Positions 1-64,000 of a stretch of 64,000 nt of DNA are shown here, piece by piece. Each line of letters opens with the position of its first letter. The stretch's first letter is position 1. The stretch comes from Verrucomicrobiota bacterium. Lineage in GTDB: Bacteria > Verrucomicrobiota > Verrucomicrobiae > Limisphaerales > UBA11358. Both the position numbers and the translations under genes were made by a program. The stretch lies in contig JACZKP010000124.1 in assembly GCA_014860005.1 (NCBI GenBank), positions 1-64,000 on the forward strand, read 5' to 3'. Under the pieces are notes generated by a model, which saw only the letters and a program-made list of their open reading frames with translations, was not told the DNA's origin and searched no databases.

Positions 1-599
1 CTATAAGCATATCCTCCAGCGGCGACTGCTACGAAGCGGCTGCCCCTATTCGCCACGTCCCAGACGTCCCGGATTTCATTTGTACTCTTGGCTTCAGCCA
101 CCCAGTCAATCCCATTGGTGGATTTGAAAATGCTGTCCACAGTGTTTCCAACCGTGCCATCTCCAACGGCCACACAGATACCATCCGCTACGGCGACTCC
201 GGTTAACCCTGCGCTCGCGGCTCTGCCGAACGTCCAATCCACCCCGTTGGTGGAAATTGCTGTTCCACCAAAGTGCCCAACGGCGACAAACCTGCCCTCG
301 CTGTACGTTAAGCCCCAGACGAGTGACGGTGGCCCGCAGCAGCCTCCGTCCGCACGCAATGTCCAGTTAAGCCCATCGTCTGAAGACAGGATTGCCCCGC
401 CGTCAGATCTTCCGCCGGCGGCCACATAGCGCCCGTTCCCATAAACCACATGACTCAGCCCAAACCAGTTGGTGCTCACCTGATTGGTCGTCCAGTTGTC
501 CAGCGCGTAGGCGTGGGTCACGGCCGCGAGCAGCATGGATGCGAGGACATAGCAACATAACCTCCCACAACGGGGATTGAGCGATGACTGGGTTTTCAT
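1..599 (-). CDS. Secreted repeat protein, partial (paralogue of next gene)
   Basis: The gene starts at 599 on the minus strand and runs off the left window edge, so only the first 199 codons are visible. An N-terminal signal peptide of about 32 residues ends near THAYA. The mature part begins LDNWTTNQVSTNW and then repeats blocks of the form G-x-Y-V-A-(V/A)-G followed by S-(T/S)-(N/D)-G-x-x-W-T. These recall the YCF48/BNR-like beta-propeller repeats found in exported proteins. The gene is a tandem paralogue of the 612..1838 gene, which shares the mature N terminus almost exactly but has a different signal peptide. The role is unknown; an extracytoplasmic beta-propeller is inferred from the repeats. 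Confidence 0.75.
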   Translation of the reverse strand, partial: MKTQSSLNPRCGRLCCYVLASMLLAAVTHAYALDNWTTNQVSTNWFGLSHVVYGNGRYVAAGGRSDGGAILSSDDGLNWTLRADGGCCGPPSLVWGLTYSEGRFVAVGHFGGTAISTNGVDWTFGRAASAGLTGVAVADGICVAVGDGTVGNTVDSIFKSTNGIDWVAEAKSTNEIRDVWDVANRGSRFVAVAAGGYAY

Positions 600-611
600 A
601 AAAGCAAGCAA

Positions 612-1838
612 TCAAGGCAGCAGCACTGCGCGGTAATAGCGTTGCGCCGCGCTTGGCGACTCGTGATCGGCTATGAAGTAGGGACTGCTGGGCAGAATCA
701 GATTCGTCAACGTTTGCCAGGGATTCGTGGCGCTGGAAGGCAGGGAAGGCAGAAACTCGACGCGATACGGACGGTTCACGACTCCCGTGAGTTTAATTCG
801 ATGCGGTGAGGCGTCTTCGATCCCGATTTCGAGCAGGGAGTCCGAGGTGAACGTGAAGGCATTCCAACCCGGCGAGGTCGCGCCCACGATCACCAATCTG
901 CTACCGTCGGAAGCAATGTCCGAACTCCAAGTAGGAAACTGTTGCGTGCGCAGGACCCAATTGGTGCCATCGGTGGAGGTCGCGAACGAATCACGCGAAG
1001 TCAACGAATTACCCGCGCGGGCGAAAAACATGCCGGCCGCATAAATGGGTTTCCCCAACAACTTGGCAACTCCGGTGTTAACGGCCGCCCAACTGATGCC
1101 GTCAAGGGAAAGCAGATTCACCCCCGCACTTACGGGCGTGATGAGCAGGTCTCGGCAATAACTGATGCGGCTGCCGACCCCCATCGGGCTGCCACTTCGC
1201 AGCCAAAAGCTGTCACCAGTCTGCCGGTAAATGTAGCCGCCCTCCGCGACAGCCACAAAAAAGCCCGTACCAAACCTTGTACCGAACGCCACATCGTAAA
1301 CGTCGCGAACTTCGCTCGGGTGTTTAGGTGGCGCAGTCCAATGAATTCCATTGGTAGATGTGAAGATGCTGCTGACGGAGCCGGAGTTGTTCCCGACCGC
1401 CACATAAACGCCATTCCCATAAGCGACGCCAGAGAGTCCTAGGCTGTCAGGCCAGCCGTCACCGCCGTAGTTAATTGTCCAATCAATGCCATTCGTCGAA
1501 CTCGCCGTGCCGCCGAAATGACCTACGGCCACAAACCTTCCGCCACCGTAAGTCAATCCCCAAACCAGTGACGGCGGGCCGCTGCTCCCATCATAAGCCC
1601 GTAGCGTCCAGTTCACCCCATCCTCGGAGGACATTAGCACGCCGCCGTCACCAAGCCCTCCGGCGGCAACGTAGCGGCCGCCGCCATAGACAACACGATT
1701 CAACTGGAAAGAATTCGTGCTCACCTGATTGGTCGTCCAGTTGTCCAGCGCGTCGGCGCGGGCTGTGGGAGTGGATGTTGAGAGAAATATGCCAACGCAA
1801 ATCGCTGACACGAATAGCCCGAGGTGAGTTCGGTTCAT
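612..1838 (-). CDS. Secreted beta-propeller-like repeat protein
   Basis: This encodes 408 residues with a signal peptide (about residues 1-28, ending ARA). At least five repeats of the G-x-Y-V-A-V-(A/G) / S-T-N-G-x-x-W-T type follow, as in YCF48/BNR-like propellers. The last about 70 residues form a separate C-terminal module that ends PSAAQRYYRAVLLP. Similar tails recur on secreted Verrucomicrobiota proteins, but their function is unclear. The upstream copy at 1..599 is a tandem duplicate. I see no catalytic motif, so the call is structural only. Confidence 0.8.
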   Translation of the reverse strand: MNRTHLGLFVSAICVGIFLSTSTPTARADALDNWTTNQVSTNSFQLNRVVYGGGRYVAAGGLGDGGVLMSSEDGVNWTLRAYDGSSGPPSLVWGLTYGGGRFVAVGHFGGTASSTNGIDWTINYGGDGWPDSLGLSGVAYGNGVYVAVGNNSGSVSSIFTSTNGIHWTAPPKHPSEVRDVYDVAFGTRFGTGFFVAVAEGGYIYRQTGDSFWLRSGSPMGVGSRISYCRDLLITPVSAGVNLLSLDGISWAAVNTGVAKLLGKPIYAAGMFFARAGNSLTSRDSFATSTDGTNWVLRTQQFPTWSSDIASDGSRLVIVGATSPGWNAFTFTSDSLLEIGIEDASPHRIKLTGVVNRPYRVEFLPSLPSSATNPWQTLTNLILPSSPYFIADHESPSAAQRYYRAVLLP

Positions 1839-2012
1839 AATAGCCTCGCGTTACCTGGTGACGGCACAGTCGCCGCATCGCACTGTGACACAGGTACGAA
1901 CGGTCCGTCAACCAAGCATCAACTGCTTCACTTTGTCGCGCTGGTGGAAGCAGGACGGCGACAGAACCAATTCGGCAGTTTGTCGGCGCGCCAAATCACT
2001 CCAAATTAGCTC

Positions 2013-2041
2013 TTGCGTGGGCTATGGGGGCTTCCTATATT
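2013..2041 (+). promoter_or_regulatory. Sigma70-type promoter for rpmI-rplT
   Basis: A TTGCGT -35 box (2013-2018) and a TATATT -10 box (2036-2041) are separated by 17 nt. The predicted transcript would start near 2048 and leave a leader of about 24 nt before the rpmI start codon. That is too short for a classical L20-binding leader or attenuator. Confidence 0.55.
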
Positions 2042-2071
2042 GCGCCCTCTTTTTGGAAGAAAGTTGAATTT

Positions 2072-2281
2072 ATGCGTCGTCCCAAAGGTATCAAAACCAA
2101 GAAATCCGTGTCCAAGCGGTTCAAAGTGACCGCCAGCGGCAAGGTCCTGCGCAGCAAGGCCGGTCGTCGCCATCTTTGCCAGACCAAAAGCCCGAAGCGT
2201 CGTCGGGGCTTGCGTGGCACGGGCTTGGTCCACAAAACCGACGAATATCGGATCAAACAGAATCTTCCTTGGAGTCACTGA
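2072..2281 (+). CDS. rpmI: 50S ribosomal protein L35
   Basis: This 69-residue basic protein matches the L35 family in length and pattern: the N-terminal segment KGIKTKKSVSKRFKVTASGK, a central RSKAGRRHL and a K/R-rich SPKRRRGLRG stretch. L35 binds 23S rRNA in the large subunit. The start at 2072 gives the usual family length; a longer frame from 2024 would add residues that do not resemble L35. The gene lies 38 nt before rplT, the conserved rpmI-rplT order. The usual upstream infC is absent; the upstream neighbour here is an unrelated secreted protein on the other strand. Confidence 0.93.
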   Translation: MRRPKGIKTKKSVSKRFKVTASGKVLRSKAGRRHLCQTKSPKRRRGLRGTGLVHKTDEYRIKQNLPWSH

Positions 2282-2319
2282 TTTTTCTAACCCTGATTAC
2301 CCGCACCTGAGATTTTCCC

Positions 2320-2703
2320 ATGCGCGTTACCAATTCACCCGCCTCCCGCAAACGCCGCAATCGCATGCTGCAAGCGGCGAAAGGCTTTCGCCTCAAACGC
2401 TCCAAACTTTACCGCTACGCCTCGGACGCTGTGGATCATGGCCGGCAATACGCCTACCGTGACCGTCGCGTCAAGAAGCGCACTTTCCGCTACCTGTGGC
2501 AGGTCCGCATCAACGCTGCTGCCCGTGCTGCGGGGATCACATACAGCCGGCTGATTGAAGGGTTGAAGGCCGCCAAGTGCGAACTCGACCGCAAGATCCT
2601 GGCGGATATCGCCGCGCAGGACAACGCGACCTTCCTGGAAATTGTGAACCTTGCCAAAGCCGCGCTGAAGAACAAGCCTGCCGCCACCCTGGCCAAGGCT
2701 TAA
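2320..2703 (+). CDS. rplT: 50S ribosomal protein L20
   Basis: This 127-residue protein is a clear L20. It has the basic N-terminal helix SRKRRNRMLQAAKGFRLKRS, then the conserved RDRRVKKRTFRYLWQVRINA and the C-terminal domain with SRLIEGLKAA. L20 is a primary assembly protein that binds 23S rRNA. It is transcribed with rpmI and is followed 21 nt after its stop by a strong intrinsic terminator, so the downstream pheS is probably expressed separately. Confidence 0.96.
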   Translation: MRVTNSPASRKRRNRMLQAAKGFRLKRSKLYRYASDAVDHGRQYAYRDRRVKKRTFRYLWQVRINAAARAAGITYSRLIEGLKAAKCELDRKILADIAAQDNATFLEIVNLAKAALKNKPAATLAKA

Positions 2704-2724
2704 TCGCAGCGATCAGCTTTCAGC

Positions 2725-2754
2725 GGGCGACCAGCGATGGTCGCCCTTTTGTTT
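2725..2754 (+). terminator. Rho-independent terminator after rplT
   Basis: A perfect 8-bp stem (2725-2732 with 2739-2746, GGGCGACC/GGTCGCCC) closes a 6-nt loop AGCGAT. It is followed by TTTTGTTT. Position and T-tract fit an intrinsic terminator of the rpmI-rplT transcript. Confidence 0.85.
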
Positions 2755-2904
2755 GGTGCGCAACTGGCGGTTTGCTGAGTTGCGGTTGGTATCCGCAACC
2801 AGGCAAAAAGTTCAGCGTCCGCAGATTGACGGTCTACCCCACAAAGCAAAGTAATTGGCGATTTATTTTGTGACTTTTGCGCTTTTTTTCGGCTAAATCT
2901 CCGC

Positions 2905-3951
2905 ATGTCTTTGCTGACCGATATTGAACCGCTCAAACAAACTGCGCTCGCCGAACTCCAGGCCGCGCCCGATCTCGCCGCGCTGGATCACGCCAAAGGC
3001 GCGTGGATCGGCCCGCACGGCAAGTTCACCGCGCTGATGAAGCAGCTCGGCACGCTCTCGAAGGAAGATCGTCCCGCCGCCGGCAAGCTCATCAACGCCG
3101 CCAAAGTGGAACTCGAAGTCGCCCTCGCCGCGCGGCGTGAGGAACTGGAGTTGAAGGCCGCATTGCCCAAGGAGCCGACCGACTTCACCCTGCCGGGCCG
3201 CCGTCGCGTGCTCGGCAAACTGCATCCGCTCACGCAAGTCACCGAGGACATTGTGCGCGCCTTCCGCAAGATTGGCTTCGCTGTCGCCGATGGGCCGGAA
3301 GTCGAGGACGAGTATCATTGCTTTGATGCGTTGAACACTCCCGCTGACCATCCGGCGCGCGATGCGCAGGACACGTTCTATCTGGCCAGCAGCGGTGCAG
3401 ATTCAGATTCACGCATCACGGATCACGCATCACGCGACTCACGGCTCCTCCGGACGCACACCTCGTCTGTGCAGATTCGGGTTATGAAGAGTCAACCCCC
3501 GCCCGTGCGCATCATCGTGCCGGGCCGCGTCTATCGTCGGGACAACGCCGACGCCACGCACAATCCGACCTTCCATCAGATCGAAGGGCTTTACGTGGAC
3601 AAAGGAGTGACCGTTGGCGACCTCAAGGGCACGGTGGAATTCGTCTTCCGCGAGATCATGGGCAGCGACGTGAAAATCCGATTCCGCCCGCACTACTTCA
3701 GCTACACCGAGCCGAGCTACGAAATTGATTTCACCAACGCGCTCGTGAAAAAGATGGGCAAGGACTGGCTGGAAATCGCCGGCTGCGGCATGGTGCATCC
3801 ACAAGTGTTCGAGAACATCGGCTACGATCCCGAAGTCTGGACCGGCTGGGCGTTCGGCTTCGGCATCGAACGCATCGCCATGCTCCGCTACGGCATCAAC
3901 GACATCCGCCTGTTCTACGAGAATGATGTGCGGTTTTTGAAACAGTTTTAG
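2905..3951 (+). CDS. pheS: Phenylalanine--tRNA ligase alpha subunit
   Basis: This 348-residue protein charges tRNA-Phe together with PheT, encoded 20 kb away at 24233. The N-terminal coiled-coil region (about 1-85) is followed by the class II catalytic core: HPLTQ (about 112), FHQIEGLYVD (motif 2 area), FRPHYFSYTEPSYE and the motif 3 stretch GFGIERIAMLRYGI near the C terminus. A foreign-looking in-frame insert (about residues 165-182, including RITDHASRDS) falls between the DTFYL and SVQIRVM segments that are normally nearly contiguous. A hairpin at 2779-2799 (GTTGCGG/CCGCAAC) lies in the leader. An 81-nt near-copy of the 3' end lies at 4607-4687. Confidence 0.95.
   Translation: MSLLTDIEPLKQTALAELQAAPDLAALDHAKGAWIGPHGKFTALMKQLGTLSKEDRPAAGKLINAAKVELEVALAARREELELKAALPKEPTDFTLPGRRRVLGKLHPLTQVTEDIVRAFRKIGFAVADGPEVEDEYHCFDALNTPADHPARDAQDTFYLASSGADSDSRITDHASRDSRLLRTHTSSVQIRVMKSQPPPVRIIVPGRVYRRDNADATHNPTFHQIEGLYVDKGVTVGDLKGTVEFVFREIMGSDVKIRFRPHYFSYTEPSYEIDFTNALVKKMGKDWLEIAGCGMVHPQVFENIGYDPEVWTGWAFGFGIERIAMLRYGINDIRLFYENDVRFLKQF
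3408..3435 (+). repeat. In-frame TCACGCATCACG repeat inside pheS
   Basis: Two near-identical 14-nt units (TTCACGCATCACGG, ATCACGCATCACGC) lie head to tail and encode SRITDHASRD inside the PheS catalytic domain. A related TCACGCC array lies inside pheT at 24835-24854. The insert is absent from the usual PheS layout, so this is probably a repeat that landed in frame. Confidence 0.6.
3871..3951 (+). repeat. pheS 3'-end repeat, copy A (in pheS)
   Basis: These last 81 nt of pheS, including its TAG stop, recur at 4607-4687 with 75 of 81 positions identical. Copy A encodes [15 protein letters not shown] and then [11 protein letters not shown]. The two copies are direct repeats that flank the vapBC genes. 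Confidence 0.9.
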
Positions 3952-3966
3952 GAATTTAATCAAGCT

Positions 3967-3994
3967 TTGACTGGAATCCTAAAACCGATACTGT
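3967..3994 (+). promoter_or_regulatory. Promoter of the vapBC pair
   Basis: TTGACT (3967-3972) and TACTGT (3989-3994) are spaced by 16 nt, 15 nt after the pheS stop. The predicted start of transcription (about 4001) coincides with the GTG start codon of the antitoxin gene, suggesting a leaderless message. This is inferred from consensus match only. Confidence 0.4.
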
Positions 3995-4000
3995 AGAAGC

Positions 4001-4225
4001 GTGAAAACAACAATTGATATTCCTGAAGGAACGATGGAAGAAGCCATGAGGTTCACTGGCGCGAAGACGAAACGCGAGGCCGTGGTGACCGCAGTGGAGC
4101 GATTCAACCGGCTCAAACGGCTGGAAACAATGAACGCACGGGTGCGCGGCCAGTTCCGCGACTTCATGACGCAATCCGATCTGAAGGCGATGCGGGCATC
4201 CGACACACCCAAGGCCCGGCGATGA
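4001..4225 (+). CDS. vapB: VapB-family antitoxin (ribbon-helix-helix)
   Basis: This 74-residue protein begins MKTTIDIPEGTMEEAMRFTG, the beta-strand/helix start of the DUF2191-type VapB ribbon-helix-helix DNA-binding fold. A second helix (REAVVTAVERFNRLKRLE) and a C-terminal toxin-binding tail follow. It should bind and neutralise the PIN toxin encoded immediately downstream and repress its own promoter. The start codon is GTG, and the stop overlaps the toxin start by 4 nt (ATGA), showing coupled translation. The pair is inserted directly after pheS. Confidence 0.85.
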   Translation: MKTTIDIPEGTMEEAMRFTGAKTKREAVVTAVERFNRLKRLETMNARVRGQFRDFMTQSDLKAMRASDTPKARR

Positions 4226-4599
4226 AGCTCGTGGACACCTCCAGTTGGGTGGAATACCTGCGCGACCGCGAGTCCGAAGCGGGCGACAGCGTGGAAGTGC
4301 TGGTGTTGAGCGGTGAAGCGGCGTGGTGCGACATCACCTTGGTCGAACTGTGGCATGGCGTGCGTGGTGCGAAGGAAAGGCGGGAGTTGGCCGAGATGGA
4401 GAATGAGGTCGAGCGCATCCCGGTGGATGCGGCGGTCTGGCGGCTGGCCTCCAAGCTGGCTCTCCGCTGTCGGGAAAAGGGATTCACCGTTCCCATCAGC
4501 GACATCGTCACCGCTGCGTGCGCCGTGACGCACAAGCTGGAGTTGGAACATTGCGACAGGCACTTCGACGACATCCTGCCGCTGGCAAAATTATTATGA
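4222..4599 (+). CDS. vapC: PIN-domain ribonuclease toxin VapC
   Basis: This 125-residue PIN-domain toxin is expected to cleave RNA using Mg2+ or Mn2+. The acidic residues of the family are visible: D in [13 protein letters not shown] (residue 4), E in TLVELWHG (about 40), D in PISDIVTAA (about 93) and D in HCDRHFDDI (about 112). It overlaps vapB by 4 nt. Its stop is 7 nt before the second copy of the pheS tail, so the module is tightly bounded by the repeat. Confidence 0.88.
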
Positions 4600-4606
4600 A
4601 CTTGGG

Positions 4607-4687
4607 CGCATCGCCAAGCTCCGCTACGGCATCAACGACATCCGCCTCTTCTACGAAAATGACGTGCGGTTTTTGAAACAGTTTTGA
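4607..4687 (+). repeat. pheS 3'-end repeat, copy B (orphan)
   Basis: This orphan copy encodes [15 protein letters not shown] and then [11 protein letters not shown] with a TGA stop, but has no attached pheS body. Differences from copy A are one replacement (M to K), three synonymous third-base changes and a different stop codon. The mostly silent divergence suggests that one copy was under selection or came from another lineage. This is not a fresh target-site duplication. Confidence 0.9.
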
Positions 4688-4691
4688 CGCT

Positions 4692-5561
4692 ATGAGCCAA
4701 AATCCAATTCCAACTTACGATCGCTTGATGAATCCGGTGCTTCAGGCGCTCCGCGAACTTGGCGGCTCGGGATCAACAGATGAAATCTACCAGCGCGCGG
4801 CGGAGAATTTGAAACTGCCAGACAATGTTTTGAATATTCCACACGATCCCGAAACCAGTAACCAAACTGAAGTTCAATACCGCTTGGCCTGGGCGCGCAC
4901 CTATCTAAAGAAATGTGGATTCCTAGAAAGTCCGCAACGCGGACTTTGGTCGTTGACGAAGAAAGCAGAGTCGACCTCTGAAGTTGACGCAAAAGAAGTG
5001 CAGCGGTTCGTTCGCGAACTTGATCGTAAACAGCGTGAAGCAAAGCCATCTGCAAAAGAAAACAATGAAGTCGAATCCGAGAAGCCAGAGGAAGCGCAAG
5101 CGTGGCGTTCGAAACTTCACACAGTCTTAACCAAGACGCTGTCCCCCGCCGCGTTCGAGCGGTTGATTCAGCGCGTGCTCCGGGAGTCAGGCTTTATTCA
5201 AGTCGAGGTCACAGGCCGCACCGGCGACGGCGGAATTGACGGCAAGGGCATCGCAAAGATCCACGGCTTCATGAGTTTTCACGAAGTATTCCAATGCAAG
5301 CGATGGCTTGGCGTTGTTGGGGCAGGTGAAATTCGGGATTTCCGTGGAGCGATGGTCGGCCGGGCGGATAAAGGGCTTTTTATTACCACCGGAACATTTT
5401 CCCGCGACGCCATCAAAGAAGCAACACGCGACGGAGCTCCGCCAATCGATCTCGTTGACGGCGATTTGCTGGCAGACAAACTAAAAGAACTTAAGCTTGG
5501 CGTTGTCACAAAAATGATCGAAGCCGTTTCTGTAGATGTATTGTGGTTTGAAAGCATCTAA
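4692..5561 (+). CDS. Mrr-type restriction endonuclease
   Basis: This 289-residue protein has an N-terminal winged-helix domain of the Mrr_N type (about residues 1-95, PTYDRLMNPVLQALRELG) and a charged linker. A C-terminal Mrr-cat nuclease domain (about 140-270) follows. The nuclease core is visible as GRTGDGGIDGKG, FQCKRW and LVDGDLL, fitting the D-(Q)xK signature of the PD-(D/E)xK superfamily. Mrr enzymes cut modified DNA as type IV restriction systems. There is no accompanying methyltransferase, which fits type IV. The gene is visibly AT-richer than its neighbours, suggesting acquisition. It starts 4 nt after the orphan pheS tail. Confidence 0.85.
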   Translation: MSQNPIPTYDRLMNPVLQALRELGGSGSTDEIYQRAAENLKLPDNVLNIPHDPETSNQTEVQYRLAWARTYLKKCGFLESPQRGLWSLTKKAESTSEVDAKEVQRFVRELDRKQREAKPSAKENNEVESEKPEEAQAWRSKLHTVLTKTLSPAAFERLIQRVLRESGFIQVEVTGRTGDGGIDGKGIAKIHGFMSFHEVFQCKRWLGVVGAGEIRDFRGAMVGRADKGLFITTGTFSRDAIKEATRDGAPPIDLVDGDLLADKLKELKLGVVTKMIEAVSVDVLWFESI

Positions 5562-5618
5562 CGCGCGGCCCGCTACACTCCCCTTGCCGGTGTTGGCCTA
5601 GCAGCGTATCCTGCCCCC

Positions 5619-5876
5619 ATGACAACGACCTTGAGCCAGAGCCAGGCGGATTTGCCGCGGCTGGTGGAACTCGCCAGCCAGGGCGAGGACGTGCTCATCA
5701 CCGTCGAGGGCAAACCCAAGGCAAAGCTCACCCGGGTGGAGTCGGTCGCACCACAATCGTTTGACGGAACGAAGTGGGTCGCGGAATTGGAAGACTTGAA
5801 CCGGCGTTACAACAGCGGCCGGGACGGGCTGACCGTCGAGCAAATTCTGGCTCAGGATCGGGAAGACCGCCTTTGA
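5619..5876 (+). CDS. Phd/YefM-family antitoxin
   Basis: This 85-residue protein has the Phd/YefM N-terminal fold: a short strand, LPRLVELASQGEDVLITVEG, then KPKAKLTRVE. The C-terminal tail (LNRRYNSGRDGLTVEQILAQ) is the likely toxin-binding segment. It lies 3 nt before a PIN-domain gene, so the pair is a Phd-PIN type toxin-antitoxin system. Antitoxins of this family repress their own operon together with the toxin. Confidence 0.85.
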   Translation: MTTTLSQSQADLPRLVELASQGEDVLITVEGKPKAKLTRVESVAPQSFDGTKWVAELEDLNRRYNSGRDGLTVEQILAQDREDRL

Positions 5877-5879
5877 GCC

Positions 5880-6314
5880 ATGCGCTACTGGGACACTTCC
5901 GCCCTGCTGAAGCTTTACGTTACCGAACCCGATTCTGCACGATTCCGCGCGCATGCCAGCGCCACCGGCCCGGTGCTGACGAGCGACGTTGCACGATGGG
6001 AATTATTCGTAGTGCTACAACGGAAGGAAGCCGCTGGAGACATTACACAAGGAACGGCGCAAGCTTTCTACAGCCAGTTTGAAATGGACATCGCAGCGGC
6101 CCGTGTTGTCGTCCGCGCCGCTGACGCAAAACAACTTCCGGGATTTCAGAGTTTGGTGAAGAAGCTGTACCAGCAACAGCCTCCGCATTTAATCCGAACG
6201 CTTGATGCGTTGCATCTCGCCGCTGCTCAAGCTGGCCAAGCGACCGAGTTTGTAACCACGGACCAGCGGCAGGCGCAAGCGGCCGCTGCATTGGGTTTGC
6301 CGCTGTTCACTTGA
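5880..6314 (+). CDS. PIN-domain toxin
   Basis: This 144-residue PIN protein has the expected acidic residues: D in MRYWDTSALLKLY (residue 5), E in VARWELFVVL (about 41), D in RTLDALHLAAA (about 105) and D in VTTDQRQAQAA (about 124). It should act as an RNase held inactive by the protein encoded just upstream. A spacing of 3 nt shows they are one transcript. It is only distantly similar to the toxin at 4222, so the two pairs are independent rather than duplicates. Confidence 0.87.
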   Translation: MRYWDTSALLKLYVTEPDSARFRAHASATGPVLTSDVARWELFVVLQRKEAAGDITQGTAQAFYSQFEMDIAAARVVVRAADAKQLPGFQSLVKKLYQQQPPHLIRTLDALHLAAAQAGQATEFVTTDQRQAQAAAALGLPLFT

Positions 6315-6319
6315 GCTTT

Positions 6320-6433
6320 ATGAAAACCACCCTTGGCCAAGTCAAACAATCTGTTGATTTCGTTTGGCCGCCCGGGGAATTGACCGGGCAGGCAAACATG
6401 CCCGGCCTCGCTTTGGGCACCACAACCCACTAG
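6320..6433 (+). CDS. Small ORF of uncertain status (37 aa)
   Basis: An ATG at 6320 opens a 37-codon frame (MKTTLGQVKQSVDFVWPP..., ending LGTTTH). It follows the PIN toxin stop by 5 nt and precedes the next small gene by 9 nt. It may be a real micro-gene, or the remains of a Phd-like or other antitoxin that starts MKTTLGQVK. No family is recognised. Confidence 0.25.
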   Translation: MKTTLGQVKQSVDFVWPPGELTGQANMPGLALGTTTH

Positions 6434-6442
6434 GATTACCCC

Positions 6443-6640
6443 ATGCGCCCGACTCGCTACAACGAACCGCCGCCCCGACCAGATACCGAGGCGAAGCGCG
6501 TCGCCGCATTCGAGCGCAAGCAGAAGTGGAAAGAGCAGCCGGGCAACCGTTACACGGCAAGCGAACTCCGGGAGATGGGCGACCGATTGGGAACGCTCAC
6601 GATCACCGAAGCCGAACCGGACATCATGCGCCTGGACTGA
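6443..6640 (+). CDS. Small hypothetical protein
   Basis: This 65-residue, highly charged protein (MRPTRYNEPPPRPDTEAKRV..., ending DIMRLD) is not recognised. It ends 2 nt before the next gene, so the two are probably co-translated. By position it could be the partner (antidote) of the nucleotidyltransferase-like protein that follows, but nothing in its sequence proves that. Confidence 0.5.
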   Translation: MRPTRYNEPPPRPDTEAKRVAAFERKQKWKEQPGNRYTASELREMGDRLGTLTITEAEPDIMRLD

Positions 6641-6642
6641 TC

Positions 6643-7020
6643 ATGGACCTGCCCAAGCTCTACGATGGGGAACGCATCCGGCTCGCGCTGCGACAACTGG
6701 ACCAGGCGTTTCCCGGCCTGCTGCAAAGCGTGGTTTTGATCGGTGGCGGCGCGGCGTGGTTTTACCGCGAAAGCCTGCGGCAATGGGCGGATGCCGATTT
6801 TCCCGTTCCTACGACCGGCCCGGCGGAAGATGAAATCTGGTTGAGCAAGGACATGGATTTCATGGGCTTGACCGTGGCGGAAGCCGCCGACCTGAGTTTT
6901 TTCGTAAACGATGCACGGTTCAATGTGCGTCTGGCCAGGGCCATTGCCGCATTGCGTGCGCCCGAGCATCGCGCGTTGAAACATTGGGCCAAACATCATC
7001 TGCCAGGCTACAAGGAATAA
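6643..7020 (+). CDS. Short nucleotidyltransferase-like protein
   Basis: This 125-residue protein contains VVLIGGGAAWFY followed about 35 residues later by SKDMDFMGL. That glycine loop plus D-x-D pattern recalls the AbiEii/MNT nucleotidyltransferase superfamily used in type II and IV toxin-antitoxin systems. It is far shorter than full AbiEii proteins (about 250-300 aa) and ends soon after the core, so it may be truncated or a minimal variant. It sits with a 65-aa partner candidate in a run of toxin-antitoxin genes. The superfamily assignment is tentative. Confidence 0.5.
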   Translation: MDLPKLYDGERIRLALRQLDQAFPGLLQSVVLIGGGAAWFYRESLRQWADADFPVPTTGPAEDEIWLSKDMDFMGLTVAEAADLSFFVNDARFNVRLARAIAALRAPEHRALKHWAKHHLPGYKE

Positions 7021-7026
7021 AATTCT

Positions 7027-8358
7027 GTGAAGGCGAATACCAAAGCAGCAAAAGACCAACCTGGCTTCAGTCGTCGGCGCTTCCTCCATAAAACCGCTGC
7101 TGCCGTCTGCCTGTCCGCCTGCGCGCCCCAGATCATTCCCTCCTCCGTCCTCGGCATGGGCGGCGCGACCTCACCCAACAACCGCATCGCCGTCGGCTTC
7201 ATCGGCACTGGCGATCATGGGGTGAATTGGAATCTCGGGCCATATCTCCGCCACAAGGACGCGCAGGTCATCGCCGCCTGCGACGTGGACAGCAACCGCC
7301 TCTTTCGCGCGTCGGAAACAATCAACGACTTCTACAAGAACGAGGATTGTTTCGTCACAAAGGATTTCCGCGAAATCTTGGCCCGGAAGGACATTGATGC
7401 GGTGATGATTTCCACGCCGGACCATTGGCACACGATCATCAGCATCCTGGCGATCCAGGCCGGCAAGGACGTTCAATGCGAGAAACCCACGCTCACGATT
7501 GATGAAGGCAAGCTGCTTATTCAGGCGGTGCGCAAGCATCAGAAGGTTTTCCAGACGAGCACCGAGGATCGCGCGGTGCCGGAGTATCATCGCATGGCGG
7601 AACTGGTGCGCAATGGCCGCATCGGCAAACTCCAGCGCATCGAGGTAATCTTGCCCAAGCAACCGCAACAAGCCGGCGATCCCACGCCGCAACCCGTGCC
7701 CAAGGAACTGGATTACGAAATGTGGCTTGGGCCGGCGCCGTTCGCGCCCTACACGCGGGACCGCGTGCATTGGAATTTCCGTTGGATCTGGGATTACTCC
7801 GGCGGAATTATCTGCGACTGGGGTACGCACTTGTTCGACACCGCGCAATGGGCCAACGACACCGAGCGCAGCGGGCCGGTGGAGATTGACGGCAAAGGCA
7901 CGCACTGGACGGATGGCCTCTACGACACCGTGAAGGATTACGACGTCACGTATCGCTACGCCAACGGCGTGGTGATGACGTGCAAGCCCGGCAATCCGAG
8001 CCTCAAGTTCATCGGCACGGACGGCTGGGTGGGCAACACCGGCTGGCGCGGGCCGGTGCAAGCCAGTTCACGGGAGATTCTGAATTCAAAGGTTGGCGAA
8101 AACGAAGTGCGTCTCTACACGAATCCGCAAGGCGAGCACGATGACTTTCTCCAATGCGTGCGGAGCCGCAAGGACCCGTATTTCCCGGTGGATATCGGCC
8201 ACCGCGTTTCCACGGTCTGTCATCTGGCGAACCTCGCGATCAAACTCGGCCGCAAGTTGAAGTGGAATCCAGATGCAGAGCAATTTGTTGGCGATAACGA
8301 AGCGAACAAGCTGCTGGATCGCCCACGCCGCGACCCGTGGCAGTTGCCGAAGGTTTAG
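7027..8358 (+). CDS. Gfo/Idh/MocA-family oxidoreductase, Tat-exported
   Basis: This 443-residue protein starts with a Tat signal (SRRRFLHKTAAAVCLSAC, about residues 15-32). The NAD(P)-binding Rossmann fold follows: RIAVGFIGTGDHG (about 58-70), AACDVD and the EKPTLT segment typical of the EKP lysine motif in this family. The C-terminal Gfo/Idh domain includes WDYSGGIICDWGTHLFD. Such enzymes oxidise or rearrange sugars with a tightly bound cofactor folded before Tat export. Verrucomicrobiota and Planctomycetota carry many copies for polysaccharide breakdown. It is followed closely by a DUF4838 protein, probably in the same transcript. Confidence 0.88.
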   Translation: MKANTKAAKDQPGFSRRRFLHKTAAAVCLSACAPQIIPSSVLGMGGATSPNNRIAVGFIGTGDHGVNWNLGPYLRHKDAQVIAACDVDSNRLFRASETINDFYKNEDCFVTKDFREILARKDIDAVMISTPDHWHTIISILAIQAGKDVQCEKPTLTIDEGKLLIQAVRKHQKVFQTSTEDRAVPEYHRMAELVRNGRIGKLQRIEVILPKQPQQAGDPTPQPVPKELDYEMWLGPAPFAPYTRDRVHWNFRWIWDYSGGIICDWGTHLFDTAQWANDTERSGPVEIDGKGTHWTDGLYDTVKDYDVTYRYANGVVMTCKPGNPSLKFIGTDGWVGNTGWRGPVQASSREILNSKVGENEVRLYTNPQGEHDDFLQCVRSRKDPYFPVDIGHRVSTVCHLANLAIKLGRKLKWNPDAEQFVGDNEANKLLDRPRRDPWQLPKV

Positions 8359-8393
8359 GAATGTCCTATAACGCTTGCAGAATGGAGAACTCC

Positions 8394-10199
8394 ATGAAAC
8401 TCACCTTTCGATCCACCGCCGCAGGGATGATGCTCATTGCCGCCGCCACATCAGTAAGCGCAACGATTAAGCTCGCGGACTCCGGTACGCCTGGGGTCGT
8501 CATCATTCAACAGGCGGATGCAGCGGCACCTGAGCAACACGCCATTGGCGAACTTGTTTTCCACCTGAACCAGATTACGGGCGGGAAGTTCGTGATTCAA
8601 TCCAACGCCACCGATGCGCCGCCGAACGCCATCATTGTCGGCCCGGGCGCGCTTGCGGCGAAACTGTTTCCCGAAATTGAGCTGGCAAAGCTGGCCCCGG
8701 AGGAGTTTGTCATTCGGACCAAAGGCAACCGCCTGTTGCTGGCCGGCGGACGACCCCGCGGAACGATTTACGCCGTCAACCGTTTCCTGCAAGACCAGTG
8801 CGGCGTGCGCTGGTGGACGCCTTGGGCCACCAACATCCCGCAACGGGGCACGCTGCAAATTCCCGACCTCGAGGTGCGCGGCCAGCCTCCCTTCGAGTAC
8901 CGCGAGCCATTCTGGTTTCAGGGATTTGATCCGTTGTGGAAAGTGCGCAACGGCGCGAATGGTGAGAATCGCCGCATCCCCGCCGCGTGGGGCGATTGCA
9001 TCCGGTACAAAGGTTTTGCTCACACGTTTTATCCGCTCGTACCACCGGAGAAACATTTCAAGGATCATCCCGAGTGGTACAGTCTGATCAACGGCAAGCG
9101 CACGCACGAGCGCGCCCAGCTTTGTCTCTCGAACCCGGAACTGCGCGACTTCGTCGTCGGGCGCGTGAAGGAATGGCTGCACGATGACCCGGATGCCGGC
9201 ATCATTTCCGTGACGCAGAACGACTGGTACGGCCAGTGTCAGTGCGAGCACTGCAAGGCGATTGACGACGCGGAGGGCAGTCCCGCCGGCAGCATGATCG
9301 CTTTCGTGAATTACATCGCCGAGAAAATCGAACCGGAATTTCCGCGCGTGGCGGTGGACACGTTTGCCTATCAATACACCCGCAAGCCGCCCAAAACGAT
9401 CAAGCCGCGTCCGAATGTGATCGTCCGGTTGTGCAGCATCGAGTGCAACTTCCGCGAACCACTGGATCATCCGTCCAACGCCGCGTTCCTGGCCGACCTT
9501 GAAGGCTGGTCGAAAATCTGCCAGCGACTCTACATCTGGGATTACACGACCGATTTCTCGAATTACCTGTTGCCGCATCCCAACTGGTTCACGCTCGGTG
9601 CGAACGTGCGGCTCTTTCAGAAGTTCGGCGTGCGCGGTGTCTTCGAGCAGGGCGCGTATCAGGGTTTTGGCGGAGAGCTGGGCGAACTGCGCGCCTGGGT
9701 GCTGGCGCAACTGCTCTGGAATCCACAGCAGGATGACCGCGCGCTGATCCGGGAATTTCTCCAAGGTTATTACGGCCCGGCGGCCAAACCCATCGCGAGC
9801 TATCTCGAATTGATGCACGAAGCGTCACGCGGTTTCTACCTCGGCTGCTTCACGAAACCGAAAGGGCCGCATCGTGAAGCCAAACCCCTGGTGGCCGCGG
9901 AACAACTCTGGCAGGCGGCGGAACGCGCCGTGGCCGACGATCCCGAGCTGCTGGCGCGCGTGCGGCTCAGTCATTTGCCCGTGCGATTTGCCATTCTGCG
10001 GGAATGGGAAAAGCTGCGCGCCGATTGCCGGGAACAGAACCTTGACTGGCCGCTCCCGGACTCGCGCAAAGCCGTGGCGGACGAATTTGCCGCCGTGGCG
10101 AAGGGCGTGCCCGGCAAGCCGTGGACGGTGGTGCATCCCCTCCGCGAATCCGGCCTGACCGTCGAGAAGTTTCTGGCGGACTTTGCGCAGGATCCGTAG
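8394..10199 (+). CDS. DUF4838 protein with alpha-glucuronidase-like N-terminal domain
   Basis: The start at 8394 is preceded by GGAG at a suitable distance and opens a signal peptide (MKLTFRSTAAGMMLIAAATS). The 601-residue protein has an N-terminal glycosidase-accessory domain (about 25-140, including LLLAGGRPRGTIYAVNRFLQ and CGVRWWTP). A large DUF4838 region follows, with WYSLINGKR, CLSNPEL and QCQCEHCKA. This architecture resembles family 67/20-type exo-glycosidase relatives, so a periplasmic glycan-degrading role is likely. Substrate and catalytic residues cannot be read from sequence alone. Its neighbour is an exported sugar oxidoreductase. Confidence 0.82.
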   Translation: MKLTFRSTAAGMMLIAAATSVSATIKLADSGTPGVVIIQQADAAAPEQHAIGELVFHLNQITGGKFVIQSNATDAPPNAIIVGPGALAAKLFPEIELAKLAPEEFVIRTKGNRLLLAGGRPRGTIYAVNRFLQDQCGVRWWTPWATNIPQRGTLQIPDLEVRGQPPFEYREPFWFQGFDPLWKVRNGANGENRRIPAAWGDCIRYKGFAHTFYPLVPPEKHFKDHPEWYSLINGKRTHERAQLCLSNPELRDFVVGRVKEWLHDDPDAGIISVTQNDWYGQCQCEHCKAIDDAEGSPAGSMIAFVNYIAEKIEPEFPRVAVDTFAYQYTRKPPKTIKPRPNVIVRLCSIECNFREPLDHPSNAAFLADLEGWSKICQRLYIWDYTTDFSNYLLPHPNWFTLGANVRLFQKFGVRGVFEQGAYQGFGGELGELRAWVLAQLLWNPQQDDRALIREFLQGYYGPAAKPIASYLELMHEASRGFYLGCFTKPKGPHREAKPLVAAEQLWQAAERAVADDPELLARVRLSHLPVRFAILREWEKLRADCREQNLDWPLPDSRKAVADEFAAVAKGVPGKPWTVVHPLRESGLTVEKFLADFAQDP

Positions 10200-10259
10200 C
10201 GCAAGTGCGGCCTCCCACCGCGCCAGTGATTACCCAATCCTCCGCCGTCCGCCGGGTTT

Positions 10260-11096
10260 TTAACCTCTGGTCTTTACGAGGTTCGGCATTTTCTTGAACC
10301 GCGCAAGCGGATCAACTGCCACACCCGAATCTGCCACAACCTGCGCAGGCTCACTTGCCGTGGTGGCGTCCGATGGCCGCGCAATCGAAGCCGATAGTTT
10401 GATCGTTGGCGCAATGGCAGCCACGGATTCCGCGGCTACCGGCGCGGGCAGTGGTGGCGGGGTGCGTTTCTCGAAGAAGGAACTTTGGCTGAAAGCCGAG
10501 GTCGTCACCGGTGCCGATGCCGTGACGGGCGATGATGTGGGCATCGCCGGCAGCGTTGGCGCAACCTCGGCAAGCTCGACTTCCTCTGCGCGCCAGCAAA
10601 GTCGGATGGATGGAATTGGCCCCAAGCTCACCATCAATTCGCGATATTCCAGGTCGGTCAATTCCACTTCATCCGCCATCTGCTGCGCTTGGAGCAGTGC
10701 CGACAAAATGGCATGGGTCGTTTTGACCTTTTGATTGGCGGCGATCAAAGCGCGGACCGCCGAAAGCGGGACTTCTTCCAGTTTGCGCAAACGCACGAGC
10801 AGGCGCTGCACGGGGCTGATCTCCAAATCCACGCCGCTCAACTCGAAACCCGCTTCGAGGAATATCCTCCGGTTGGACTCAATCTCCAGCAGGGCGTGGC
10901 TGATGCGGTGCTCGTTGTCCGCCTTCAAATCCATCACGCTGGATTGCACATCCACCTTCAACTGCTGGAGTTGACCGGCGGTCGCGGCGATGGTTTCGCG
11001 TACTTCCGCGACTTTTGGGGGCAACTGCTGCAACGCGATTCTGAGTTCGGTCGCCCGTTGACTGAGGTTCTTGGCTTTGCTGATAAATTGCTTCAT
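10260..11096 (-). CDS. Coiled-coil partner of the giant ATPase
   Basis: This 278-residue protein has an N-terminal helical coiled-coil part (about 1-165; for example VAEVRETIAATAGQLQQLKV) with no signal peptide. A disordered region rich in Pro, Ala, Ser and Thr follows, then a short conserved-looking tail DPLARFKKMPNLVKTRG. No family is recognised. It lies 22 nt after the 1935-aa ATPase and is surely co-transcribed with it. The helical N-terminal half somewhat resembles membrane-remodelling helical proteins such as PspA in character only. I infer it is an adaptor or cofactor of the ATPase. Confidence 0.75.
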   Translation of the reverse strand: MKQFISKAKNLSQRATELRIALQQLPPKVAEVRETIAATAGQLQQLKVDVQSSVMDLKADNEHRISHALLEIESNRRIFLEAGFELSGVDLEISPVQRLLVRLRKLEEVPLSAVRALIAANQKVKTTHAILSALLQAQQMADEVELTDLEYRELMVSLGPIPSIRLCWRAEEVELAEVAPTLPAMPTSSPVTASAPVTTSAFSQSSFFEKRTPPPLPAPVAAESVAAIAPTIKLSASIARPSDATTASEPAQVVADSGVAVDPLARFKKMPNLVKTRG

Positions 11097-11118
11097 AACG
11101 CCTCCGTGGATTCTCGGT

Positions 11119-14100
11119 TCAATTGCCGCCGATGATCGGCGGTTTCTGTTCTCCCGACGCTCCGGTTTCCCGTTGCTTCTGCGCCTCGGCGATGGCCTTC
11201 TGGAAATGTTCCAGAAACTCCGCTTCGTTGCTCAACATCTCCTGCGTGACATCAATCTCCAACGAACCCTGCTTCGCCCGCGTTTCCAGCAACTCCTGCG
11301 ACGTGCGCAGATGATCGCGTTGCCGCGCCGCCATGTCCTTCAACGTTGCCAGCGTGCTGTGGACCATCTCCATCTCATGCTCCATCCGCTTCATTGCGTC
11401 GCCGACCGTGCCGGTGTGAACCGCCGTAATCGCCTGGCTCAAATCCTGACGTAACGCGTTTAATCCCTCGCCCAACTTGGCGGTCAACTGGTTGAAATTG
11501 CCGTCACCCGCAGCGCCCTTCTTTGCCGGTTGCGCCAGACGTTGCTCAACCGTCGCGCGCAATGCTTCCAAACTCTGGCTCAACGGCCCGAGATCAATCG
11601 TCACTGGTCGCGGCGCTGCCTGCGGTCGCACGGTTTGCTTCTCCATAGCGGCTTGCAGCGCTTCCAGTCCTTTGCTGACTGACGACATGTCCACAACCAC
11701 CTGCGGGGCGACTTGCGGTTTGGCGGATTGTTTCTCCATCGCAGCCTGCAATGCTTCCAAGCTTTTGCCCACTGGAGTCATGTCCACCGTTACTTGCGGC
11801 GGCGCTGGCGGCGGCTTTGCCAATTGACTCGCAATCACCTGTTGAATCCCCTCAAGCCCTGATTGAAAACCACTCAACTGCGCCACGATGCGTCCAGCCG
11901 GATCGCTGTCCCCGCCTGCGCCGCGCGCGGCGGTGTTGTGCTTGAAGGTCTTCTTGATGTCCTCCCAACGCGCTTTTTCCTCGGCGGTCTGAATGCCGAT
12001 GAGTTCCCGGAACTTCAGCATGTTCGCTTCCGTCCCCGTCGTGAGCGTTTGCGATTCGCCGCGATAGTGATCGAGGATGATCGCGCGCACTTCGTCGTCG
12101 TTCATGATCGTGACGACCTTTTCCGCGAGCCGGTTCATGTTGCGATACGAACCCTGCAAGCGGAACGGCGGCTCGGTGCGGAACTCGTCGGCCTGTGCGG
12201 CGGAATGAATGTATTCCTGGTTCACGCGCAAGATGACCTCGCGAATCATCACGAGTTTCTTCATCACCGACAGAATTTCCTCCACCTCCTGTGACGAATA
12301 ACTGCCCTCGAAACCTTCCGCCTCGCGCTCGCCAGACTCGGCCATGCGGATGAACGAGCGAATGTCCTTCTGACTCTTGTTCGCCAACGGCGCGAGCACG
12401 GCGTTTGAGGTGACGGCGTTTTCCAGATAGCTCGCTTTGAAGTAATCCGCGTTGCCGCCTATGATGTCGCCGAGATTGTAGGTGTCCGCGCGGTTAGCGA
12501 GCATGTCCGGGATTTTGAACTTCTGCCCGCTCTCGGTGTAAGGATTGCCCGCCATCACCACGACCACTTTGCGCCCGCGCAAATCGTACGTGCGCGGTTT
12601 CCCGCGCCAGACGCCCTCGATGCGGCGCTGGCCGTCGCACAGCGAAATAAACTTCTGCAAAAACTCCGGGTTGCAATGCTGGATGTCGTCCACGCAAATC
12701 ATCGCGTTATCGCCCATCTCCAGCGCGAGATTCAGCTTGATGATCTCCTCACGCGCCGCGGCGTTCGGCGCTTCCTCGGGATCGAGTGACACGACATTGT
12801 GCCCGAGCGCCGGACCGTTGATCTTGATGAAGATGATTCCCAACCGGCTCGCGACATATTCCATCAACGTCGTCTTGCCGTAACCGGGCGGTGAAATCAC
12901 CAGCAGCAAACCCATCAAATCCGTGCGCTTGGCCGCGCCCGCCGCGCCGATCTGCTTGGCAAGATTATCGCCGACCATCGGGAGATAAATCTGATCAATG
13001 AGCTGGTTGCGCACGAACGACGTGAGCACCTTCGGCTTGAATTCATCCAGTCGCAGCTTGGCGCGCTCGCGTTCGATCAATTGCTGCTTCAAGGCGTGGA
13101 ACTTCTCGAATCGCGGCACGACATCGCGCTCGAACTTCTGCAACCGCTCCTGAAAATTCAGGTAATCGAACTGATACTTGCTGCCTTGAATCAGGCCGTG
13201 GCTGCCCTTAATGCCTTCAATGACCCGCGAGGTGGCCGCCTTCACAACGGAACGCTTGAGATCGTTCCCACAAAACAGAATGGCGGCGACTTCTTCGAGG
13301 TATCTGAGTTGGTGGGTCGAGTCGCGCTGCGACTCGACGTCCGGTCGCAGCGCGACCGGACCTACCTGAGTGAGTAGAAACCCCCGCACCCAATCGCGTA
13401 CCAAATCCAGCTCGCTGCCCGGGTGCTCGGCCAACGCCTGCCGCCGTTGCTCAAACATTTTCTCGCTGCCTTTGCTGGCAAGATGCTTGTTGAAGGCCGC
13501 GAACAATTGATCTGCTTCCTGACTGACGGAAGCGGTTTCACCAGTGATCAATTCGTTGAACAGATATTCGCCGGCTTCGTTGGCAATCTCCTGCGAATAC
13601 AGTTTCGCCTCCTCCACAAACGCGCTGATCAAACCTTGCAACGCGGTGATGTAGTTCTGCTGCGTCGGGTCGCCGGGGAAGAGTTTATTTCGATCAGCGA
13701 ACGCGTTGAGTTTCGCCGCCCAGAGCGTGCGCGTTTCCGGCGGGCAAAAGCGATTCCAGTAAACCACCGCGCACGCCCGTGCCGTCGGGCTGAAGCGTGC
13801 GAGTTGCAGCGCATGATGCGTGGTCAACAGCACGTGGAAAATCTTCGCGCCATCCAGGTCGTGAATGCCCTTGGTATAGCCTTCCAGGTAACGCGCGCCC
13901 ATGAACTCCTGCACGAACGCGAGGCGTTGCTCTTCCGAGAAAGCGAGGGCTTCCGCCATTCCCGGAGCGCGGCCTTCAGGCCGCTTCACCTCACGCACCG
14001 ACTGCGGCTCACTCGAACTTCCAACCGCCTTGCCATTTCCACGTTGAAGCGGGCTAAAGCCCGCGCTCCTGTCTCCAATCGCCTTCAACATCTGCCACGC

Positions 14101-16926
14101 CAGATACTCGGCGCGATAAACATCACGATTCTCGGAAACCACTTCCTGATCCCACACATCACGCGTGGCGAGGAACGCTTCGTCCGTGATCGGCTCGAAA
14201 TACTTCGTGCTCGTCAGGTGGACATGCTGCACGCCGTCGCGATTGACCACCGTCAACTCAAGCGGCTGCGTGTTGATGTTGAAATGATGCTTGCCGAGCT
14301 TGATGACGTCCTGCCCGCCCACAAACAATTCCTGCCGATCCTTCAACTGCCGCACCGCCTCCTGTTGCGTGCTCTTGAGCCGGCCCTGCAAATCATCCGC
14401 CTTCACCGAATCGCCCAGCGCGAGCAGTTGCTCAATCGTCTCGCGGACCTTGGCGATCATCAGGTCCGACGCCATGTAGCTGTTGATGTCCTCGATGGAC
14501 TTGAACCCCGCGAGGCGATTCTGAATCACCTTGAGGATGCGCTCGGCGGCGGTCAGCAACGCGCTGGCCTTGCGATTGCGCTGCTCGACGAGCGCGACTT
14601 TCCGCTGCTCGAACGCCTCGTAAAGTTCCGTGCGGCGGTCGGCCAGTTGAACCGTGTATTCCTCGAAATCGGCGAACGTGCCTTCCAGTTCTTCAAGCTG
14701 AACGGAGAGCCGATTCAAATACTCCTCGCACTTGGCGGGCGAATCGCAGAGGTCGAGATAGCTCGACGCCGCCTGACCGAGCAGCTTCATCTGCGCGGCG
14801 AACTGGGCCGCGCCTTCGCTGGCGAAGAGGCTTTCCAGTCGCTTCTTCAACGCCGCCTTCACCTGATTCAACGTGGAATAGACTGCGGTAATCGAATCAA
14901 TGATGCGCGTCGTCTCGGTCGCGTCCTCGATCTTCAGGCTGTTGACGATCTCGATGAGCATTTCGAGTTCGCCGCCCGCAACGGTGACGGCCTTCTCGAT
15001 TTCCTTGCCTTCCGCGACCTTCGTCACGCGATCCACCGCCGCGAGATGTTCGGCGGCCTGTTTGCGATACGGCTCGAGCGACTCGGGCTTGAGCAGAAAC
15101 TTCACGCACGAGCCAGACAATTCATCCGTCTGCGTCACGACTTGCTTCTCCAGTTCCTCAACCTGCGCGACATCCACATAACGAACCTCCTTGAACGTGA
15201 TCAGTTCGCCCCGAAGCTTTCGCAGCGAAGCAAGATTCAGCACGAAATCGTTCAGCCCGCCGAAGCTGGCGCGGCGGATGTTTTGAAACTGATCCGTGCA
15301 ACGCTTGCGCACGTCCTTCACGCGCTCGACGGCTTCGCGTTGCAGGCGGCGCACCTTGTCGAATTCGTCCACCGCCTTGTCCGCCGCCTCGCGCACCTGG
15401 CGCAACGCCGCGTCCACCTGGAAGCCATCGGCGCTCGACAACCACGGGTACGAATCCAGAATCGCGCCGCAGCGTTTGACGAGGTCGGTGTAAATTTCCG
15501 CGTACGGATTCTCCTTCCGCACGAGCGTCATCACCTCGTTGCATTCGGCGAGGCAGCGCACGACCTCCTTGTTGCCGACCTGATAAAGGAAAGCGTCCTT
15601 CTTGCCGGGCGGTTCGTGGCCGGGCTGATGAAACGGCGTCTGCCGCAGTTGAATCATGTGATGCTTCTGCGCCTCGGCTTCGGCGCGGAACAGCACGAGA
15701 TGACCGTTCGGAAACAGCGAGAAACCATTGCAACTGATGCGTTCCTCGATCTTCTGCGCGATCAACCGATACGGTAGCAGCGCGTAATCGCCGGTCAACC
15801 GGTTGTAAAAACAGTAAAGCACGTCCTCGCCATTCGGCGCATGAACGACGCGCTCGATGACCATGTTCTCGTCCTTGCTCTCGAACTGTTTGAGTTCGCC
15901 GGTCGCGAGATAGTAGCCATCGGGGAAAATCAAACCGTGCTCTTCGGGCAACAACACACAGGATTGGCCGAGTGAATCCACGCGCATCGCGGTTTGCTGC
16001 TTCTCGTTGAAAATGAAATAGCGCGCCGCCTGTTCCTTGTAAGGCCGGATCTTCAGCAGGATCAAATGGCCAACCAGGCCGTAGGCGATTTCGGCATCGT
16101 CCACTTTCTGATGTTTATCGTCCACCGGTTCGGCATAAACGCCTTCGCCGGACGCGGTGTTGTCTTCGACTTTGATCGTGAGGTCGCCGCCGACGCATTC
16201 GACAAACACGCGGTCTTCGATGGAGATGTGCGGGTGATCGCCGTAACGATAGGATTCGCGATCCGGCGTCTGCCAGCGGAACTGGTGCGCCGCCGGATAC
16301 CCGATGCGGCGATATTCCGCCTCGGCCCGACCGTCCACGAAGCGCAGCTTGCCGTCATTGAACGCCCACTTGAACACAGCGAAATCATTCAGCCCCGCGC
16401 CGGTGGCGAACTTCATGTAAAGCTTGCCATCAATGACCGCGAATTTCCGGAACGCGCTCTTCTCATAAACGTTGTAGAGTCGCTTGAAATCTATGAGGAA
16501 TTGTTTGTCGTTGAGGACATCGAGGTTGTCCTCCTTGAACGTGCCGGCCTCTTCGTCGCGGCGATAAACCGCGAACACGTCCGCCAGTTCCATCTCCTTC
16601 TTCAGACCGAACTGAACGTTGAAGCCGAACAGAAATCTTCCGTGCCCAAGCTGGATCATATCGCGCGGGACGCAATTGTGCGCGGTGACGATGCGGTCAG
16701 CCTGGAGCAGCTTGTATTCAATCGAACCAAAAACCTCCGAGCGCCGCGCATCGAGTTTGGCCGTGCGCTCGCGCAACGCCGCGCCCTGCGTGTTCAACCG
16801 CTGGCGAATGATCTCATACGTCGCGCTGCCGAGCGTTTGCGCCGTGGAAGGCGCGGCGGTCTCGGGCGCGGGTGTGGCGGCGCCTTCGGGCTGCGGGGCG
16901 GGTTTTGGTTCGGGGGCTTCGGCCAT
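11119..16926 (-). CDS. Giant DUF3686/AAA+ ATPase (annotated family: DNA repair ATPase)
   Basis: This 1935-residue cytoplasmic protein has a Pro/Ala-rich N terminus (1-30), then a DUF3686-type region (about 40-480). Long coiled coils (about 490-900) and an AAA+ domain follow. The P-loop SPPGYGKTT is near residue 1345, Walker B AMICVDDIQ near 1410, and a sensor-like AGNPYTESG after it. The C-terminal third carries three related repeats (about 1700-1795, SLEALQAAMEKQ) and more coiled coil. The family name DNA repair ATPase is historical and function is unproven. Two in-frame palindromic inserts lie near residues 950-989 and 1189-1204. It is flanked by flotillin upstream and a coiled-coil protein downstream, which suggests a membrane-associated remodelling machine. 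Confidence 0.85.
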   Translation of the reverse strand: MAEAPEPKPAPQPEGAATPAPETAAPSTAQTLGSATYEIIRQRLNTQGAALRERTAKLDARRSEVFGSIEYKLLQADRIVTAHNCVPRDMIQLGHGRFLFGFNVQFGLKKEMELADVFAVYRRDEEAGTFKEDNLDVLNDKQFLIDFKRLYNVYEKSAFRKFAVIDGKLYMKFATGAGLNDFAVFKWAFNDGKLRFVDGRAEAEYRRIGYPAAHQFRWQTPDRESYRYGDHPHISIEDRVFVECVGGDLTIKVEDNTASGEGVYAEPVDDKHQKVDDAEIAYGLVGHLILLKIRPYKEQAARYFIFNEKQQTAMRVDSLGQSCVLLPEEHGLIFPDGYYLATGELKQFESKDENMVIERVVHAPNGEDVLYCFYNRLTGDYALLPYRLIAQKIEERISCNGFSLFPNGHLVLFRAEAEAQKHHMIQLRQTPFHQPGHEPPGKKDAFLYQVGNKEVVRCLAECNEVMTLVRKENPYAEIYTDLVKRCGAILDSYPWLSSADGFQVDAALRQVREAADKAVDEFDKVRRLQREAVERVKDVRKRCTDQFQNIRRASFGGLNDFVLNLASLRKLRGELITFKEVRYVDVAQVEELEKQVVTQTDELSGSCVKFLLKPESLEPYRKQAAEHLAAVDRVTKVAEGKEIEKAVTVAGGELEMLIEIVNSLKIEDATETTRIIDSITAVYSTLNQVKAALKKRLESLFASEGAAQFAAQMKLLGQAASSYLDLCDSPAKCEEYLNRLSVQLEELEGTFADFEEYTVQLADRRTELYEAFEQRKVALVEQRNRKASALLTAAERILKVIQNRLAGFKSIEDINSYMASDLMIAKVRETIEQLLALGDSVKADDLQGRLKSTQQEAVRQLKDRQELFVGGQDVIKLGKHHFNINTQPLELTVVNRDGVQHVHLTSTKYFEPITDEAFLATRDVWDQEVVSENRDVYRAEYLAWQMLKAIGDRSAGFSPLQRGNGKAVGSSSEPQSVREVKRPEGRAPGMAEALAFSEEQRLAFVQEFMGARYLEGYTKGIHDLDGAKIFHVLLTTHHALQLARFSPTARACAVVYWNRFCPPETRTLWAAKLNAFADRNKLFPGDPTQQNYITALQGLISAFVEEAKLYSQEIANEAGEYLFNELITGETASVSQEADQLFAAFNKHLASKGSEKMFEQRRQALAEHPGSELDLVRDWVRGFLLTQVGPVALRPDVESQRDSTHQLRYLEEVAAILFCGNDLKRSVVKAATSRVIEGIKGSHGLIQGSKYQFDYLNFQERLQKFERDVVPRFEKFHALKQQLIERERAKLRLDEFKPKVLTSFVRNQLIDQIYLPMVGDNLAKQIGAAGAAKRTDLMGLLLVISPPGYGKTTLMEYVASRLGIIFIKINGPALGHNVVSLDPEEAPNAAAREEIIKLNLALEMGDNAMICVDDIQHCNPEFLQKFISLCDGQRRIEGVWRGKPRTYDLRGRKVVVVMAGNPYTESGQKFKIPDMLANRADTYNLGDIIGGNADYFKASYLENAVTSNAVLAPLANKSQKDIRSFIRMAESGEREAEGFEGSYSSQEVEEILSVMKKLVMIREVILRVNQEYIHSAAQADEFRTEPPFRLQGSYRNMNRLAEKVVTIMNDDEVRAIILDHYRGESQTLTTGTEANMLKFRELIGIQTAEEKARWEDIKKTFKHNTAARGAGGDSDPAGRIVAQLSGFQSGLEGIQQVIASQLAKPPPAPPQVTVDMTPVGKSLEALQAAMEKQSAKPQVAPQVVVDMSSVSKGLEALQAAMEKQTVRPQAAPRPVTIDLGPLSQSLEALRATVEQRLAQPAKKGAAGDGNFNQLTAKLGEGLNALRQDLSQAITAVHTGTVGDAMKRMEHEMEMVHSTLATLKDMAARQRDHLRTSQELLETRAKQGSLEIDVTQEMLSNEAEFLEHFQKAIAEAQKQRETGASGEQKPPIIGGN
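13316..13361. repeat. Twin-hairpin palindromic element inside the ATPase gene
   Basis: Two perfect 10-bp hairpins with 3-nt loops stand side by side: GTCGAGTCGC/GCGACTCGAC (13316-13338) and GTCCGGTCGC/GCGACCGGAC (13339-13361). On the coding strand they read in frame as part of GPVALRPDVESQRDSTHQL, between RGFLLTQV and RYLEEVAAIL. The structure is that of a REP-type repeat that became coding sequence. Confidence 0.85.
13958..14078. repeat. Composite palindromic element inside the ATPase gene
   Basis: Two hairpins, GCGGCC-TTCA-GGCCGC (13969-13984) and GCGGGCT-AA-AGCCCGC (14049-14064), bound an insert of about 120 nt. It encodes RSAGFSPLQRGNGKAVG and continues to RPEGRAPGM. The insert separates the coiled-coil region from the next helical domain and keeps frame. 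Similar SAGFSPLQRG strings are typical of translated intergenic repeats in this phylum. Confidence 0.75.
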
Positions 16927-16951
16927 GGATTAGGTCACTTTGTCGTCTGTA

Positions 16952-17503
16952 CTACTTTTCTTTCTCTCGCTCCGCATCTTCGATTTTCTTACGTGCGTCA
17001 TGGAATCGCTTATCAATTTCACTGGCAGAAGTCCCTTCTGACACTTCCTGAAAGAACTCAGCGACTGCGGACATCTGCTTTTTATGGGCGTCCACTGTGC
17101 GGGTGCTGGCTGGCCGCACCCCTTCAGTGGTTCGGATAAACACCTCCAAATCCTTCGTATCTGGATGAGATGCGACGATTGATTCAAAAAGACCGTCGCC
17201 ATCATCATCGCCTTCGGACAAGACGATATCCCCATTCACGAAATAGGTTCGCGCACCGACTTTCATCACCCCGTTGGTGTCAGCTCGGCTATACACCATC
17301 AGCACCTTCACGCCACCTCGATAAAATGTTTCCATGCGGACATCCACCTTCCCATCCTTGTTGCGATCAAGTTCAGATATTTTTGTTGTAATTTCACCGT
17401 CTGCGATGCTCTCAGGTTTGGCCGATTTCGGTTCGCCGTTTGAATGCGGACCACGACAACCAATCGTTAAAACCAGAAGCATCAGAGCTATAATAATCTT
17501 CAT
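16952..17503 (-). CDS. Lipoprotein with EF-hand-like loops
   Basis: This 183-residue protein has a lipoprotein signal (MKIIIALMLLVLTIGCRG, lipobox TIGC). Two calcium-loop-like motifs follow: DRNKDGKVDV (about 46-55) and GDDDGDGLFE (about 98-107), which match the D-x-D-x-D-G pattern of dockerin and EF-hand loops. The C-terminal part is a charged helix. It lies between the giant ATPase and a toxin-antitoxin pair, on the same strand as the ATPase and 25 nt from it. Whether it belongs functionally to the flotillin/ATPase group is unclear. No known family is recognised. Confidence 0.7.
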   Translation of the reverse strand: MKIIIALMLLVLTIGCRGPHSNGEPKSAKPESIADGEITTKISELDRNKDGKVDVRMETFYRGGVKVLMVYSRADTNGVMKVGARTYFVNGDIVLSEGDDDGDGLFESIVASHPDTKDLEVFIRTTEGVRPASTRTVDAHKKQMSAVAEFFQEVSEGTSASEIDKRFHDARKKIEDAEREKEK

Positions 17504-17525
17504 GTGTTTTATTGGTAGATGGTGT

Positions 17526-17732
17526 AACGCTCGCCCTCACCCCGGCCCTCTCCCCCAGGAGAGGGAGAAACGCTCGCCGTCTCACTTGCATTTGAACGCG
17601 GCTGTTTATCGGAATTGCCCACTGGCAAAATTCCAAAGCGCGGCGACTGGCACGTTAGCTGACGAATCACCAGTGAGCGCCGATAGCCACTCCCTCTCCC
17701 CGGGGGAGAGGGCCGGGTTGAGGGCGAGCGTT
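17526..17732. repeat. MITE-like element with 42-bp inverted terminal repeats
   Basis: The left end (17526-17567, AACGCTCGCCCTCACCCCGG...) and right end (17690-17732) are inverted copies of about 42 bp with only a few mismatches. Each arm contains a local C-tract/G-tract palindrome (CCCTCTCCC...GGGAGAGGG). The 122 nt between the arms encode nothing recognisable. It fills the spacer between the lipoprotein and the PIN toxin. Size and structure fit a non-autonomous MITE or a large REP-type hairpin. Confidence 0.75.
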
Positions 17733-17813
17733 CAACTAACTCGGTTTGTTTGTTGGTAACCACAGCAAAATCCCAATTGAATGGGCGCGCAAGCGGGTTT
17801 GCCGCCGTTGGGT

Positions 17814-18212
17814 TCAAAACACAGTTTCAAAACCAGCCGCACGGAAATGATTGTCGTTGGTGAATGCCTGGGTCAGTCCCAGCCGTCGCATAACGACGAA
17901 GGAAATCTGATCCACAATTCCGGCCGAGTTAGCTTCGCCCCGGGCATAAGCGAGCCACGCCGCCGCCCAATCCTCATCCGTCGGAGTGATCAAACACTGC
18001 TCGACTTCGAGCTTCTGTTTGAGGCGGGTGACCGCGTCGCGATAGGGCCGGCGGGCCGCGGCGTTGCCACACTCAAGTAATACATACGAAGTGGCGACGA
18101 CCTCAGCGCCCGCCGCCTGGAGATTGCGTAAGCCAGTTGCCGCCGCCTGATGCCATTGATCGGTTTTATCCCATACCGCCAGCAAACCGACTGTATCCAG
18201 CAGCACCCTCAT
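17814..18212 (-). CDS. PIN-domain toxin
   Basis: This 132-residue PIN protein begins MRVLLDTVGLLAVWDK, with D6 as the first metal ligand, E in LLECGNAAARR (about 47) and D residues in GIVDQISFVVM (about 101) and FTNDNHF (about 119). It resembles VapC toxins paired with AF2212-type antitoxins. Its start overlaps the antitoxin stop by 4 nt. It is the third PIN toxin of the window and is unlike the other two. Confidence 0.85.
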   Translation of the reverse strand: MRVLLDTVGLLAVWDKTDQWHQAAATGLRNLQAAGAEVVATSYVLLECGNAAARRPYRDAVTRLKQKLEVEQCLITPTDEDWAAAWLAYARGEANSAGIVDQISFVVMRRLGLTQAFTNDNHFRAAGFETVF

Positions 18213-18424
18213 GGCTGATGCTCGTTGTGACGGGCGGCGACGTCGGTTTCTCCGGACTCATAACGTTCGGACAGAATCTCGTAGATGGCCGCCATCCCCG
18301 GTTTCAACTGCGACGGCCCAGCGACGGTGCGCGGTTCAAACTCAACTTCGGTCTTTTCCGGCAATTCAACTTTTCCCAGCGGGCGAAAAACGCCCTGCTC
18401 ATAGACTGCGTGGATCGTCTTCAT
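18209..18424 (-). CDS. AF2212-like antitoxin (DUF104)
   Basis: This 71-residue protein begins MKTIHAVYEQGVFRPLGKVE with LPEKTEVEFEP, the hallmark beta-strand start of AF2212/DUF104 antitoxins. The tail is longer than usual and ends RHNEHQP. It pairs with the PIN toxin that overlaps it by 4 nt. The pair is inserted between flotillin and the lipoprotein/ATPase genes on the same strand, 12 nt after flotillin, so it may be expressed from the flotillin transcript. Confidence 0.85.
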   Translation of the reverse strand: MKTIHAVYEQGVFRPLGKVELPEKTEVEFEPRTVAGPSQLKPGMAAIYEILSERYESGETDVAARHNEHQP

Positions 18425-18436
18425 GGTAAATCCTTA

Positions 18437-20620
18437 TCACGTTGTCGTCTTCGACGCGAGTGATGGCTTATCCGCCAACACCGCTGACGCCATCACGTCG
18501 GACAGGCCGCTTTCCTGCGCCATCGCATGGGCGGACTTGAGCAACGATTGCAACCCACTGTCCTTGGAGGACGCGATCATTCTGCCCAGCAACGCGGCGA
18601 TAGTGAGGTTCTTAAGATCTTCGGTTTTGATGCCGAAGTCCTTTACCCACTGCGCAAGTTGGGATTTGAAGAAATCCGGGTCGCCGTTGAAGAACGTGTT
18701 CTTGATGTCGGACAACGTCTCGCTGTTGTTGACCATCCGATCCACGGATTTCCCGTTGCCCACGGCGCGGACGATCTTCTCGAAGAAGTCGTTTTCGCCG
18801 CCAACGATATCAATCTTCGCATTCTTGAGCGCTTCTCCCACAACTTCGGAATGGGCGCGAGCGATGTCGCGATTGACGTTGATGGCCGCGAGTTCGACAT
18901 CGCGTTCCTTGTTGAGGCGCAAGCGGAATTCCTCGTGCTGCTGGCCGGCTTCGTGCAGCAGCTTCATGGCCTTGGCTTTTTCCTCGATGGATTTCGCTTC
19001 GGCCAAGCCCTTCGCCTGAATACCTGTCGCCACTGCGAGTTCCTTGTCCTTCGTGCCTTCGGCTTCGGCTTCGGCCTGGGTTTGCGTGACTTTGGCATGG
19101 GCATCGCCCTTGACCTGTTCGACTTCGGCTTCGGCAATACCCAGTGCCTTGATTGCCTCGGCATCGGCCTTTTTCGCGCCAGCCTTGGCAACGATCACTT
19201 TCGCCTCGGCGAGTCCAACCGCCGCTTCCTGCGCGGCGTGACCTTCGGCTTCCTGTTCCATCGCGTGGCGCTTCTTCTCGGATGCCTTGGATTCGGCGTC
19301 GGCCATGGTCTGAATGCGTTCGGCATCGCGAGTGGCGGCATCGCGCGCGGCTTCGGAGGCGGTAACGGTCTTGATCTTCTCGGCTTCGGCGAGATGGCGC
19401 TCGGATTCCTTTTGCGCTTCCGCAGCGACAACTTTTTGCACCTGCTCCTTTTTGGCGTTCATGTCCGCCTCGATGAGCGTGACTTCGCGCACGCGATCTG
19501 CGGTCATGCGCGCTTCGATGTTCGTCTTCTCCTCCTGCTGTTGAACCACCGCTTTTTGCTCGGCCACGACGACGGCGCGTTTGCGTTCCACCTCGACGGC
19601 GGCTTCGGCAACTTTGACTTCCTTGTCCATTTCGGCGAGCGAAACGGAGCGTTCGCGGCGCACGCGAGCTTCTTCGCCTTCTTGAACGGATTCCTGCTCA
19701 AGCCGCTGCTTTTCCTTCGTGACGGTAAATTGCCGTTCCTGCACGGCGCGGTTCATGTCTTGCGTACGCAACTGGATGGATTCCTCGGCCTCCAATCGTT
19801 TGCCTTCCACTTCCTGGCGGCGGGCTTCGATCACCTTGCGCGCCTCGGCTTCTTCGTTAGCCTTGATCTCAGTGACGGCGCGCATCTGCTTGGCAGTGTC
19901 TTCCTCGTTGCGGCGCCGCTGTTCACGCTTGGCGATGTCGGCATCGGCATTTTCCTTTTCCACCTGCACCTGGGCGCGCTGCGTAAATTCGTTGGAAATG
20001 ACGCGTTCGCGCTGCGTAATCTCAGTGATCTTCTTGATACCCTCGGAATCGAGCACGTTGCTCGGGTCATGCTGATCGAGCGGCGTTTGTTCGAGATAAT
20101 CAATCGCCACGTCCTGCAACAGGAAACCGTCAAGGTCTTTGCCGATGGTGGTTTGAATCTCGTCGCGAAACTTGATGCGCTCGGTAAACAACTCATGAAA
20201 TTCCATCTGCTTGCCGGCGGTTTTGAGGGCTTCGGAAAACTTCGCCTCGAACAACTCGCGCAACTGCTCGACGTCCGACACACGTTCGGGCGTCAGCATC
20301 TGCGCCACCTTGCGAACACTTTCTTCGGTGGCGTCCACGCGGATGTAAAAGGCCACGGTGATGTCCGCGCGGATGTTGTCCTTGCAGACGAGGCCGTCCT
20401 TGCCTTTGCGGGCGATCTCGATCTTTTTCACCGAGATGTCCATGATGTGATACGTCTGGACGAGCGGCATGCGCACCATCCAGTCGAAGGAAACCTTGAG
20501 GCCGCCCCAGCCGGTTTTGATGCCGGCGCGACCAGGTTGGATTTTGCGGATGCAAAGAAGGGTGATGGCCGTGGCAACGATGGCCCCGATCAGAATCAAT
20601 CCACCAATGATGTACTCCAT
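18437..20620 (-). CDS. Large flotillin-like protein (SPFH/band 7)
   Basis: This 727-residue protein has one N-terminal membrane segment (about residues 4-24, IIGGLILIGAIVATAITLLC) and an SPFH domain (about 30-200). A very long coiled coil (about 210-560) is rich in the A-E-A repeats typical of flotillins. A C-terminal region includes IVGGENDFFEKIVRAVGNGK, like the end of YuaG/FloT. It is longer than usual flotillins (about 330-550 aa). Flotillins scaffold ordered membrane microdomains. The gene heads a minus-strand run with a toxin-antitoxin pair, a lipoprotein, the giant AAA+ ATPase and its coiled-coil partner. Confidence 0.9.
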   Translation of the reverse strand: MEYIIGGLILIGAIVATAITLLCIRKIQPGRAGIKTGWGGLKVSFDWMVRMPLVQTYHIMDISVKKIEIARKGKDGLVCKDNIRADITVAFYIRVDATEESVRKVAQMLTPERVSDVEQLRELFEAKFSEALKTAGKQMEFHELFTERIKFRDEIQTTIGKDLDGFLLQDVAIDYLEQTPLDQHDPSNVLDSEGIKKITEITQRERVISNEFTQRAQVQVEKENADADIAKREQRRRNEEDTAKQMRAVTEIKANEEAEARKVIEARRQEVEGKRLEAEESIQLRTQDMNRAVQERQFTVTKEKQRLEQESVQEGEEARVRRERSVSLAEMDKEVKVAEAAVEVERKRAVVVAEQKAVVQQQEEKTNIEARMTADRVREVTLIEADMNAKKEQVQKVVAAEAQKESERHLAEAEKIKTVTASEAARDAATRDAERIQTMADAESKASEKKRHAMEQEAEGHAAQEAAVGLAEAKVIVAKAGAKKADAEAIKALGIAEAEVEQVKGDAHAKVTQTQAEAEAEGTKDKELAVATGIQAKGLAEAKSIEEKAKAMKLLHEAGQQHEEFRLRLNKERDVELAAINVNRDIARAHSEVVGEALKNAKIDIVGGENDFFEKIVRAVGNGKSVDRMVNNSETLSDIKNTFFNGDPDFFKSQLAQWVKDFGIKTEDLKNLTIAALLGRMIASSKDSGLQSLLKSAHAMAQESGLSDVMASAVLADKPSLASKTTT

Positions 20621-20883
20621 AGGATTTGGGTAGTTATTAGAGTTTTTCCGCCCGATGAAGCGCGGTGCTTGCTCAGAATCAGTCCAACCGCACGGCCCAC
20701 GCTTTCCGGAACTGTCTCGTGGTTATCAAAAACTGGATTTCTTGGCCAATATAATTCCTGACGGATTTTGCAGTCACCCTTGGCGATTTGTTGACCTTCA
20801 CAAGCCAGCGCCGCCGGCACGCACTAATTTCGCTGGCCAGCGGATCGGCTTTGCGGCTATCGTGGCTTCAACCCATTCGACCT

Positions 20884-22047
20884 ATGAACACGATGCTTGA
20901 CGAACCCAAACGGCCCGTTGATTGCCGCCGGCCACCCGTGCGGTTGATTCCCCTTGCAGCTACGATTTCCATTTGCGCCCTATTGGTTGGGGCAAACGCC
21001 GCCGAATTGAAGACAGAAAACGTCTTCCTGATCACCACCGACGGCTTGCGCTGGCAGGAGGTGTTCACCGGGGCCGAGGAAGCCTTGCTCGCGAAAGAGC
21101 ATGGCGGCGTGAAGGACGTTGAGGGATTGAAACGGCAGTTTTGGCGCGCGACATCGGAGGAGCGGCGGCAGGCGTTGCTGCCGTTCCTCTGGAGCGAGGT
21201 GGCAGCAAAGGGCCAGATCTTTGGCAATCAAACCAAAGGCAGCTTTTCGCAGATCGTGAACGACAAGCGGTTTTCCTATCCGGGATACAGCGAGTTTCTC
21301 ACCGGCGTGGTGGACCCGCGCATTGACAGCAACAACAAGATTCCCAATCCCAACACAAATGTCTTCGAGTGGCTCAACCTGCAGCCGGGCTTCCAAGGCA
21401 AGGTCGCCACTGTCGTCAACTGGGACGTGATCCCTTGGATTCTCAACGCTGGGCGCAGTCCACTGCCGGTGTGGAGCGGCTATGCGCTGCCAGCCAACGC
21501 GTCCCGGAGTTTGACCGTGTCGCCGGAACTTGAGCAATTGGTGGAGAATACCACGCCCATCTGGTCCGGTGTCATCATGGATTCAATTACCTTTCAGGCC
21601 GCGCTGACCTACGTGAAGCAGGCACAACCCCGCGTCTTTTATGTGGCCTTTGCCGAAACCGACGAGTGGGCGCACGATGGCCGTTACGATTGTTATCTCC
21701 GCGCCGCGCACAACGTGGATCGGTTCATCCAAACGCTCTGGCAGACCGTGCAATCCCTGCCGGCCTATCGCGACACCACCAGTTTCATCATCAGCACCGA
21801 CCACGGACGCGGCTCCGGCCCACAGGATTGGCGGCATCACAGTGCGAAGATTGCGGGTGCGGAGAATACCTGGATCGCGGTGATCGGGCCGGACACGCCG
21901 CCGCTGGGCGAGCGGACGAATTGCGTGCGGGTCACCCAAAGCCAGATCGCCGCCACGGTCGCGGCGTTGGTGGGCCAGGATTATCATGCCGCCTTCCCCC
22001 CGGTGGCCGGGCCAATCAAGGAAGTGATAAAGCCCGCGGGTTACTAG
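20884..22047 (+). CDS. Exported alkaline phosphatase superfamily protein
   Basis: From the ATG at 20884 the protein has 387 residues with an N-terminal export segment (about 20-40, LIPLAATISICALLVGANA). The motif NVFLITTDGLRWQEVFTG carries the metal-binding Asp and the likely nucleophile region. Later YVAFAETDEWAHDG, FIISTDHGRG and the following H contribute metal ligands typical of the phosphatase/phosphodiesterase/sulfatase superfamily. The exact substrate cannot be read. A shorter start at 20893 is also possible. It diverges from flotillin over a 263-nt spacer in which I see no clear promoter pair. Confidence 0.8.
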   Translation: MNTMLDEPKRPVDCRRPPVRLIPLAATISICALLVGANAAELKTENVFLITTDGLRWQEVFTGAEEALLAKEHGGVKDVEGLKRQFWRATSEERRQALLPFLWSEVAAKGQIFGNQTKGSFSQIVNDKRFSYPGYSEFLTGVVDPRIDSNNKIPNPNTNVFEWLNLQPGFQGKVATVVNWDVIPWILNAGRSPLPVWSGYALPANASRSLTVSPELEQLVENTTPIWSGVIMDSITFQAALTYVKQAQPRVFYVAFAETDEWAHDGRYDCYLRAAHNVDRFIQTLWQTVQSLPAYRDTTSFIISTDHGRGSGPQDWRHHSAKIAGAENTWIAVIGPDTPPLGERTNCVRVTQSQIAATVAALVGQDYHAAFPPVAGPIKEVIKPAGY

Positions 22048-22120
22048 CCCTCGATTTCTCCCGCCGCGCAAACCAACTTCTGGACTTGGCTTGGCTTCTT
22101 GGCTAGATATTTGCCGTTTG

Positions 22121-22906
22121 ATGCATATGATTACCCGGCTGCGATTTTGCCACGTGCTTGTGGGGTTGTTGTTACTCAGCAACCTTTACCGGCAGGACAG
22201 TTCTGCCCAATACGCCAAACATTTTCACGTCCCGACGATGTTGGCTCAACTCCAACCGGTGGAGTCAGGGGCGCCGGCGACCGGCGGGCAGGAGAATCAA
22301 GACACCGGAGCGGAATCCACAAGCGAGCCACTACGGGAACGCTTGCCGGAAAAGATCAAAACAAGCGGGCGATGGTCATTCGCGTTTGGTGTGGGTATCA
22401 TTTCCGATACCCGCGTCCACGATTACTTCACGGTTAATTACAAAGAGCTCAACGGCCCAGGCAGCGGCTTGACGTACAACCTGACCGCGTCCTACCGGCT
22501 GCGGGAGTTTGACTGGAAACTCTGGAACTCGCGGGTGCAACCGCAACTGGAGTTGCCGTTCATGCTCACGCTGGTGGACGAGGACGGCAAGGACATGTTC
22601 CCCGATTACAACCTGGGATTGACGTTCCGTTGGCGCGACTTTCCCTGGAACCATTTTGTCTATACCACCTTCGCCATTGGTGGCGGCCTGTCTTACTCTT
22701 CCAAAATCTGGACCGCCGACCGCCAGCGGCATGAAGGCGAAGATCGGTCGAATCTGAAATACTGGCTGCCCCTTGAATTCACACTGGCCCTGCCTCGTTA
22801 CCCTCAGCACCAACTCATGCTCTTCATTGATCACCAGTCCGGCGGCTGGATGTTTGACACGGGCGGAGTGGACGTCTGGGGTGCCGGTTACCGCATCCAG
22901 TTCTGA
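22121..22906 (+). CDS. Outer-membrane beta-barrel-like protein
   Basis: The 261-residue product starts MHMITRLRFCHVLVGLLLLS, an export signal. A Pro/Gln/Glu-rich linker and alternating aromatic/hydrophobic strands follow (for example WSFAFGVGIIS, LTYNLTASYRL, GLTFRWRDF, AIGGGLSY), ending WGAGYRIQF. A C-terminal aromatic residue after beta-strands is the usual outer-membrane assembly signal. No specific family is recognised. A TTG start at 22091 is possible but would precede the signal with unlikely sequence. Confidence 0.65.
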   Translation: MHMITRLRFCHVLVGLLLLSNLYRQDSSAQYAKHFHVPTMLAQLQPVESGAPATGGQENQDTGAESTSEPLRERLPEKIKTSGRWSFAFGVGIISDTRVHDYFTVNYKELNGPGSGLTYNLTASYRLREFDWKLWNSRVQPQLELPFMLTLVDEDGKDMFPDYNLGLTFRWRDFPWNHFVYTTFAIGGGLSYSSKIWTADRQRHEGEDRSNLKYWLPLEFTLALPRYPQHQLMLFIDHQSGGWMFDTGGVDVWGAGYRIQF

Positions 22907-22993
22907 AGTCAAATTGCGGGCGCGCTTCAACGGTGGCGGCGGCCGGGTTTTGCTTGTTCCGATGGCTCGAATCGGAAAACCTGATTTCATCGG

Positions 22994-24211
22994 ATGAAAC
23001 CACTGCTGCGTGAAATCGAACAAGCCCGCCACCGGATTTCCGAAGGCGTTCTCTACTCGCCTTGTGTTGCGTCCGCCGCGCTCTCGGAACTGACCGGGAT
23101 GCGCATTTTCTGCAAACTGGACAACCTCCAACGCACCGGCAGTTTCAAGGAACGCGGCGCCCGCAACGCGCTACTTCAACTGCCCTGTGAGCAACGCGAG
23201 CGCGGAGTTGTCGCCGCCTCGGCCGGCAACCACGCGCTTGGCCTCGCGTATCATGGAGCGCTGCTCGACATTCCGGTCACGGTGGTGATGCCGCGTTTTG
23301 CTCCGCTCATCAAGAGCAGCACCTGCCGGCGTTTCGGAGCGAATGTAATTCTCCACGGTGAAACGTTTGCCGCCGCCAAGGAGGAAGCCGAGCGGTTGGG
23401 CCGCGAAAACGGATTCAGCTACATTCACGGATATGACGATCCGGCCATCATTGCGGGGCAGGGCACAATGGGATTGGAGATTCTTGAGCAGGTCCCCAAG
23501 GCTGAAGCGGTAATCGTCCCAATTGGCGGGGGCGGACTGATTGCCGGAGTAGCGGCGGCGCTCAAAGCCCGGCGTCCCAAGCTTCGCGTCGTGGGCGTGG
23601 AATCGTTTCGCGCACCAACCTTCACCAAAGCCTTGCGTGCCGGCCGGCCGGTGAAGATTCCCGGCGCCACCACACTGGCGGATGGTCTTAGCGTGCCGCA
23701 AATCGGTGCCTACGCCTTCACAATCGCCAAGTCACTTGTGGATGAAGTTGTTCGCGTCAGCGAGGATGAAATTGCCCTGGCCATTCTGCGAATTTTGGAA
23801 CTGGAAAAAACGGTGGTGGAAGGCGCGGGCGCAACGCCGCTGGCCGCCTGCCTTTCCGGCAAACTGAATCATCTCCGCGGCAAGTGCGTGGTTCTGGCCC
23901 TGTGCGGCGGTAATATTGACCCGAACATCCTGGACCGGGTGATCGAGAAAGGCCTGGTCGTGGACGGGCGACTCACGCGCTTCACAGTCGTCATCAGTGA
24001 CCGGCCGGGCGGTCTGGCGAAACTTGCGCGATTGCTCGCCGAGGCCGGCGCCAGCATCAAGGAGGTAACGCACGACCGCGCATTCGCCGGCGCTGATGTG
24101 TCCACGGTGAATGTTTTTTGCACGCTGGAAACCCGCGATCATCGGCATGTGCGTGAGGTGCATCGCCAACTGCGGCAAAACGGGATTCGCTTTTGCCGAA
24201 GCATCCGCTAG
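22994..24211 (+). CDS. ilvA: Threonine ammonia-lyase with ACT domain
   Basis: This 405-residue PLP enzyme deaminates threonine to 2-oxobutanoate. Visible are the PLP lysine in RTGSFKERGARNALL (about 54), the ASAGNHALGLAYHG substrate loop, the glycine-rich PIGGGGLIAGVAA phosphate cup and LALCGGNID near the end of the catalytic domain. A C-terminal ACT domain (about 325-405, FTVVISDRPGGLAKLARLL) could give allosteric control. Single-ACT forms of this length are usually called IlvA1/TdcB type, so the enzyme may be biosynthetic or catabolic. pheT follows by 21 nt. Confidence 0.88.
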   Translation: MKPLLREIEQARHRISEGVLYSPCVASAALSELTGMRIFCKLDNLQRTGSFKERGARNALLQLPCEQRERGVVAASAGNHALGLAYHGALLDIPVTVVMPRFAPLIKSSTCRRFGANVILHGETFAAAKEEAERLGRENGFSYIHGYDDPAIIAGQGTMGLEILEQVPKAEAVIVPIGGGGLIAGVAAALKARRPKLRVVGVESFRAPTFTKALRAGRPVKIPGATTLADGLSVPQIGAYAFTIAKSLVDEVVRVSEDEIALAILRILELEKTVVEGAGATPLAACLSGKLNHLRGKCVVLALCGGNIDPNILDRVIEKGLVVDGRLTRFTVVISDRPGGLAKLARLLAEAGASIKEVTHDRAFAGADVSTVNVFCTLETRDHRHVREVHRQLRQNGIRFCRSIR

Positions 24212-24232
24212 GCTCTCCGGCCTTTAATTGAA

Positions 24233-26731
24233 ATGAAAGTTACGCTGAATTGGCTCAGGCAATACGTTGAATTTGACTGGTCGCCGGAACAACTGGCCGA
24301 ACGGCTCACCATGCTCGGGCTCGAAGTCGAGGGGGTGGAGAAGATCTCCGGCGAGTTCGAGGGGATCGTCGTTGCGCAAATCCTCACGCGCGACAAAGTG
24401 CCCGCTTCCGACAAGCTTTCCGTTTGCCGGGTAAACGACGGCCAAGGCGAGCGCACGATCATCTGCGGCGCACAGAATCATCAACCCGGCGACAAAGTTC
24501 CCCTCATCCTGCCTAATTTCGCGCTGCCGATGAAACCTGGTGACAAGGAGCCATTTGTCATCAAGGAGCGAAAAGTGTTTGGGATCACCAGCCAGGGCAT
24601 GATGTGCTCACCGCAGGAACTCGGCTTGCCGGACCAGATTGACGGGTTGCTAATACTTCCTGCTGACGCTCCCGTCGGCAAACCCTTTGCCGAGTATCTC
24701 GGCCGGAGCGGCGGAGACGTGGTTCTCGATCTCGAAGTCACCCCGAACCGCCCAGACCTCAACAGTGTCCTTGGCATCGCCCGCGAAATTGCCGCCGTAA
24801 CCGGCAACAAGCTGAAGCGGCCGTCCACTGAGCTTCACGCCTCACGCCTCACGCAACACGCCGCCGACCTGGTCGCCGTCCGCATCGAAGACCCGGAACT
24901 TTGCCCGCGTTACACTGCCCGCATCGTCAAGGGCGTGAAGATTGGCCCCAGCCCGGACTGGTTGCGTTTGATGCTCGAGCGAGTCGGCATCCGCAGCATC
25001 AACAACGTGGTGGACGTGACCAACTACGTGATGCTCGAATGTGGCCAGCCGCTGCACGCCTTCGATTATCATCTCATCGTCGGTAGCCGCCGAGGTAACG
25101 AGGCGGACGCGTCGGCCAATCCGCCTCCTCACGTCGGCGGCTACGACGGCAAGCCGACGATCGTCGTCCGTCGCGCTGCCGTTGGAGAGAAGTTCAAGAC
25201 GCTCGACAATCAGGAGCGCACGTTGACGAGCAACATGCTGCTCATTGCTGATGAGCAAAAGGGCATTGCGTTGGCCGGTGTTATGGGCGGCGCAAACACT
25301 GAGATTAACGATCAAACCGTGGACGTGCTGATCGAAAGCGCATATTTCTCGCCGACCAATATCCGTCGCACCAGCAAGGCCCTCGGTTTGCGCAGCGAAT
25401 CCAGCTACCGTTTCGAGCGCGGGGCGGACATCGGGATTTGCGACTGGGCCAGCCAACGCGCGGCGCAGTTGATCCTCGAAACCGCCGGTGGTCAACTTGC
25501 CGAAGGAGTCGTGGACGCCTGCCCCCATCCTGCCGAAGCGAAGCAAGTCATGCTGCGTTACGCCAAGACCAATGAACTGCTGGGCATTACCATTGCCCAC
25601 ACCGACCAGGTGAACTATCTCACCATGCTCGGATTGGAAGCCACGGCCCAAACCAATGATACGTGTGCGTTCCGCATTCCGACCTGGCGCGTGGACCTGA
25701 AACGCGAAACGGATTTAATCGAGGAGATTGAGCGGCTTCACGGATTGGAAAAAGTCCCGGCCACCCCGCCGCGCGGCGCGATTGGCACAAATGCCTTTGA
25801 CGCCATTCACGATCAAATCGCTGAAGTGCGGCGCATCCTGTCGGGTCTCGGCTTGAATGAGGCGCAGGGACAAACCCTGATTTCTGATACTGCTGCGAAA
25901 CTGACCGCACCAATGGAAAGCCTCGTCCCCTTGGCGAATCCGCTGAGCAGCGACATGAATGTGCTGCGACCGAGCCTGCTGCCCGGGTTGCTGGAGTCGC
26001 TCCGGCATAACGTCACGCACAAGAATTACGACGTGGCATTGTTTGAAGTCGGGCGGGTGTTCCGCAACGCAAACAATGCTACCCGTGCGGCCAAGGAAGA
26101 ACGCCACATCGCCATCGCGCTCACGGGAAAACGGCAGCCGGGTTTCTGGAGTGGCGAGGAACGCGAGGCAAAATTCGAGCTGACGGACCTCAAGGGTTTC
26201 GTAGAGGAACTCTTGGAACAATTCGGCGTCCGCGGTGTCACTTTCACCGCCCGGACTGAGAATCCAGAGTTGTTTCTCGAATCCGCCGTCATCGCGCTGG
26301 GCGGCAAGCTGCCGCTGGGTGAATTGGGGCTTTTTTCGCCCAGACTGGCGAAGCAGTATGATTTGCGCGACGCCGTGTTGCTCGCCGAATTGAGTTTGAA
26401 TCAACTGATCGCGCGCCGGAATCCCGCCAAGTCGTTCAAGCCGCTGCCGCAGTTCCCCGCCATCCGCCGCGACGTGGCGATGCTTGTGCCGGAAAGTGTG
26501 ACGCACGACGCCGTGCTGCAGGCTGTGCGCAAGGCGAAACCCGCCAACCTGGAAGGCGTGGAGTTGTTTGATGTGTTTCGCGGCCAGCACGTGTCTGCCG
26601 GACAGAAGAGCCTTGCGTATGCTTTCGTTTACCGGCACGCCGCCCGCACACTGACAGACGCCGAAGTCAACACGGCGCACACGCAACTGGTCGAACACCT
26701 CCGGCAGAAACTGGCGGCGGTCATCCGTTGA
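24233..26731 (+). CDS. pheT: Phenylalanine--tRNA ligase beta subunit
   Basis: This 832-residue protein has the full bacterial PheT layout. It contains an N-terminal B1/EMAP tRNA-binding domain (MKVTLNWLRQYVEFDW; VAQILTRDKVPASDKLSVC), B3/B4 editing domain, B5 domain, catalytic-like core, and C-terminal FDX-ACB domain (FPAIRRDVAMLVPES). It forms the alpha2-beta2 synthetase with PheS, which is encoded 20 kb upstream rather than adjacent. Two foreign repeats sit in frame: TCACGCC units at 24835-24854 and a 62-bp palindrome at 25083-25144. Confidence 0.96.
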   Translation: MKVTLNWLRQYVEFDWSPEQLAERLTMLGLEVEGVEKISGEFEGIVVAQILTRDKVPASDKLSVCRVNDGQGERTIICGAQNHQPGDKVPLILPNFALPMKPGDKEPFVIKERKVFGITSQGMMCSPQELGLPDQIDGLLILPADAPVGKPFAEYLGRSGGDVVLDLEVTPNRPDLNSVLGIAREIAAVTGNKLKRPSTELHASRLTQHAADLVAVRIEDPELCPRYTARIVKGVKIGPSPDWLRLMLERVGIRSINNVVDVTNYVMLECGQPLHAFDYHLIVGSRRGNEADASANPPPHVGGYDGKPTIVVRRAAVGEKFKTLDNQERTLTSNMLLIADEQKGIALAGVMGGANTEINDQTVDVLIESAYFSPTNIRRTSKALGLRSESSYRFERGADIGICDWASQRAAQLILETAGGQLAEGVVDACPHPAEAKQVMLRYAKTNELLGITIAHTDQVNYLTMLGLEATAQTNDTCAFRIPTWRVDLKRETDLIEEIERLHGLEKVPATPPRGAIGTNAFDAIHDQIAEVRRILSGLGLNEAQGQTLISDTAAKLTAPMESLVPLANPLSSDMNVLRPSLLPGLLESLRHNVTHKNYDVALFEVGRVFRNANNATRAAKEERHIAIALTGKRQPGFWSGEEREAKFELTDLKGFVEELLEQFGVRGVTFTARTENPELFLESAVIALGGKLPLGELGLFSPRLAKQYDLRDAVLLAELSLNQLIARRNPAKSFKPLPQFPAIRRDVAMLVPESVTHDAVLQAVRKAKPANLEGVELFDVFRGQHVSAGQKSLAYAFVYRHAARTLTDAEVNTAHTQLVEHLRQKLAAVIR
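24835..24854 (+). repeat. In-frame TCACGCC array inside pheT
   Basis: Three TCACGC units at 7-nt period encode part of LHASRLTQHAA in the segment after the B1 domain of PheT. A related TCACGCATCACG array lies inside pheS (3408-3435), where it encodes RITDHASRD. Confidence 0.55.
25083..25144. repeat. 62-bp palindromic element in frame inside pheT
   Basis: Outer arms GTAGCCGCCGA (25083-25093) and TCGGCGGCTAC (25134-25144) pair perfectly over 11 bp. Inner arms GAGGCGGA (25100-25107) and TCCGCCTC (25120-25127) pair over 8 bp. It translates as RRGNEADASANPPPHVGGY within the B3/B4 domain. A second copy with the same reading frame lies in the ccoI gene (61020-61087). Confidence 0.85.
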
Positions 26732-26746
26732 CGGATCGTTTGCGGT

Positions 26747-27031
26747 TCAGCCTTCGCCCCGCGGAGTTTTGAAGAACCGCCGCTTCGCACTGCGAAATAC
26801 ACCACGCGATTTGCGCAGCAGCCGTCTGGCCCAAATGAATTCCGTGCCCAAGATCGCCAAGCCAAGCGGAATCACAATGATTGCTGGCCCGGGCAACACC
26901 ACCATCGCCACACCGAGCAACAGCACCGTGCCGCCAATGACGCCGATGATCAATCGCCGGACAAAGGGTGGCGCGTCGCGCAGGCCAACAGTTTCCCGAA
27001 TCCGGTTGAGGTATTGGCGCATGCTGGCCAT
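26747..27031 (-). CDS. Small PGPGW-family membrane protein
   Basis: This 94-residue protein has two hydrophobic segments joined by the motif VVLPGPAIIVIPLGLAILGT, the family signature of TIGR02611/PGPGW proteins. Here the usual PGPGW reads PGPAI. The N and C termini are basic and face the cytoplasm by the positive-inside rule. Function is unknown. It lies downstream of manC on the same strand, 54 nt away. Confidence 0.75.
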   Translation of the reverse strand: MASMRQYLNRIRETVGLRDAPPFVRRLIIGVIGGTVLLLGVAMVVLPGPAIIVIPLGLAILGTEFIWARRLLRKSRGVFRSAKRRFFKTPRGEG

Positions 27032-27085
27032 GGGTGGCTCAGGAATCTGGGGATTGCCTCAACGAACGCGCCACGGCGATGCGCG

Positions 27086-28219
27086 TCAAACCAGCCTCCG
27101 CAACTTCGCGTGTTCAGCCATTTTCTTGACCAGTTCCTTGACCTTCTGCGCCTGGCTCTTGTGGGCAAGGAGCACGGCATCGTCCGTTTGCACGAGAATG
27201 GAATCTCGCAAACCCACTACGGCGATGGGCGTGCGTCGGGCCTTGCTGCGCGCGTCGTAGATGATGTTCCGCGCCGCGTCCACATGAATGAAGTCTGCCA
27301 CCGCGCAGTTGCCTTCGGGGTCCGCCTTGAGATGACGCGCCAGCGCCGTCCACGAACCAAGATCGTCCCATGCAAACGCGCCGTCAGCGACGATGACGTT
27401 GTGCGCCTTCTCCATCAGAGCGTAATCAATCGAAACCCGCTTGATGTCGGGATATTCCCTGGCCAGCACCTTGGCAAGTTTGGTGGAATTGCCTGCTACT
27501 TTGAACCAACGCTGGCAGGCTTCATACATTTCCGGCTGATGTTTCTGCAAACCCTCCGTCACCGTCACGAAGCTCCAGATGAACATGCCCGCGTTCCAGC
27601 GATACTGGCCGCTCTGTAAATAACCCAACGCGGTGTCGTAATTGGGCTTTTCGACGAACTGCTCGGCGCGATGGAAAACCGTCTTGTAGCTCTTCACGCC
27701 CACCGGCGGCGGCAACGCCTCGCCCACGCGGATGTAACCATACCCTGTGTTCGGTTCGGTCGGCTTGATGCCAATCGTGACAATGGCCTGTCCGCGTGAA
27801 GCCAGATCAAACGTATCCGCGAGCACCTGCTGAAATTTCTTCTCCTCGGGCATCACGTGATCGGCGGGCAGCACCGCCATCACACCGGTTGTGGACCGCG
27901 CGCCCACCAACGCGGCGCCCAGTGTGACTGCGGCGCAGGTGTCGCGCCCGATTGGTTCCGCCACGACGTTGTCCTTGGGCAGCTTGGGCAGTTGTTTCCG
28001 CACCTCCGCCGCCTGGGCTGCGTTCGTGATGACGAAGATGTTCCTGAGCGGCACGAGCGGTGTCACGCGATCCACGGCCTGTTGCAGAAATGAACGGTCG
28101 CCCAACAGCTTGATGAGTTGCTTGGGTGTCTGCTCGCGGCTGACGGGCCAGAAACGCTCGCCGCGACCGCCGGCCATGATGATCACGAAACGGTCTTTGT
28201 TGTCGGTTTTGGTTTTCAT
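27086..28219 (-). CDS. manC: Mannose-1-phosphate guanylyltransferase
   Basis: This 377-residue enzyme makes GDP-mannose from mannose-1-phosphate and GTP for glycan synthesis. The nucleotidyltransferase signature IIMAGGRGERFWPVSRE (about 13-29) and the TPKQLIKLLGDRSFLQQ segment are visible, as are PADHVMPE and FVEKPNYDTA. It is shorter than bifunctional ManC/AlgA proteins and lacks the C-terminal isomerase domain. The start is 13 nt after the stop of the HEPN-like gene, so the two may share a transcript from trpA. Confidence 0.9.
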   Translation of the reverse strand: MKTKTDNKDRFVIIMAGGRGERFWPVSREQTPKQLIKLLGDRSFLQQAVDRVTPLVPLRNIFVITNAAQAAEVRKQLPKLPKDNVVAEPIGRDTCAAVTLGAALVGARSTTGVMAVLPADHVMPEEKKFQQVLADTFDLASRGQAIVTIGIKPTEPNTGYGYIRVGEALPPPVGVKSYKTVFHRAEQFVEKPNYDTALGYLQSGQYRWNAGMFIWSFVTVTEGLQKHQPEMYEACQRWFKVAGNSTKLAKVLAREYPDIKRVSIDYALMEKAHNVIVADGAFAWDDLGSWTALARHLKADPEGNCAVADFIHVDAARNIIYDARSKARRTPIAVVGLRDSILVQTDDAVLLAHKSQAQKVKELVKKMAEHAKLRRLV

Positions 28220-28232
28220 ATAGTCAAAATAC

Positions 28233-29576
28233 TTACGTCAATGCCATTGTTTCTAAATGTTCAACAAATGGGTCTTTCGCAGAAAAGCGGTCAGAACTAA
28301 GAAGTGCGTTTCTAATGGCTGTCCAGACAGATGTTTGAAATTGACTCAAGGTAATCAAATCGAACTCTTTTTTCCCGTGATGTAAGAATGAACTGCGAAG
28401 TGCGTAAGCCTCCTTGAAATTTTTGATTATTGCCTTTCGCTCATCAACATTGTTTGCGGTCAGATAAGCTAAGCGTTGTCCAAGCAAACCTTGGATCGGT
28501 TCGTTCGAGTTTTTGAGTAAAAGGGTTTCCAATGCTGCGGTTGAGAAGACAAGCTTTTCTTGAATGCTTCTCGACGCTACACCTTGGCTGTAAAGAGACA
28601 TCGTATCGAAAACCAATGCCTCGAACTTGGTTCTGTCGGATTTGGCGACGATTTTACTTATTCGGTTAAATCCAAGTTCATCTAGTTGTCTTAGATCGGC
28701 GTTACGGATTGTGTATGTGTAATCATTCGGTGATTCAAGTTGCTGCGTTCTGGATGGTGGCCCGCTTTGCCAAACAATGAACGAGGTTTGCGGCAGTAAG
28801 ACGTGCCCTAGCTTTCCAAAACTCGCTGGCATGTCAGGCTTGAGCGCAGACGGGCAAAAGAACCGCAAAATTACGAGGGCTCTGTCCGTTTCCTCGTGAA
28901 TGATTTGGAAGGATTTTTCCTTATCCGCTCGCAGGATCATTCTCGCCAACACCATTCCTTGATAGGTCTTTCGAAATGTCTCGAATCGCGCGTGGACGTC
29001 TTTTTTACTTTGAGTGCCGGCCGACGCGGCTTGCGCTTCCCATGTTTCAATTTGTTCGCGTCTAATATAGTCGAGAGTCACCCGCCCTATGACAAGTGGT
29101 TCTTCGATTGCAAGATGAGTCAGGCAGATGCCGACATTTCGAGACAAAACACTTTCGTCCGTTTTTGTGGACAAGAATTCCGTAACAGTTACCTCTGCTG
29201 GAAGCTCTCCTTTATATTTTTTCTCCAACCATTCCATGGTTGCAGTCACGACGAACTCGACGCTGAGAATATCTTTGATTTGGGGCAGGGTGCAAAAATC
29301 GGAAATGCGGCTCTTAAAAAGTTTGAAATCTTCAAGGACCAAGCCGACCAAACCTTTCCCTGTATCGAAAACCATCCCTTGCTGTTCGCCGAATCGATTC
29401 ACCAGGCCCGTCCACTTTATATTGGGTGCTGAAATTGCCGGAACGATTCGTTCGCTGTCTGACCCCTTAGTTGGACTTGTTCCTCTTGGTGGCGGAGTTG
29501 GTGTTAATTTGGGGAGGAAATTCTCAATTGCTTTATCGAAAGCATTCCTTGCAGCGGGTTGGAGTTGAAGGTCCAT
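28233..29576 (-). CDS. AT-rich protein with Apea-like HEPN domain
   Basis: This 447-residue protein has no recognised N-terminal family. The C-terminal third reads LVFSTAALETLLLKN...LGQRLAYL...FKEAYALRSSFLHHGKK, with an R-x4-H arrangement (RSSFLH). It resembles the Apea-type HEPN domain, a fold common in antiviral and toxin RNases. Codon and base use are plainly AT-richer than the flanking manC and trpA genes, a sign of horizontal acquisition. It is wedged between trpA and manC with gaps of 9 and 13 nt, so it rides on host transcription. An RNase or defence role is inferred, not shown. Confidence 0.65.
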   Translation of the reverse strand: MDLQLQPAARNAFDKAIENFLPKLTPTPPPRGTSPTKGSDSERIVPAISAPNIKWTGLVNRFGEQQGMVFDTGKGLVGLVLEDFKLFKSRISDFCTLPQIKDILSVEFVVTATMEWLEKKYKGELPAEVTVTEFLSTKTDESVLSRNVGICLTHLAIEEPLVIGRVTLDYIRREQIETWEAQAASAGTQSKKDVHARFETFRKTYQGMVLARMILRADKEKSFQIIHEETDRALVILRFFCPSALKPDMPASFGKLGHVLLPQTSFIVWQSGPPSRTQQLESPNDYTYTIRNADLRQLDELGFNRISKIVAKSDRTKFEALVFDTMSLYSQGVASRSIQEKLVFSTAALETLLLKNSNEPIQGLLGQRLAYLTANNVDERKAIIKNFKEAYALRSSFLHHGKKEFDLITLSQFQTSVWTAIRNALLSSDRFSAKDPFVEHLETMALT

Positions 29577-29585
29577 TTCAAATCT

Positions 29586-30386
29586 TCAAACTGACTTCAC
29601 CGCGTCCGCCAACGACTTCACGAACGCGCTCACGCGTTCGGCCAGTTCCGGCGACTTTCCGTACTGCCCAATTTGATTCACAATGGCGCTGCCCACCACA
29701 CAACCGTCCGCCTCCTTCGCCACGGCTCGCGCCTGCTCTGGATTCGAGATGCCGAAACCCACCGCAATCGGCAGCGTCGTGTGCGCGCGAATCTTCGCCA
29801 CCTGTTGCGTGAGATTCGACGCTACCTCGCTCTGCATACCGGTGACGCCCTCGCGTGAAATGTAATAAATGAAACCCGCGCCTCGTTTCACGATCTGCGC
29901 CATGCGGTCTTCCGGGGTCGTGGGGGCCACCAGATAAATCTGGCACATTCCCGCCTTGGTCATGAGCATTTCATAATTGTCACTCTCTTCCGGTGGCAGA
30001 TCGAGCACAAGCAAACCATCCACGCCCGCCTTCGCGGCATCTTTGATGAAGCGTTCCATGCCGACCTTGTGAATCAGGTTGAAGTAAATGTAGAGAACGA
30101 CGGGAATCTGCGATTCGCGCCGGATGGCACCCACGGTTTCCAGCAGTTTGGGCGGCGTGGTGCCGGATTCCAGTCCGCGCTGGGCGGCGAGTTGATTCAC
30201 CAACCCATCGGCGAGTGGATCACTAAACGGCACGCCCAGTTCAAGGATGTCCACCCCCACGCGATCAAACGCGAGCGCGAATTGGCGTGTGGCTTCCAGA
30301 TTCGGATCCCCGGCGCCGATATAGACGACAAACGCCTTTTTGTCCTCGCGCTTCAGGCGTGCGAAACGTTCCACGATACGATTCAT
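29586..30386 (-). CDS. trpA: Tryptophan synthase alpha subunit
   Basis: This 266-residue TIM-barrel enzyme cleaves indole-3-glycerol phosphate to indole for TrpB. The catalytic pair is present: E in DILELGVPFSDP (about 49) and D in PLADG (about 60). The phosphate loop reads VGFGISNPEQARAV, followed by GSAIVNQI. The segment after the catalytic Asp reads LVNQ rather than the common PTIQ. No other trp gene is in the window, so trpA is separated from trpB or lies at the end of a dispersed pathway. Confidence 0.93.
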   Translation of the reverse strand: MNRIVERFARLKREDKKAFVVYIGAGDPNLEATRQFALAFDRVGVDILELGVPFSDPLADGLVNQLAAQRGLESGTTPPKLLETVGAIRRESQIPVVLYIYFNLIHKVGMERFIKDAAKAGVDGLLVLDLPPEESDNYEMLMTKAGMCQIYLVAPTTPEDRMAQIVKRGAGFIYYISREGVTGMQSEVASNLTQQVAKIRAHTTLPIAVGFGISNPEQARAVAKEADGCVVGSAIVNQIGQYGKSPELAERVSAFVKSLADAVKSV

Positions 30387-30542
30387 TCGGCGCGGATTGT
30401 TCCGACGCAGGTGGCGGGTTGCAAGTTTGGAGTTCTGGTGCGGGCCAACACAACTTTGGGTTCATTTAGGACTGGTGTGGAGGGGGTGTGCCTTTAAACG
30501 CACAGTTTACAGAGTTGTCAGCCGTCGTAGAATCCAAAACGT

Positions 30543-31550
30543 GTGAGAACCATCTCCATTATTCGCAGCATCAGCGCGATTCCACTGCGTCGGACAATTG
30601 CGTTCGCCACCGGTCTGGTTGTCTTTGCGAACGTCAGGGGAGAACTGATCGTTTACGATGGTTTTGACTATCCGCATGGGGCGTCATTGGAAGGACGCGG
30701 CTATGATGGGTTTCATTGGGGAACAAATCGCTGGCTGAAGCACTACGCAACTTCAGACTGGTTTGTGTTTTCCAATAGTCTGGCGCATCCCTCGATCCCC
30801 ACAACCGGCGGCCATGTTGCGGAAACCAACAACATCCACGGTGCTGACTACGAGCGGAAGTTCGTGACTCACGTCCTTGGCGATGACGAGTCAGTGTGGT
30901 TTAGCTTTCTGGTGAAGATTACCCAAGGGGCCACTTGGAACTTTTCGTTCACATCCTCTGGACTGAGTTCGAGTCAGATCAGTGTGCAAGGGTTCGATTA
31001 CCGCATTCAGGCTCGAATTGGTCAAGGTTACTCTGGAAGCACGAACATGGTCGAGCTAGGGCAAAACACCACCCGCTTGATTGTTGGGCGCTATCGTTAT
31101 TCCGCATCCGATGTGGAGCAACTCGACTTGTGGGTTGACCCCGACATAGCATCAGAGCCACAGCCGGGTGGCGCCAGCAGTTCCAACCACATTGTCCATG
31201 TGCGCCAACTCGATTCGGAACCAGATCGAATTGACAGCGTTTTGTTGGAAGACCGATCCATCGGGTCACTGGCTTTTGACGAACTGCGGGTGGGAACCCG
31301 TTGGGCCGATGTGATCTCCCGCGCCTTGGACAGCGTGATTATCGACAGTATTGCAGCAACCGGAAATGAGATCACTTTAGAAATGAGCCGCCTGACGCCC
31401 GGTGCAACTACCACCGTGGAACGCGCCACTGAACTGTTTGCTCCTCAATGGGAGAGTGTCGGCACTTTTGTTCCATCAGTGCGATCAACCAACTGGGCAG
31501 AGCTTCTGCCAGCCGGAGACCGTCAGTTCTATCGCGTTCGCACAAGATGA
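30543..31550 (+). CDS. Secreted protein of unknown function
   Basis: The 335-residue product starts at a GTG and has a signal peptide (about residues 1-33, ending NVRG). The body resembles jelly-roll, lectin-like domains in composition (YDGFDYPHG..., WFSFLVKITQG, LAFDELRVGTRW). It ends with a strand-rich module (TTVERATEL...RQFYRVRTR) found at the C terminus of many secreted proteins of this phylum. No catalytic motif or anchor is seen. It stands alone between trpA (divergent) and coaX (convergent). Confidence 0.65.
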   Translation: MRTISIIRSISAIPLRRTIAFATGLVVFANVRGELIVYDGFDYPHGASLEGRGYDGFHWGTNRWLKHYATSDWFVFSNSLAHPSIPTTGGHVAETNNIHGADYERKFVTHVLGDDESVWFSFLVKITQGATWNFSFTSSGLSSSQISVQGFDYRIQARIGQGYSGSTNMVELGQNTTRLIVGRYRYSASDVEQLDLWVDPDIASEPQPGGASSSNHIVHVRQLDSEPDRIDSVLLEDRSIGSLAFDELRVGTRWADVISRALDSVIIDSIAATGNEITLEMSRLTPGATTTVERATELFAPQWESVGTFVPSVRSTNWAELLPAGDRQFYRVRTR

Positions 31551-31622
31551 AGGATGCAAGCAGGACCGGACGATGAGCAGTTAGTGGCTGAGTCGCGCGC
31601 TAAACACAAAAATAGACGGCAG

Positions 31623-32381
31623 TCATTTCCTTCCGCAGGTCGCCTTCCACACCAGTCTTAATCCTTCCAGCGTCAAATTCGGCTCGATGTCTGAAATCTG
31701 CGCCAGCTTCGACGCAATCAACTTCGCATAACCGCCCGTCGCCACGACGGGGAGGCGGCGGGCTTTCAACTCCCGTTTCAGTTCCGACAGCAGCCCGCGA
31801 ATTAGTCCGCGATAGCCATGCACTGCGCCCACCAGCATCGCGTGTTCGGTGCTCTTGCCGATAGCGGATTGCACCTCGCGAATCTTGATGCGCGGCAGCA
31901 GCGCCGTCTTCTCGTGCAGATAATCCGTCATCGCCGCCAGGCCGGGCGCGATGATGCCGCCGATGTAGTTGCCGCGCGCGTCCACCACGTCGAACGTCAC
32001 CGCCGTGCCGAAATCCACCACTACCACCGGCGCGCCGAAGTGATGCCGCGCCGCCACCGCGTTCGCCAAACGGTCCGGACCAATGCTGTCCGGCCGGGGA
32101 TAATCAATACCCACCCCACGCAAGGTTTTGGGCGTGAGTTCGAGGCTGGCCAGTTTCCATCGTTGCCGGACGGCGCGTTTCGCGAGCGGCGTCACGCGCG
32201 GCACCACACTGCACACCACCACGCCGTCCAGGCACGCCTGGCCAACAAAGCGCGTCAATGCCGCCATGGCTTTTCCCGTCCGCCACGCCGCAGTTGGAAT
32301 ATCGGTCTGCCGCACCACCCGGCACTCGGTTGCGAGGCCGACGTGCGTGTTCGTGTTGCCGATGTCGAAAAGCAAAATCAT
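31623..32381 (-). CDS. coaX: Type III pantothenate kinase
   Basis: This 252-residue enzyme phosphorylates pantothenate in the first step of coenzyme A synthesis. The ASKHA-fold motifs are visible: phosphate loop LLFDIGNTNTHVG (4-16), the acidic catalytic region GPDRLANAVAA (about 99), and the second loop VVVDFGTAVTFDVVD (about 119-133) followed by GGIIAPGL. It is the last gene of the nadC-birA-coaX cofactor cluster on the minus strand, 127 nt after birA. Confidence 0.92.
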   Translation of the reverse strand: MILLFDIGNTNTHVGLATECRVVRQTDIPTAAWRTGKAMAALTRFVGQACLDGVVVCSVVPRVTPLAKRAVRQRWKLASLELTPKTLRGVGIDYPRPDSIGPDRLANAVAARHHFGAPVVVVDFGTAVTFDVVDARGNYIGGIIAPGLAAMTDYLHEKTALLPRIKIREVQSAIGKSTEHAMLVGAVHGYRGLIRGLLSELKRELKARRLPVVATGGYAKLIASKLAQISDIEPNLTLEGLRLVWKATCGRK

Positions 32382-32384
32382 GGT

Positions 32385-32440
32385 TGAATATCCGAATGTC
32401 GAAATCAGAAGTCAGAAATTCGAATTAATAATTCCCCGCC
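32385..32440. repeat. Short intergenic repeat remnant upstream of coaX
   Basis: The sequence TGAATATCCGAATGTCGAAA followed by TCAGAAGTCAGAAATTCG (from 32385) is low-complexity and composed of short, permuted units. Such strings are common as intergenic repeats in Verrucomicrobiota and Planctomycetota. It lies directly before the coaX start codon and separates coaX from birA. Assignment to a repeat family rests on resemblance, not a search. Confidence 0.4.
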
Positions 32441-32508
32441 ATTCGCACGCCCTGCTCGGGCTTCGGTTTTCGGACCTCTTGATGGCTTCGGATTTAGGAT
32501 TTCGGGTT

Positions 32509-33486
32509 TCATTTCTCCAAAGTCACATCGCCACCAATGACGCGCTCCAGATGGCCGTGCTCCGTGCGCAGTAGCAGCGCGCCGTCGTTGTCCAGTGCTT
32601 CCGCACGCCCGCGCAGTTTGCGGTCGCCAATGTTGATCACCACCTGCTGGCCGAGGGTGGTGCAGTGTTTTTCCCACTCGTCCGCCACGGCGGAAAACTG
32701 GCCGGCGCCGATTCGCGCGTAATCCTCGTCCAACGCACGCAACAGTTCAGTGGCCAGTTCTGGCCGGGAAACTGCGCTGCCCAGTTCCTGTCTCAACGAG
32801 GTCACGGTCTTGCGCAATTCCGACGGAAACTCCGCGGCTGCGAGATTTACATCCACGCCAATGCCGAGAATCATGTGGCGGACGCGGTCCAGTTCGGCGC
32901 TCAACTCAGTGAGGATGCCAGCCACTTTGCGACCGTGAATGAGGATGTCATTGGGCCATTTGATCTGGACCGGCAGGGCGGTGAAATGATGGATTGCCCG
33001 CCGCAACGCGGTGGCGGCGGCCACGGTCAATTGCGTCGCCTCCTGCGGGCGCAGGTCGGGCCGCAGCAACACGGAAAACCACAGCCCTTTTCGCGCCGGT
33101 GAAATCCAGTGGCGTCCCAGCCGGCCCCGGCCCTTTGTTTGGGCCTCGGCGAACACCACCACACCCTCCTTCACGCCATCGCGCGCGAACTTCTCGATGA
33201 CGTCGTTGGTCGAAGTGGTCTTCTCAAAGACATGAATATCGCGGCCAATGACTTTGGTCTTGCCGAGCCGCGAAAGTAGGTCATCCGCGTGCAGCACATC
33301 CGGTGCGTTCACCAATCGGTAGCCGAGATGCGGACTCGCCTCGATTTCGTAACCCAGCCCGCGCAATTCCTCGATGCGGGCCCAAATGGCGGCGCGGCTG
33401 ATGCGCAAGTGTTCCGCCAGTTCCGCACCTGAAACGCCGTCAGGGTTGGCACGCAGCGCAGAGAGGATTTGAGCGTCAATGGTCAT
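32509..33486 (-). CDS. birA: Biotin--[biotin carboxyl-carrier] ligase / repressor
   Basis: The 325-residue protein has an N-terminal winged helix (about 1-60, GVSGAELAEHLRISRAAIWAR) and the ligase domain with GRGRLGRHWISP (about 119), WPNDILIHGRKVAGIL (about 182-197) and a C-terminal SH3-like cap. It attaches biotin to carboxylase carrier proteins, and the DNA-binding domain may also repress biotin genes. It sits between nadC and coaX in a cofactor cluster seen in many bacteria. Confidence 0.93.
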   Translation of the reverse strand: MTIDAQILSALRANPDGVSGAELAEHLRISRAAIWARIEELRGLGYEIEASPHLGYRLVNAPDVLHADDLLSRLGKTKVIGRDIHVFEKTTSTNDVIEKFARDGVKEGVVVFAEAQTKGRGRLGRHWISPARKGLWFSVLLRPDLRPQEATQLTVAAATALRRAIHHFTALPVQIKWPNDILIHGRKVAGILTELSAELDRVRHMILGIGVDVNLAAAEFPSELRKTVTSLRQELGSAVSRPELATELLRALDEDYARIGAGQFSAVADEWEKHCTTLGQQVVINIGDRKLRGRAEALDNDGALLLRTEHGHLERVIGGDVTLEK

Positions 33487-33610
33487 GGGACGGCAATTGA
33501 AGCGACCAAAGTGCTCAAAGCTTCAGTTCTCACCAGCCACGAGCCAAAGCCCACGAGCTGACAGCCACGCCCGAATGCATGTTCGCTGCCCAAGGTTGGG
33601 TGTTGGATGT

Positions 33611-34573
33611 TCATCCCTCAAAATCCAACCCGATATCCACCGCCCGCGCGGAATGGGTGAGCGCACCGACGGAAATGAAATCCACGCCTGTGCCTGCAAT
33701 CGCACGAACCGTTTTCAAGTTCACGCCGCCGCTGGCTTCGGTTTTTGCGCGACCGGCCACCAGTTTTACGGCCCGACGCAACTGTGTGAGCGTCATATTG
33801 TCGAGCAGGATAATGTCCGCCCCGGCAGCGACGGCCTGGGCGACCTGCTTGAGCGTGTCAGCTTCAACCTCGACCTTCAATTTGGGAAAACGCTTTCGCG
33901 CGCGGTTCACCGCAGCGGCAATGGCGTTGGGCTGCGCTTCGCGCAACGCGGCGAGGTGGTTGTCTTTCACCAGCACCATGTCGTGGAGGCCGAACCGGTG
34001 ATTGTGTCCACCGCCGCACACCACCGCGTATTTTTCGAAGCGCCGCCAACCGGGCGTGGTTTTTCGCGTATCGAGGATTCTGGCGCCCGTACCACAAACG
34101 GCCTCCACGTATTGCGCCGTAAGCGTGGCCACGCCGGAGAGGCGCTGAACAAAATTGAGTGCCACCCGCTCCGCCGTCAGGAGGGCGCACGCCGGGCCGG
34201 AGATTTTCAACATCGCTGCTCCTGCGCTGACGCGGTCACCATCTCGAACCAAGGGCTGCACTTTCACGCGGGGGGACATTGCCTGAAATGCGGCGACCGC
34301 AAACGCCAGTCCGGCAATGACGAGCGGCGCCCGCGCCCGCATGATTGCGGTTGCCCGCGCTCCCGGCGGCACGGTAGCGAGCGTGGTCGCGTCGCCCGAA
34401 CCGATGTCCTCGGCGAAAGCGGCACGCACGGCACGTCGGATGTCAGCAGCTCGCAACGGTTGCACGGCGCGAGCATGTGGCCAGTCTGTTTGCCGGAAAA
34501 GGAAAAATCGTTTCGATGGCCAGATCGCATCGTGTGGTCTGGTTTTCGGTGGCTGGAAGAATCCTGTGCGCAA
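33611..34573 (-). CDS. nadC: Nicotinate-nucleotide pyrophosphorylase
   Basis: This enzyme makes nicotinate mononucleotide from quinolinate and phosphoribosyl diphosphate in NAD synthesis. Core motifs are visible: EDIGSGDATT near the N terminus, NFVQRLSGVATLT, LDTRKTTPGWR, the GGGHNHRFGL loop and EVEADTLKQV. At 320 residues it is longer than most NadC (about 280-300). The first 30 residues (rich in Phe, Arg, Pro) lack family character, and a start further inside, perhaps non-ATG, is likely. A short repeat overlaps the stop codon at about 33603-33620. Confidence 0.9.
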   Translation of the reverse strand: MRTGFFQPPKTRPHDAIWPSKRFFLFRQTDWPHARAVQPLRAADIRRAVRAAFAEDIGSGDATTLATVPPGARATAIMRARAPLVIAGLAFAVAAFQAMSPRVKVQPLVRDGDRVSAGAAMLKISGPACALLTAERVALNFVQRLSGVATLTAQYVEAVCGTGARILDTRKTTPGWRRFEKYAVVCGGGHNHRFGLHDMVLVKDNHLAALREAQPNAIAAAVNRARKRFPKLKVEVEADTLKQVAQAVAAGADIILLDNMTLTQLRRAVKLVAGRAKTEASGGVNLKTVRAIAGTGVDFISVGALTHSARAVDIGLDFEG

Positions 34574-34630
34574 CGAGCCTGGACACTTCCGGCTTTCCTG
34601 CGGTTCAAATCCAACTATCTTCGTTGCGGT

Positions 34631-36025
34631 ATGTTTTCAGAGATTCGCTCGGTTCACTTTGTGGGAGTTGGCGGCACGGCGATGGCGTCCACGGCGGCGG
34701 CATTGCAGCAGCGCGGGTTCGCCGTCACCGGCTCGGACCAGAATGTGTATCCGCCCATGTCCACGTTCCTCGCGGAACGGCAGATCGAAGTGATGAACGG
34801 TTACGCGGAGCGCAATCTCGCGCACAAGCCCGACCTTGTCGTCATTGGCAACGCAATCTCTCGCGGCAATCCGGAGGCGGAATACTGCCTGGACCACAAG
34901 CTGCGGTTTTGTTCGTTGCCGGATTTGCTGCGCGAGTTCTTCATCCGCGGCAAACGCTCCATTGTCGTCGCCGGCACGCACGGCAAGACCACGACGACAA
35001 GCCTGCTGACCTGGGTGTTCGAGCACAACGGCCTGAATCCGAGCTATCTCATCGGTGGCATTCCGAACAATCTCAGCCAGGGCGCGCGGTTCACGGACAG
35101 CGAGTGGTTCATCATCGAGGGTGACGAATACGACACCGCCTTCTTCGACAAGCGGAGCAAGTTCATTCATTACCTGCCCGAGTGCGCCATCATCAACAAC
35201 GTCGAATTCGATCACGCGGACATTTTTGAAAATCTTGCCGCGGTTCAGAAGACCTTCAGCCACTTCATCCGGCTCGTGCCGCGCAACGGCCTGTTGCTTG
35301 GCAATGGGGATGACCCCAACCTCGCACCGCTGCTGGATGTGAATTTCTGTCCGGTGAAACGCTTTGGCCTGGGCGAGGAGAACGCCATTCACGCCACGAA
35401 CGTACGGCTCGGACCGACGGCCAGCGAGTTTGAAATCCCCAGTGCGAAATTCCATCTGAACCTCGCGGGCGAATTCAATGTGCGCAACGCGCTGGCGGTT
35501 GTTGCGGCGGCCAAGCACTTCGGGTTGTCCAATAAACAGATTCAGTCCGCCTTCGAGACGTTCAAAGGCATCAAGCGCCGGATGGAGGTGCGCGGCATCG
35601 CCGGCGGCGTGACGGTGATTGACGATTTTGGACATCACCCGACCGCGATCCGCCAGACACTGGCAGCCTTGCGGCTGAAGTATCCCTCGCAAAAACTCTG
35701 GGCCATCTTCGAGCCGCGAAGCAACACCACGCGGCGGAACGTCTTCCAAACCGAGCTCGCGGAATCCTTCGCCCAAGCCGACGGCGTGGTAGTGTCGCAG
35801 GTCGCACGACTTGAGTTGCTGAAACCCGAGGAGCGACTCAATCCAGAGAAGCTGATGGCTGACATCAAGGCTTTGGGCAAGGACGCCGCGTATTTGCCCG
35901 ACGTGGATTCAATCGTGGCGCACGTCGCCGGCCGCGCGCAGGGGGGCGACCTCGTGGTCGTGTTCAGCAACGGCGGGTTTGGTGGGATACATGGGAAATT
36001 GCTGGAACGATTGGGGCGGCGGTAA
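34631..36025 (+). CDS. mpl: UDP-MurNAc:tripeptide ligase Mpl
   Basis: The 464-residue product is a Mur ligase of the Mpl (murein peptide recycling) branch. It has the N-terminal Rossmann domain (VHFVGVGGTAMA), the P-loop VAGTHGKTTTTSLL (about 115) and the Mpl-specific EGDEYDTAFFDKRSKF. VIDDFGHHPTAI lies in the C-terminal domain. Mpl ligates the recovered L-Ala-gamma-D-Glu-mDAP tripeptide to UDP-MurNAc. The start at 34631 gives the normal length; reading upstream to 33479 would only pass antisense to nadC. Its promoter region is the 57 nt shared with divergent nadC. Confidence 0.9.
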   Translation: MFSEIRSVHFVGVGGTAMASTAAALQQRGFAVTGSDQNVYPPMSTFLAERQIEVMNGYAERNLAHKPDLVVIGNAISRGNPEAEYCLDHKLRFCSLPDLLREFFIRGKRSIVVAGTHGKTTTTSLLTWVFEHNGLNPSYLIGGIPNNLSQGARFTDSEWFIIEGDEYDTAFFDKRSKFIHYLPECAIINNVEFDHADIFENLAAVQKTFSHFIRLVPRNGLLLGNGDDPNLAPLLDVNFCPVKRFGLGEENAIHATNVRLGPTASEFEIPSAKFHLNLAGEFNVRNALAVVAAAKHFGLSNKQIQSAFETFKGIKRRMEVRGIAGGVTVIDDFGHHPTAIRQTLAALRLKYPSQKLWAIFEPRSNTTRRNVFQTELAESFAQADGVVVSQVARLELLKPEERLNPEKLMADIKALGKDAAYLPDVDSIVAHVAGRAQGGDLVVVFSNGGFGGIHGKLLERLGRR

Positions 36026-36040
36026 CTTCGAACGCTTTGA

Positions 36041-37543
36041 TTAGCTGCGGCTCTCTGCGACTGCGGGTTGCTGATTCTGGCGCAAGTATTTTTTGACGGT
36101 ACGAGGATCCAGATTGGCTTGCCGGGCGACGGCTTCGTAGTTGCCCGAGTGTTCGTAAAGCAATGCGCAATAACCGGAGAGCAAGCCGTCAGCGTCCAAC
36201 GCTTCCGTTTCAATTCCGTGGACAAGGCGTTCCACCAAGTCCCGCGACTTTGGCGTCGCGCTGCCCGCGTAATCGCCCGTGAGCAGAATCCGGCGGACGG
36301 CTTGCTCCAGTTCGCGCACGTTGCCCGGCCAGGGATATTTCTCGCCGACCGTGCGGCGAATTGTTTCCTCGATCTGTCGTGTGAGTTCGGTCGCCGGTTC
36401 GCCAATGATCCTGGTGACGGCGTGATCGAGCAGGCGATGAAGTTCTTCGGGATCTTCCTGCAATCGCTGCCGTAGCGGCGGGACGAGAATCATGTCCGAG
36501 CACAGGCGGTAGAAAAAGTCGTCGCGGAACAAACCGCGTCCTCGCAACGTTTCCAGCGGACGATTGGTGGCAGCGATCACTCGTCCGCGAAACCGCACGG
36601 CCTCATGGCTGCCGACGGGACAAAATGTCCGCTCCTGCAACACTTGCAACAGCTTGATTTGGATGGGCGCGCTGACTTCGCCGATCTCATCCAGAAAAAT
36701 CGCGCCGTGTGGGCTGCATCGGGCGAGCAAACCCTCGTGAGCTTCGACCGCGCCGGTAAAAGCTCCTTTGCGATGGCCAAACAGTTCCGACTCGATCAGT
36801 GCTTCCGGGAATTGGGACAGGTTCAGCGCGATGAATCCGCGCATGAAGCTTTCGGCAAATCGCCCTTGCTTTTCGTCGAACGGAATGTAGCCCGACCGGC
36901 CAATGGCAGCGGCGGCGGCGCCTTTGCCGGAGCCGGTTTCGCCCAGCAACAACGTCGAGAAATCCTCCAGGCGGTTCCACAGGTAACGTTCGTAAAGCGG
37001 CACGTCACGGGTGAACACATTGTTCCAAAGATGCCGCCGTAGTTCTCTCATACATGGACTTCGGCCAATCAGCCCGCGCACGATGAAATGGTAGGCCCGC
37101 CGAAGCTGGTAAAAGATCGAGAAGTAACGGGCCGCCTCGGCGGCCACGATTCCGCGCCGGCGCATTCGCGTCAAGGCTTCGTCCGCAAACTTCACGGGCA
37201 CGGACTGCGCGCCGAGTTTGACTTGATCGAGTATCAGTTGGTCGAAGCTCTGGCAGAACTGATGGAAAATCTCGAACAGGAAAACGGTACGCATCAACTC
37301 GCGATCGGCTCCCGAATATCGGCGCAAGTCCGCGTGTCCCCGGTCTTCGACCGCCTGCAAGCGCGCCGAGACTGCCCGCGTCATTTCTTCCAGATGATCT
37401 TCTGAACCGGGTTCCACCGGACGGCCAACGATCTTCGCGTCCAGTTCAGGCCGCTGCTCGCTGAAGGGATTACAGAACGCCGTCTCCGCGACGACCTTAA
37501 GGAATTCGCGGTCTGCGAAAGAAAGCTTGGCGTCGGTCGTCAT
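36041..37543 (-). CDS. Sigma54-dependent transcriptional activator
   Basis: This 500-residue protein has a family-specific N-terminal region (about 1-190) with no recognisable response-regulator receiver. The AAA+ sigma54-interaction domain follows: Walker A LLLGETGSGKG (about 200), the GAFTGA loop (about 261), Walker B GAIFLDEIGE (about 280), and the NRPLETLRGRGLFRDDFFYRL segment. A Fis-like helix-turn-helix (about 465-492, GNYEAVARQANLDPRTVKKYL) ends it. GAFTGA is intact, so it should activate sigma54 holoenzyme. It is divergent from the VIT/VWA gene over 223 nt, which suggests it controls that operon. Confidence 0.9.
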   Translation of the reverse strand: MTTDAKLSFADREFLKVVAETAFCNPFSEQRPELDAKIVGRPVEPGSEDHLEEMTRAVSARLQAVEDRGHADLRRYSGADRELMRTVFLFEIFHQFCQSFDQLILDQVKLGAQSVPVKFADEALTRMRRRGIVAAEAARYFSIFYQLRRAYHFIVRGLIGRSPCMRELRRHLWNNVFTRDVPLYERYLWNRLEDFSTLLLGETGSGKGAAAAAIGRSGYIPFDEKQGRFAESFMRGFIALNLSQFPEALIESELFGHRKGAFTGAVEAHEGLLARCSPHGAIFLDEIGEVSAPIQIKLLQVLQERTFCPVGSHEAVRFRGRVIAATNRPLETLRGRGLFRDDFFYRLCSDMILVPPLRQRLQEDPEELHRLLDHAVTRIIGEPATELTRQIEETIRRTVGEKYPWPGNVRELEQAVRRILLTGDYAGSATPKSRDLVERLVHGIETEALDADGLLSGYCALLYEHSGNYEAVARQANLDPRTVKKYLRQNQQPAVAESRS

Positions 37544-37583
37544 GCATTATTTGTAGGCGAGGTCGGCATTAAATGTCGAGCGC

Positions 37584-37598
37584 TGGGTTTCGTGGTGC
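37584..37598 (+). promoter_or_regulatory. Weak sigma54 -24/-12 candidate before the VIT/VWA operon
   Basis: The 15-mer TGGGTTTCGTGGTGC has GG and GC at the -24/-12 spacing of sigma54 promoters, but the rest of the -24 box departs from the consensus. It lies 168 nt upstream of the VIT/VWA start, on the coding strand. The adjacent sigma54 activator is the main reason to consider it. Confidence 0.25.
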
Positions 37599-37766
37599 GA
37601 AACCGTATTCTCAGCTCTTAATCACATTTACCTTCACACCAGAGAGTTAGGCTTCCGGTCGCTTTGCCGGCATGGGAAATGGATACCGGCTTGGAGCGGC
37701 TGTGTTTCGCTCACGCTCAGTGCGGGTGCAAGACCTCCGCAAGAAAACAAAACTAATTGCAATATC

Positions 37767-39878
37767 ATGAATGCAAACAAAACAAACTGGCGAAAGACCG
37801 TGCCCGGAATACTCGCCGCTCTCGCACTGGCTGCGATAACCTGCCCGACACCGACCCATGCGGCGGGGCTGCTGATTGCGGACGGCGGATTTGGCGGCGT
37901 GCTTGAAATCAAAGAGCACGACGTGGCGGTGACCATTAACAACGGGATCGCGGTCACGAAAGTGACGCAAGTATTCCACAACACCGAGCAGCGGCAGGTC
38001 GAGGCGCTCTATACATTCCCGGTGCCGAAGCGTGCATCGGTCGCGAACTTCAGCATGTGGATCAACGGCAAGGAAATGGTCGGCGAGGTTCTGGAAAGAC
38101 AACGCGCCCGCCAAATCTACGACAGTTACAAGCAACAGCGGATTGATCCGGGACTACTGGAACAAGTGGACTATCGCACCTTCGAGATGCGCATCTTTCC
38201 CATCGGCCCAGGCGCCGATCAGAAGGTGGAGATTACCTATTATCAGGAACTCGATTACGACAATGACGTCGCCACGTACGTTTATCCGCTCGCGACCGTC
38301 AGCCGCAAAGACGTGGATTCGCGCACGACCGGCGAGTTCGCCATCGGATTCGATATCAAGTCCGCCGTGCCAATCGTGGAACTGGAAAGCCCCAGCCATG
38401 GAAACGCGTTTGCGATTGCCAAGCACTCCGAGGTGTATTGGCAGGCGAATCTCGAATCTACCAGCGGCAGCCTTGCTCAGGATGTCGTACTGGCGTGCAA
38501 GATTTCGCGTCCGAAAACCGGCATGGACTTGATCACGTCGCGGCGGAGCGGCGAGGACGGATTCTTCTGTTTGTCGGTGACTGTAGGCGAGGACGTGGCC
38601 CAAAGGCAGGACGGGATGGATTACGTCTTTGTGCTCGACGCCTCTGGCAGCATGGCCGACAGCGGCAAGCTGCTGTTATCGAAGGATGCCGTTCATGCAT
38701 TTCTGAACGAACTCGGCGACGCCGACCGCTTTGAAGTCATGACGTTCAACGTCACGCCGAACCTCGCCTTCGGCCAGTTGCAGGCCGGCGCGGCCGCTAA
38801 TAAACAACGCGCGCTCGATTATCTATCCACCCAGCAAGCGCAGGGCGGCACGGTGCTGCAACCGGCGATGACCACCGCCTACAAGTTCGCCTCCAACGAC
38901 CGGCCATTGAACGTCGTCATCCTCAGCGACGGTTTGACCGAGCAACAGGAACGGGCGGTATTGCTGCAACAAATCCAAAAGCGCCCGGGTAACACGCGCG
39001 TGTTCTGCATCGGGGTGGGGAACGACGTGAATCGGCCCTTGCTGGAACAACTGGCTGAGGATTCCGGCGGATTGGCTGCATTCATTTCGCCCGGTGACAA
39101 CTTCACCCGCCAGGCGCGTGCGTTTCGGCAGAAGCTCATGCGGCCTTTTGCCACGAACCTGGAACTCAAGTTTGCGGGCGTGGACGTGACCGAGGTCGAG
39201 CCTGCCGTGATGCCGAATCTCTATCACGGAGCGCCCGTGAGAGTGTATGGCCGGTATCGTGGCAGCGGCACGGCCGAGGTCACGTTGCGCGGCAGTGTCA
39301 ACGGCGTGGAAGTCAAGCAGACCGCCCGACTGGATTTCCCGAAAACCGACGCGGTTAATCCAGAAATCAACCGCATGTGGGCCTGGCATCGCGTCAATCG
39401 CCTGCTCAAGGATGCCGACCGCAAAGGCGACCGTTCGTCCGTGATTCCGGAGATTGTCCGCCTGGGCGAGGACTTTTCCATCGTGACCGAGTACACCTCC
39501 TTCCTCGTGCTGGAAAATGACGCAGAGTATCAGCGTTGGAAGATTGCGCGGCGAAATCTGGAGAGCACGGGACGGGATCGTCAGGCGCACGCGAAACTGC
39601 GGGAACAACTCGACAGCATCCGCAACAAGGCGCTGGCCAATCTCGGTCCGCAGGCGGTCGAATCAAACACACCAGTCAGACCAGTTCAACTGGCTTCAGC
39701 ATCGCCAGCCGTTACCCAACCGGCGCGGCAACCAGCGGCGCAAACACAAACACCGCCACCCTTGGACCGCCGCCAAAGCTCGGACTTCCGGTTGCCGGCA
39801 ACGGGCACGAGCCCGGTCGGACCGCTGGGTGTGCTGCTTGCCGCGTGGCTGTTGCGACGCAAGCGGAAGGTGTCATAG
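37767..39878 (+). CDS. VIT/VWA-domain exported protein with C-terminal sorting tail
   Basis: This 703-residue protein has a signal peptide (about 1-32, ending THA) and a VIT domain (about 40-170; QVEALYTFPVPKRASV). A von Willebrand A domain follows with an intact MIDAS start DASGSM (about 290) and LSDG. A C-terminal region ends in Pro/Gln-rich linker, LPATGTSPVGPLGVLLAAWL and RRKRK. The tail has a short hydrophobic stretch after a Gly/Pro motif and a basic stop, like rhombosortase GlyGly-CTERM and related signals. VIT-VWA proteins mediate ligand binding or assembly in the envelope. A rhombosortase-like gene follows 153 nt later. Confidence 0.87.
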   Translation: MNANKTNWRKTVPGILAALALAAITCPTPTHAAGLLIADGGFGGVLEIKEHDVAVTINNGIAVTKVTQVFHNTEQRQVEALYTFPVPKRASVANFSMWINGKEMVGEVLERQRARQIYDSYKQQRIDPGLLEQVDYRTFEMRIFPIGPGADQKVEITYYQELDYDNDVATYVYPLATVSRKDVDSRTTGEFAIGFDIKSAVPIVELESPSHGNAFAIAKHSEVYWQANLESTSGSLAQDVVLACKISRPKTGMDLITSRRSGEDGFFCLSVTVGEDVAQRQDGMDYVFVLDASGSMADSGKLLLSKDAVHAFLNELGDADRFEVMTFNVTPNLAFGQLQAGAAANKQRALDYLSTQQAQGGTVLQPAMTTAYKFASNDRPLNVVILSDGLTEQQERAVLLQQIQKRPGNTRVFCIGVGNDVNRPLLEQLAEDSGGLAAFISPGDNFTRQARAFRQKLMRPFATNLELKFAGVDVTEVEPAVMPNLYHGAPVRVYGRYRGSGTAEVTLRGSVNGVEVKQTARLDFPKTDAVNPEINRMWAWHRVNRLLKDADRKGDRSSVIPEIVRLGEDFSIVTEYTSFLVLENDAEYQRWKIARRNLESTGRDRQAHAKLREQLDSIRNKALANLGPQAVESNTPVRPVQLASASPAVTQPARQPAAQTQTPPPLDRRQSSDFRLPATGTSPVGPLGVLLAAWLLRRKRKVS

Positions 39879-40031
39879 GGGTGCAAGCAGCGGGAAAAGT
39901 TTTGGCTTGTTCCGCTGCCAACCGATTTGCTCATGAACCGAGCCATCGCTGACTCTCACGTCGTACAAGGCGCGCGGACGACTTTGTTCGCGCGCCTCTG
40001 CAAAACCCATTCAACTCGCACGGAGGTGACC

Positions 40032-40664
40032 ATGCGCACTTCTGTTCGAGTCCGACAGCTCGAGTTGCTCGTGTTCGCCGTATTGATCGCTGTGTTCAGC
40101 GGTCCCGTACTGTTCGGTTCGGTCCGGCAGTCCATGATTTTTCAACCGGCTGCGGTTTGCAGCGGCGAGTGGTGGCGATTGATTACGCATCCGTTTGTGC
40201 ATGTCACCTGGTATCACCTGTTGCTCGACGGAGCTGCGTTTCTTTTGCTCTATCACGGCCTGCTCGAAGCAACCGTCGTCCGTCGGCTGGGCTATGTCGC
40301 CGCAGGCGGCGCCGGCAGCCTGCTGCTGTCGTGGCTCGCTGCGGGCGCCGTCTCAGATAGCGGACTATGCGGGCTGTCCGGTATTGCGCACGGACTGATG
40401 GCAGTCTCAGCCTTGGAATTGCTGGCGAATCCGGCGCGCAGTTTGGCAGAAATCAGGATGGGCATCGTCATGTTCGCGGCGGTCGTGGGCAAAGCAGCCA
40501 TCGAGGCAATCACGGGACAGGTATTCTTCGAGTTTCTGCATTTCGGTCTCGTGGGCGCGCCGGTTGCTGTGTCTCATGCCGGTGGAATTGTCGGGTGCCT
40601 CGCGGTGGTGCTTTGTTCGCAAACCTTCGGGCGCACGCGTTTGAATGAGGGACCGATTCTCTGA
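40032..40664 (+). CDS. rrtA: Rhombosortase-like rhomboid protease
   Basis: The ATG at 40032 follows a strong ribosome-binding site (GGAGGTG, about 5 nt before it); the longer frame from 39927 is unlikely. The 210-residue protein has about six membrane segments. HPFVHVTWYHLLLDG matches the rhomboid/rhombosortase N-terminal His region, GLSGIAHG carries the catalytic Ser, and VSHAGGIVG the catalytic His. The usual Asn in the H-x4-HL-x-N motif is Asp here. Rhombosortases cleave GlyGly-CTERM tails at the cell surface. The adjacent VIT/VWA protein is the obvious substrate; function is inferred. Confidence 0.8.
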   Translation: MRTSVRVRQLELLVFAVLIAVFSGPVLFGSVRQSMIFQPAAVCSGEWWRLITHPFVHVTWYHLLLDGAAFLLLYHGLLEATVVRRLGYVAAGGAGSLLLSWLAAGAVSDSGLCGLSGIAHGLMAVSALELLANPARSLAEIRMGIVMFAAVVGKAAIEAITGQVFFEFLHFGLVGAPVAVSHAGGIVGCLAVVLCSQTFGRTRLNEGPIL

Positions 40665-40720
40665 AACTAAAGCGGACTTGCCATCTCGCGTTTTCCCAAG
40701 GACGCTGCTCGGATAACAGG

Positions 40721-42253
40721 ATGAAGATTCTGATCGTTGCGTTGCCACTATTGGCCACCGCCTCTTGCTGGGCTGCGGAGATGAAACCGGTTCACAAACT
40801 GCCCAAAGCCGAACTCGCAGAGCGCCTGCAAGGTGATGCTCGCGCTGTCCCGGTGCAGCGCCAGGGATTGCAGACGGTCATTAACTATATCGAAACGCGC
40901 CCGGACATTTTTCCCGCCGAACAACCGAACGAGTCGAGGCTGTTGCGGCGCGAGGAAAAGGAGATCGTCTGGAACACGTGGCAGCGGTTTCTCGATTACA
41001 TCGTGGCGCTGGATTCGGTGGAGCAATACCACGCGCAATTTTATCGGCTCAGCGGCGCGGCGAAGGAGGATTCGTTCCTCATCGGTTACGCGGCGATGCT
41101 GGCGAAGTATCGCGCGGCGATGGAATTCATCGAGCATTGTGAGCGGAATCCCGAACTGGACAAGGTGCTCAACGACCCCGTGCCGGAACTGGGCCTGCCC
41201 GCGGGCACTTACGCGAAGCTCAAGTTCAAATACCTGAACGTCGCCATCGCGACCGACTTTGCCGCGCGCGAGGTGTTGATGAAGACGTTCTCCGGCGACC
41301 GTCGGCCGGAGTTGCGGAAGGCCATCCGGTCCGACGCCGATTACCTTTGGCGTGTCGGGCAAGGGCGCGGCCAGGTGTTGACGGCGAAGAACGCGTTAAA
41401 AGTGGTGCAGAATAGTGCGCAATCCACCTGGCTGCCGGTTCAGGCAGGCGTCTCCGAGTGGATGGGCGACACGAAGGTGTATCGGCCGGGCCGCTCGTTG
41501 ATTTCGCAGGCGCAGATCAAACAACTTCAGCCGAAGCTTTTGCCGGGTGACGTTTTGCTGGAGCGTCGCGAATGGTACATGTCGAACATTGGTTTGCCGG
41601 GATTCTGGTCGCACGCGGCGCTTTACCTCGGCACGCCCGAAGAACGGCGCGCGCTTTTTGCCGACGCGGACACTCAGGCGTGGGTGAAGCAACAAGGTGA
41701 GGCGAGTGGCGATATGGAGGCGTTGCTCATTGCGAGGTATCCCGACGCCTACAAGTTGAGCGTCACTTCGCAGGAACTCGGCCACGCCGTGCGCGTCATC
41801 GAAGCAATCAGCGAAGGGGTGTCGTTTACCACGCTGGAACATTCGGCGGATTGCGATTCGCTGGTGGCGCTGCGGCCGAGGTTGGCGAAGGCGGAAAAAG
41901 CGCAGGCGCTGCTGCGCGCGTTCCATTACGCCGGGCGTCCTTATGATTTTAACTTTGATTTCGCGACGGATGCTGAACTCGTCTGCACGGAACTCGTCTA
42001 TAAAGCCTACGAGCCGGCGGCAGGTTTTCGCGGCCTCACGTTTCCGCTGATCGAAATGCTGGGCCGCAAGGTGACTCCCGCCAACGAGATTGTGAAGCAG
42101 TTCGACACTCAATTCGGAACGACTGAACAGCAGTTCGATCTCGTGATCTTCCTTGATGGCCAGGAGCGCCAGACCAAAGCCGTGGCAGCCTCGCTTGAGG
42201 ATTTCCGCAAGAGCTGGCAACGGCCCAAGTGGCACGTATTGATCCAGCGATAG
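40721..42253 (+). CDS. YiiX/YebB-like permuted papain-fold hydrolase
   Basis: This 510-residue protein has a signal peptide (MKILIVALPLLATASCWA). The N-terminal half (about 25-250) is helical and unlike known enzymes. The C-terminal half carries the permuted NlpC/P60-like core: LLPGDVLLERREWYMS and the catalytic His region FWSHAALYLGT (about 300), then the catalytic Cys in ELVCTELVYKAYE (about 424). YiiX-like proteins are thought to be amidases or peptidases on lipids or peptides. It lies 56 nt after the rhombosortase-like gene and may belong to that operon. Confidence 0.82.
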   Translation: MKILIVALPLLATASCWAAEMKPVHKLPKAELAERLQGDARAVPVQRQGLQTVINYIETRPDIFPAEQPNESRLLRREEKEIVWNTWQRFLDYIVALDSVEQYHAQFYRLSGAAKEDSFLIGYAAMLAKYRAAMEFIEHCERNPELDKVLNDPVPELGLPAGTYAKLKFKYLNVAIATDFAAREVLMKTFSGDRRPELRKAIRSDADYLWRVGQGRGQVLTAKNALKVVQNSAQSTWLPVQAGVSEWMGDTKVYRPGRSLISQAQIKQLQPKLLPGDVLLERREWYMSNIGLPGFWSHAALYLGTPEERRALFADADTQAWVKQQGEASGDMEALLIARYPDAYKLSVTSQELGHAVRVIEAISEGVSFTTLEHSADCDSLVALRPRLAKAEKAQALLRAFHYAGRPYDFNFDFATDAELVCTELVYKAYEPAAGFRGLTFPLIEMLGRKVTPANEIVKQFDTQFGTTEQQFDLVIFLDGQERQTKAVAASLEDFRKSWQRPKWHVLIQR

Positions 42254-42454
42254 CCGCCACCGCCCGAAGAATTCTCCGGCAGGTGGCGACGTAAAATCCG
42301 AGACGCAAACACGAGGCACGCGTGTCAGTTTTCTAGCCAGTTCCAAGCCCGACCGGTCGCACGTTTTCCACGAAAGTCATTAACTCGTGAGTTGGACTGC
42401 GGACTGCTGATATCCGGACGGCAGGCGCATGGAACGAATCCCGACCTGCCGGGT

Positions 42455-42886
42455 ATGAAAGGAGTGTTTTGCCTCTCGAATTCAATGACAGGCGCGATTG
42501 TGTCGGCCATGTTGCTGATGGCTTGGTCATTGGATGCCCGTGAAGCCGTCGGGATTGAAAGCCATTCAGGTGCAAAAGCTGGTCCGCAACAGCGCAAATC
42601 AGAAACCGGCGTGGCGTCCTACTATGCGGACCAGTATCACGGCAAAAAAACGGCCAGCGGTGAGGTGTTTGACATGCACGGTTTGACCGCGGCGCACCCC
42701 AGCTACCGGTTCGGGACGCAGGTGAAAGTTACGCATCTGAAGAGCAATCGTTCCGTCATCGTGCGAATCAACGACCGCGGGCCGTTTGTCAAAGGGCGCG
42801 TGATTGATCTTTCACTGGCCGCTGCCAAGGAATTGCAGATGGTCCAGTCTGGTCTGGCTCCGGTGAAGCTCGAGATTGTGGAGTGA
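42455..42886 (+). CDS. rlpA: RlpA-like septal lytic transglycosylase
   Basis: From the ATG at 42455 the product has 143 residues with an export segment and a single double-psi beta-barrel (about 50-143). RlpA catalytic positions are visible: [17 protein letters not shown] (Glu, Asp and His) and [11 protein letters not shown] (Asp). RlpA cleaves denuded glycan strands at division sites. The protein lacks the C-terminal SPOR domain found in larger homologues. The start is uncertain; a second ATG at 42485 is possible. Confidence 0.88.
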
Positions 42887-42980
42887 CCTGGGGCCACGGC
42901 GGGTTCCTGCTTCACGAGCTCCGCGCGGAGCGCCACCGGGCTGAATTCCCCGCAGCGTTCGCTTGCCCTCGCACGATACA

Positions 42981-43928
42981 ATGAACACACTTTGCGGCAT
43001 CATGATTGGATTCATTCGTTATTGTCTGGTTGCGGTTGCCGCAGGTTGTGTCGCGCTGGCCGCCCCGGCCGCGCCGCAAGCACAGCATGTCTTCATCATC
43101 AGCATTGACGGGGCAAATCCCGAAGTGCTCCAGCGCAGCGAGATGCCGGTGGTCAAGAAACTCGCGAAGGAAGGCGCACACACCTGGGTGGCGCGGACCA
43201 TAATTCCCAGCATCACCCTGCCGAGCCACACGTCCATGCTGACTGGCGTGGAGATGAACAAGCACAAGATTACCTGGAACAAAATGTCGCCCACCAGCGG
43301 GGTGGTCCGCGTACCAACCGTGTTCACGGTCGCGAAAGCCGCGGGACTGTCCACGGCAATGTTTGTGGGCAAGGAGAAGCTCTGGCATCTGGCCAAGCCC
43401 GGCACTGTGGATGAATTCAGTTTCAACCGCGCCGCGTCGCTGGCCACCAGCATAACCGATCGGGGCGGTTCCGTGATCAAGACTGACGGCCACGTGTTCG
43501 CGCAAGATGTGGCCGCGGATGCCGCCGCCTACATCCTCAAGCACAAGCCCCACGTTTGCTTCATTCACTTTGCCGAACCCGATACGGTGGGCCACCAATA
43601 CGGCTGGGGTTCGCCGGAGCAAATGCGGGTGCTGGCCGACACGGACGCCGCCATCGGCCAGGTAATCAAAGCCATCCGCAAGGCCGGCCTCGCGCGGAAA
43701 AGCGTCGTCATCCTCAGTTCCGATCACGGCGGACATGAGCGCGGCCACAGCAAAGGCACGCTGGCGGATGTGCAAATTCCGTGGATAGCCTGGGGCAAGG
43801 GCGTGAAGAACCGTTTTGAAATCACCACCCCGGTCAGCACATGTGACACCGCCGCCACGACGCTGTGGCTGCTGGGACTTCAAGCCCCACCCATGGATGG
43901 GGTCGCTGTAACCAGCGCGTTCAAATGA
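42981..43928 (+). CDS. Exported nucleotide pyrophosphatase/phosphodiesterase-like protein
   Basis: The 315-residue product has a signal peptide ending near APAAPQA. Motifs of the alkaline phosphatase superfamily are clear: HVFIISIDGANPEVL (metal ligand Asp), SITLPSHTSMLTG (nucleophile Thr in the NPP pattern T-x-P-x-H), HFAEPDTVGHQYG and ILSSDHGGHERGH. This resembles the NPP/phosphodiesterase branch, which hydrolyses nucleotide or phospholipid diesters outside the cytoplasm. It is unlike the 20884 protein of the same superfamily. An alternative start at 43002 is possible. Confidence 0.86.
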   Translation: MNTLCGIMIGFIRYCLVAVAAGCVALAAPAAPQAQHVFIISIDGANPEVLQRSEMPVVKKLAKEGAHTWVARTIIPSITLPSHTSMLTGVEMNKHKITWNKMSPTSGVVRVPTVFTVAKAAGLSTAMFVGKEKLWHLAKPGTVDEFSFNRAASLATSITDRGGSVIKTDGHVFAQDVAADAAAYILKHKPHVCFIHFAEPDTVGHQYGWGSPEQMRVLADTDAAIGQVIKAIRKAGLARKSVVILSSDHGGHERGHSKGTLADVQIPWIAWGKGVKNRFEITTPVSTCDTAATTLWLLGLQAPPMDGVAVTSAFK

Positions 43929-44003
43929 TGTGAATTGTGAACTCAGGCTGCGGGAGTCGCTGCTTCCTGATGACCGTTGGCGCCTGCGGGCCTCGCTGGC
44001 AGG

Positions 44004-45065
44004 TCATTTCTGATCGCGTTGCGGCAGCGACGATTTCTGTGTGGGCGTCCGCAGCGGGTACAGTCCAGGGCAGCAGCCAAAGGTTTCATGAAAAGCCTGG
44101 CTGAAATGGCTCAGGCTGGAATAACCGACCTCCAGCGCGGCTTCGGTAACGTTGAATTCGCCGGAGCGAAGCAATTCCGCCGCGCGATCCATGCGAAGCT
44201 GCCGCAGATACTGCGTGATCGTCATGCCGGTGGCGGTGGAAAACGTGCGGCTCAAATGAAACTGACTGCATCCCACGGCCCGGCCAATTTCCTCAAGGCT
44301 CAACGGTGTGGCCAAATTGGCGCGCAGCAGGGCGATGACTTTTTCCACGCGTTCGGCGGACAGTCTTTGCTGACGCTGACAAAACATTTCCTGGCCGTCC
44401 GGCGCGAGGAAAAAGAGATCGGCCACCACCTCCAGCGCCTTGGCCTGATACCAGAGCGATTGGGCCGCAGCCAGCACCGGCGGTTCGCGCAGACTCGCGA
44501 GAAGTTGCTGCTGGCGGGCCGTGAGCCGTGACGTTGGCGCGATGGCGGAGGATTCGCCCTGACCGGCCACGACCTCGCGCACCACCGGATGCAGGGTTGG
44601 CGCGAAGTCGCCGAGATGGCGGCGCACGAAGTCGAACGACATTTCAACGGTCAGAAACTGGTGTCGCTGCCGGGCCTCCCGCACCGCGCGCACCGGCGTG
44701 TCGCCGCGACGATAAAAGCCGACCGTCAAGGGCGTAAAGGCCGCCTCCGTGTTCTTATGACTGACCTTCCCGTTGCCGGCGAGGTTCAGACACACTTCCA
44801 CGCTGGCCGGATGGAAACTTTTTCCCCAGTCCAATTCCTCGCGCGACTCGAAATCATGCCACTCGAAACTTGCACCCGTGCTGCGAAAGCTGCCGTGCAA
44901 ATGTTGCCAGCCAGCACCCACCGAACGCCACACCGGTCGTTCCGAAAAAACCTCGTTGGTCCGGGCCTCGTTGGAAGGCTCGGATGCGTAATTAACTCGG
45001 GCGGTGGCAGCGCGCATTGGCGACAATTTGCCATCTCCAGCCGGGCAGGCAACATATTGTGTCAA
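44004..45065 (-). CDS. AraC-family transcriptional regulator
   Basis: This 353-residue regulator has an unrecognised N-terminal ligand-binding-like region (about 1-240). Two C-terminal helix-turn-helix motifs follow: LSLEEIGRAVGCSQFHLSRTF and FNVTEAALEVGYSSLSHFSQAFHETFG, the classic AraC/XylS signature. The N-terminal residues before an internal Met at about 17 (MRAATARVNYA) lack family character, so 45017 is a possible true start. Targets are unknown; it is convergent with the phosphodiesterase gene. Confidence 0.85.
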   Translation of the reverse strand: MTQYVACPAGDGKLSPMRAATARVNYASEPSNEARTNEVFSERPVWRSVGAGWQHLHGSFRSTGASFEWHDFESREELDWGKSFHPASVEVCLNLAGNGKVSHKNTEAAFTPLTVGFYRRGDTPVRAVREARQRHQFLTVEMSFDFVRRHLGDFAPTLHPVVREVVAGQGESSAIAPTSRLTARQQQLLASLREPPVLAAAQSLWYQAKALEVVADLFFLAPDGQEMFCQRQQRLSAERVEKVIALLRANLATPLSLEEIGRAVGCSQFHLSRTFSTATGMTITQYLRQLRMDRAAELLRSGEFNVTEAALEVGYSSLSHFSQAFHETFGCCPGLYPLRTPTQKSSLPQRDQK

Positions 45066-45183
45066 ACCGCGATCAATTTATGGTTGGTGCTGGCCATTGC
45101 CCGGACACAGTTTCTGCCCTGAAAGATTGCCCCGGAGAGCGATTGCAGGGGCAGGGGTGGGCGAAGTTCTCGCCGTCAACAAC

Positions 45184-46590
45184 TCACGCCAGCAGCGTGT
45201 TCATCGCCTGGGTCAACACGGAATCCACCCCGGGATCACAGAAGGAATAGTCCACTTCGTAGCCGCCTTGCGGAAAAGCTTCCACCGTTGGGATGTACCA
45301 CGGACCGCCATCGCCGTAAGCTGCCACGGCCGCGAATCGTCCCTTGACCATTTGCTGTGCGCGCAGTTGATATTCCACGAACGCCTCGGAGGGTAGATGC
45401 AGCAGGGTCGCATCGTTGAGTTGCAGTGCGCTGATGACAATCGGAGTCTGGCGCTGGCAACGCCGCAACCATGCCAGCCGGAAAGCGGAGCGATTACGGT
45501 CGGCCACACTGCGCTTCGTGTCGCTTATCACCGCCTCCAGTTCCGCAGCGTGCAGACTGGAGCGCGGCGGTGGCTGCACTGCACAACTGCGCCAGACAAC
45601 TTCCGCCAGACCTACCGGGTGCAACGCGGTTTCCGAAGCGACGATGCCTTCATAAATCCTGCGGGTCAGCACGATTCTCATGGCGGGTGAACCGTCGTTG
45701 TATTTGCCGGCGGCCACGTTGCCGGCGCAACCGGTAAAATAAATGTGGTGGCAGTGCGGTTCGTCCTTCGCGCGTTGCTTGCGGGCGAGTCCGGCAAAAT
45801 CACTGCTCACCCGTCCGTCGCCATAATAACTCATCGGATGAGTGGCGTAATAATGGCAGGCGGCCAGCTTGGTGTCGTGATGGTAGAAAGCCACGGTCCT
45901 GAGCTGAGAATCAATCAGCCCTTCCGGCAACTCGGCATCAGCCGGTTTCGCGCTGCGGCTGCCGCGCCAGAATTTTACCTTGCCGTCTTCGCCGAGGATG
46001 CGCCGGTTGGAAGCGACTTGGTGGACTGTTCCCTGGCTGCGAGCGATATGAGTCAGAGGTTGAATCCGCCGCAGGCTTTCGGTGACAGCACGGCGACCGC
46101 GTTGCAGACATTCGTCAAAGAAGGCCAGGTCCACGATCGGGGGCAAGCCGGGCTGTGCGGCCACGATCCTTTGACCTTCCAGGCAGGCGAACGGGGCGTT
46201 GTGCTGATGCACGCATTGGACTGCCACCCGGTCAGGCGTAGTGCCCGCCGCCTCGGCCAGCGCCTGCCGCCAGGCGATGTGCGCCTCGTTCAACAAGCCG
46301 GTCCAGTCCACCGCGCAGATCACGATCGGCTTCCCTGCACCCAGCAACACAAGGCCGAGCGCTTCGAGTGAGTCATCGTAACCGCCGACCGATTTGATCC
46401 AGCCGCCGCACAAGGGGTGGCCCATGGGTGGAGTCACGTCGAAACGAAATGTGGCCAGGGACAGTCGGGACTTCCGTTTCGCGCCGGAAGCGGCGAACGG
46501 TGCGGTGCGACAGCCGCTGAGAGCAATTGCCGCCGCCGTGGCGCCAAACTGAAGGAATTTTTTTCGGCTCAGTTTTCGGTTTTTGCTCAT
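45184..46590 (-). CDS. Neutral/alkaline ceramidase-like exported protein
   Basis: The 468-residue product starts MSKNRKLSRKKFLQFGATAAA, a Tat-like signal (SRKKFLQ) with a lipobox-like LSGC after it. The body resembles the N-terminal catalytic domain of neutral ceramidases: FDVTPPMGHPLCGGW, the metal-binding QCVHQHNAPFAC, and a second Zn-type region ATHPMSYYGDG with FTGCAGNVAAGKYN. Ceramidases hydrolyse the amide of N-acyl sphingosines, but many bacterial relatives have unknown substrates. The start at 46590 places the signal correctly; gatC lies 35 nt upstream on the same strand. Confidence 0.75.
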   Translation of the reverse strand: MSKNRKLSRKKFLQFGATAAAIALSGCRTAPFAASGAKRKSRLSLATFRFDVTPPMGHPLCGGWIKSVGGYDDSLEALGLVLLGAGKPIVICAVDWTGLLNEAHIAWRQALAEAAGTTPDRVAVQCVHQHNAPFACLEGQRIVAAQPGLPPIVDLAFFDECLQRGRRAVTESLRRIQPLTHIARSQGTVHQVASNRRILGEDGKVKFWRGSRSAKPADAELPEGLIDSQLRTVAFYHHDTKLAACHYYATHPMSYYGDGRVSSDFAGLARKQRAKDEPHCHHIYFTGCAGNVAAGKYNDGSPAMRIVLTRRIYEGIVASETALHPVGLAEVVWRSCAVQPPPRSSLHAAELEAVISDTKRSVADRNRSAFRLAWLRRCQRQTPIVISALQLNDATLLHLPSEAFVEYQLRAQQMVKGRFAAVAAYGDGGPWYIPTVEAFPQGGYEVDYSFCDPGVDSVLTQAMNTLLA

Positions 46591-46625
46591 GGCTTGGTGA
46601 CTGCGGCTGGTCACGCCTTGGCAAT

Positions 46626-46913
46626 TCACTCGACAATCTTCGGAACGACGAACAAACCGTTGGCTTGCGCCGGAGCATTGCGCATGGCGTCATCATGGGG
46701 CAGGGAGGGTCGCAATTCATCGGCCCGGGTCACGTTCACCAGCGGCACGGCGTGCGCCGTCGGCTCGACTCCGCTGACATCCAATTCCTTAAGCTTTTCG
46801 ATGTAGCCTAGAATATGACCGAGTTGCGCGCCGAGCTTCTGTTCCTCTTCGGGCGTCAGTTGGATGCGCGCGAGATGCGCGACGTATTTGACATCAATTT
46901 CCACCGCAGACAT
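46626..46913 (-). CDS. gatC: Aspartyl/glutamyl-tRNA amidotransferase subunit C
   Basis: This 95-residue protein matches GatC: IDVKYVAHLARIQLTPEEE, LGHILGYIEKLKELDVSGVEP, and the C-terminal DELRPSLPHDDAMRNAP and GLFVVPKIVE. GatC stabilises the GatA-GatB amidotransferase that makes Gln-tRNA and Asn-tRNA from misacylated precursors. The gatA and gatB genes are not in the window, so this gatC is separated from its partners. A start upstream at 46988 would add residues foreign to GatC. Confidence 0.93.
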   Translation of the reverse strand: MSAVEIDVKYVAHLARIQLTPEEEQKLGAQLGHILGYIEKLKELDVSGVEPTAHAVPLVNVTRADELRPSLPHDDAMRNAPAQANGLFVVPKIVE

Positions 46914-47161
46914 GGAGACAGGGTAGGGGCGGAGGTCGCACGGGAGAAGCGGAAAAATTCCTGCGTGGGATGCGGAGTGCGCGATCAATCAGACGGTGTG
47001 TGCGCAGCCTCGCGGATCGAACGACCAACTGAGCGACGCGGGCGGAAACGCCTGGTCGGCTGCAACAATCGCGGACAAATTATCCGCACCGTCCGACTGC
47101 CCAGCGGGGCGGCGCTGCAGCGGTCTAGGTGGCAAACTCGTCACCACAAACATTTCTGAGA

Positions 47162-47392
47162 TCATCGTGGGAACCGCCGACGCCAGAGGTGCCGCACAAA
47201 CCAAAAGCACGCCAGCGCGAGGAGAGCAACGCCGCTCCAGAACGGCCACCAGAAATGTCTGTCATCAAGACCACCTGCTGCCGAAGGAACAGCCCGGACA
47301 ACGCTCATGGCTGCGTCGAGCCACCAATAGGCGTAGGCAATACACAAGCTGCCGATAACTGCTGCAAGGATGGATTTGGCTTTTGTGTTCAT
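47162..47392 (-). CDS. Small two-helix membrane protein
   Basis: This 76-residue protein has two predicted membrane segments, about residues 7-24 (SILAAVIGSLCIAYAYWW) and 48-66 (WWPFWSGVALLALACFWFV), and a basic tail WRRRFPR. No family is recognised. The first ATG in a good context is at 47392; the longer frame to 47434 seems unlikely. It lies between gatC and ptsH. Confidence 0.5.
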   Translation of the reverse strand: MNTKAKSILAAVIGSLCIAYAYWWLDAAMSVVRAVPSAAGGLDDRHFWWPFWSGVALLALACFWFVRHLWRRRFPR

Positions 47393-47446
47393 AATTTGGT
47401 GTGACGCTCGCTGCCGCCTAACTTGAACAAGCAATAATTTTCTCGC

Positions 47447-47746
47447 TCAATCCTCGTCAAACCGCCGTTTGAGCAGGTTTTCGAGTTCGTTGATGGCCTG
47501 CGAAGCATCCGGGCCGTCGGCATGGACGGTGAGTTTGCTGCCGGGGCCGGCGGCCAGCATCATCAGGCCCATGATGCTCTTGCCATTGACCTTTTCACCG
47601 TCCTTTTCGACGAAAATGTCGCTGCTGAAGCGGTTGGCGGTCTTGACGAACATGGCGGCGGGCCGGGCGTGGATGCCCAGCTTGTTTTGCACCGTCAGTT
47701 CTTTGGTCAAGTTTTCGCCGTTGTCCGGCAATTTTTTAGCGCTCAT
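47447..47746 (-). CDS. ptsH: HPr phosphocarrier protein
   Basis: This 99-residue HPr-fold protein has the phospho-accepting histidine in NKLGIHARPAAMFV (about 26) and the regulatory serine in NGKSIMGLMML (about 57), the site of HPr kinase. The N terminus has about ten extra residues; an upstream in-frame ATG at 47758 would add four more. It is encoded directly after hprK, so kinase and substrate form an operon. In bacteria without sugar PTS permeases such pairs act in regulation. A small hairpin (47774-47789) in the 50-nt gap could tune expression. Confidence 0.93.
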   Translation of the reverse strand: MSAKKLPDNGENLTKELTVQNKLGIHARPAAMFVKTANRFSSDIFVEKDGEKVNGKSIMGLMMLAAGPGSKLTVHADGPDASQAINELENLLKRRFDED

Positions 47747-47796
47747 CGGATCGCGCATTATACCTAGCTGAAATGGCGCCGTTGCGCCAATCAATT

Positions 47797-48744
47797 CTAC
47801 AGTTTGCTGCCCGCCGCCATCTTGGCGATCAACCGGTCGTTCAATTCTTTGGCCGGATTGTATCCGGCCATTTTGAGTTTGGTCTGGAACGCCGCCACTT
47901 CGATCAGTCGGGCCAGATCGCGCCCCGGACGCACCGGAATCGTTATGTGCGGCACGTCCGCGCCGAGGATTTTTATGAATTCCTGCTCCATGCCCAGGCG
48001 GTCCACATCGGATACTTCGTTCCACGTTTTGAGGGTGACCACGAGGTCCACACGTTTCTCGGCGCGAATACATTTGACCCCAAACATGGCGGCCACATTG
48101 ATGATGCCAATACCGCGGACCTCCATGTGATTACGGGTGACTTCCGAACTGGTGCCGATGATGTCGCGTCCATCCATCAGCGTCACGCGGGTGACGTCAT
48201 CGGCGACCAGGCTGTAGCCGCGCTCAATGAGCGCCAGGACACACTCGCTCTTGCCGATGCCGCTTTCGCCCTTGATGATGACGCCCACGCCGAGAATGTC
48301 CACCATGCTGCCCATTTCCGTGCCGCGTGGGGCGAACATCATTTCCAGCGCCAGCGTGGCGAGGTTGATGAACTTCATGGTGATGAGCGGGCACAGGAAA
48401 ATCGGCACGTCCGCCGCTTCGGCGGCGCGGAGAAATTGCGCATCCGGTTTGTGATTGCGGCTGAATACGACACAAGGAATACGGTGCGCAAAAAAATCCT
48501 CGTAGCGCCGCCCGCGTGAAACCGGGTCGAGCGATTTGAGATAATACGCCTCGGCGTTGCCGATCACCTGCACGCGCTTGTGGGCGAAATACTTCTTGAA
48601 ACCCGTCAGTACGAGCCCGGGCCGGTTGACCGTCGGCTCGTGGATGACCCGTTTCAAGCCTTTCGCCCCAGCGGTCAACCGCAGTTGCAGTTCGCCCGCG
48701 TGGTCGGTGTAAAACCGTTCAACCGTGACGTTCTCGTGTCGCAT
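47797..48744 (-). CDS. hprK: HPr kinase/phosphorylase
   Basis: This 315-residue protein has the N-terminal domain and the P-loop IIKGESGIGKSECVLAL (about 155-171). The HprK signature NHMEVRGIGIINV (about 207-219) and the C-terminal helix follow. It phosphorylates the regulatory serine of HPr with ATP or removes it, linking metabolic state to regulation. It lies 60 nt downstream of lptB and 50 nt upstream of ptsH on the minus strand, at the end of an envelope-biogenesis operon, echoing the lpt-rpoN-ptsN arrangement of Proteobacteria. Confidence 0.93.
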   Translation of the reverse strand: MRHENVTVERFYTDHAGELQLRLTAGAKGLKRVIHEPTVNRPGLVLTGFKKYFAHKRVQVIGNAEAYYLKSLDPVSRGRRYEDFFAHRIPCVVFSRNHKPDAQFLRAAEAADVPIFLCPLITMKFINLATLALEMMFAPRGTEMGSMVDILGVGVIIKGESGIGKSECVLALIERGYSLVADDVTRVTLMDGRDIIGTSSEVTRNHMEVRGIGIINVAAMFGVKCIRAEKRVDLVVTLKTWNEVSDVDRLGMEQEFIKILGADVPHITIPVRPGRDLARLIEVAAFQTKLKMAGYNPAKELNDRLIAKMAAGSKL

Positions 48745-48804
48745 GTCGGATTGAGTTTGGGATGACGCGAGGCAACAAACCTCAACGGGTCATCAGTTTT
48801 CGTG

Positions 48805-49569
48805 TCAAAGGTTAAAGTCCGGGCCAAGATAAATTTCCCGCGCCTTCGGATCGTTCGCCAAAAACTCCGCGCTGCCCTCGATGAGCACCTGTCCCTTGAC
48901 GATGATGTAGCCGCGGTCAATCAACTTGAGCATCTCGCGGGCGCTGTGGTCCGTGATCAGCAGTCCGAGCCCGCGGTCGCGCAGCCGGCGCACAATTTTC
49001 TGTACCTCATAAACCGCCAGCGGATCAATGCCCGCGAACGGTTCGTCCAACAACATCAGCTTGGGGCTGGTCACCAAAGCGCGAGTGATTTCGAGCCGCC
49101 GCTTCTCGCCGCCGCTCAACGTGTAGGCCTTGCTCTTGGCCAGCGGAGTGAGGTCCAGTTCCTCCAGCAAATACTTCAGCCGCACGGCGCGTTCGGCCCG
49201 CTTCATCTTGCAGGTTTCGAGGATGGCCAGAATGTTTTCCTCAACCGTGAGTTTGCGAAACACGGACGGCTCTTGCGTTAGGTAGCCAATCCCCAGCCGC
49301 GCCCGTTTGTGCATGGGCAATGCCGTGATGTCGCGGCCTTGAAAAAGCACCTGGCCTTCCTCCGGCCTCACCACGCCCACAACCATGTTGAACGTCGTCG
49401 TCTTGCCCGCGCCATTCGGGCCGAGCAACCCCACGATTTCCCCGGCGCCCACACGGATGGAAACCTTGTTCACCACGCGGCGGGAGCGATATTCCTTCAC
49501 GAGGTCGTGCGTGGACAGCAACGACTCGCCGTTGGCCGGTTGTTCGGCTTGTGACGCGGCTTCGTTCAT
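48805..49569 (-). CDS. lptB: LPS export ABC transporter ATPase LptB
   Basis: This 254-residue ABC ATPase (start 49569, overlapping lptA by 4 nt) has Walker A GLLGPNGAGKTTTFN (about 42-56), the Q-loop TQEPSVFRKLT, the signature TLSGGEKRRLEI and Walker B LMLLDEPFAGIDP. A switch His lies in ITDHSAREM. LptB powers extraction of lipopolysaccharide from the inner membrane through LptFG. The longer frame from 49674 would only add non-conserved residues that overlap lptA. Its neighbours lptA, kdsA and hprK fix the assignment. Confidence 0.93.
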   Translation of the reverse strand: MNEAASQAEQPANGESLLSTHDLVKEYRSRRVVNKVSIRVGAGEIVGLLGPNGAGKTTTFNMVVGVVRPEEGQVLFQGRDITALPMHKRARLGIGYLTQEPSVFRKLTVEENILAILETCKMKRAERAVRLKYLLEELDLTPLAKSKAYTLSGGEKRRLEITRALVTSPKLMLLDEPFAGIDPLAVYEVQKIVRRLRDRGLGLLITDHSAREMLKLIDRGYIIVKGQVLIEGSAEFLANDPKAREIYLGPDFNL

Positions 49570-51530
49570 GGGCGGCTGGGTTTCAAAATCTCCTGCGCTT
49601 CGGGCAACACCTCGGCGCGAATTGTCATCTTGTAAGGCGGGGTGGCGGCCAGGCGACCGTTGGCCCGATCCCAAACCAGCGTGCGCGCCTCAGTAATGAG
49701 CAGTTCCGGAGTGTCGAGAGTGGGTGTGCCCGTCAACTCCAACACTTGCGTGGCGGCTTCGTAGGTGGCGCGCTGTCCCCGCCCCACGTATCCCGGTTGT
49801 TCGACCCGCACGTCGCCCTCGGCCACCAAATCCGATAATCCGTTCGTGGCCGAGGTTGACTGCGATGAAATCGTGCGGGCGGTCAGCTTGCGGTACAAAG
49901 CGGGGCCATTAGTCACGCCGGGCGTGCCCTGTTCGTAAACCACGTTGTCCACCGCGCGGATGCTTTCCACTTGTTGGATGTCTTCGCCGAAACGAACTTC
50001 CAACGTATCGCTCCGCAAACGCGATTCGCGGCCGGTTAAAGGCGATTCGTGCGCCCGCGCTCCGCCCAGGAAGGTCACCTGACCGCGTTTGGCGCGGAGT
50101 TCCGGCGCAAAAACTTCAATCACTTGAGGCGCCTGATTCGAGTGCGGTGTGTCGGGAAAGAACGTCAGAAATGCCCCGGACTGTTGGCCCAAAGTGACCT
50201 TGGCCGCCACGTTGCCGGTGGCCAGAACTTCGCTGGTTGGCGCATGAATGGTTACCTCTTCCGCGTGGCCTTCGCTTTGATCCAGTCGCCACGTGGGATG
50301 ACCAGTAAAAACAATGACTTCACTGGCAGTGGTGTAGAACGCGCGATCGGCACTCAGCCGGCGGTCACCCTCCGTTTGGCTCACCACAACGCGTCCCTCC
50401 GCGATGGCGACCTTTTCCGCAGGCTCGGTCCGGTCAGAGACAATGGTGAGTTTGTCGCACGCTAGACTGTTTGTGCCATCCACCACGCGCACCGCGCCAT
50501 CGGCAACCGTGCGGTTGGTTTGCATCTGCAAATGATCGGCAAACACGTCCACCAAGGGCGACGCGTCGTCGGTGGCTGGCGGTGGCGCGTTGGTGGTCAT
50601 CAGAAAAAATCCGCCAAGGCCGAGCGATTCCCGCGGCAATTTCAGCGCGACGGTGCCCGTGCCTTCAAAACTCTTGTCCAGTCTTCGAATCAACATTTGA
50701 TCCGCGCGACCTTCCTGTCGTCCTTGTTGCCACGCGGCGTTGCCTTCGAGTCGCATGATTTCATCCGCCCGTGTATAGACCACCCGGTCCGCTCGCGCAC
50801 GGCGTCCATCGGCTTTGCTGAGGATGCTGACGTCGGTCTCTGCCAACAGGAGATCGAAGGACTGGCTATTGGTGGAACTGGTCGCCGTGAGCACGCCGCA
50901 GGTGAATTCCACTTCCGGGTCCTCGCCATGAACCTGGTCGCGATACACCCCGCGCCGGTTTGCAATGTCGAATTCAAACTGACGGGATGTGATTTCGAGC
51001 GGCGGCCGGGTTTCGGCGACAGGAGTGCCGGGCACGGTGCGCTGAACCAGCGAGCGAACATCGTTGGAAATGACCAGATTGGAATCATCCTGCCGCCAGA
51101 GAAATCCCTGACCTTCCACGGAAAAGCGTTCATCGCCGGTCTGCACCTTCAGTCTCCCCGGCGAACTGGCCACGCGCCGGGTCGGGTCATAAAGGCAGTC
51201 TGGCGCATCAATCACAATGTCCCGCTGGCCGTCTTCACGGAAGGTTTGCAGTTTCATCTGCGTGAGGCGCACTTTCTTGTCGGCTTCAAAGCGCGCTTCG
51301 CTGCCGGTCACTTGCAGTTTCATCTGGGTGTGATGCGGCGCGGGAAAGTACTCGACCACGTTGAACGGACTGGCCCCACCCCGCGATGCCTGGGGTTGCG
51401 CCAGCATCAAATCGCCGCTCCCCAGCACCACGCTGAAAACCGCTCCCGCGAGCCACGCCCGGATGCCACGCCGGCCTCCGCGAGGACGTTGCTCCGCGAC
51501 GCGCGAGTTTCTGGTCATTGGTCGTTTCAC
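49566..51530 (-). CDS. lptA: Large LptA/OstA-family lipopolysaccharide transport protein
   Basis: This 654-residue protein has a signal peptide (about 20-45, ending LAQ) and several OstA-like segments. These include VTGSEARFEADKKVRLTQMK, LVDVFADHLQMQTNRTVADG with DKLTIVSDR, and the C-terminal YVGRGQRATYEAATQVLELT. At least three copies of the periplasmic LptA fold seem fused, and the N-terminal part could replace LptC. It is more than three times the length of E. coli LptA (about 185). Overlap with lptB (ATGA) shows coupling. It should bridge inner and outer membrane for LPS transport. Confidence 0.85.
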   Translation of the reverse strand: MKRPMTRNSRVAEQRPRGGRRGIRAWLAGAVFSVVLGSGDLMLAQPQASRGGASPFNVVEYFPAPHHTQMKLQVTGSEARFEADKKVRLTQMKLQTFREDGQRDIVIDAPDCLYDPTRRVASSPGRLKVQTGDERFSVEGQGFLWRQDDSNLVISNDVRSLVQRTVPGTPVAETRPPLEITSRQFEFDIANRRGVYRDQVHGEDPEVEFTCGVLTATSSTNSQSFDLLLAETDVSILSKADGRRARADRVVYTRADEIMRLEGNAAWQQGRQEGRADQMLIRRLDKSFEGTGTVALKLPRESLGLGGFFLMTTNAPPPATDDASPLVDVFADHLQMQTNRTVADGAVRVVDGTNSLACDKLTIVSDRTEPAEKVAIAEGRVVVSQTEGDRRLSADRAFYTTASEVIVFTGHPTWRLDQSEGHAEEVTIHAPTSEVLATGNVAAKVTLGQQSGAFLTFFPDTPHSNQAPQVIEVFAPELRAKRGQVTFLGGARAHESPLTGRESRLRSDTLEVRFGEDIQQVESIRAVDNVVYEQGTPGVTNGPALYRKLTARTISSQSTSATNGLSDLVAEGDVRVEQPGYVGRGQRATYEAATQVLELTGTPTLDTPELLITEARTLVWDRANGRLAATPPYKMTIRAEVLPEAQEILKPSRP

Positions 51531-51675
51531 AAGGTCACGAGGCGTAAGCCGCCACCAAGTGGTCCCAATTGTTTTGCGCCTTCAAGGTCATTTTCGTCAC
51601 TTCGTGCCCCGCCAATCCCGCGAGTGTCAGGCTCCGGTTCACGGTGGCAACCTTAACGGCCTTTCGCTGGACGAG

Positions 51676-51747
51676 GAAATCAATTTTCAATTCCCTTGCG
51701 CTCCGGTGTGTTCGACGCTGGAAGTTGGATGTTCGTGGTTCATCCCT
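51676..51747. repeat. Short repeat overlapping the kdsA stop codon
   Basis: The spacer between lptA and kdsA contains ATCAATTTTCAATTCCC and GCTGGAAGTTGGATGTTCG followed by GGTTCATCCC, which overlaps the kdsA stop. A close relative (GTTGGATGTTCATCCCT) overlaps the nadC stop at about 33603-33620. Such strings are typical intergenic repeats in the phylum; the rest of the spacer holds nothing recognisable. Confidence 0.5.
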
Positions 51748-52522
51748 TCGCCGCTTTGAATATCTTGAGCAGGTTCTTGAGCAACGCGGGCATTTCGATG
51801 AGCGGAATCATGTTCGGCCCGTCGCTCAAGGCGCGATCGGGGTGTGGATGCGTCTCGATGAAAATGCCGTGGGCGCCGGCCGCCAAGGCCGCGCGCGCCA
51901 GCACGGGCGCGAATTCACGCTGCCCCCCCGACTTGTCGCCGCCGCCGCCGGGCAACTGCACCGAGTGCGTGGCGTCAAAAATCACCGGGCAGCCGGTTTG
52001 CTTGAGCATGGGAATCGAACGCATGTCCGCCACCAGGTTATTGTAACCGAAGGTTGTGCCACGTTCCGTGACCAACAGCCGTTTGCCACCCGCGCTCCGG
52101 GCTTTCTCCACCACGCGGCCCATTTCCGACGGCGAAAGAAACTGGCCCTTCTTCAGATTCACAATCTTGCCAGTGACGACGGCGGCTTCGATCAAGTCCG
52201 TCTGCCGGCACAGGAACGCGGGGATTTGCAGAATGTCCACGACGTCAGCCGCGAGGGTGGCTTGCGCCTCGTTGTGAACGTCCGTGAGCACGGGCACGCC
52301 CACGGCGGCGCGCACTTTGGCCAGCACCGCGAGTCCGGCTTCGAGTCCCGGCCCGCGATAGGAACGCGCCGAAGTGCGGTTGGCCTTGTCGAAGCTTGCT
52401 TTGAAAACGTAGAGAATTCCCAGCCGGTCACACACGCGTTTGAGTGCCGTCGCGACTTCGAGGCACAGCTTCTCATTCTCAATCACGCACGATCCGGCGA
52501 TGAGCGTGAGCCGGTGATGCAT
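51740..52522 (-). CDS. kdsA: 3-deoxy-8-phosphooctulonate synthase (KDO-8-P synthase)
   Basis: From the start at 52522 the enzyme has 260 residues and condenses arabinose-5-phosphate with PEP to KDO-8-P for lipid A/core synthesis. Visible are FKASFDKANRTS, SYRGPGLEAGL, LTDVHNEAQA, LKKGQFLSP and HSVQLPGGGGDKSGG. The N-terminal LIAGSCVIEN has a Cys where the E. coli enzyme has Asn, which marks the metal-dependent class (Aquifex type). The longer frame to 52624 is possible but lacks family character. It heads the lpt-hprK operon. Confidence 0.92.
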   Translation of the reverse strand: MHHRLTLIAGSCVIENEKLCLEVATALKRVCDRLGILYVFKASFDKANRTSARSYRGPGLEAGLAVLAKVRAAVGVPVLTDVHNEAQATLAADVVDILQIPAFLCRQTDLIEAAVVTGKIVNLKKGQFLSPSEMGRVVEKARSAGGKRLLVTERGTTFGYNNLVADMRSIPMLKQTGCPVIFDATHSVQLPGGGGDKSGGQREFAPVLARAALAAGAHGIFIETHPHPDRALSDGPNMIPLIEMPALLKNLLKIFKAAKG

Positions 52523-52949
52523 TTGCAGGGATTTCCAGAGATTGGTCACGTTGAGCACGCAAGGTTTGTAACAGCCGGTGGGGAAAAAGTAAATCATGCG
52601 GACGAGGCGCAGGCCTAACGTCATGATCTTGGCCGGAAGGTCGGGCCGTCCAATACCTGGGGTATAAAGGGCTGATTAACACCGGGATTATTCTGGTGGC
52701 TGGCGCGGCAGGTTTGGTTGCGCTGACGCCTCCGTGCCTATTGTTGTGGCGAATACTCACGGGACAGTGACCGTGGCTGTTTTCCCCACTGCCAATTCCC
52801 CTCAGCGAATTTCGTTGAAGGATCTTCTGGAATTACGACTCGCGCATTACCTGTGAAGAGGCTCGCCTGGCGGCATCCGCCCAAGGGCAGGATTCGCTCA
52901 TTTAGTTATAGCCCAACCTTAAGTCGCCACACTAAGTTTCCAACGGACT
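52523..52949. other. Intergenic region between kdsA and dacA
   Basis: This 427-nt spacer between two divergent genes probably carries the promoters of the kdsA-lpt-hprK operon and the carboxypeptidase. I see no convincing -35/-10 pair, hairpin, repeat or conserved RNA. If kdsA starts at 52624 instead, the spacer is 325 nt. Confidence 0.4.
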
Positions 52950-53888
52950 ATGAAACATATCAGCTTCTTTTGCTGGGGCATCGCCGGTCTTCTCCTGACG
53001 GGTTGCACCACGCCACGATCCGTTGACCGGTTGGCGGAGGATTTGAACGCGCCGCCGCCGGTGACCGCGAAGGCGTGGGCGATTGCCGATGGCCGCACCG
53101 GCGAATTGCTCTGGGGGCTGAACACCGACGAACCGCGCAAGGCCGCCAGCACCACCAAAATGATGTGCGCTTTCGTCATTCTGCAACTGGCCGCGCAACA
53201 GCCGTCGGTGCTGGACGAGATGGTGACGTTTTCACAGTTGGCCGACGATACCGTGGGCTCGACGGCGGACATCAGAGTCGGCGAGCGGGTGTCCGTGCGT
53301 GAGTGTCTTTACGGTCTGTTGCTGCCATCGGGCAACGATGCCGGCAACGCGCTGGCCGAACATTTCAACGACCGCTTCGCGCCACCGGACGAGCGGTGGC
53401 GCGGAATGGGCCTCGGCAATCCTGCGTTTGCCACGCGCGCCAATTTCATCGCCGAGATGAATCGCACCGCGCAACGGCTTGGTATGACGAATACCATTTA
53501 TCGTTCCTCCTTCGGCGATGGCGGCACGCCCGACGACCGCACCATCACCGTGCGCGACCTGACGCGGCTGGCCTGGCACGCGATGCAGAATCCGCGTTTC
53601 CGCGAATACGTGGCCACGCAACGCTATGAAGGCCGGGTGCAGACTCCGGACGGCGGCACGCGCACGGCCGTGTGGACCAATACGAATCAGTTGCTGCCGT
53701 TGAACACCGGCTACGATGGTATCAAGACCGGCACTACGACGCAGGCGGGCGCGTGTCTGGTGTCCAGCGCGCGTCGCGACGATGACCATTTGTTGATGGC
53801 CGTGCTGGGCTCAGAATCAAGCGCGGTCCGGTATGTGGACGCGCGCAACCTGTATCGCTGGGCGTGGCAGCAACGCGGCTTTCGTTAA
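52950..53888 (+). CDS. dacA: D-alanyl-D-alanine carboxypeptidase (PBP5-like lipoprotein)
   Basis: This 312-residue serine peptidase has a lipoprotein signal with lipobox LTGC (about 16-19). The SxxK motif STTK (about 67-70), the SGN motif in LLPSGNDAGNAL (about 127) and KTGTT (about 258) are all present. It trims the terminal D-Ala of peptidoglycan stem peptides. It lacks the C-terminal membrane-anchoring domain of E. coli PBP5 and is likely held in the membrane by the lipid. Confidence 0.9.
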   Translation: MKHISFFCWGIAGLLLTGCTTPRSVDRLAEDLNAPPPVTAKAWAIADGRTGELLWGLNTDEPRKAASTTKMMCAFVILQLAAQQPSVLDEMVTFSQLADDTVGSTADIRVGERVSVRECLYGLLLPSGNDAGNALAEHFNDRFAPPDERWRGMGLGNPAFATRANFIAEMNRTAQRLGMTNTIYRSSFGDGGTPDDRTITVRDLTRLAWHAMQNPRFREYVATQRYEGRVQTPDGGTRTAVWTNTNQLLPLNTGYDGIKTGTTTQAGACLVSSARRDDDHLLMAVLGSESSAVRYVDARNLYRWAWQQRGFR

Positions 53889-53993
53889 AGCCTTGGGCTG
53901 CTCCACAGTTCGCCCACGCCTCGCATTGGCTTGATTCGGCGGCTGTGCAAATACCATACTTCGCGTTCTATTTTGAAAGTTGCACACGACAAT

Positions 53994-56900
53994 ATGACTG
54001 CCGCTCCGCCATCCGACAATCTGGTTGCCTGCATCAATGTTAAACTGGCCCTGCTGGGTTTCCCGCCGGTGCCGGACAGTTCGTTTCCACAGTTTGCCGA
54101 CGTGTTTTCCTCGCTCATTCCGCAATACCGCGAGAAAGAGCGTTTGCTCACGAATTACCTTTGTCCCGCCGATCAACGGATTCAGTCGTTCATTTACGAC
54201 TACCTGGAGGATGCGCCGGTGACGCGGCTGCCGGCGCGCACACTGGTGCTGGATCGTCCGGGCATGGCGCGCGTGCTGTCGCTGCCGGTGGATCGTGACG
54301 AATTTGAATCGGACATCGTGCATTCCTACCGGGTCAAACAGGGCGTGCTGCACAATCCGCGCAGCGACCGGCGCACGACGGCGGGCATCTTTCACGTGGC
54401 GGAGGAGGGCCTGCCGATTCCCGCCGATAAACGCGCCGTGCCCAAGCTGGTGTTCGGCCGGATGCTCGGCCTCGCGCTGCATCCACCGCCCGAATTGTCG
54501 CGGCTTCCCTTCACCGCTACGCAACCGCAGCCGGCGGAATGCTGGGTTTCGCTGCTGTTGCGTCCGCTCGTTTGTCCGGCCGTGCCGGGGTTCACGGCCG
54601 AGAAGCGAATGGAGATTCGTTTCTTTGCTCCAGGCAGCCTGGTGAGCAACCTGGATTTTGTGGAGAGCATCTTCGGCAATGGCGGCGACCCGACTCTGCC
54701 GGAGAATGACGCCGCGCTGGACGTCGAGCATTGGACCGGCCACACCGGCTGCGTCATCCTGGCGCCGCATCTTACCAAAGTCACGAAACAGGCCGTCGGA
54801 TTGCCGCCTTGGGACAAGGCCACGGAGCGCCAGCGTCAGGACGGCATGTGCTGGCGCGAGCCAGGAGAACTCTACAATGAGGGCGAGGCGTTCAAGCTCA
54901 CCTGCCGCGACGAGAACGGCGTGATTGTCACGCTCATCGCCGACAACTATTTCGGCTACTGCAAGAAGGAGGTCAAAACGCAGATCAGCTACGCGGCGAA
55001 TTTGTTCGGGCTGTGCGAAGAGGAACACGCCGGCGGCGCGCTGGTGTTTCCCAGTTACGATCTGGGCGAAGAGTTCAGTGGCGACGTTCACGTGAAACGC
55101 AAGGGTCACACGTATGCTGAAATGACCGCGCTTTTTTCCGAACTTATGACACCCATGCCCGAGGGTTACGCGGTGGACCGGAAATACCCGGACATTCTCT
55201 ATGTGCCGGAGGACGCAAAGTTTGACCTGCACCAGCAGCGCATTTCCTGGTCGCAGGGGGAGAAGGAGTGCAGCCTCAAACTGCTTCCCGAGCGCATCTA
55301 CGTGCGCCCGTCCGGCTACAATGTCCGCATGGTTAAGCCGTCGGCTGACCGCGCCTGGCGGCTGGTGGGCGTGACTGCGGAAGGCGCGCTCTGCCACAAG
55401 CCCTGCACCGTTTCCGGTGGCGGCAAATCGGAAATCTCCAAGCCCATCACGGATTCCGTGCTGACCGGCCCGGTGTTCGTGGCCGATTTCAAAAAGGATT
55501 TCGACCGCGTGGCGGAACTGATCGGCCGCGATTACAGCGGGCGGTTCAAGGACGCGTCCCGGAGCGACCGCCGGCCCGTTCTCAGCGCGGAACGTTCGCT
55601 CGGCTCGGTCATCAAGCTGCTCACGCCCGATGAACAAGACTACCGGCCGGAATACAACGCCTGGCTGGAGAGCACCCCTCAGTATCTCAAGGAACTGGTG
55701 TTCGTGGTAAAACGCTATTACGTGCCGGAGTGGGGCGACCGCTGGCGCGATCATTTCAGCGTGGACATCATCAACGGCACGCCCGGCAATGAGTTGAAGT
55801 GCGACAATCGCAAGCTGGTCACCGCCAACATGCGCGTCGGCTTCGAAACGGACGGCGCCTGGCGCACCTTCGGTTTGCGCAAAGATTTTCAGCCGGCGGT
55901 GAAGATTCAATTCGAGGACGACATCACGGCGTCGCTCGTGGTGCCGGCGAAACGGCTCCAACATCTGCGGGAGGAGGACGCAAACCTCGCCGTGAAGTTT
56001 GTGCAAAACTGCGAACAGCGCCTCTTCCAGCGTCCCGACGATGCCATTCACCGGGGCTACGACAAACAAACCGAGGCGGACTTTGTCCAGCCGGACAACT
56101 TTTTCTCCAATTACGAACCGCTCACGCCTGCGCGGGCGCGCGAACTGGTGGAGGAATCCATCGGTTTTTACCAGTTCACGCCGCCGATGCAGCAATTGAT
56201 CCGCGAAGTGGCGGTGACGGGCCGGCCGGGCTTCTTCATCTCCAGCGCGCACCCGCGCATGGTGAATGGCAAACCCAGCAAGAACCCGCGCTACCTGCAA
56301 AAGCGCACCGATTTGGTGCATCCGCGCGCGACGTACCTTGCCGAAGTATCGGCCCGCCTGCGTCGGCGTGTGCCACCAGGCGAGCCGTTGCACACACCGG
56401 TGACGGCCATATTGCCGGGCCGCAGGAATAATCCTCCCGACCGGGGCATCCGCCCGTTGTCGGTGTTCAATCCGATCCATTACTTTGAGCTGCCGGAACT
56501 GTTCATGGAATTCATTTGCAGCATGACCGGCAAATCGCCCTCCACCACGGGCGCGGGTTCCGAAGGCGCGCTCACAAAAGGACCATTCAACGCGCTGCCA
56601 CCCATCATTGATCTCAACAATGCGCTCGTGGCGTGGGTGCTCACCGGGCATCACGGTTTCGTGACGGCTGCCGGCTGGGTGGGGCCGAAGGTGCGCGTGG
56701 ATCACGATGTCAGCCTGCTGGTGCCGGAAGTCTGGTGCCGCATGATGCCGGCGGAGCGCGATCCGCGGTTTTTGATCACGGAAAAGTATCTGGACCGGTG
56801 CGAGGACTTTGAGCATCGCGGCAACAGAGTTTTGGCCGGGCGGCTGGGTTACCGCATCAATTCGCGATTCGTACGCGCGTTCTTTGGCCGCGTCTTCAAT

Positions 56901-57407
56901 CATCCACATGCGGTGTTTACCGAGGAGATGCTGCGGCCGGAGTTGCAGGGCATGGAGATGTTTGTGGACGGCATGGACAACATTGTCACCACCCAACAGC
57001 GCGTCGCCCGATTGTATTTCAACGATGGCAGCGTGGCGCAGGCATGTCCGCCGCTACGGGCGCTATTGCACCTCATGCGGGATGACCAGTGGGAGGGCAA
57101 GGACCTCAATCACGCCGAAGTGCGCCGATTGTTCACGCGCGATTATCTGCTGGCCAGCGATTGGTATGCGGCGCGGCTCGAGGCGAAACAGGCGATTGAC
57201 CGCAGACTGTGGCGGCGCCACGTGGATTACCTCGACCGCTTTACGAAGCGCGCCAGCCACGCCGACAAGGCAATCAGTCTGGGGATTCCTGAGCGGTTGC
57301 GGCGGGCGCGGAAAACCCTGGAAGAAGTCGAATCGCCCTCGCATCTGGAAAAACTGCGGGACACGCTGGGCGCCGAACCCATTCAAACGTACCGAACGAG
57401 GCGTTAA
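53994..57407 (+). CDS. Candidate PPi-type phosphoenolpyruvate carboxykinase
   Basis: This 1137-residue cytosolic protein has no signal peptide. Its size is that of PPi-dependent PEPCK (about 1100-1150 aa), far above ATP or GTP PEPCK (500-650). A P-loop-like SGGGKSEISK is near residue 475. Blocks such as KTQISYAANLFGLCEEEHAG (about 330) and GAGSEGALTKGPFNALPPI (about 853) look strongly conserved and enzymatic. I recall these as features of the PPi-PEPCK family, which interconverts oxaloacetate and PEP using pyrophosphate, but no search was run. It could instead be another uncharacterised large enzyme. An upstream TTG at 53931 seems unlikely. glgC is convergent. Confidence 0.6.
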   Translation: MTAAPPSDNLVACINVKLALLGFPPVPDSSFPQFADVFSSLIPQYREKERLLTNYLCPADQRIQSFIYDYLEDAPVTRLPARTLVLDRPGMARVLSLPVDRDEFESDIVHSYRVKQGVLHNPRSDRRTTAGIFHVAEEGLPIPADKRAVPKLVFGRMLGLALHPPPELSRLPFTATQPQPAECWVSLLLRPLVCPAVPGFTAEKRMEIRFFAPGSLVSNLDFVESIFGNGGDPTLPENDAALDVEHWTGHTGCVILAPHLTKVTKQAVGLPPWDKATERQRQDGMCWREPGELYNEGEAFKLTCRDENGVIVTLIADNYFGYCKKEVKTQISYAANLFGLCEEEHAGGALVFPSYDLGEEFSGDVHVKRKGHTYAEMTALFSELMTPMPEGYAVDRKYPDILYVPEDAKFDLHQQRISWSQGEKECSLKLLPERIYVRPSGYNVRMVKPSADRAWRLVGVTAEGALCHKPCTVSGGGKSEISKPITDSVLTGPVFVADFKKDFDRVAELIGRDYSGRFKDASRSDRRPVLSAERSLGSVIKLLTPDEQDYRPEYNAWLESTPQYLKELVFVVKRYYVPEWGDRWRDHFSVDIINGTPGNELKCDNRKLVTANMRVGFETDGAWRTFGLRKDFQPAVKIQFEDDITASLVVPAKRLQHLREEDANLAVKFVQNCEQRLFQRPDDAIHRGYDKQTEADFVQPDNFFSNYEPLTPARARELVEESIGFYQFTPPMQQLIREVAVTGRPGFFISSAHPRMVNGKPSKNPRYLQKRTDLVHPRATYLAEVSARLRRRVPPGEPLHTPVTAILPGRRNNPPDRGIRPLSVFNPIHYFELPELFMEFICSMTGKSPSTTGAGSEGALTKGPFNALPPIIDLNNALVAWVLTGHHGFVTAAGWVGPKVRVDHDVSLLVPEVWCRMMPAERDPRFLITEKYLDRCEDFEHRGNRVLAGRLGYRINSRFVRAFFGRVFNHPHAVFTEEMLRPELQGMEMFVDGMDNIVTTQQRVARLYFNDGSVAQACPPLRALLHLMRDDQWEGKDLNHAEVRRLFTRDYLLASDWYAARLEAKQAIDRRLWRRHVDYLDRFTKRASHADKAISLGIPERLRRARKTLEEVESPSHLEKLRDTLGAEPIQTYRTRR

Positions 57408-57470
57408 GTTGCCGGAACGCACGTTGGTCGCGGCGACGCTTGATCCTCCGCAAGCGGCGCAACGCCAGGT

Positions 57471-58778
57471 TCAGATTACCATGCCATGCGGGATCGTGCC
57501 GTTGCGCGGCACGATCACGATGCCATCGCGAATGTAGTAAAGCTCGTGGTCAAAATTCTCGGGCTTGCCCGCCGGTGAGATCACCACCTTGTTTCCGATG
57601 CGGGCGTTCTTGTCTATGATGGCGTTTTCGATGCGGCAGCCCGAACCGATGCCGATGCGCGGTTTGCCGGCTTGTTCGTGCCCGATGATGGAATCGTGCG
57701 ATTCGTAGTAATCGCAGCCCAGCGCGACCACGCGATGCAATTCGGTGTTTGAACCCACGAGCGTCCGCAGCCCGATGATGCTGTGAGTGATGCGCGCCCC
57801 GTTGATGATGCAACCGTCGGTGACCACGGCGTGGTCAATGTGCGCACCGTTGATCTTGGAGCCGGGCAGAAACCGCGGACGGCTGAAAATCGGTGCGCTC
57901 ATGTCGAAAAAGTTAAATCGCGGCAACTCGGCGGCTACGTCCAGATTAGCCTCGAAGAATGCCCGAATGGTCCCGATGTCCTCCCAATAGCCTTGGAAAA
58001 CCGACGAATAAACCCGGTCGGTTTCAATCGCGTGCGGGATGATGTGCTTGCCGAAATCGGTGAGGGTGTTGTCCAACAGCTTGCGGACCACGTCACGGTT
58101 GAAGACGTAGATGCCCATGGAGGCGAGAAACAATTCCTGGCCGCCATCAATGCCCAGCTTGGGATGCCACTCGGAGGGCAGCCGCAACGAGTCGAGCACG
58201 GCGGGGTCCTTGGGTTTCTCCACAAACCGCGTGATGCGGCGTTCCTCGTTCACCTGCATGATGCCGAGTGACTGCGCCTCATTGCGGCCCACGGGAATGG
58301 TGGCAATCGTGATGCTCGCCCCCGTCTCCTTGTGCTGCTCCACGATGCGCCGGTAATCCATGCGATACAACTGGTCGCCGCTCAGGATCACCAGGTAATC
58401 GAAGTCGTGATTGAGAAAGTGAATGAGATTCTTGCGGACGGCGTCGGCGGTGCCCTCATACCAGGACGCATCCGTGAGGGTTTGCTGGGCCGCGAGGATC
58501 TCGACGAAGCCGCTGGAGAACTGGTCGAATTTGTAGGATTGCGAAATGTGCCGGTGCAAGGAGGCGGAATTGAACTGGGTCAGGATGTAAATGCGCCGGA
58601 AGCCGGAATTGATGCAGTTGGAAATGGGCACATCCACGAGGCGGTATTTGCCGGCGAGCGGCACAGCGGGCTTGGCGCGCTCTTTGGTGAGCGGAAACAA
58701 ACGGGTGCCCTGCCCGCCCCCCATGATGACGCAAAGGGCCTTGCTGGTGTTGAGTGATTGGCGGCTGGCGTAGTTCAT
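57471..58778 (-). CDS. glgC: Glucose-1-phosphate adenylyltransferase
   Basis: The 435-residue enzyme (start 58778) makes ADP-glucose for glycogen. It has the N-terminal nucleotidyltransferase signature MGGGQGTRLFPLTKERAKPA and VPLAGKYRLVDVPISNCINS. The allosteric/substrate motifs GTADAVR and FVEKPKDP follow, and a C-terminal left-handed beta-helix. The sequence resembles the cyanobacterial/plant type in HRHISQSYKFD. Near the 3' end a 9-bp hairpin (57492-57516, GATCGTGCC/GGCACGATC) lies in the coding sequence. It is convergent with the PEPCK candidate. Confidence 0.93.
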   Translation of the reverse strand: MNYASRQSLNTSKALCVIMGGGQGTRLFPLTKERAKPAVPLAGKYRLVDVPISNCINSGFRRIYILTQFNSASLHRHISQSYKFDQFSSGFVEILAAQQTLTDASWYEGTADAVRKNLIHFLNHDFDYLVILSGDQLYRMDYRRIVEQHKETGASITIATIPVGRNEAQSLGIMQVNEERRITRFVEKPKDPAVLDSLRLPSEWHPKLGIDGGQELFLASMGIYVFNRDVVRKLLDNTLTDFGKHIIPHAIETDRVYSSVFQGYWEDIGTIRAFFEANLDVAAELPRFNFFDMSAPIFSRPRFLPGSKINGAHIDHAVVTDGCIINGARITHSIIGLRTLVGSNTELHRVVALGCDYYESHDSIIGHEQAGKPRIGIGSGCRIENAIIDKNARIGNKVVISPAGKPENFDHELYYIRDGIVIVPRNGTIPHGMVI

Positions 58779-59056
58779 AAGAAAAATGTTTCGGCTGCGA
58801 CGTTGATCCACTTATAGACCCAAGGCCCTATTCGAGCAAGCGGCATCCATCAACCATCCGTCAAACAGTCAGCTTCACCTTCCCCGCCACTGGCATCGGG
58901 ACGGGGGCGATGGCGCGCAATAATTCTTTCCATGCAGGCTCCTTTCGCCAAATGGCGACTAGGAGATGGCAAAAAATGTAAAGCCGAACTCCGGCCCTCA
59001 GGCAAAACTCATCACGAACCTGTGCTTGAACATTTGGGTAACGCGATGGGGCAACA

Positions 59057-61741
59057 TTGCGGGGCGTTTGCTTTGCGTTCAAAACCGCCGGACGAAATGG
59101 TCCGGCTGTGATCAGGTTGGCTCGTTTGACGAACACGAAACAAGTGACCGGCTCGCTTGAAACCACTTTGACCGACGCGCCGCTGGCTCGGGGGCAATCC
59201 AACCCGACCCGCGAGCGCGCGGCGTGTTTTCACTGTGGCGAGCCGTGTCCGGACGGGAGTTTCGCCAAGGCGGAGAAAGTGTTTTGTTGCAACGGTTGCC
59301 TGGTGGTTCACGACTTGTTGACGGAAAGCGGACTTGGCCACTTCTATGATCTGCGTCAGTCGCCCGGCATCCGCGTGCAGGGCGCGGCGCTCCGCGATCA
59401 ATGGGCTTTCCTCGACGAGCCGGCGATCCGGCAACAGTTGCTCGATTTTGCCGACGACCACCAAAGCCGGGTGACGTTTCACGTTCCCGCCATTCATTGC
59501 ATCGCTTGTGTCTGGCTGCTGGAGAATTTGTTCCGGCTGCATCCGGGTGTGGGGCGCTCCGTCGTCAATTACGCCCGGCGTGAAGTGGCCCTCAACTTTT
59601 CCACCGGCGAACTCAAACTCAGCGAACTCGTTGCGCTGCTTGCGTCCATCGGTTACGAACCAGTGCTGACGCTGGGGGAACTGGAGAAGCGGCCTGCCAG
59701 TTCCGCGCGGAGACGCCAGTGGTTGCAGGTGGGTATTGCGGGTTTTGCGTTTGGCAACATCATGTTGTTCAGCCTGCCGCAGTATTTCGGGATGGACGGC
59801 TTCAGCGGACCAGCGTTTACGACCCTGTTCGGCTGGTTGAGTCTGGCGCTGGCGTTGCCGGTCGTCGTGTACAGCGCGTCAGATTATTGGAAATCCGCCT
59901 GGCTCTCACTCCGGCAACGGATGCTCACGCTGGATGTGCCCATCGCCTTGGGGCTGGCGGCCATTTACGGACAAAGCATCTACGAAATCGCCTCGCGCAC
60001 CGGCGAGGGCTACTGCGATTCGCTGACCGGTTTGATCTTCTTCCTGCTCTGCGGGCGCATCTTCCAACAGAAGACCCACGAACGATTGGCGTTTGATCGC
60101 GATTACAAATCGTTCTTTCCGCTTTCGGTGACTCGACGCGGCACGGGGGAACAGCACAGTGAGCGTAACACCGCTCAACCCGCAGAGGAGCGGGTTTCAC
60201 TCTCGCAACTGCGCGTCGGCGACCGCATCGTGCTGCGGAATGGAGAATTGATTCCTGCCGATGCGCGGCTCGTAAGCGGGCCAGCCATGATTGACTACAG
60301 TTTTGTGACCGGCGAATCCGAGCCGGTCGCCAAGCAGGAGGGCGAGTATCTCTACGCCGGCGGGCAGCAAATTGGGGCGGCCATCGAAGTGGAAACGGTC
60401 AAGGCGGTGTCGCAGAGCTATCTGACGTCCCTTTGGAATCACGAAACGTTTCGCAAAGATCGCGACGACTCTGCCAACACGCTGACGAATCGCTACAGCC
60501 GGCGGTTTACGGTCATCGTTATTGGCGTGGCCGTCGGCGCGGCGTTGTTTTGGGTGTTGTCCGGAAATCTTCCGCGAGGGATCAAGGCCTTCACCTCGGT
60601 GTTGATTGTGGCGTGTCCGTGTGCGCTGGCACTCGCCGCGCCGTTCACGCTGGGCACGGCGCAACGCTGGCTGGCGCGTACCAGGGTCTTCCTGAAAAAC
60701 GCCCTGGTCATTGAACGGCTCGCGCGCGTGAACGCCATTGTCTTCGATAAAACCGGCACGCTCACTTCAGCGGGCGTGAACGCGGTTAACTTCCATGGCC
60801 CGTCGTTGAGCCAGACCGAGGCGCGCTGGATCGCCTCTCTCACGCGGCACTCGACGCATCCGCTCTCGGCGCGCATTGCCGAATCGTTCGGCGACCAGTA
60901 TCTGCCTGAACTGGTTCATGGGTTCCGCGAGACTGCCGGGTGCGGTATCGAGGGTCTCGTGGACGGACACGCACTGCTGCTTGGCTCGCGCGGGTGGCTG
61001 GCGTTACGTGGGGTTGATTGTAAACGCCGAGGTGAGGCGGTGGAGCTGCAGCCCGAAGCGAATCCGCCGCTTCACGTCGGCGGCTACCAGGGCAGCGCGG
61101 TTCACGTGGCGATTGATGGCCGGCATCACGGTGAATTTGTGCTCGCCGGCACGCTGCGGCCGGAAACGGATGAATTGCTCCGGCAACTGGCCGGGTGCAA
61201 TGAACTGGCATTGCTGTCCGGGGACAATGAACGCGAGCGCGAGCGCTTCCGCGCGTTGTTCGGCGCGGACGCGCGACTGAACTTTAATCAGAGCCCGCTC
61301 GACAAGTTGGGCTTCATCCAGCGTCTGCAACAGCAGGGTAAAACCGTGATGATGGTGGGCGACGGCTTGAACGATGCCGGCGCGCTCAAGCAAAGCGACG
61401 TGGGCGTGGCGGTTGTGGAGAAGATCGGTGCGTTTTCACCGGCCAGCGACGTGATTCTGGACGCGGTGCGCGTGCCGCAACTCTTTGAGATTCTCACCCT
61501 CGCCCGCCGGGCGGCGCGAATCGTGAAGATCAGCTTCGGCATTTCCGCCGCCTACAACGTTATTGGCGTGAGCATCGCGGCGGCGGGGCTGCTTTCGCCG
61601 GTCGTCTGCGCGGTGTTGATGCCGGTGAGTTCGGTGTCGGTGGTGGTGTTCGCGTGCGGTGTGACGACGTGGGCGGCGCGGCGCACCGGCCTGAAATTTG
61701 ACTTGGAGCAAGGCCCGTCGGACGCGGCCTTGGTTGATTAA
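59057..61741 (+). CDS. ccoI: Copper P-type ATPase for cbb3 oxidase assembly (CcoI/FixI)
   Basis: This 894-residue P1B ATPase has an N-terminal Cys-rich domain (CFHCGEPCP, FCCNGCLVV) and an HMA-like domain with AIHCIACVW (CxxC). Eight or so membrane segments follow, with the metal-site CPC in IVACPCALALA, DKTGTLT and GDGLNDAGAL. CcoI supplies copper to cbb3 cytochrome oxidase, which fits ccoS and ccoNO directly downstream. The start is uncertain: TTG at 59057 or GTG at 59108. Two repeat-like insertions lie in frame: a hairpin at 60177-60196 and a palindrome at 61020-61087. Confidence 0.92.
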   Translation: MRGVCFAFKTAGRNGPAVIRLARLTNTKQVTGSLETTLTDAPLARGQSNPTRERAACFHCGEPCPDGSFAKAEKVFCCNGCLVVHDLLTESGLGHFYDLRQSPGIRVQGAALRDQWAFLDEPAIRQQLLDFADDHQSRVTFHVPAIHCIACVWLLENLFRLHPGVGRSVVNYARREVALNFSTGELKLSELVALLASIGYEPVLTLGELEKRPASSARRRQWLQVGIAGFAFGNIMLFSLPQYFGMDGFSGPAFTTLFGWLSLALALPVVVYSASDYWKSAWLSLRQRMLTLDVPIALGLAAIYGQSIYEIASRTGEGYCDSLTGLIFFLLCGRIFQQKTHERLAFDRDYKSFFPLSVTRRGTGEQHSERNTAQPAEERVSLSQLRVGDRIVLRNGELIPADARLVSGPAMIDYSFVTGESEPVAKQEGEYLYAGGQQIGAAIEVETVKAVSQSYLTSLWNHETFRKDRDDSANTLTNRYSRRFTVIVIGVAVGAALFWVLSGNLPRGIKAFTSVLIVACPCALALAAPFTLGTAQRWLARTRVFLKNALVIERLARVNAIVFDKTGTLTSAGVNAVNFHGPSLSQTEARWIASLTRHSTHPLSARIAESFGDQYLPELVHGFRETAGCGIEGLVDGHALLLGSRGWLALRGVDCKRRGEAVELQPEANPPLHVGGYQGSAVHVAIDGRHHGEFVLAGTLRPETDELLRQLAGCNELALLSGDNERERERFRALFGADARLNFNQSPLDKLGFIQRLQQQGKTVMMVGDGLNDAGALKQSDVGVAVVEKIGAFSPASDVILDAVRVPQLFEILTLARRAARIVKISFGISAAYNVIGVSIAAAGLLSPVVCAVLMPVSSVSVVVFACGVTTWAARRTGLKFDLEQGPSDAALVD
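61020..61087. repeat. 68-bp palindromic element in frame inside ccoI
   Basis: The right arm (61061-61087) matches the right arm of the pheT element (25118-25144) at 25 of 27 positions. The left arm (61020-61045) is its imperfect inverted copy. Both copies translate in the same frame: RRGEA...ANPPLHVGGY here and RRGNEA...ANPPPHVGGY in PheT. Confidence 0.8.
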
Positions 61742-61760
61742 ACGGCAACGGATTTACGGC

Positions 61761-61955
61761 ATGAGTGTGATTTTAATTCTGATCCTGGCCAGCCTCGCGA
61801 TGGCGCTGCTGTTCCTTGGCGGCTTCATCTGGGCGGTGCGTTCCGGCCAGTTCGAGGACACGCTCACCCCCTCGTTGCGGGTCTTGACTGACGAAACTTC
61901 CAAGCCTGGAAAAACTTTGAACGTGCCAATCAAAGACAACGAACTCAAATCATGA
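61761..61955 (+). CDS. ccoS: cbb3 oxidase assembly protein CcoS
   Basis: This 64-residue protein has one N-terminal membrane helix (about 3-26, VILILILASLAMALLFLGGFIWAVRSGQF shortened here to the core) and the CcoS motif FIWAVRSGQFEDT. CcoS is needed for cofactor insertion into cbb3 oxidase. The ATG at 61761 is 19 nt after ccoI, and its stop overlaps the ccoN start (ATGA at 61952), so translation is coupled. Confidence 0.9.
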   Translation: MSVILILILASLAMALLFLGGFIWAVRSGQFEDTLTPSLRVLTDETSKPGKTLNVPIKDNELKS

Positions 61956-64000
61956 ACGTAGAAACCTTCAAATACGACAACCGCATTGTCCGCGCCTTCG
62001 CGATCGCGACCGTGGTCTGGGGCCTGGTAGGCTTCAGCGCGGGGCTGTTGATCGCGTGCCAGTTGTTCTGGCCGGGACTCAATCTCGACCTGCAATACAC
62101 CACGTTTGGCCGGTTGCGCCCGCTGCACACCAACGCTGTCATCTTTGCGTTCGTCGGCAACGGCATGTTCATGGGCATTTATTACTCGCTGCAACGACTT
62201 TGCAAGGCGCGCATGTACAGCGATTTTCTGAGTTGGCTGAATTTCTGGGGCTGGCAGGCGATCATCGTTTCCGCCGCCATCACCCTGCCGCTGGGCCTCA
62301 CCACGAGCAAGGAATACGCGGAACTCGAATGGCCGGTTGACATCGCCATCGCCATTGTGTGGGTCGCATTTACGGTGAACCTGATGGGCACGATTCTGAA
62401 ACGCCGCGAGAAGCACATGTATGTGGCCATCTGGTTTTACATCGCCACGGCATTCACAGTGGCGGTGCTGCACATTGTCAACTCGATGGAAATGCCCGCC
62501 GGCCCGTTCAAAAGTTACTCGATGTACGCCGGCGTGCAGGATGCGCTCGTGCAATGGTGGTACGGCCACAACGCCGTCGCCTTCTTCCTCACCACGCCCT
62601 ACCTCGGCATGATGTATTACTTTCTGCCCAAGGCGGCGAATCGTCCGGTGTTTTCCTACCGGCTCTCGATCATTCATTTTTGGGCGCTGATCTTCATCTA
62701 TATCTGGGCGGGACCGCATCATCTGCTGTACACTGCGCTGCCGGATTGGGCGCAGTCACTCGGCATGGTGTTCTCGCTGATGCTCATCGCACCCAGTTGG
62801 GGCGGCATGTTGAATGGCTTGCTCACTCTGCGCGGCGCGTGGGACAAGGTGCGCCAGGACCCAATGCTCAAATTCATGGTGGTGGCCGTGACCGCTTACG
62901 GCATGGCTACGCTGGAAGGCCCGACGCTGGCCATCAAGAGCATCAATGCGTTGTCGCATTACACGGACTGGACCATTGCGCACGTTCACACCGGCGCACT
63001 CGGTTGGAACGGATTCCTCACCTTCTCGGTGCTCTACTGGCTGTTCCCACGGCTTTACAACACGAAGCTCTGGTCCGTCAAACTCGCGAATTACCACTTC
63101 TGGATCGCGCTGTTGGGCATGATGTTCTACGTCGTGCCAATGTATGCCAGCGGGGTCACGCAAGGGCTGATGTGGAAGCAGTTCAACGAGGACGGTTTCA
63201 TGCAATATCCGAACTTCCTCGAAACGGTGCTGCAGATCGTTCCCCTGTATAAACTCCGCGCTCTGGGCGGAGTGCTCTACATCATCGGCGCCGTGCTGAT
63301 GGCGATCAACCTCTACCGCACGGCGAAGAGTGGCAAGTTCGTGCCGGAACAAGAAGCCCAGGCCGTGCCGTTCGCTCGTGAAACGGCGAAGCACGAACCC
63401 GCCCACACCGGCTGGAACAATCACCGCTGGCTCGAAGCCAAGCCGGTTACGTTCACCGTGCTCTCGGTGGTGGCGATTGCCATCGGCGGGTTGATCGAAA
63501 TCATCCCGATGTATCTCATCAAACAGAACGTCCCCACCATTTCGGCGGTGAAACCTTACACGCCGCTGGAGGTGTTGGGTCGCGACATTTACATCCGCGA
63601 AGGTTGCGTGGGTTGTCATTCACAGATGGTGCGGCCGTTCCGTTCGGAGACCGAGCGTTACGGCGAATACTCCAAAGCCGGGGAGTTCATTTACGACCAT
63701 CCCTTCTTGTGGGGCTCAAAGCGGACCGGACCGGACCTGCACCGCATCGGCGGCAAGTATCCCGACGCGTGGCATTACAGTCACATGGACGATCCGGACT
63801 CGACCTCGCCGGGTTCGATCATGCCGAAGTATCCGTGGCTGCTCACGCAGAAGCTTGACACTTCCTCGCTGCCGTCGCGCCTTCGCGCGTTACGCAAGAC
63901 CGGCGTGCCGTATCCGGCCGGATTCGAGGATGGCGAGGCGCAGAAGGAGTTGGAGGCGCAGGCGGCTAAAATTGTCGCCAACCTCAAGACCGGCATGATC
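61952..64000 (+). CDS. ccoNO: Fused cbb3 cytochrome oxidase subunits I and II (CcoN-CcoO), partial
   Basis: The reading frame runs unbroken from 61952 to the window end (683 codons), uniting CcoN and CcoO. The CcoN half (about 1-470) has heme and CuB ligands in GRLRPLHTNAVIF, YGHNAVAFFLT, AGPHHLLYTA and IAHVHTGALGWNG. A linker (about 471-500) leads to the CcoO half with a membrane anchor and the heme c motif GCVGCH (about residues 551-556). cbb3 oxidases reduce O2 at low concentration. The 3' end, and presumably ccoP, lie beyond the edge. Confidence 0.95.
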   Translation, partial: MNVETFKYDNRIVRAFAIATVVWGLVGFSAGLLIACQLFWPGLNLDLQYTTFGRLRPLHTNAVIFAFVGNGMFMGIYYSLQRLCKARMYSDFLSWLNFWGWQAIIVSAAITLPLGLTTSKEYAELEWPVDIAIAIVWVAFTVNLMGTILKRREKHMYVAIWFYIATAFTVAVLHIVNSMEMPAGPFKSYSMYAGVQDALVQWWYGHNAVAFFLTTPYLGMMYYFLPKAANRPVFSYRLSIIHFWALIFIYIWAGPHHLLYTALPDWAQSLGMVFSLMLIAPSWGGMLNGLLTLRGAWDKVRQDPMLKFMVVAVTAYGMATLEGPTLAIKSINALSHYTDWTIAHVHTGALGWNGFLTFSVLYWLFPRLYNTKLWSVKLANYHFWIALLGMMFYVVPMYASGVTQGLMWKQFNEDGFMQYPNFLETVLQIVPLYKLRALGGVLYIIGAVLMAINLYRTAKSGKFVPEQEAQAVPFARETAKHEPAHTGWNNHRWLEAKPVTFTVLSVVAIAIGGLIEIIPMYLIKQNVPTISAVKPYTPLEVLGRDIYIREGCVGCHSQMVRPFRSETERYGEYSKAGEFIYDHPFLWGSKRTGPDLHRIGGKYPDAWHYSHMDDPDSTSPGSIMPKYPWLLTQKLDTSSLPSRLRALRKTGVPYPAGFEDGEAQKELEAQAAKIVANLKTGMI

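Follow-up and report, generated by a model that had tools for sequence, protein, structure and literature searches.

How did a palindromic repeat come to lie in frame inside pheT, and what sort of element is it? In the window, by which we mean the whole 64-kb stretch of DNA that was analysed, pheT (24233 to 26731, forward strand) encodes a phenylalanine--tRNA ligase beta subunit of 832 amino acids that matches NCBIfam pheT_bact with 788.6 bits, against a cut-off of 402.65. At 25083 to 25144 on the same strand, it carries a 62-bp element that keeps the reading frame of the gene, reads as SRRGNEADASANPPPHVGGY and adds a net 54 nt, or 18 codons, to the common empty site YHLIAKGADGKPT. Repeat match, fold and comparison with empty sites identify it as a head-to-head dimer of GTAG REPs. 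The left REP (25083 to 25107, forward strand; GTAG plus a 5-bp stem CCGCC/GGCGG plus a 10-nt loop, GAGGTAACGA) and the inverted right REP (25120 to 25144, reverse strand, with its GTAG at 25144) show no mismatches to the repeat, both have the tag at the foot of the hairpin, and a variable spacer, seen in the sequence at 25108 to 25119 (forward strand), separates them. As DNA, the element folds with -23.6 kcal/mol (z -6.2), which none of 200 shuffles equalled; the left hairpin folded alone gave a z of -2.0 and was equalled by 7 of 200. The in-frame palindrome proposed by the sequence-only reading, with perfect outer (25083-25093/25134-25144, 11 bp) and inner arms (25100-25107/25120-25127, 8 bp), was borne out by eye.

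The same repeat is present in a second gene of the window (59057 to 61741, forward strand), which encodes a CcoI/CopA-like heavy-metal P-type ATPase with PF12156 and E1-E2_ATPase domains. This copy (61020 to 61087, forward strand), recognised by repeat match and fold, is worn; it lies in the loop ahead of GSAVHVAIDG, where its in-frame reading gives KRRGEAVELQPEANPPLHVGGY. Its left REP (61020 to 61044, forward strand) has four mismatches to the repeat and the tag GTAA instead of GTAG, and its right REP (61063 to 61087, reverse strand) has two mismatches; the fold (z -4.7) was equalled by none of 200 shuffles. The 14-mer CACGTCGGCGGCTA occurs without mismatch at just two sites in the window, the pheT and ccoI elements, and Rfam models, applied to the window with their gathering thresholds, gave no matches. 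The sister copy had been noticed before, with 25 of 27 nt of its right arm in common with the pheT element and an identical frame, and both points hold. The hosts, which had been called two unrelated essential-type genes, are indeed unrelated, but we take a CcoI/CopA-like P-type ATPase not to be of the essential type.

The best account of the inserts in pheT and ccoI is that both are copies of a single REPIN, with paired inverted GTAG REPs and a variable spacer. A REPIN consists of two inverted REPs around a short, highly diverse spacer and can form one long hairpin (Bertels and Rainey 2011, PMC3116915; PMC8049555), and the pheT element, as an inverted REP pair with a short diverse spacer, agrees with the definition given in PMC8049555. 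The true repeat unit is a single 25-nt GTAG-tagged REP (5-bp stem, 10-nt loop), doubled head to head. Neighbouring repeats at most 60 bp apart had this orientation in 124 of 124 cases, with spacers of 8 to 52 nt, and the repeats prefer YC ahead of GTAG and ATT behind the stem. Within single halves, 12 of the 32 stems changed in both arms were fully paired, compared to a mean of 4.2 and a maximum of 9 in 2000 shuffles. Copies were counted in the genomes of relatives; nearly all of the sequences used are metagenome assemblies. Twelve of 12 Limisphaerales genomes, picked as carriers, held 47 to 320 repeats each, with none for a reversed-pattern control, and at least one repeat was found in 65 of 196 genomes of this order of the Verrucomicrobiota. 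Because the search patterns include GTAG, these wider counts cannot test the tag itself. Previously, intragenic GTAG REPs (stems of 5 to 13 bp, loops of 2 to 20 bp) were described in Opitutus terrae, where dimers or groups of them encode 20 to 30 amino acids (Di Nocera et al. 2013, PMC3733652). Going by that description, they resemble the pheT family in tag, stem and loop sizes, head-to-head dimers, copies in open reading frames and phylum, so the remark in the sequence-only reading that such behaviour was not known from this phylum has to be withdrawn.

REPs were introduced as extragenic (PMC3116915), whereas in this family 26 of 123 dimers lie within genes and keep the frame, and two clearly break it. 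Both flanks scored as coding on one strand at 28 of these dimers (26 in frame, one with a stop, one out of frame) and neither flank did at 55; the gene calls come from our own hexamer scoring, so that the coding share is rough, and six dimers at contig edges were left out. The ratio of 26 to 2 overstates the filter, because gene-breaking copies soon cease to score as coding. There is also kinship among the in-frame copies: L126 repeats part of L034, L035 is nearly identical to L037, L007 and L016 represent one site, and L048 supplies two of the 26. Other hosts are valS, gatB, dnaX, hrpB (two copies), bioA, photolyase and ubiD. A frame bias among in-gene copies, which had been set as a test beforehand, is present, with 20 dimers in the SRR frame and 6 in the VAA frame (two-sided p 0.009, a few copies not being independent); in the 91 dimers not classed as in frame, the SRR and VAA frames are open to the same extent, in 158 of 182 cases each. 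A shared reading frame thus holds for the pheT/ccoI pair but is no family rule, as all six combinations of left (two open) and right (three) frames occur among the 26.

The insertion site in PheT was compared in 189 proteins drawn from the order (L268, a wrong ORF, was left out of the alignment; a phylum-wide search yielded one close relative alone). The site is empty in 117 of them and carries an insert in 72, in about eight classes defined by peptide motifs, of which F4 and F7 may belong to a single family; 7 rows are classed as other. The fewest class changes on the PheT tree were 56, compared to 68 to 72 in five label shuffles; this is a quick FastTree topology, without P0001, which is the same as the window, and with 51 of 186 inner branches weak, on which gain and loss look alike. 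The insert of G255 includes an exact copy of another GTAG repeat, with 94 copies (at most two mismatches) in its genome. As for the other insert classes, dispersal within the genome of origin was seen for the GTAGGACAGGC class alone; two more had one to three copies there, and the insert of L264 gave no fold in the shuffle test. The ccoI loop is used much like the pheT site, with insert classes that differ among relatives; these were left uncounted, as a regular expression missed 15 of 120 ATPases and left 51 of the 105 others unclassified, some with overlong segments, and further ATPase loci that it missed or misread are outside the counts. Two Xanthomonas recB genes carry different REPs at about the same site (PMC3733652), and the pheT site, with many classes across an order, extends this to a larger scale.

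We consider it highly probable, at roughly 87%, that the pheT and ccoI inserts are non-autonomous mobile REPINs of Limisphaerales that survive within genes at tolerant in-frame loops, with autonomous REP-RAYT-REP elements using similar sites in relatives. The sequence-only reading had likened the element to Rickettsia palindromic elements, and as behaviour the likeness stands, with a dispersed palindrome in frame in unrelated and partly essential genes; RPEs likewise lie in frame in functional genes (PMC3733652). In identity, it is a GTAG REP dimer and, within the tests made, no relative of the RPEs. Its tag and its head-to-head dimers of short units set it apart, by description, from the conorii RPE-4 and RPE-6, filed under separate CGTC repeats in PMC3733652, and the phylum differs too: 117 of the 120 stretches listed, among at least 120 matching the repeat pattern, came from Verrucomicrobia-named assemblies, with the repeat in 3 of 194 genomes of a phylum-wide draw. 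We therefore give hardly any credence to a true RPE, common by descent or transfer and selected for translation. With its 25-nt inverted ends around a variable centre, the element could pass for a classic MITE (terminal inverted repeats, mobilised by a DDE transposase), but either end forms a hairpin of its own and varies independently (two differing halves in 24 of the 26 dimers with a deviating half). Nor did the 123 dimers show a target-site duplication, with 2-nt identity in 7 (shuffled mean 4.1, maximum 9) and longer flank identity above chance in one 5-nt case alone, which makes a MITE very improbable.

An ancient functional segment of PheT and the ATPase, palindromic by accident, has virtually no chance of being the explanation. 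Near relatives (P0002 to P0004 and L201) do have the insert of the window, but comparison with relatives shows that the segment is not ancestral, since 117 of the 189 rows are empty; two solved PheRS chains in the alignment have a short turn at the site, and the repeat is abundant in each carrier genome. It is also unlikely that some in-gene copies are kept since their peptide works, for example in a protein contact or in tRNA handling near the editing domain. The bias to the charged SRRGNEAD reading and the many filled sites speak for this, but inserts whose peptides are unrelated replace one another at a single site, the sister insert of L201 has altered residues, and the loop is modelled as disordered. 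Placed on a PheT model, as the sequence-only reading had advised, the insert falls in a low-confidence loop (287 to 304), predicted to be disordered, of an otherwise good model (pLDDT 87.5 from a broader alignment, 46.7 from a narrow one). The strong fold, measured as DNA, could point to an untranslated hairpin that acts as RNA in the gene, through pausing, bypass or excision. We find this scarcely credible, as 26 of the 28 copies that bear on it keep the frame and are free of stops, in three frames of the right half, and neither bypass nor excision would call for that.

If the inserts are mobile REPINs, they would be copied as single-stranded DNA, presumably by a Y1/HUH (RAYT-type) transposase. 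A copy in a gene would survive solely where its length and frame keep the gene readable and the protein has a tolerant surface turn; judging from the kept frame, it would then be translated as a disordered polar linker and decay. The in-frame location, the loop position and the decayed ccoI sister are seen directly. A few loops would serve as acceptor sites, refilled by different repeat classes, among them the turn that precedes strand 308-314 in PheT and, in the ATPase, the loop ahead of VHVAIDG. Autonomous REP-RAYT-REP elements in the same kind of sites in relatives would make the transposase an additional segment of the host ORF. The compensatory changes in the 5-bp stem and the many dispersed copies agree with the GTAG REP superfamily. 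Another feature of this superfamily, a neighbouring RAYT gene, was not found for the CCGCC REP in the Y1 loci of the 12 genomes (30 + 20 + 20 loci) and some later loci: none of 52 RAYT-profile ORFs had that REP within 400 bp, and a search up to 900 bp from 58 HUH motifs gave a half-copy near two of them, 585 and 826 bp away. Because no RAYT bounded by the CCGCC REP was found, we infer the mobiliser of the pheT family. The RAYT genes of the same genomes are adjoined by other hairpins, as judged by eye.

In relatives, RAYT transposase cassettes bounded by REPs keep the reading frame of the genes that contain them. These genes include dnaE, dinG, a UDPGP-like gene and SNF2, and in the first three the cassette has a constant position; 6 of 30 dnaE loci, whose site could not be located within a single frame, were left out. 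Among 120 of 1981 long RAYT-matching proteins, the embedded RAYTs have the HUH motif in all 120 and the Y..NP motif in 112, and the borders in dnaE are mostly REP peptides. The embedded stretches match REP_Tyr_transpos of NCBIfam (above cut-off in P0254, P0258, P0276 and P0280, below it in five ORFs), and in this resemble RAYT/TnpA-REP transposases (PMC2817692, PMC6006769); here they form inner parts of host ORFs. The accessible text of PMC3733652 describes no RAYT inside a host gene for its GTAG REPs, and the accessible part of the open-access literature yielded no report of a RAYT that sits in frame within a host gene. As far as these sources go, the in-frame habit of REPs was already known in the phylum and RAYT cassettes within host genes are a new extension of it.

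Inteins and homing endonucleases are guests that keep the frame of conserved genes, at constant sites and mostly with one lineage to each. The embedded RAYT cassettes share these traits, but consist of a HUH-type nuclease between translated REPs. No splicing domain was found with Pfam (E 0.001, four long ORFs) or NCBIfam (1e-8, five); host and transposase families were matched instead. We tentatively suggest, at slightly less than even odds, that the REP/RAYT elements of Verrucomicrobiota, and of some further phyla, have come to live much like inteins or homing elements, though without splicing. Their transposase would lie in frame between two REPs inside the conserved genes dnaE, dinG, the UDPGP-like gene, metH, ispG, alaS, priA and clpB, each main site having its own long-lived RAYT lineages with an intact HUH/Tyr centre. 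The pheT/ccoI REPINs would be the non-autonomous arm, with permissive loops as safe harbours. If so, a transposase inside a replicative polymerase or helicase would be guarded against loss by the host gene and made alongside the host protein, and such shelter is a testable idea for RAYT persistence.

In Limisphaerales, repetitive extragenic palindromes thus also supply protein sequence to housekeeping genes. Single loops that are filled, emptied or swapped many times amount to naturally replicated insertion-tolerance experiments, readable from genomes. For annotators, long ORFs of this kind, which recur in many independent contigs, are not necessarily errors. One helicase family matched by the long ORFs carries an intein-prone name.

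The palindromic element at 25083..25144, in pheT (24233..26731), and its sister copy at 61020..61087, in ccoI (59057..61741), are dimers of a GTAG REP, i.e., REPINs. Family scans identified the host genes as PheT and a CcoI/CopA-like P-type ATPase. Inspection of the sequence bore out what the sequence-only reading had described: the position and arm lengths of the pheT element (11-bp outer and 8-bp inner arms), its translation in frame, and a sister copy in the same frame that matches the right arm at 25 of 27 nt. The pheT element folds with a z of -6.2, equalled by none of 200 shuffles. In the copies inspected, the repeat unit is 25 nt long, GTAG-CCGCC-GA(C/G)GTNA(C/G)GA-GGCGG-A, and occurs twice in inverted order. 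Across 1.0 Mb, made up of the window and 150 loci, we found 283 repeats with up to 4 mismatches, and none in one mononucleotide shuffle. All 124 neighbouring pairs at most 60 bp apart are head to head with GTAG outside and a variable spacer; the loci, a few of which overlap, were mostly picked via one repeat half, which left the other half free of selection for orientation. When the stem was left free, 57 of 242 repeats departed from the canonical stem, and full pairing (G-T allowed) was kept in 12 of the 32 stems with both arms changed (mean 4.2 and maximum 9 in 2000 shuffles). The halves are unlike each other in 24 of the 26 dimers with a deviating half, indicating that each half behaves as its own hairpin. 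Dimer flanks show no target duplication and a preference for YC before GTAG and ATT after the stem.

The likeness to Rickettsia palindromic elements had been taken as behaviour unfamiliar from this phylum, which does not hold. PMC3733652 reports GTAG REPs inside ORFs, chiefly in Opitutus terrae, with dimers or groups encoding 20 to 30 aa and with tRNA synthetase hosts in other species; the kind and habit of the pheT element were therefore already known. The CCGCC repeat itself is dispersed and concentrated in one order. A right-arm scan of public genomes gave at least 120 stretches; judged by title, 117 of the 120 listed are from Verrucomicrobia-named assemblies, two from one 'Acidobacteria' MAG and one from a 'bacterium'. 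Twelve carrier genomes hold 47 to 320 repeats each (up to 2 mismatches), and the reversed pattern gave none in them. With up to 1 mismatch, at least one repeat is present in 65 of 196 genomes drawn evenly from the order (reversed pattern, one each in 2 of 196) but in only 3 of 194 drawn from the phylum, the centre genome G009 among them. A 7.9-Mb MAG titled Akkermansia muciniphila (CAMAUZ; G002, source of L003 and other loci) is listed in the same order as G009, and its species name is probably wrong.

Y1 transposase genes are present in 12 of 12 carrier genomes, and by eye several RAYT-like genes have hairpins of other GTAG or GGAG families at their flanks. A CCGCC repeat lay within 400 bp of none of 52 RAYT-profile ORFs, and half-copies lay within 900 bp of 2 of 58 HUH motifs, at 585 and 826 bp. 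As none of these 52 ORFs has a CCGCC repeat nearby, we infer how this family moves: the REPIN may be copied as a single strand by a Y1 enzyme.

Inside genes, the REPINs are filtered by frame. Coding calls used the 210-nt flanks of 123 dimers and a hexamer model trained on the same loci. An open frame runs through the dimer between two coding flanks in 26 of 123, the window's two copies included; one dimer within coding flanks has the right frame but a stop, and one is out of frame. The others have coding flanks on opposite strands (6), one coding flank (28), none (55) or a contig end (6). Left halves of the 26, a few of which share a site or gene (L007 and L016; two in L048), read SRRGNEA/SRRREEA in 20 and VAAEVTRR in 6; the TAG frame is absent by construction, because it holds a stop. 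Right halves read NPPPHVGGY (13), LLTSAA (6) or SSRRRL (7). Stops do not account for the 20:6 bias (two-sided p 0.009): counted on both strands, the 91 dimers not classed as in frame have a closed TAG frame in all 182 cases, and each of the other two frames is open in 158 of 182. Hosts assigned by Pfam/NCBIfam include valine--tRNA ligase, GatB, DNA polymerase III gamma/tau, an AddA-like protein, HrpB (two copies), BioA, photolyase, UbiD and CstA, and the inserts would be translated within the host protein. One hrpB (L048:1697-4378) carries a REPIN twice, both in frame, and UbiD-family genes of different genomes (L007, L016 and, by eye, L044) carry a CCGCC REPIN at the same place, reading VAA..NPPPHVGGYDHA.

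Relatives most often have a short turn at the pheT site, e.g., YHLIAKGADGKPT, and compared with this turn the window copy is a net addition of 54 nt. Of the drawn genomes, the one with the nearest PheT (G001, 86% identical) has a decayed copy of the element (L201). Among 189 PheTs (the window's, P0002-P0120 and 69 genes), the site is empty in 117 and filled in 72, with eight motif classes plus 7 others. A tree built without the insert columns requires at least 56 class changes (68 to 72 in five label shuffles) and 36 filled/empty changes. As DNA, several of the classes form GTAG or GTGG hairpins. The GTAGGACAGGCTTCCAGCCTGTC class has an exact match inside pheT of G255, a genome with 94 copies of that family (up to 2 mismatches); in many of these copies, changes in one arm are matched in the other. 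Dispersal of two other classes was not demonstrated in the genomes tested, and one insert (L264) gave no fold. PMC3733652 describes one recB pair with different REPs at about one site, whereas here many classes use a single loop, which is new as far as our searches reach. Further PheT length variants lie near residues 201-208, 471-475 and 610-621.

A PheT model from 45 diverse sequences (mean pLDDT 87.5; top Foldseek matches, PheRS beta subunits) has three segments of at least 3 residues below pLDDT 50: 287-293, 295-304, which is the insert, and 514-521. Both solved PheRS chains that were shown aligned make a short turn at the insert position. In the model the insert thus lies in the B3/4 region, in a disordered loop that precedes strand 308-314. 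Such acceptor loops may be near-neutral to insertion.

The ATPase loop before VHVAIDG looks like a second acceptor site in an alignment of 120 proteins, the window's own among them; inserts in the rows listed include SRRREEAE..NPPPHVGGY, VGQASRL..RRDACPT and SSRRKEA..EPPYVGCY, among others. Another dispersed repeat lies at 17527-17559 and 17692-17717 of the window (CCCTCACCCC..CCCTCTCCCC / GGGGAGAGGG), and its 15-mers are found again in the other loci, up to 16 and 9 times. PSPPLEER.. and LLSPALSS in the ATPase loop of some relatives look like this repeat translated, as does a peptide in one dnaE site (L374).

Host frames also hold whole transposase genes. The DNA polymerase III alpha (DnaE) ORFs at L325 (G001) and L362 (G284) contain a complete REP-RAYT-REP cassette in frame; that of G001 is 1531 aa long (L325:1987-6579), with the RAYT in the middle. 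Other in-frame RAYT loci are in an SNF2 helicase (L326; inside the SNF2 domain, G006), a UDPGP-like protein (L320; G007), a DinG/YoaA helicase (L322; G010), HsdR (L321; G003, an ORF truncated where the contig ends, which leaves only the downstream side of the host visible), and PriA (L351) and ClpB (L361), the RAYT being assigned in these last two by the matches of the 196-genome search and the HUH motif. In-frame RAYT cassettes are new as far as the searches reach, and the term in-frame is absent from the accessible portions of PMC3116915 and PMC2817692. Within the order, 92 of 196 genomes have a RAYT match; among the 150 matches listed, 24, from 19 genomes, lie in open frames of at least 700 aa, the host domain being checked for part of them.

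With the RAYT segment of the DnaE ORF as query, a search of proteins of about 840 to 2680 aa gave 1981 matches at E <= 1e-10, the query's own included. By motif, the hosts in the best 120 of 1981 are DinG-like (42), DnaE (34), UDPGP-like (25), SNF2 (1) and other (18), the last including, by family scans of examples, methionine synthase, IspG and alanine--tRNA ligase. In these 120 the HUH motif is present in 120 and the Y..NP motif in 112 (119 and 99 with stricter patterns), and the guests may be active. The distance from HUH to host motif is almost constant, at 153-169 residues in 42 of 42 DinG and 133-175 in 25 of 25 UDPGP-like proteins; in DnaE it is 98-161 at the main site (28 rows; NES..FAP to IRFGL) and 649-701 at a second (6 rows). 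By eye, most of the 28 main-site rows are bordered on both sides by REP peptides of matching type, e.g., VVARASRPFD..HTGGTPVPL, and a few, such as P0263, lack one border. The main site is legible in 24 of 30 dnaE loci: 13 are empty (8 aa), 10 have short inserts (19-44 aa) and one has the RAYT (L362, from a genome with a single dnaE match at E <= 1e-60). One short insert (L367) is a REPIN of the type bounding the RAYT of L325; some of the rest cannot be recognised as repeats.

On a RAYT tree of 151 rows, guests cluster by host gene, with 2 host changes for DinG (42 rows; shuffled mean 36.9), 3 for UDPGP-like (25 rows; 23.5) and 7 for the DnaE main site (28 rows; 26.0), in a sample picked by similarity to a DnaE guest, with near-copies that inflate clustering and 32 of 145 branches firm. 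The long proteins P0254, P0258, P0276 and P0280 combine a RAYT with alanine--tRNA ligase, methionine synthase, IspG and an anti-phage-associated DUF1156 protein, and the source names of P0254 and P0280 suggest Planctomycetota and Methylococcaceae.
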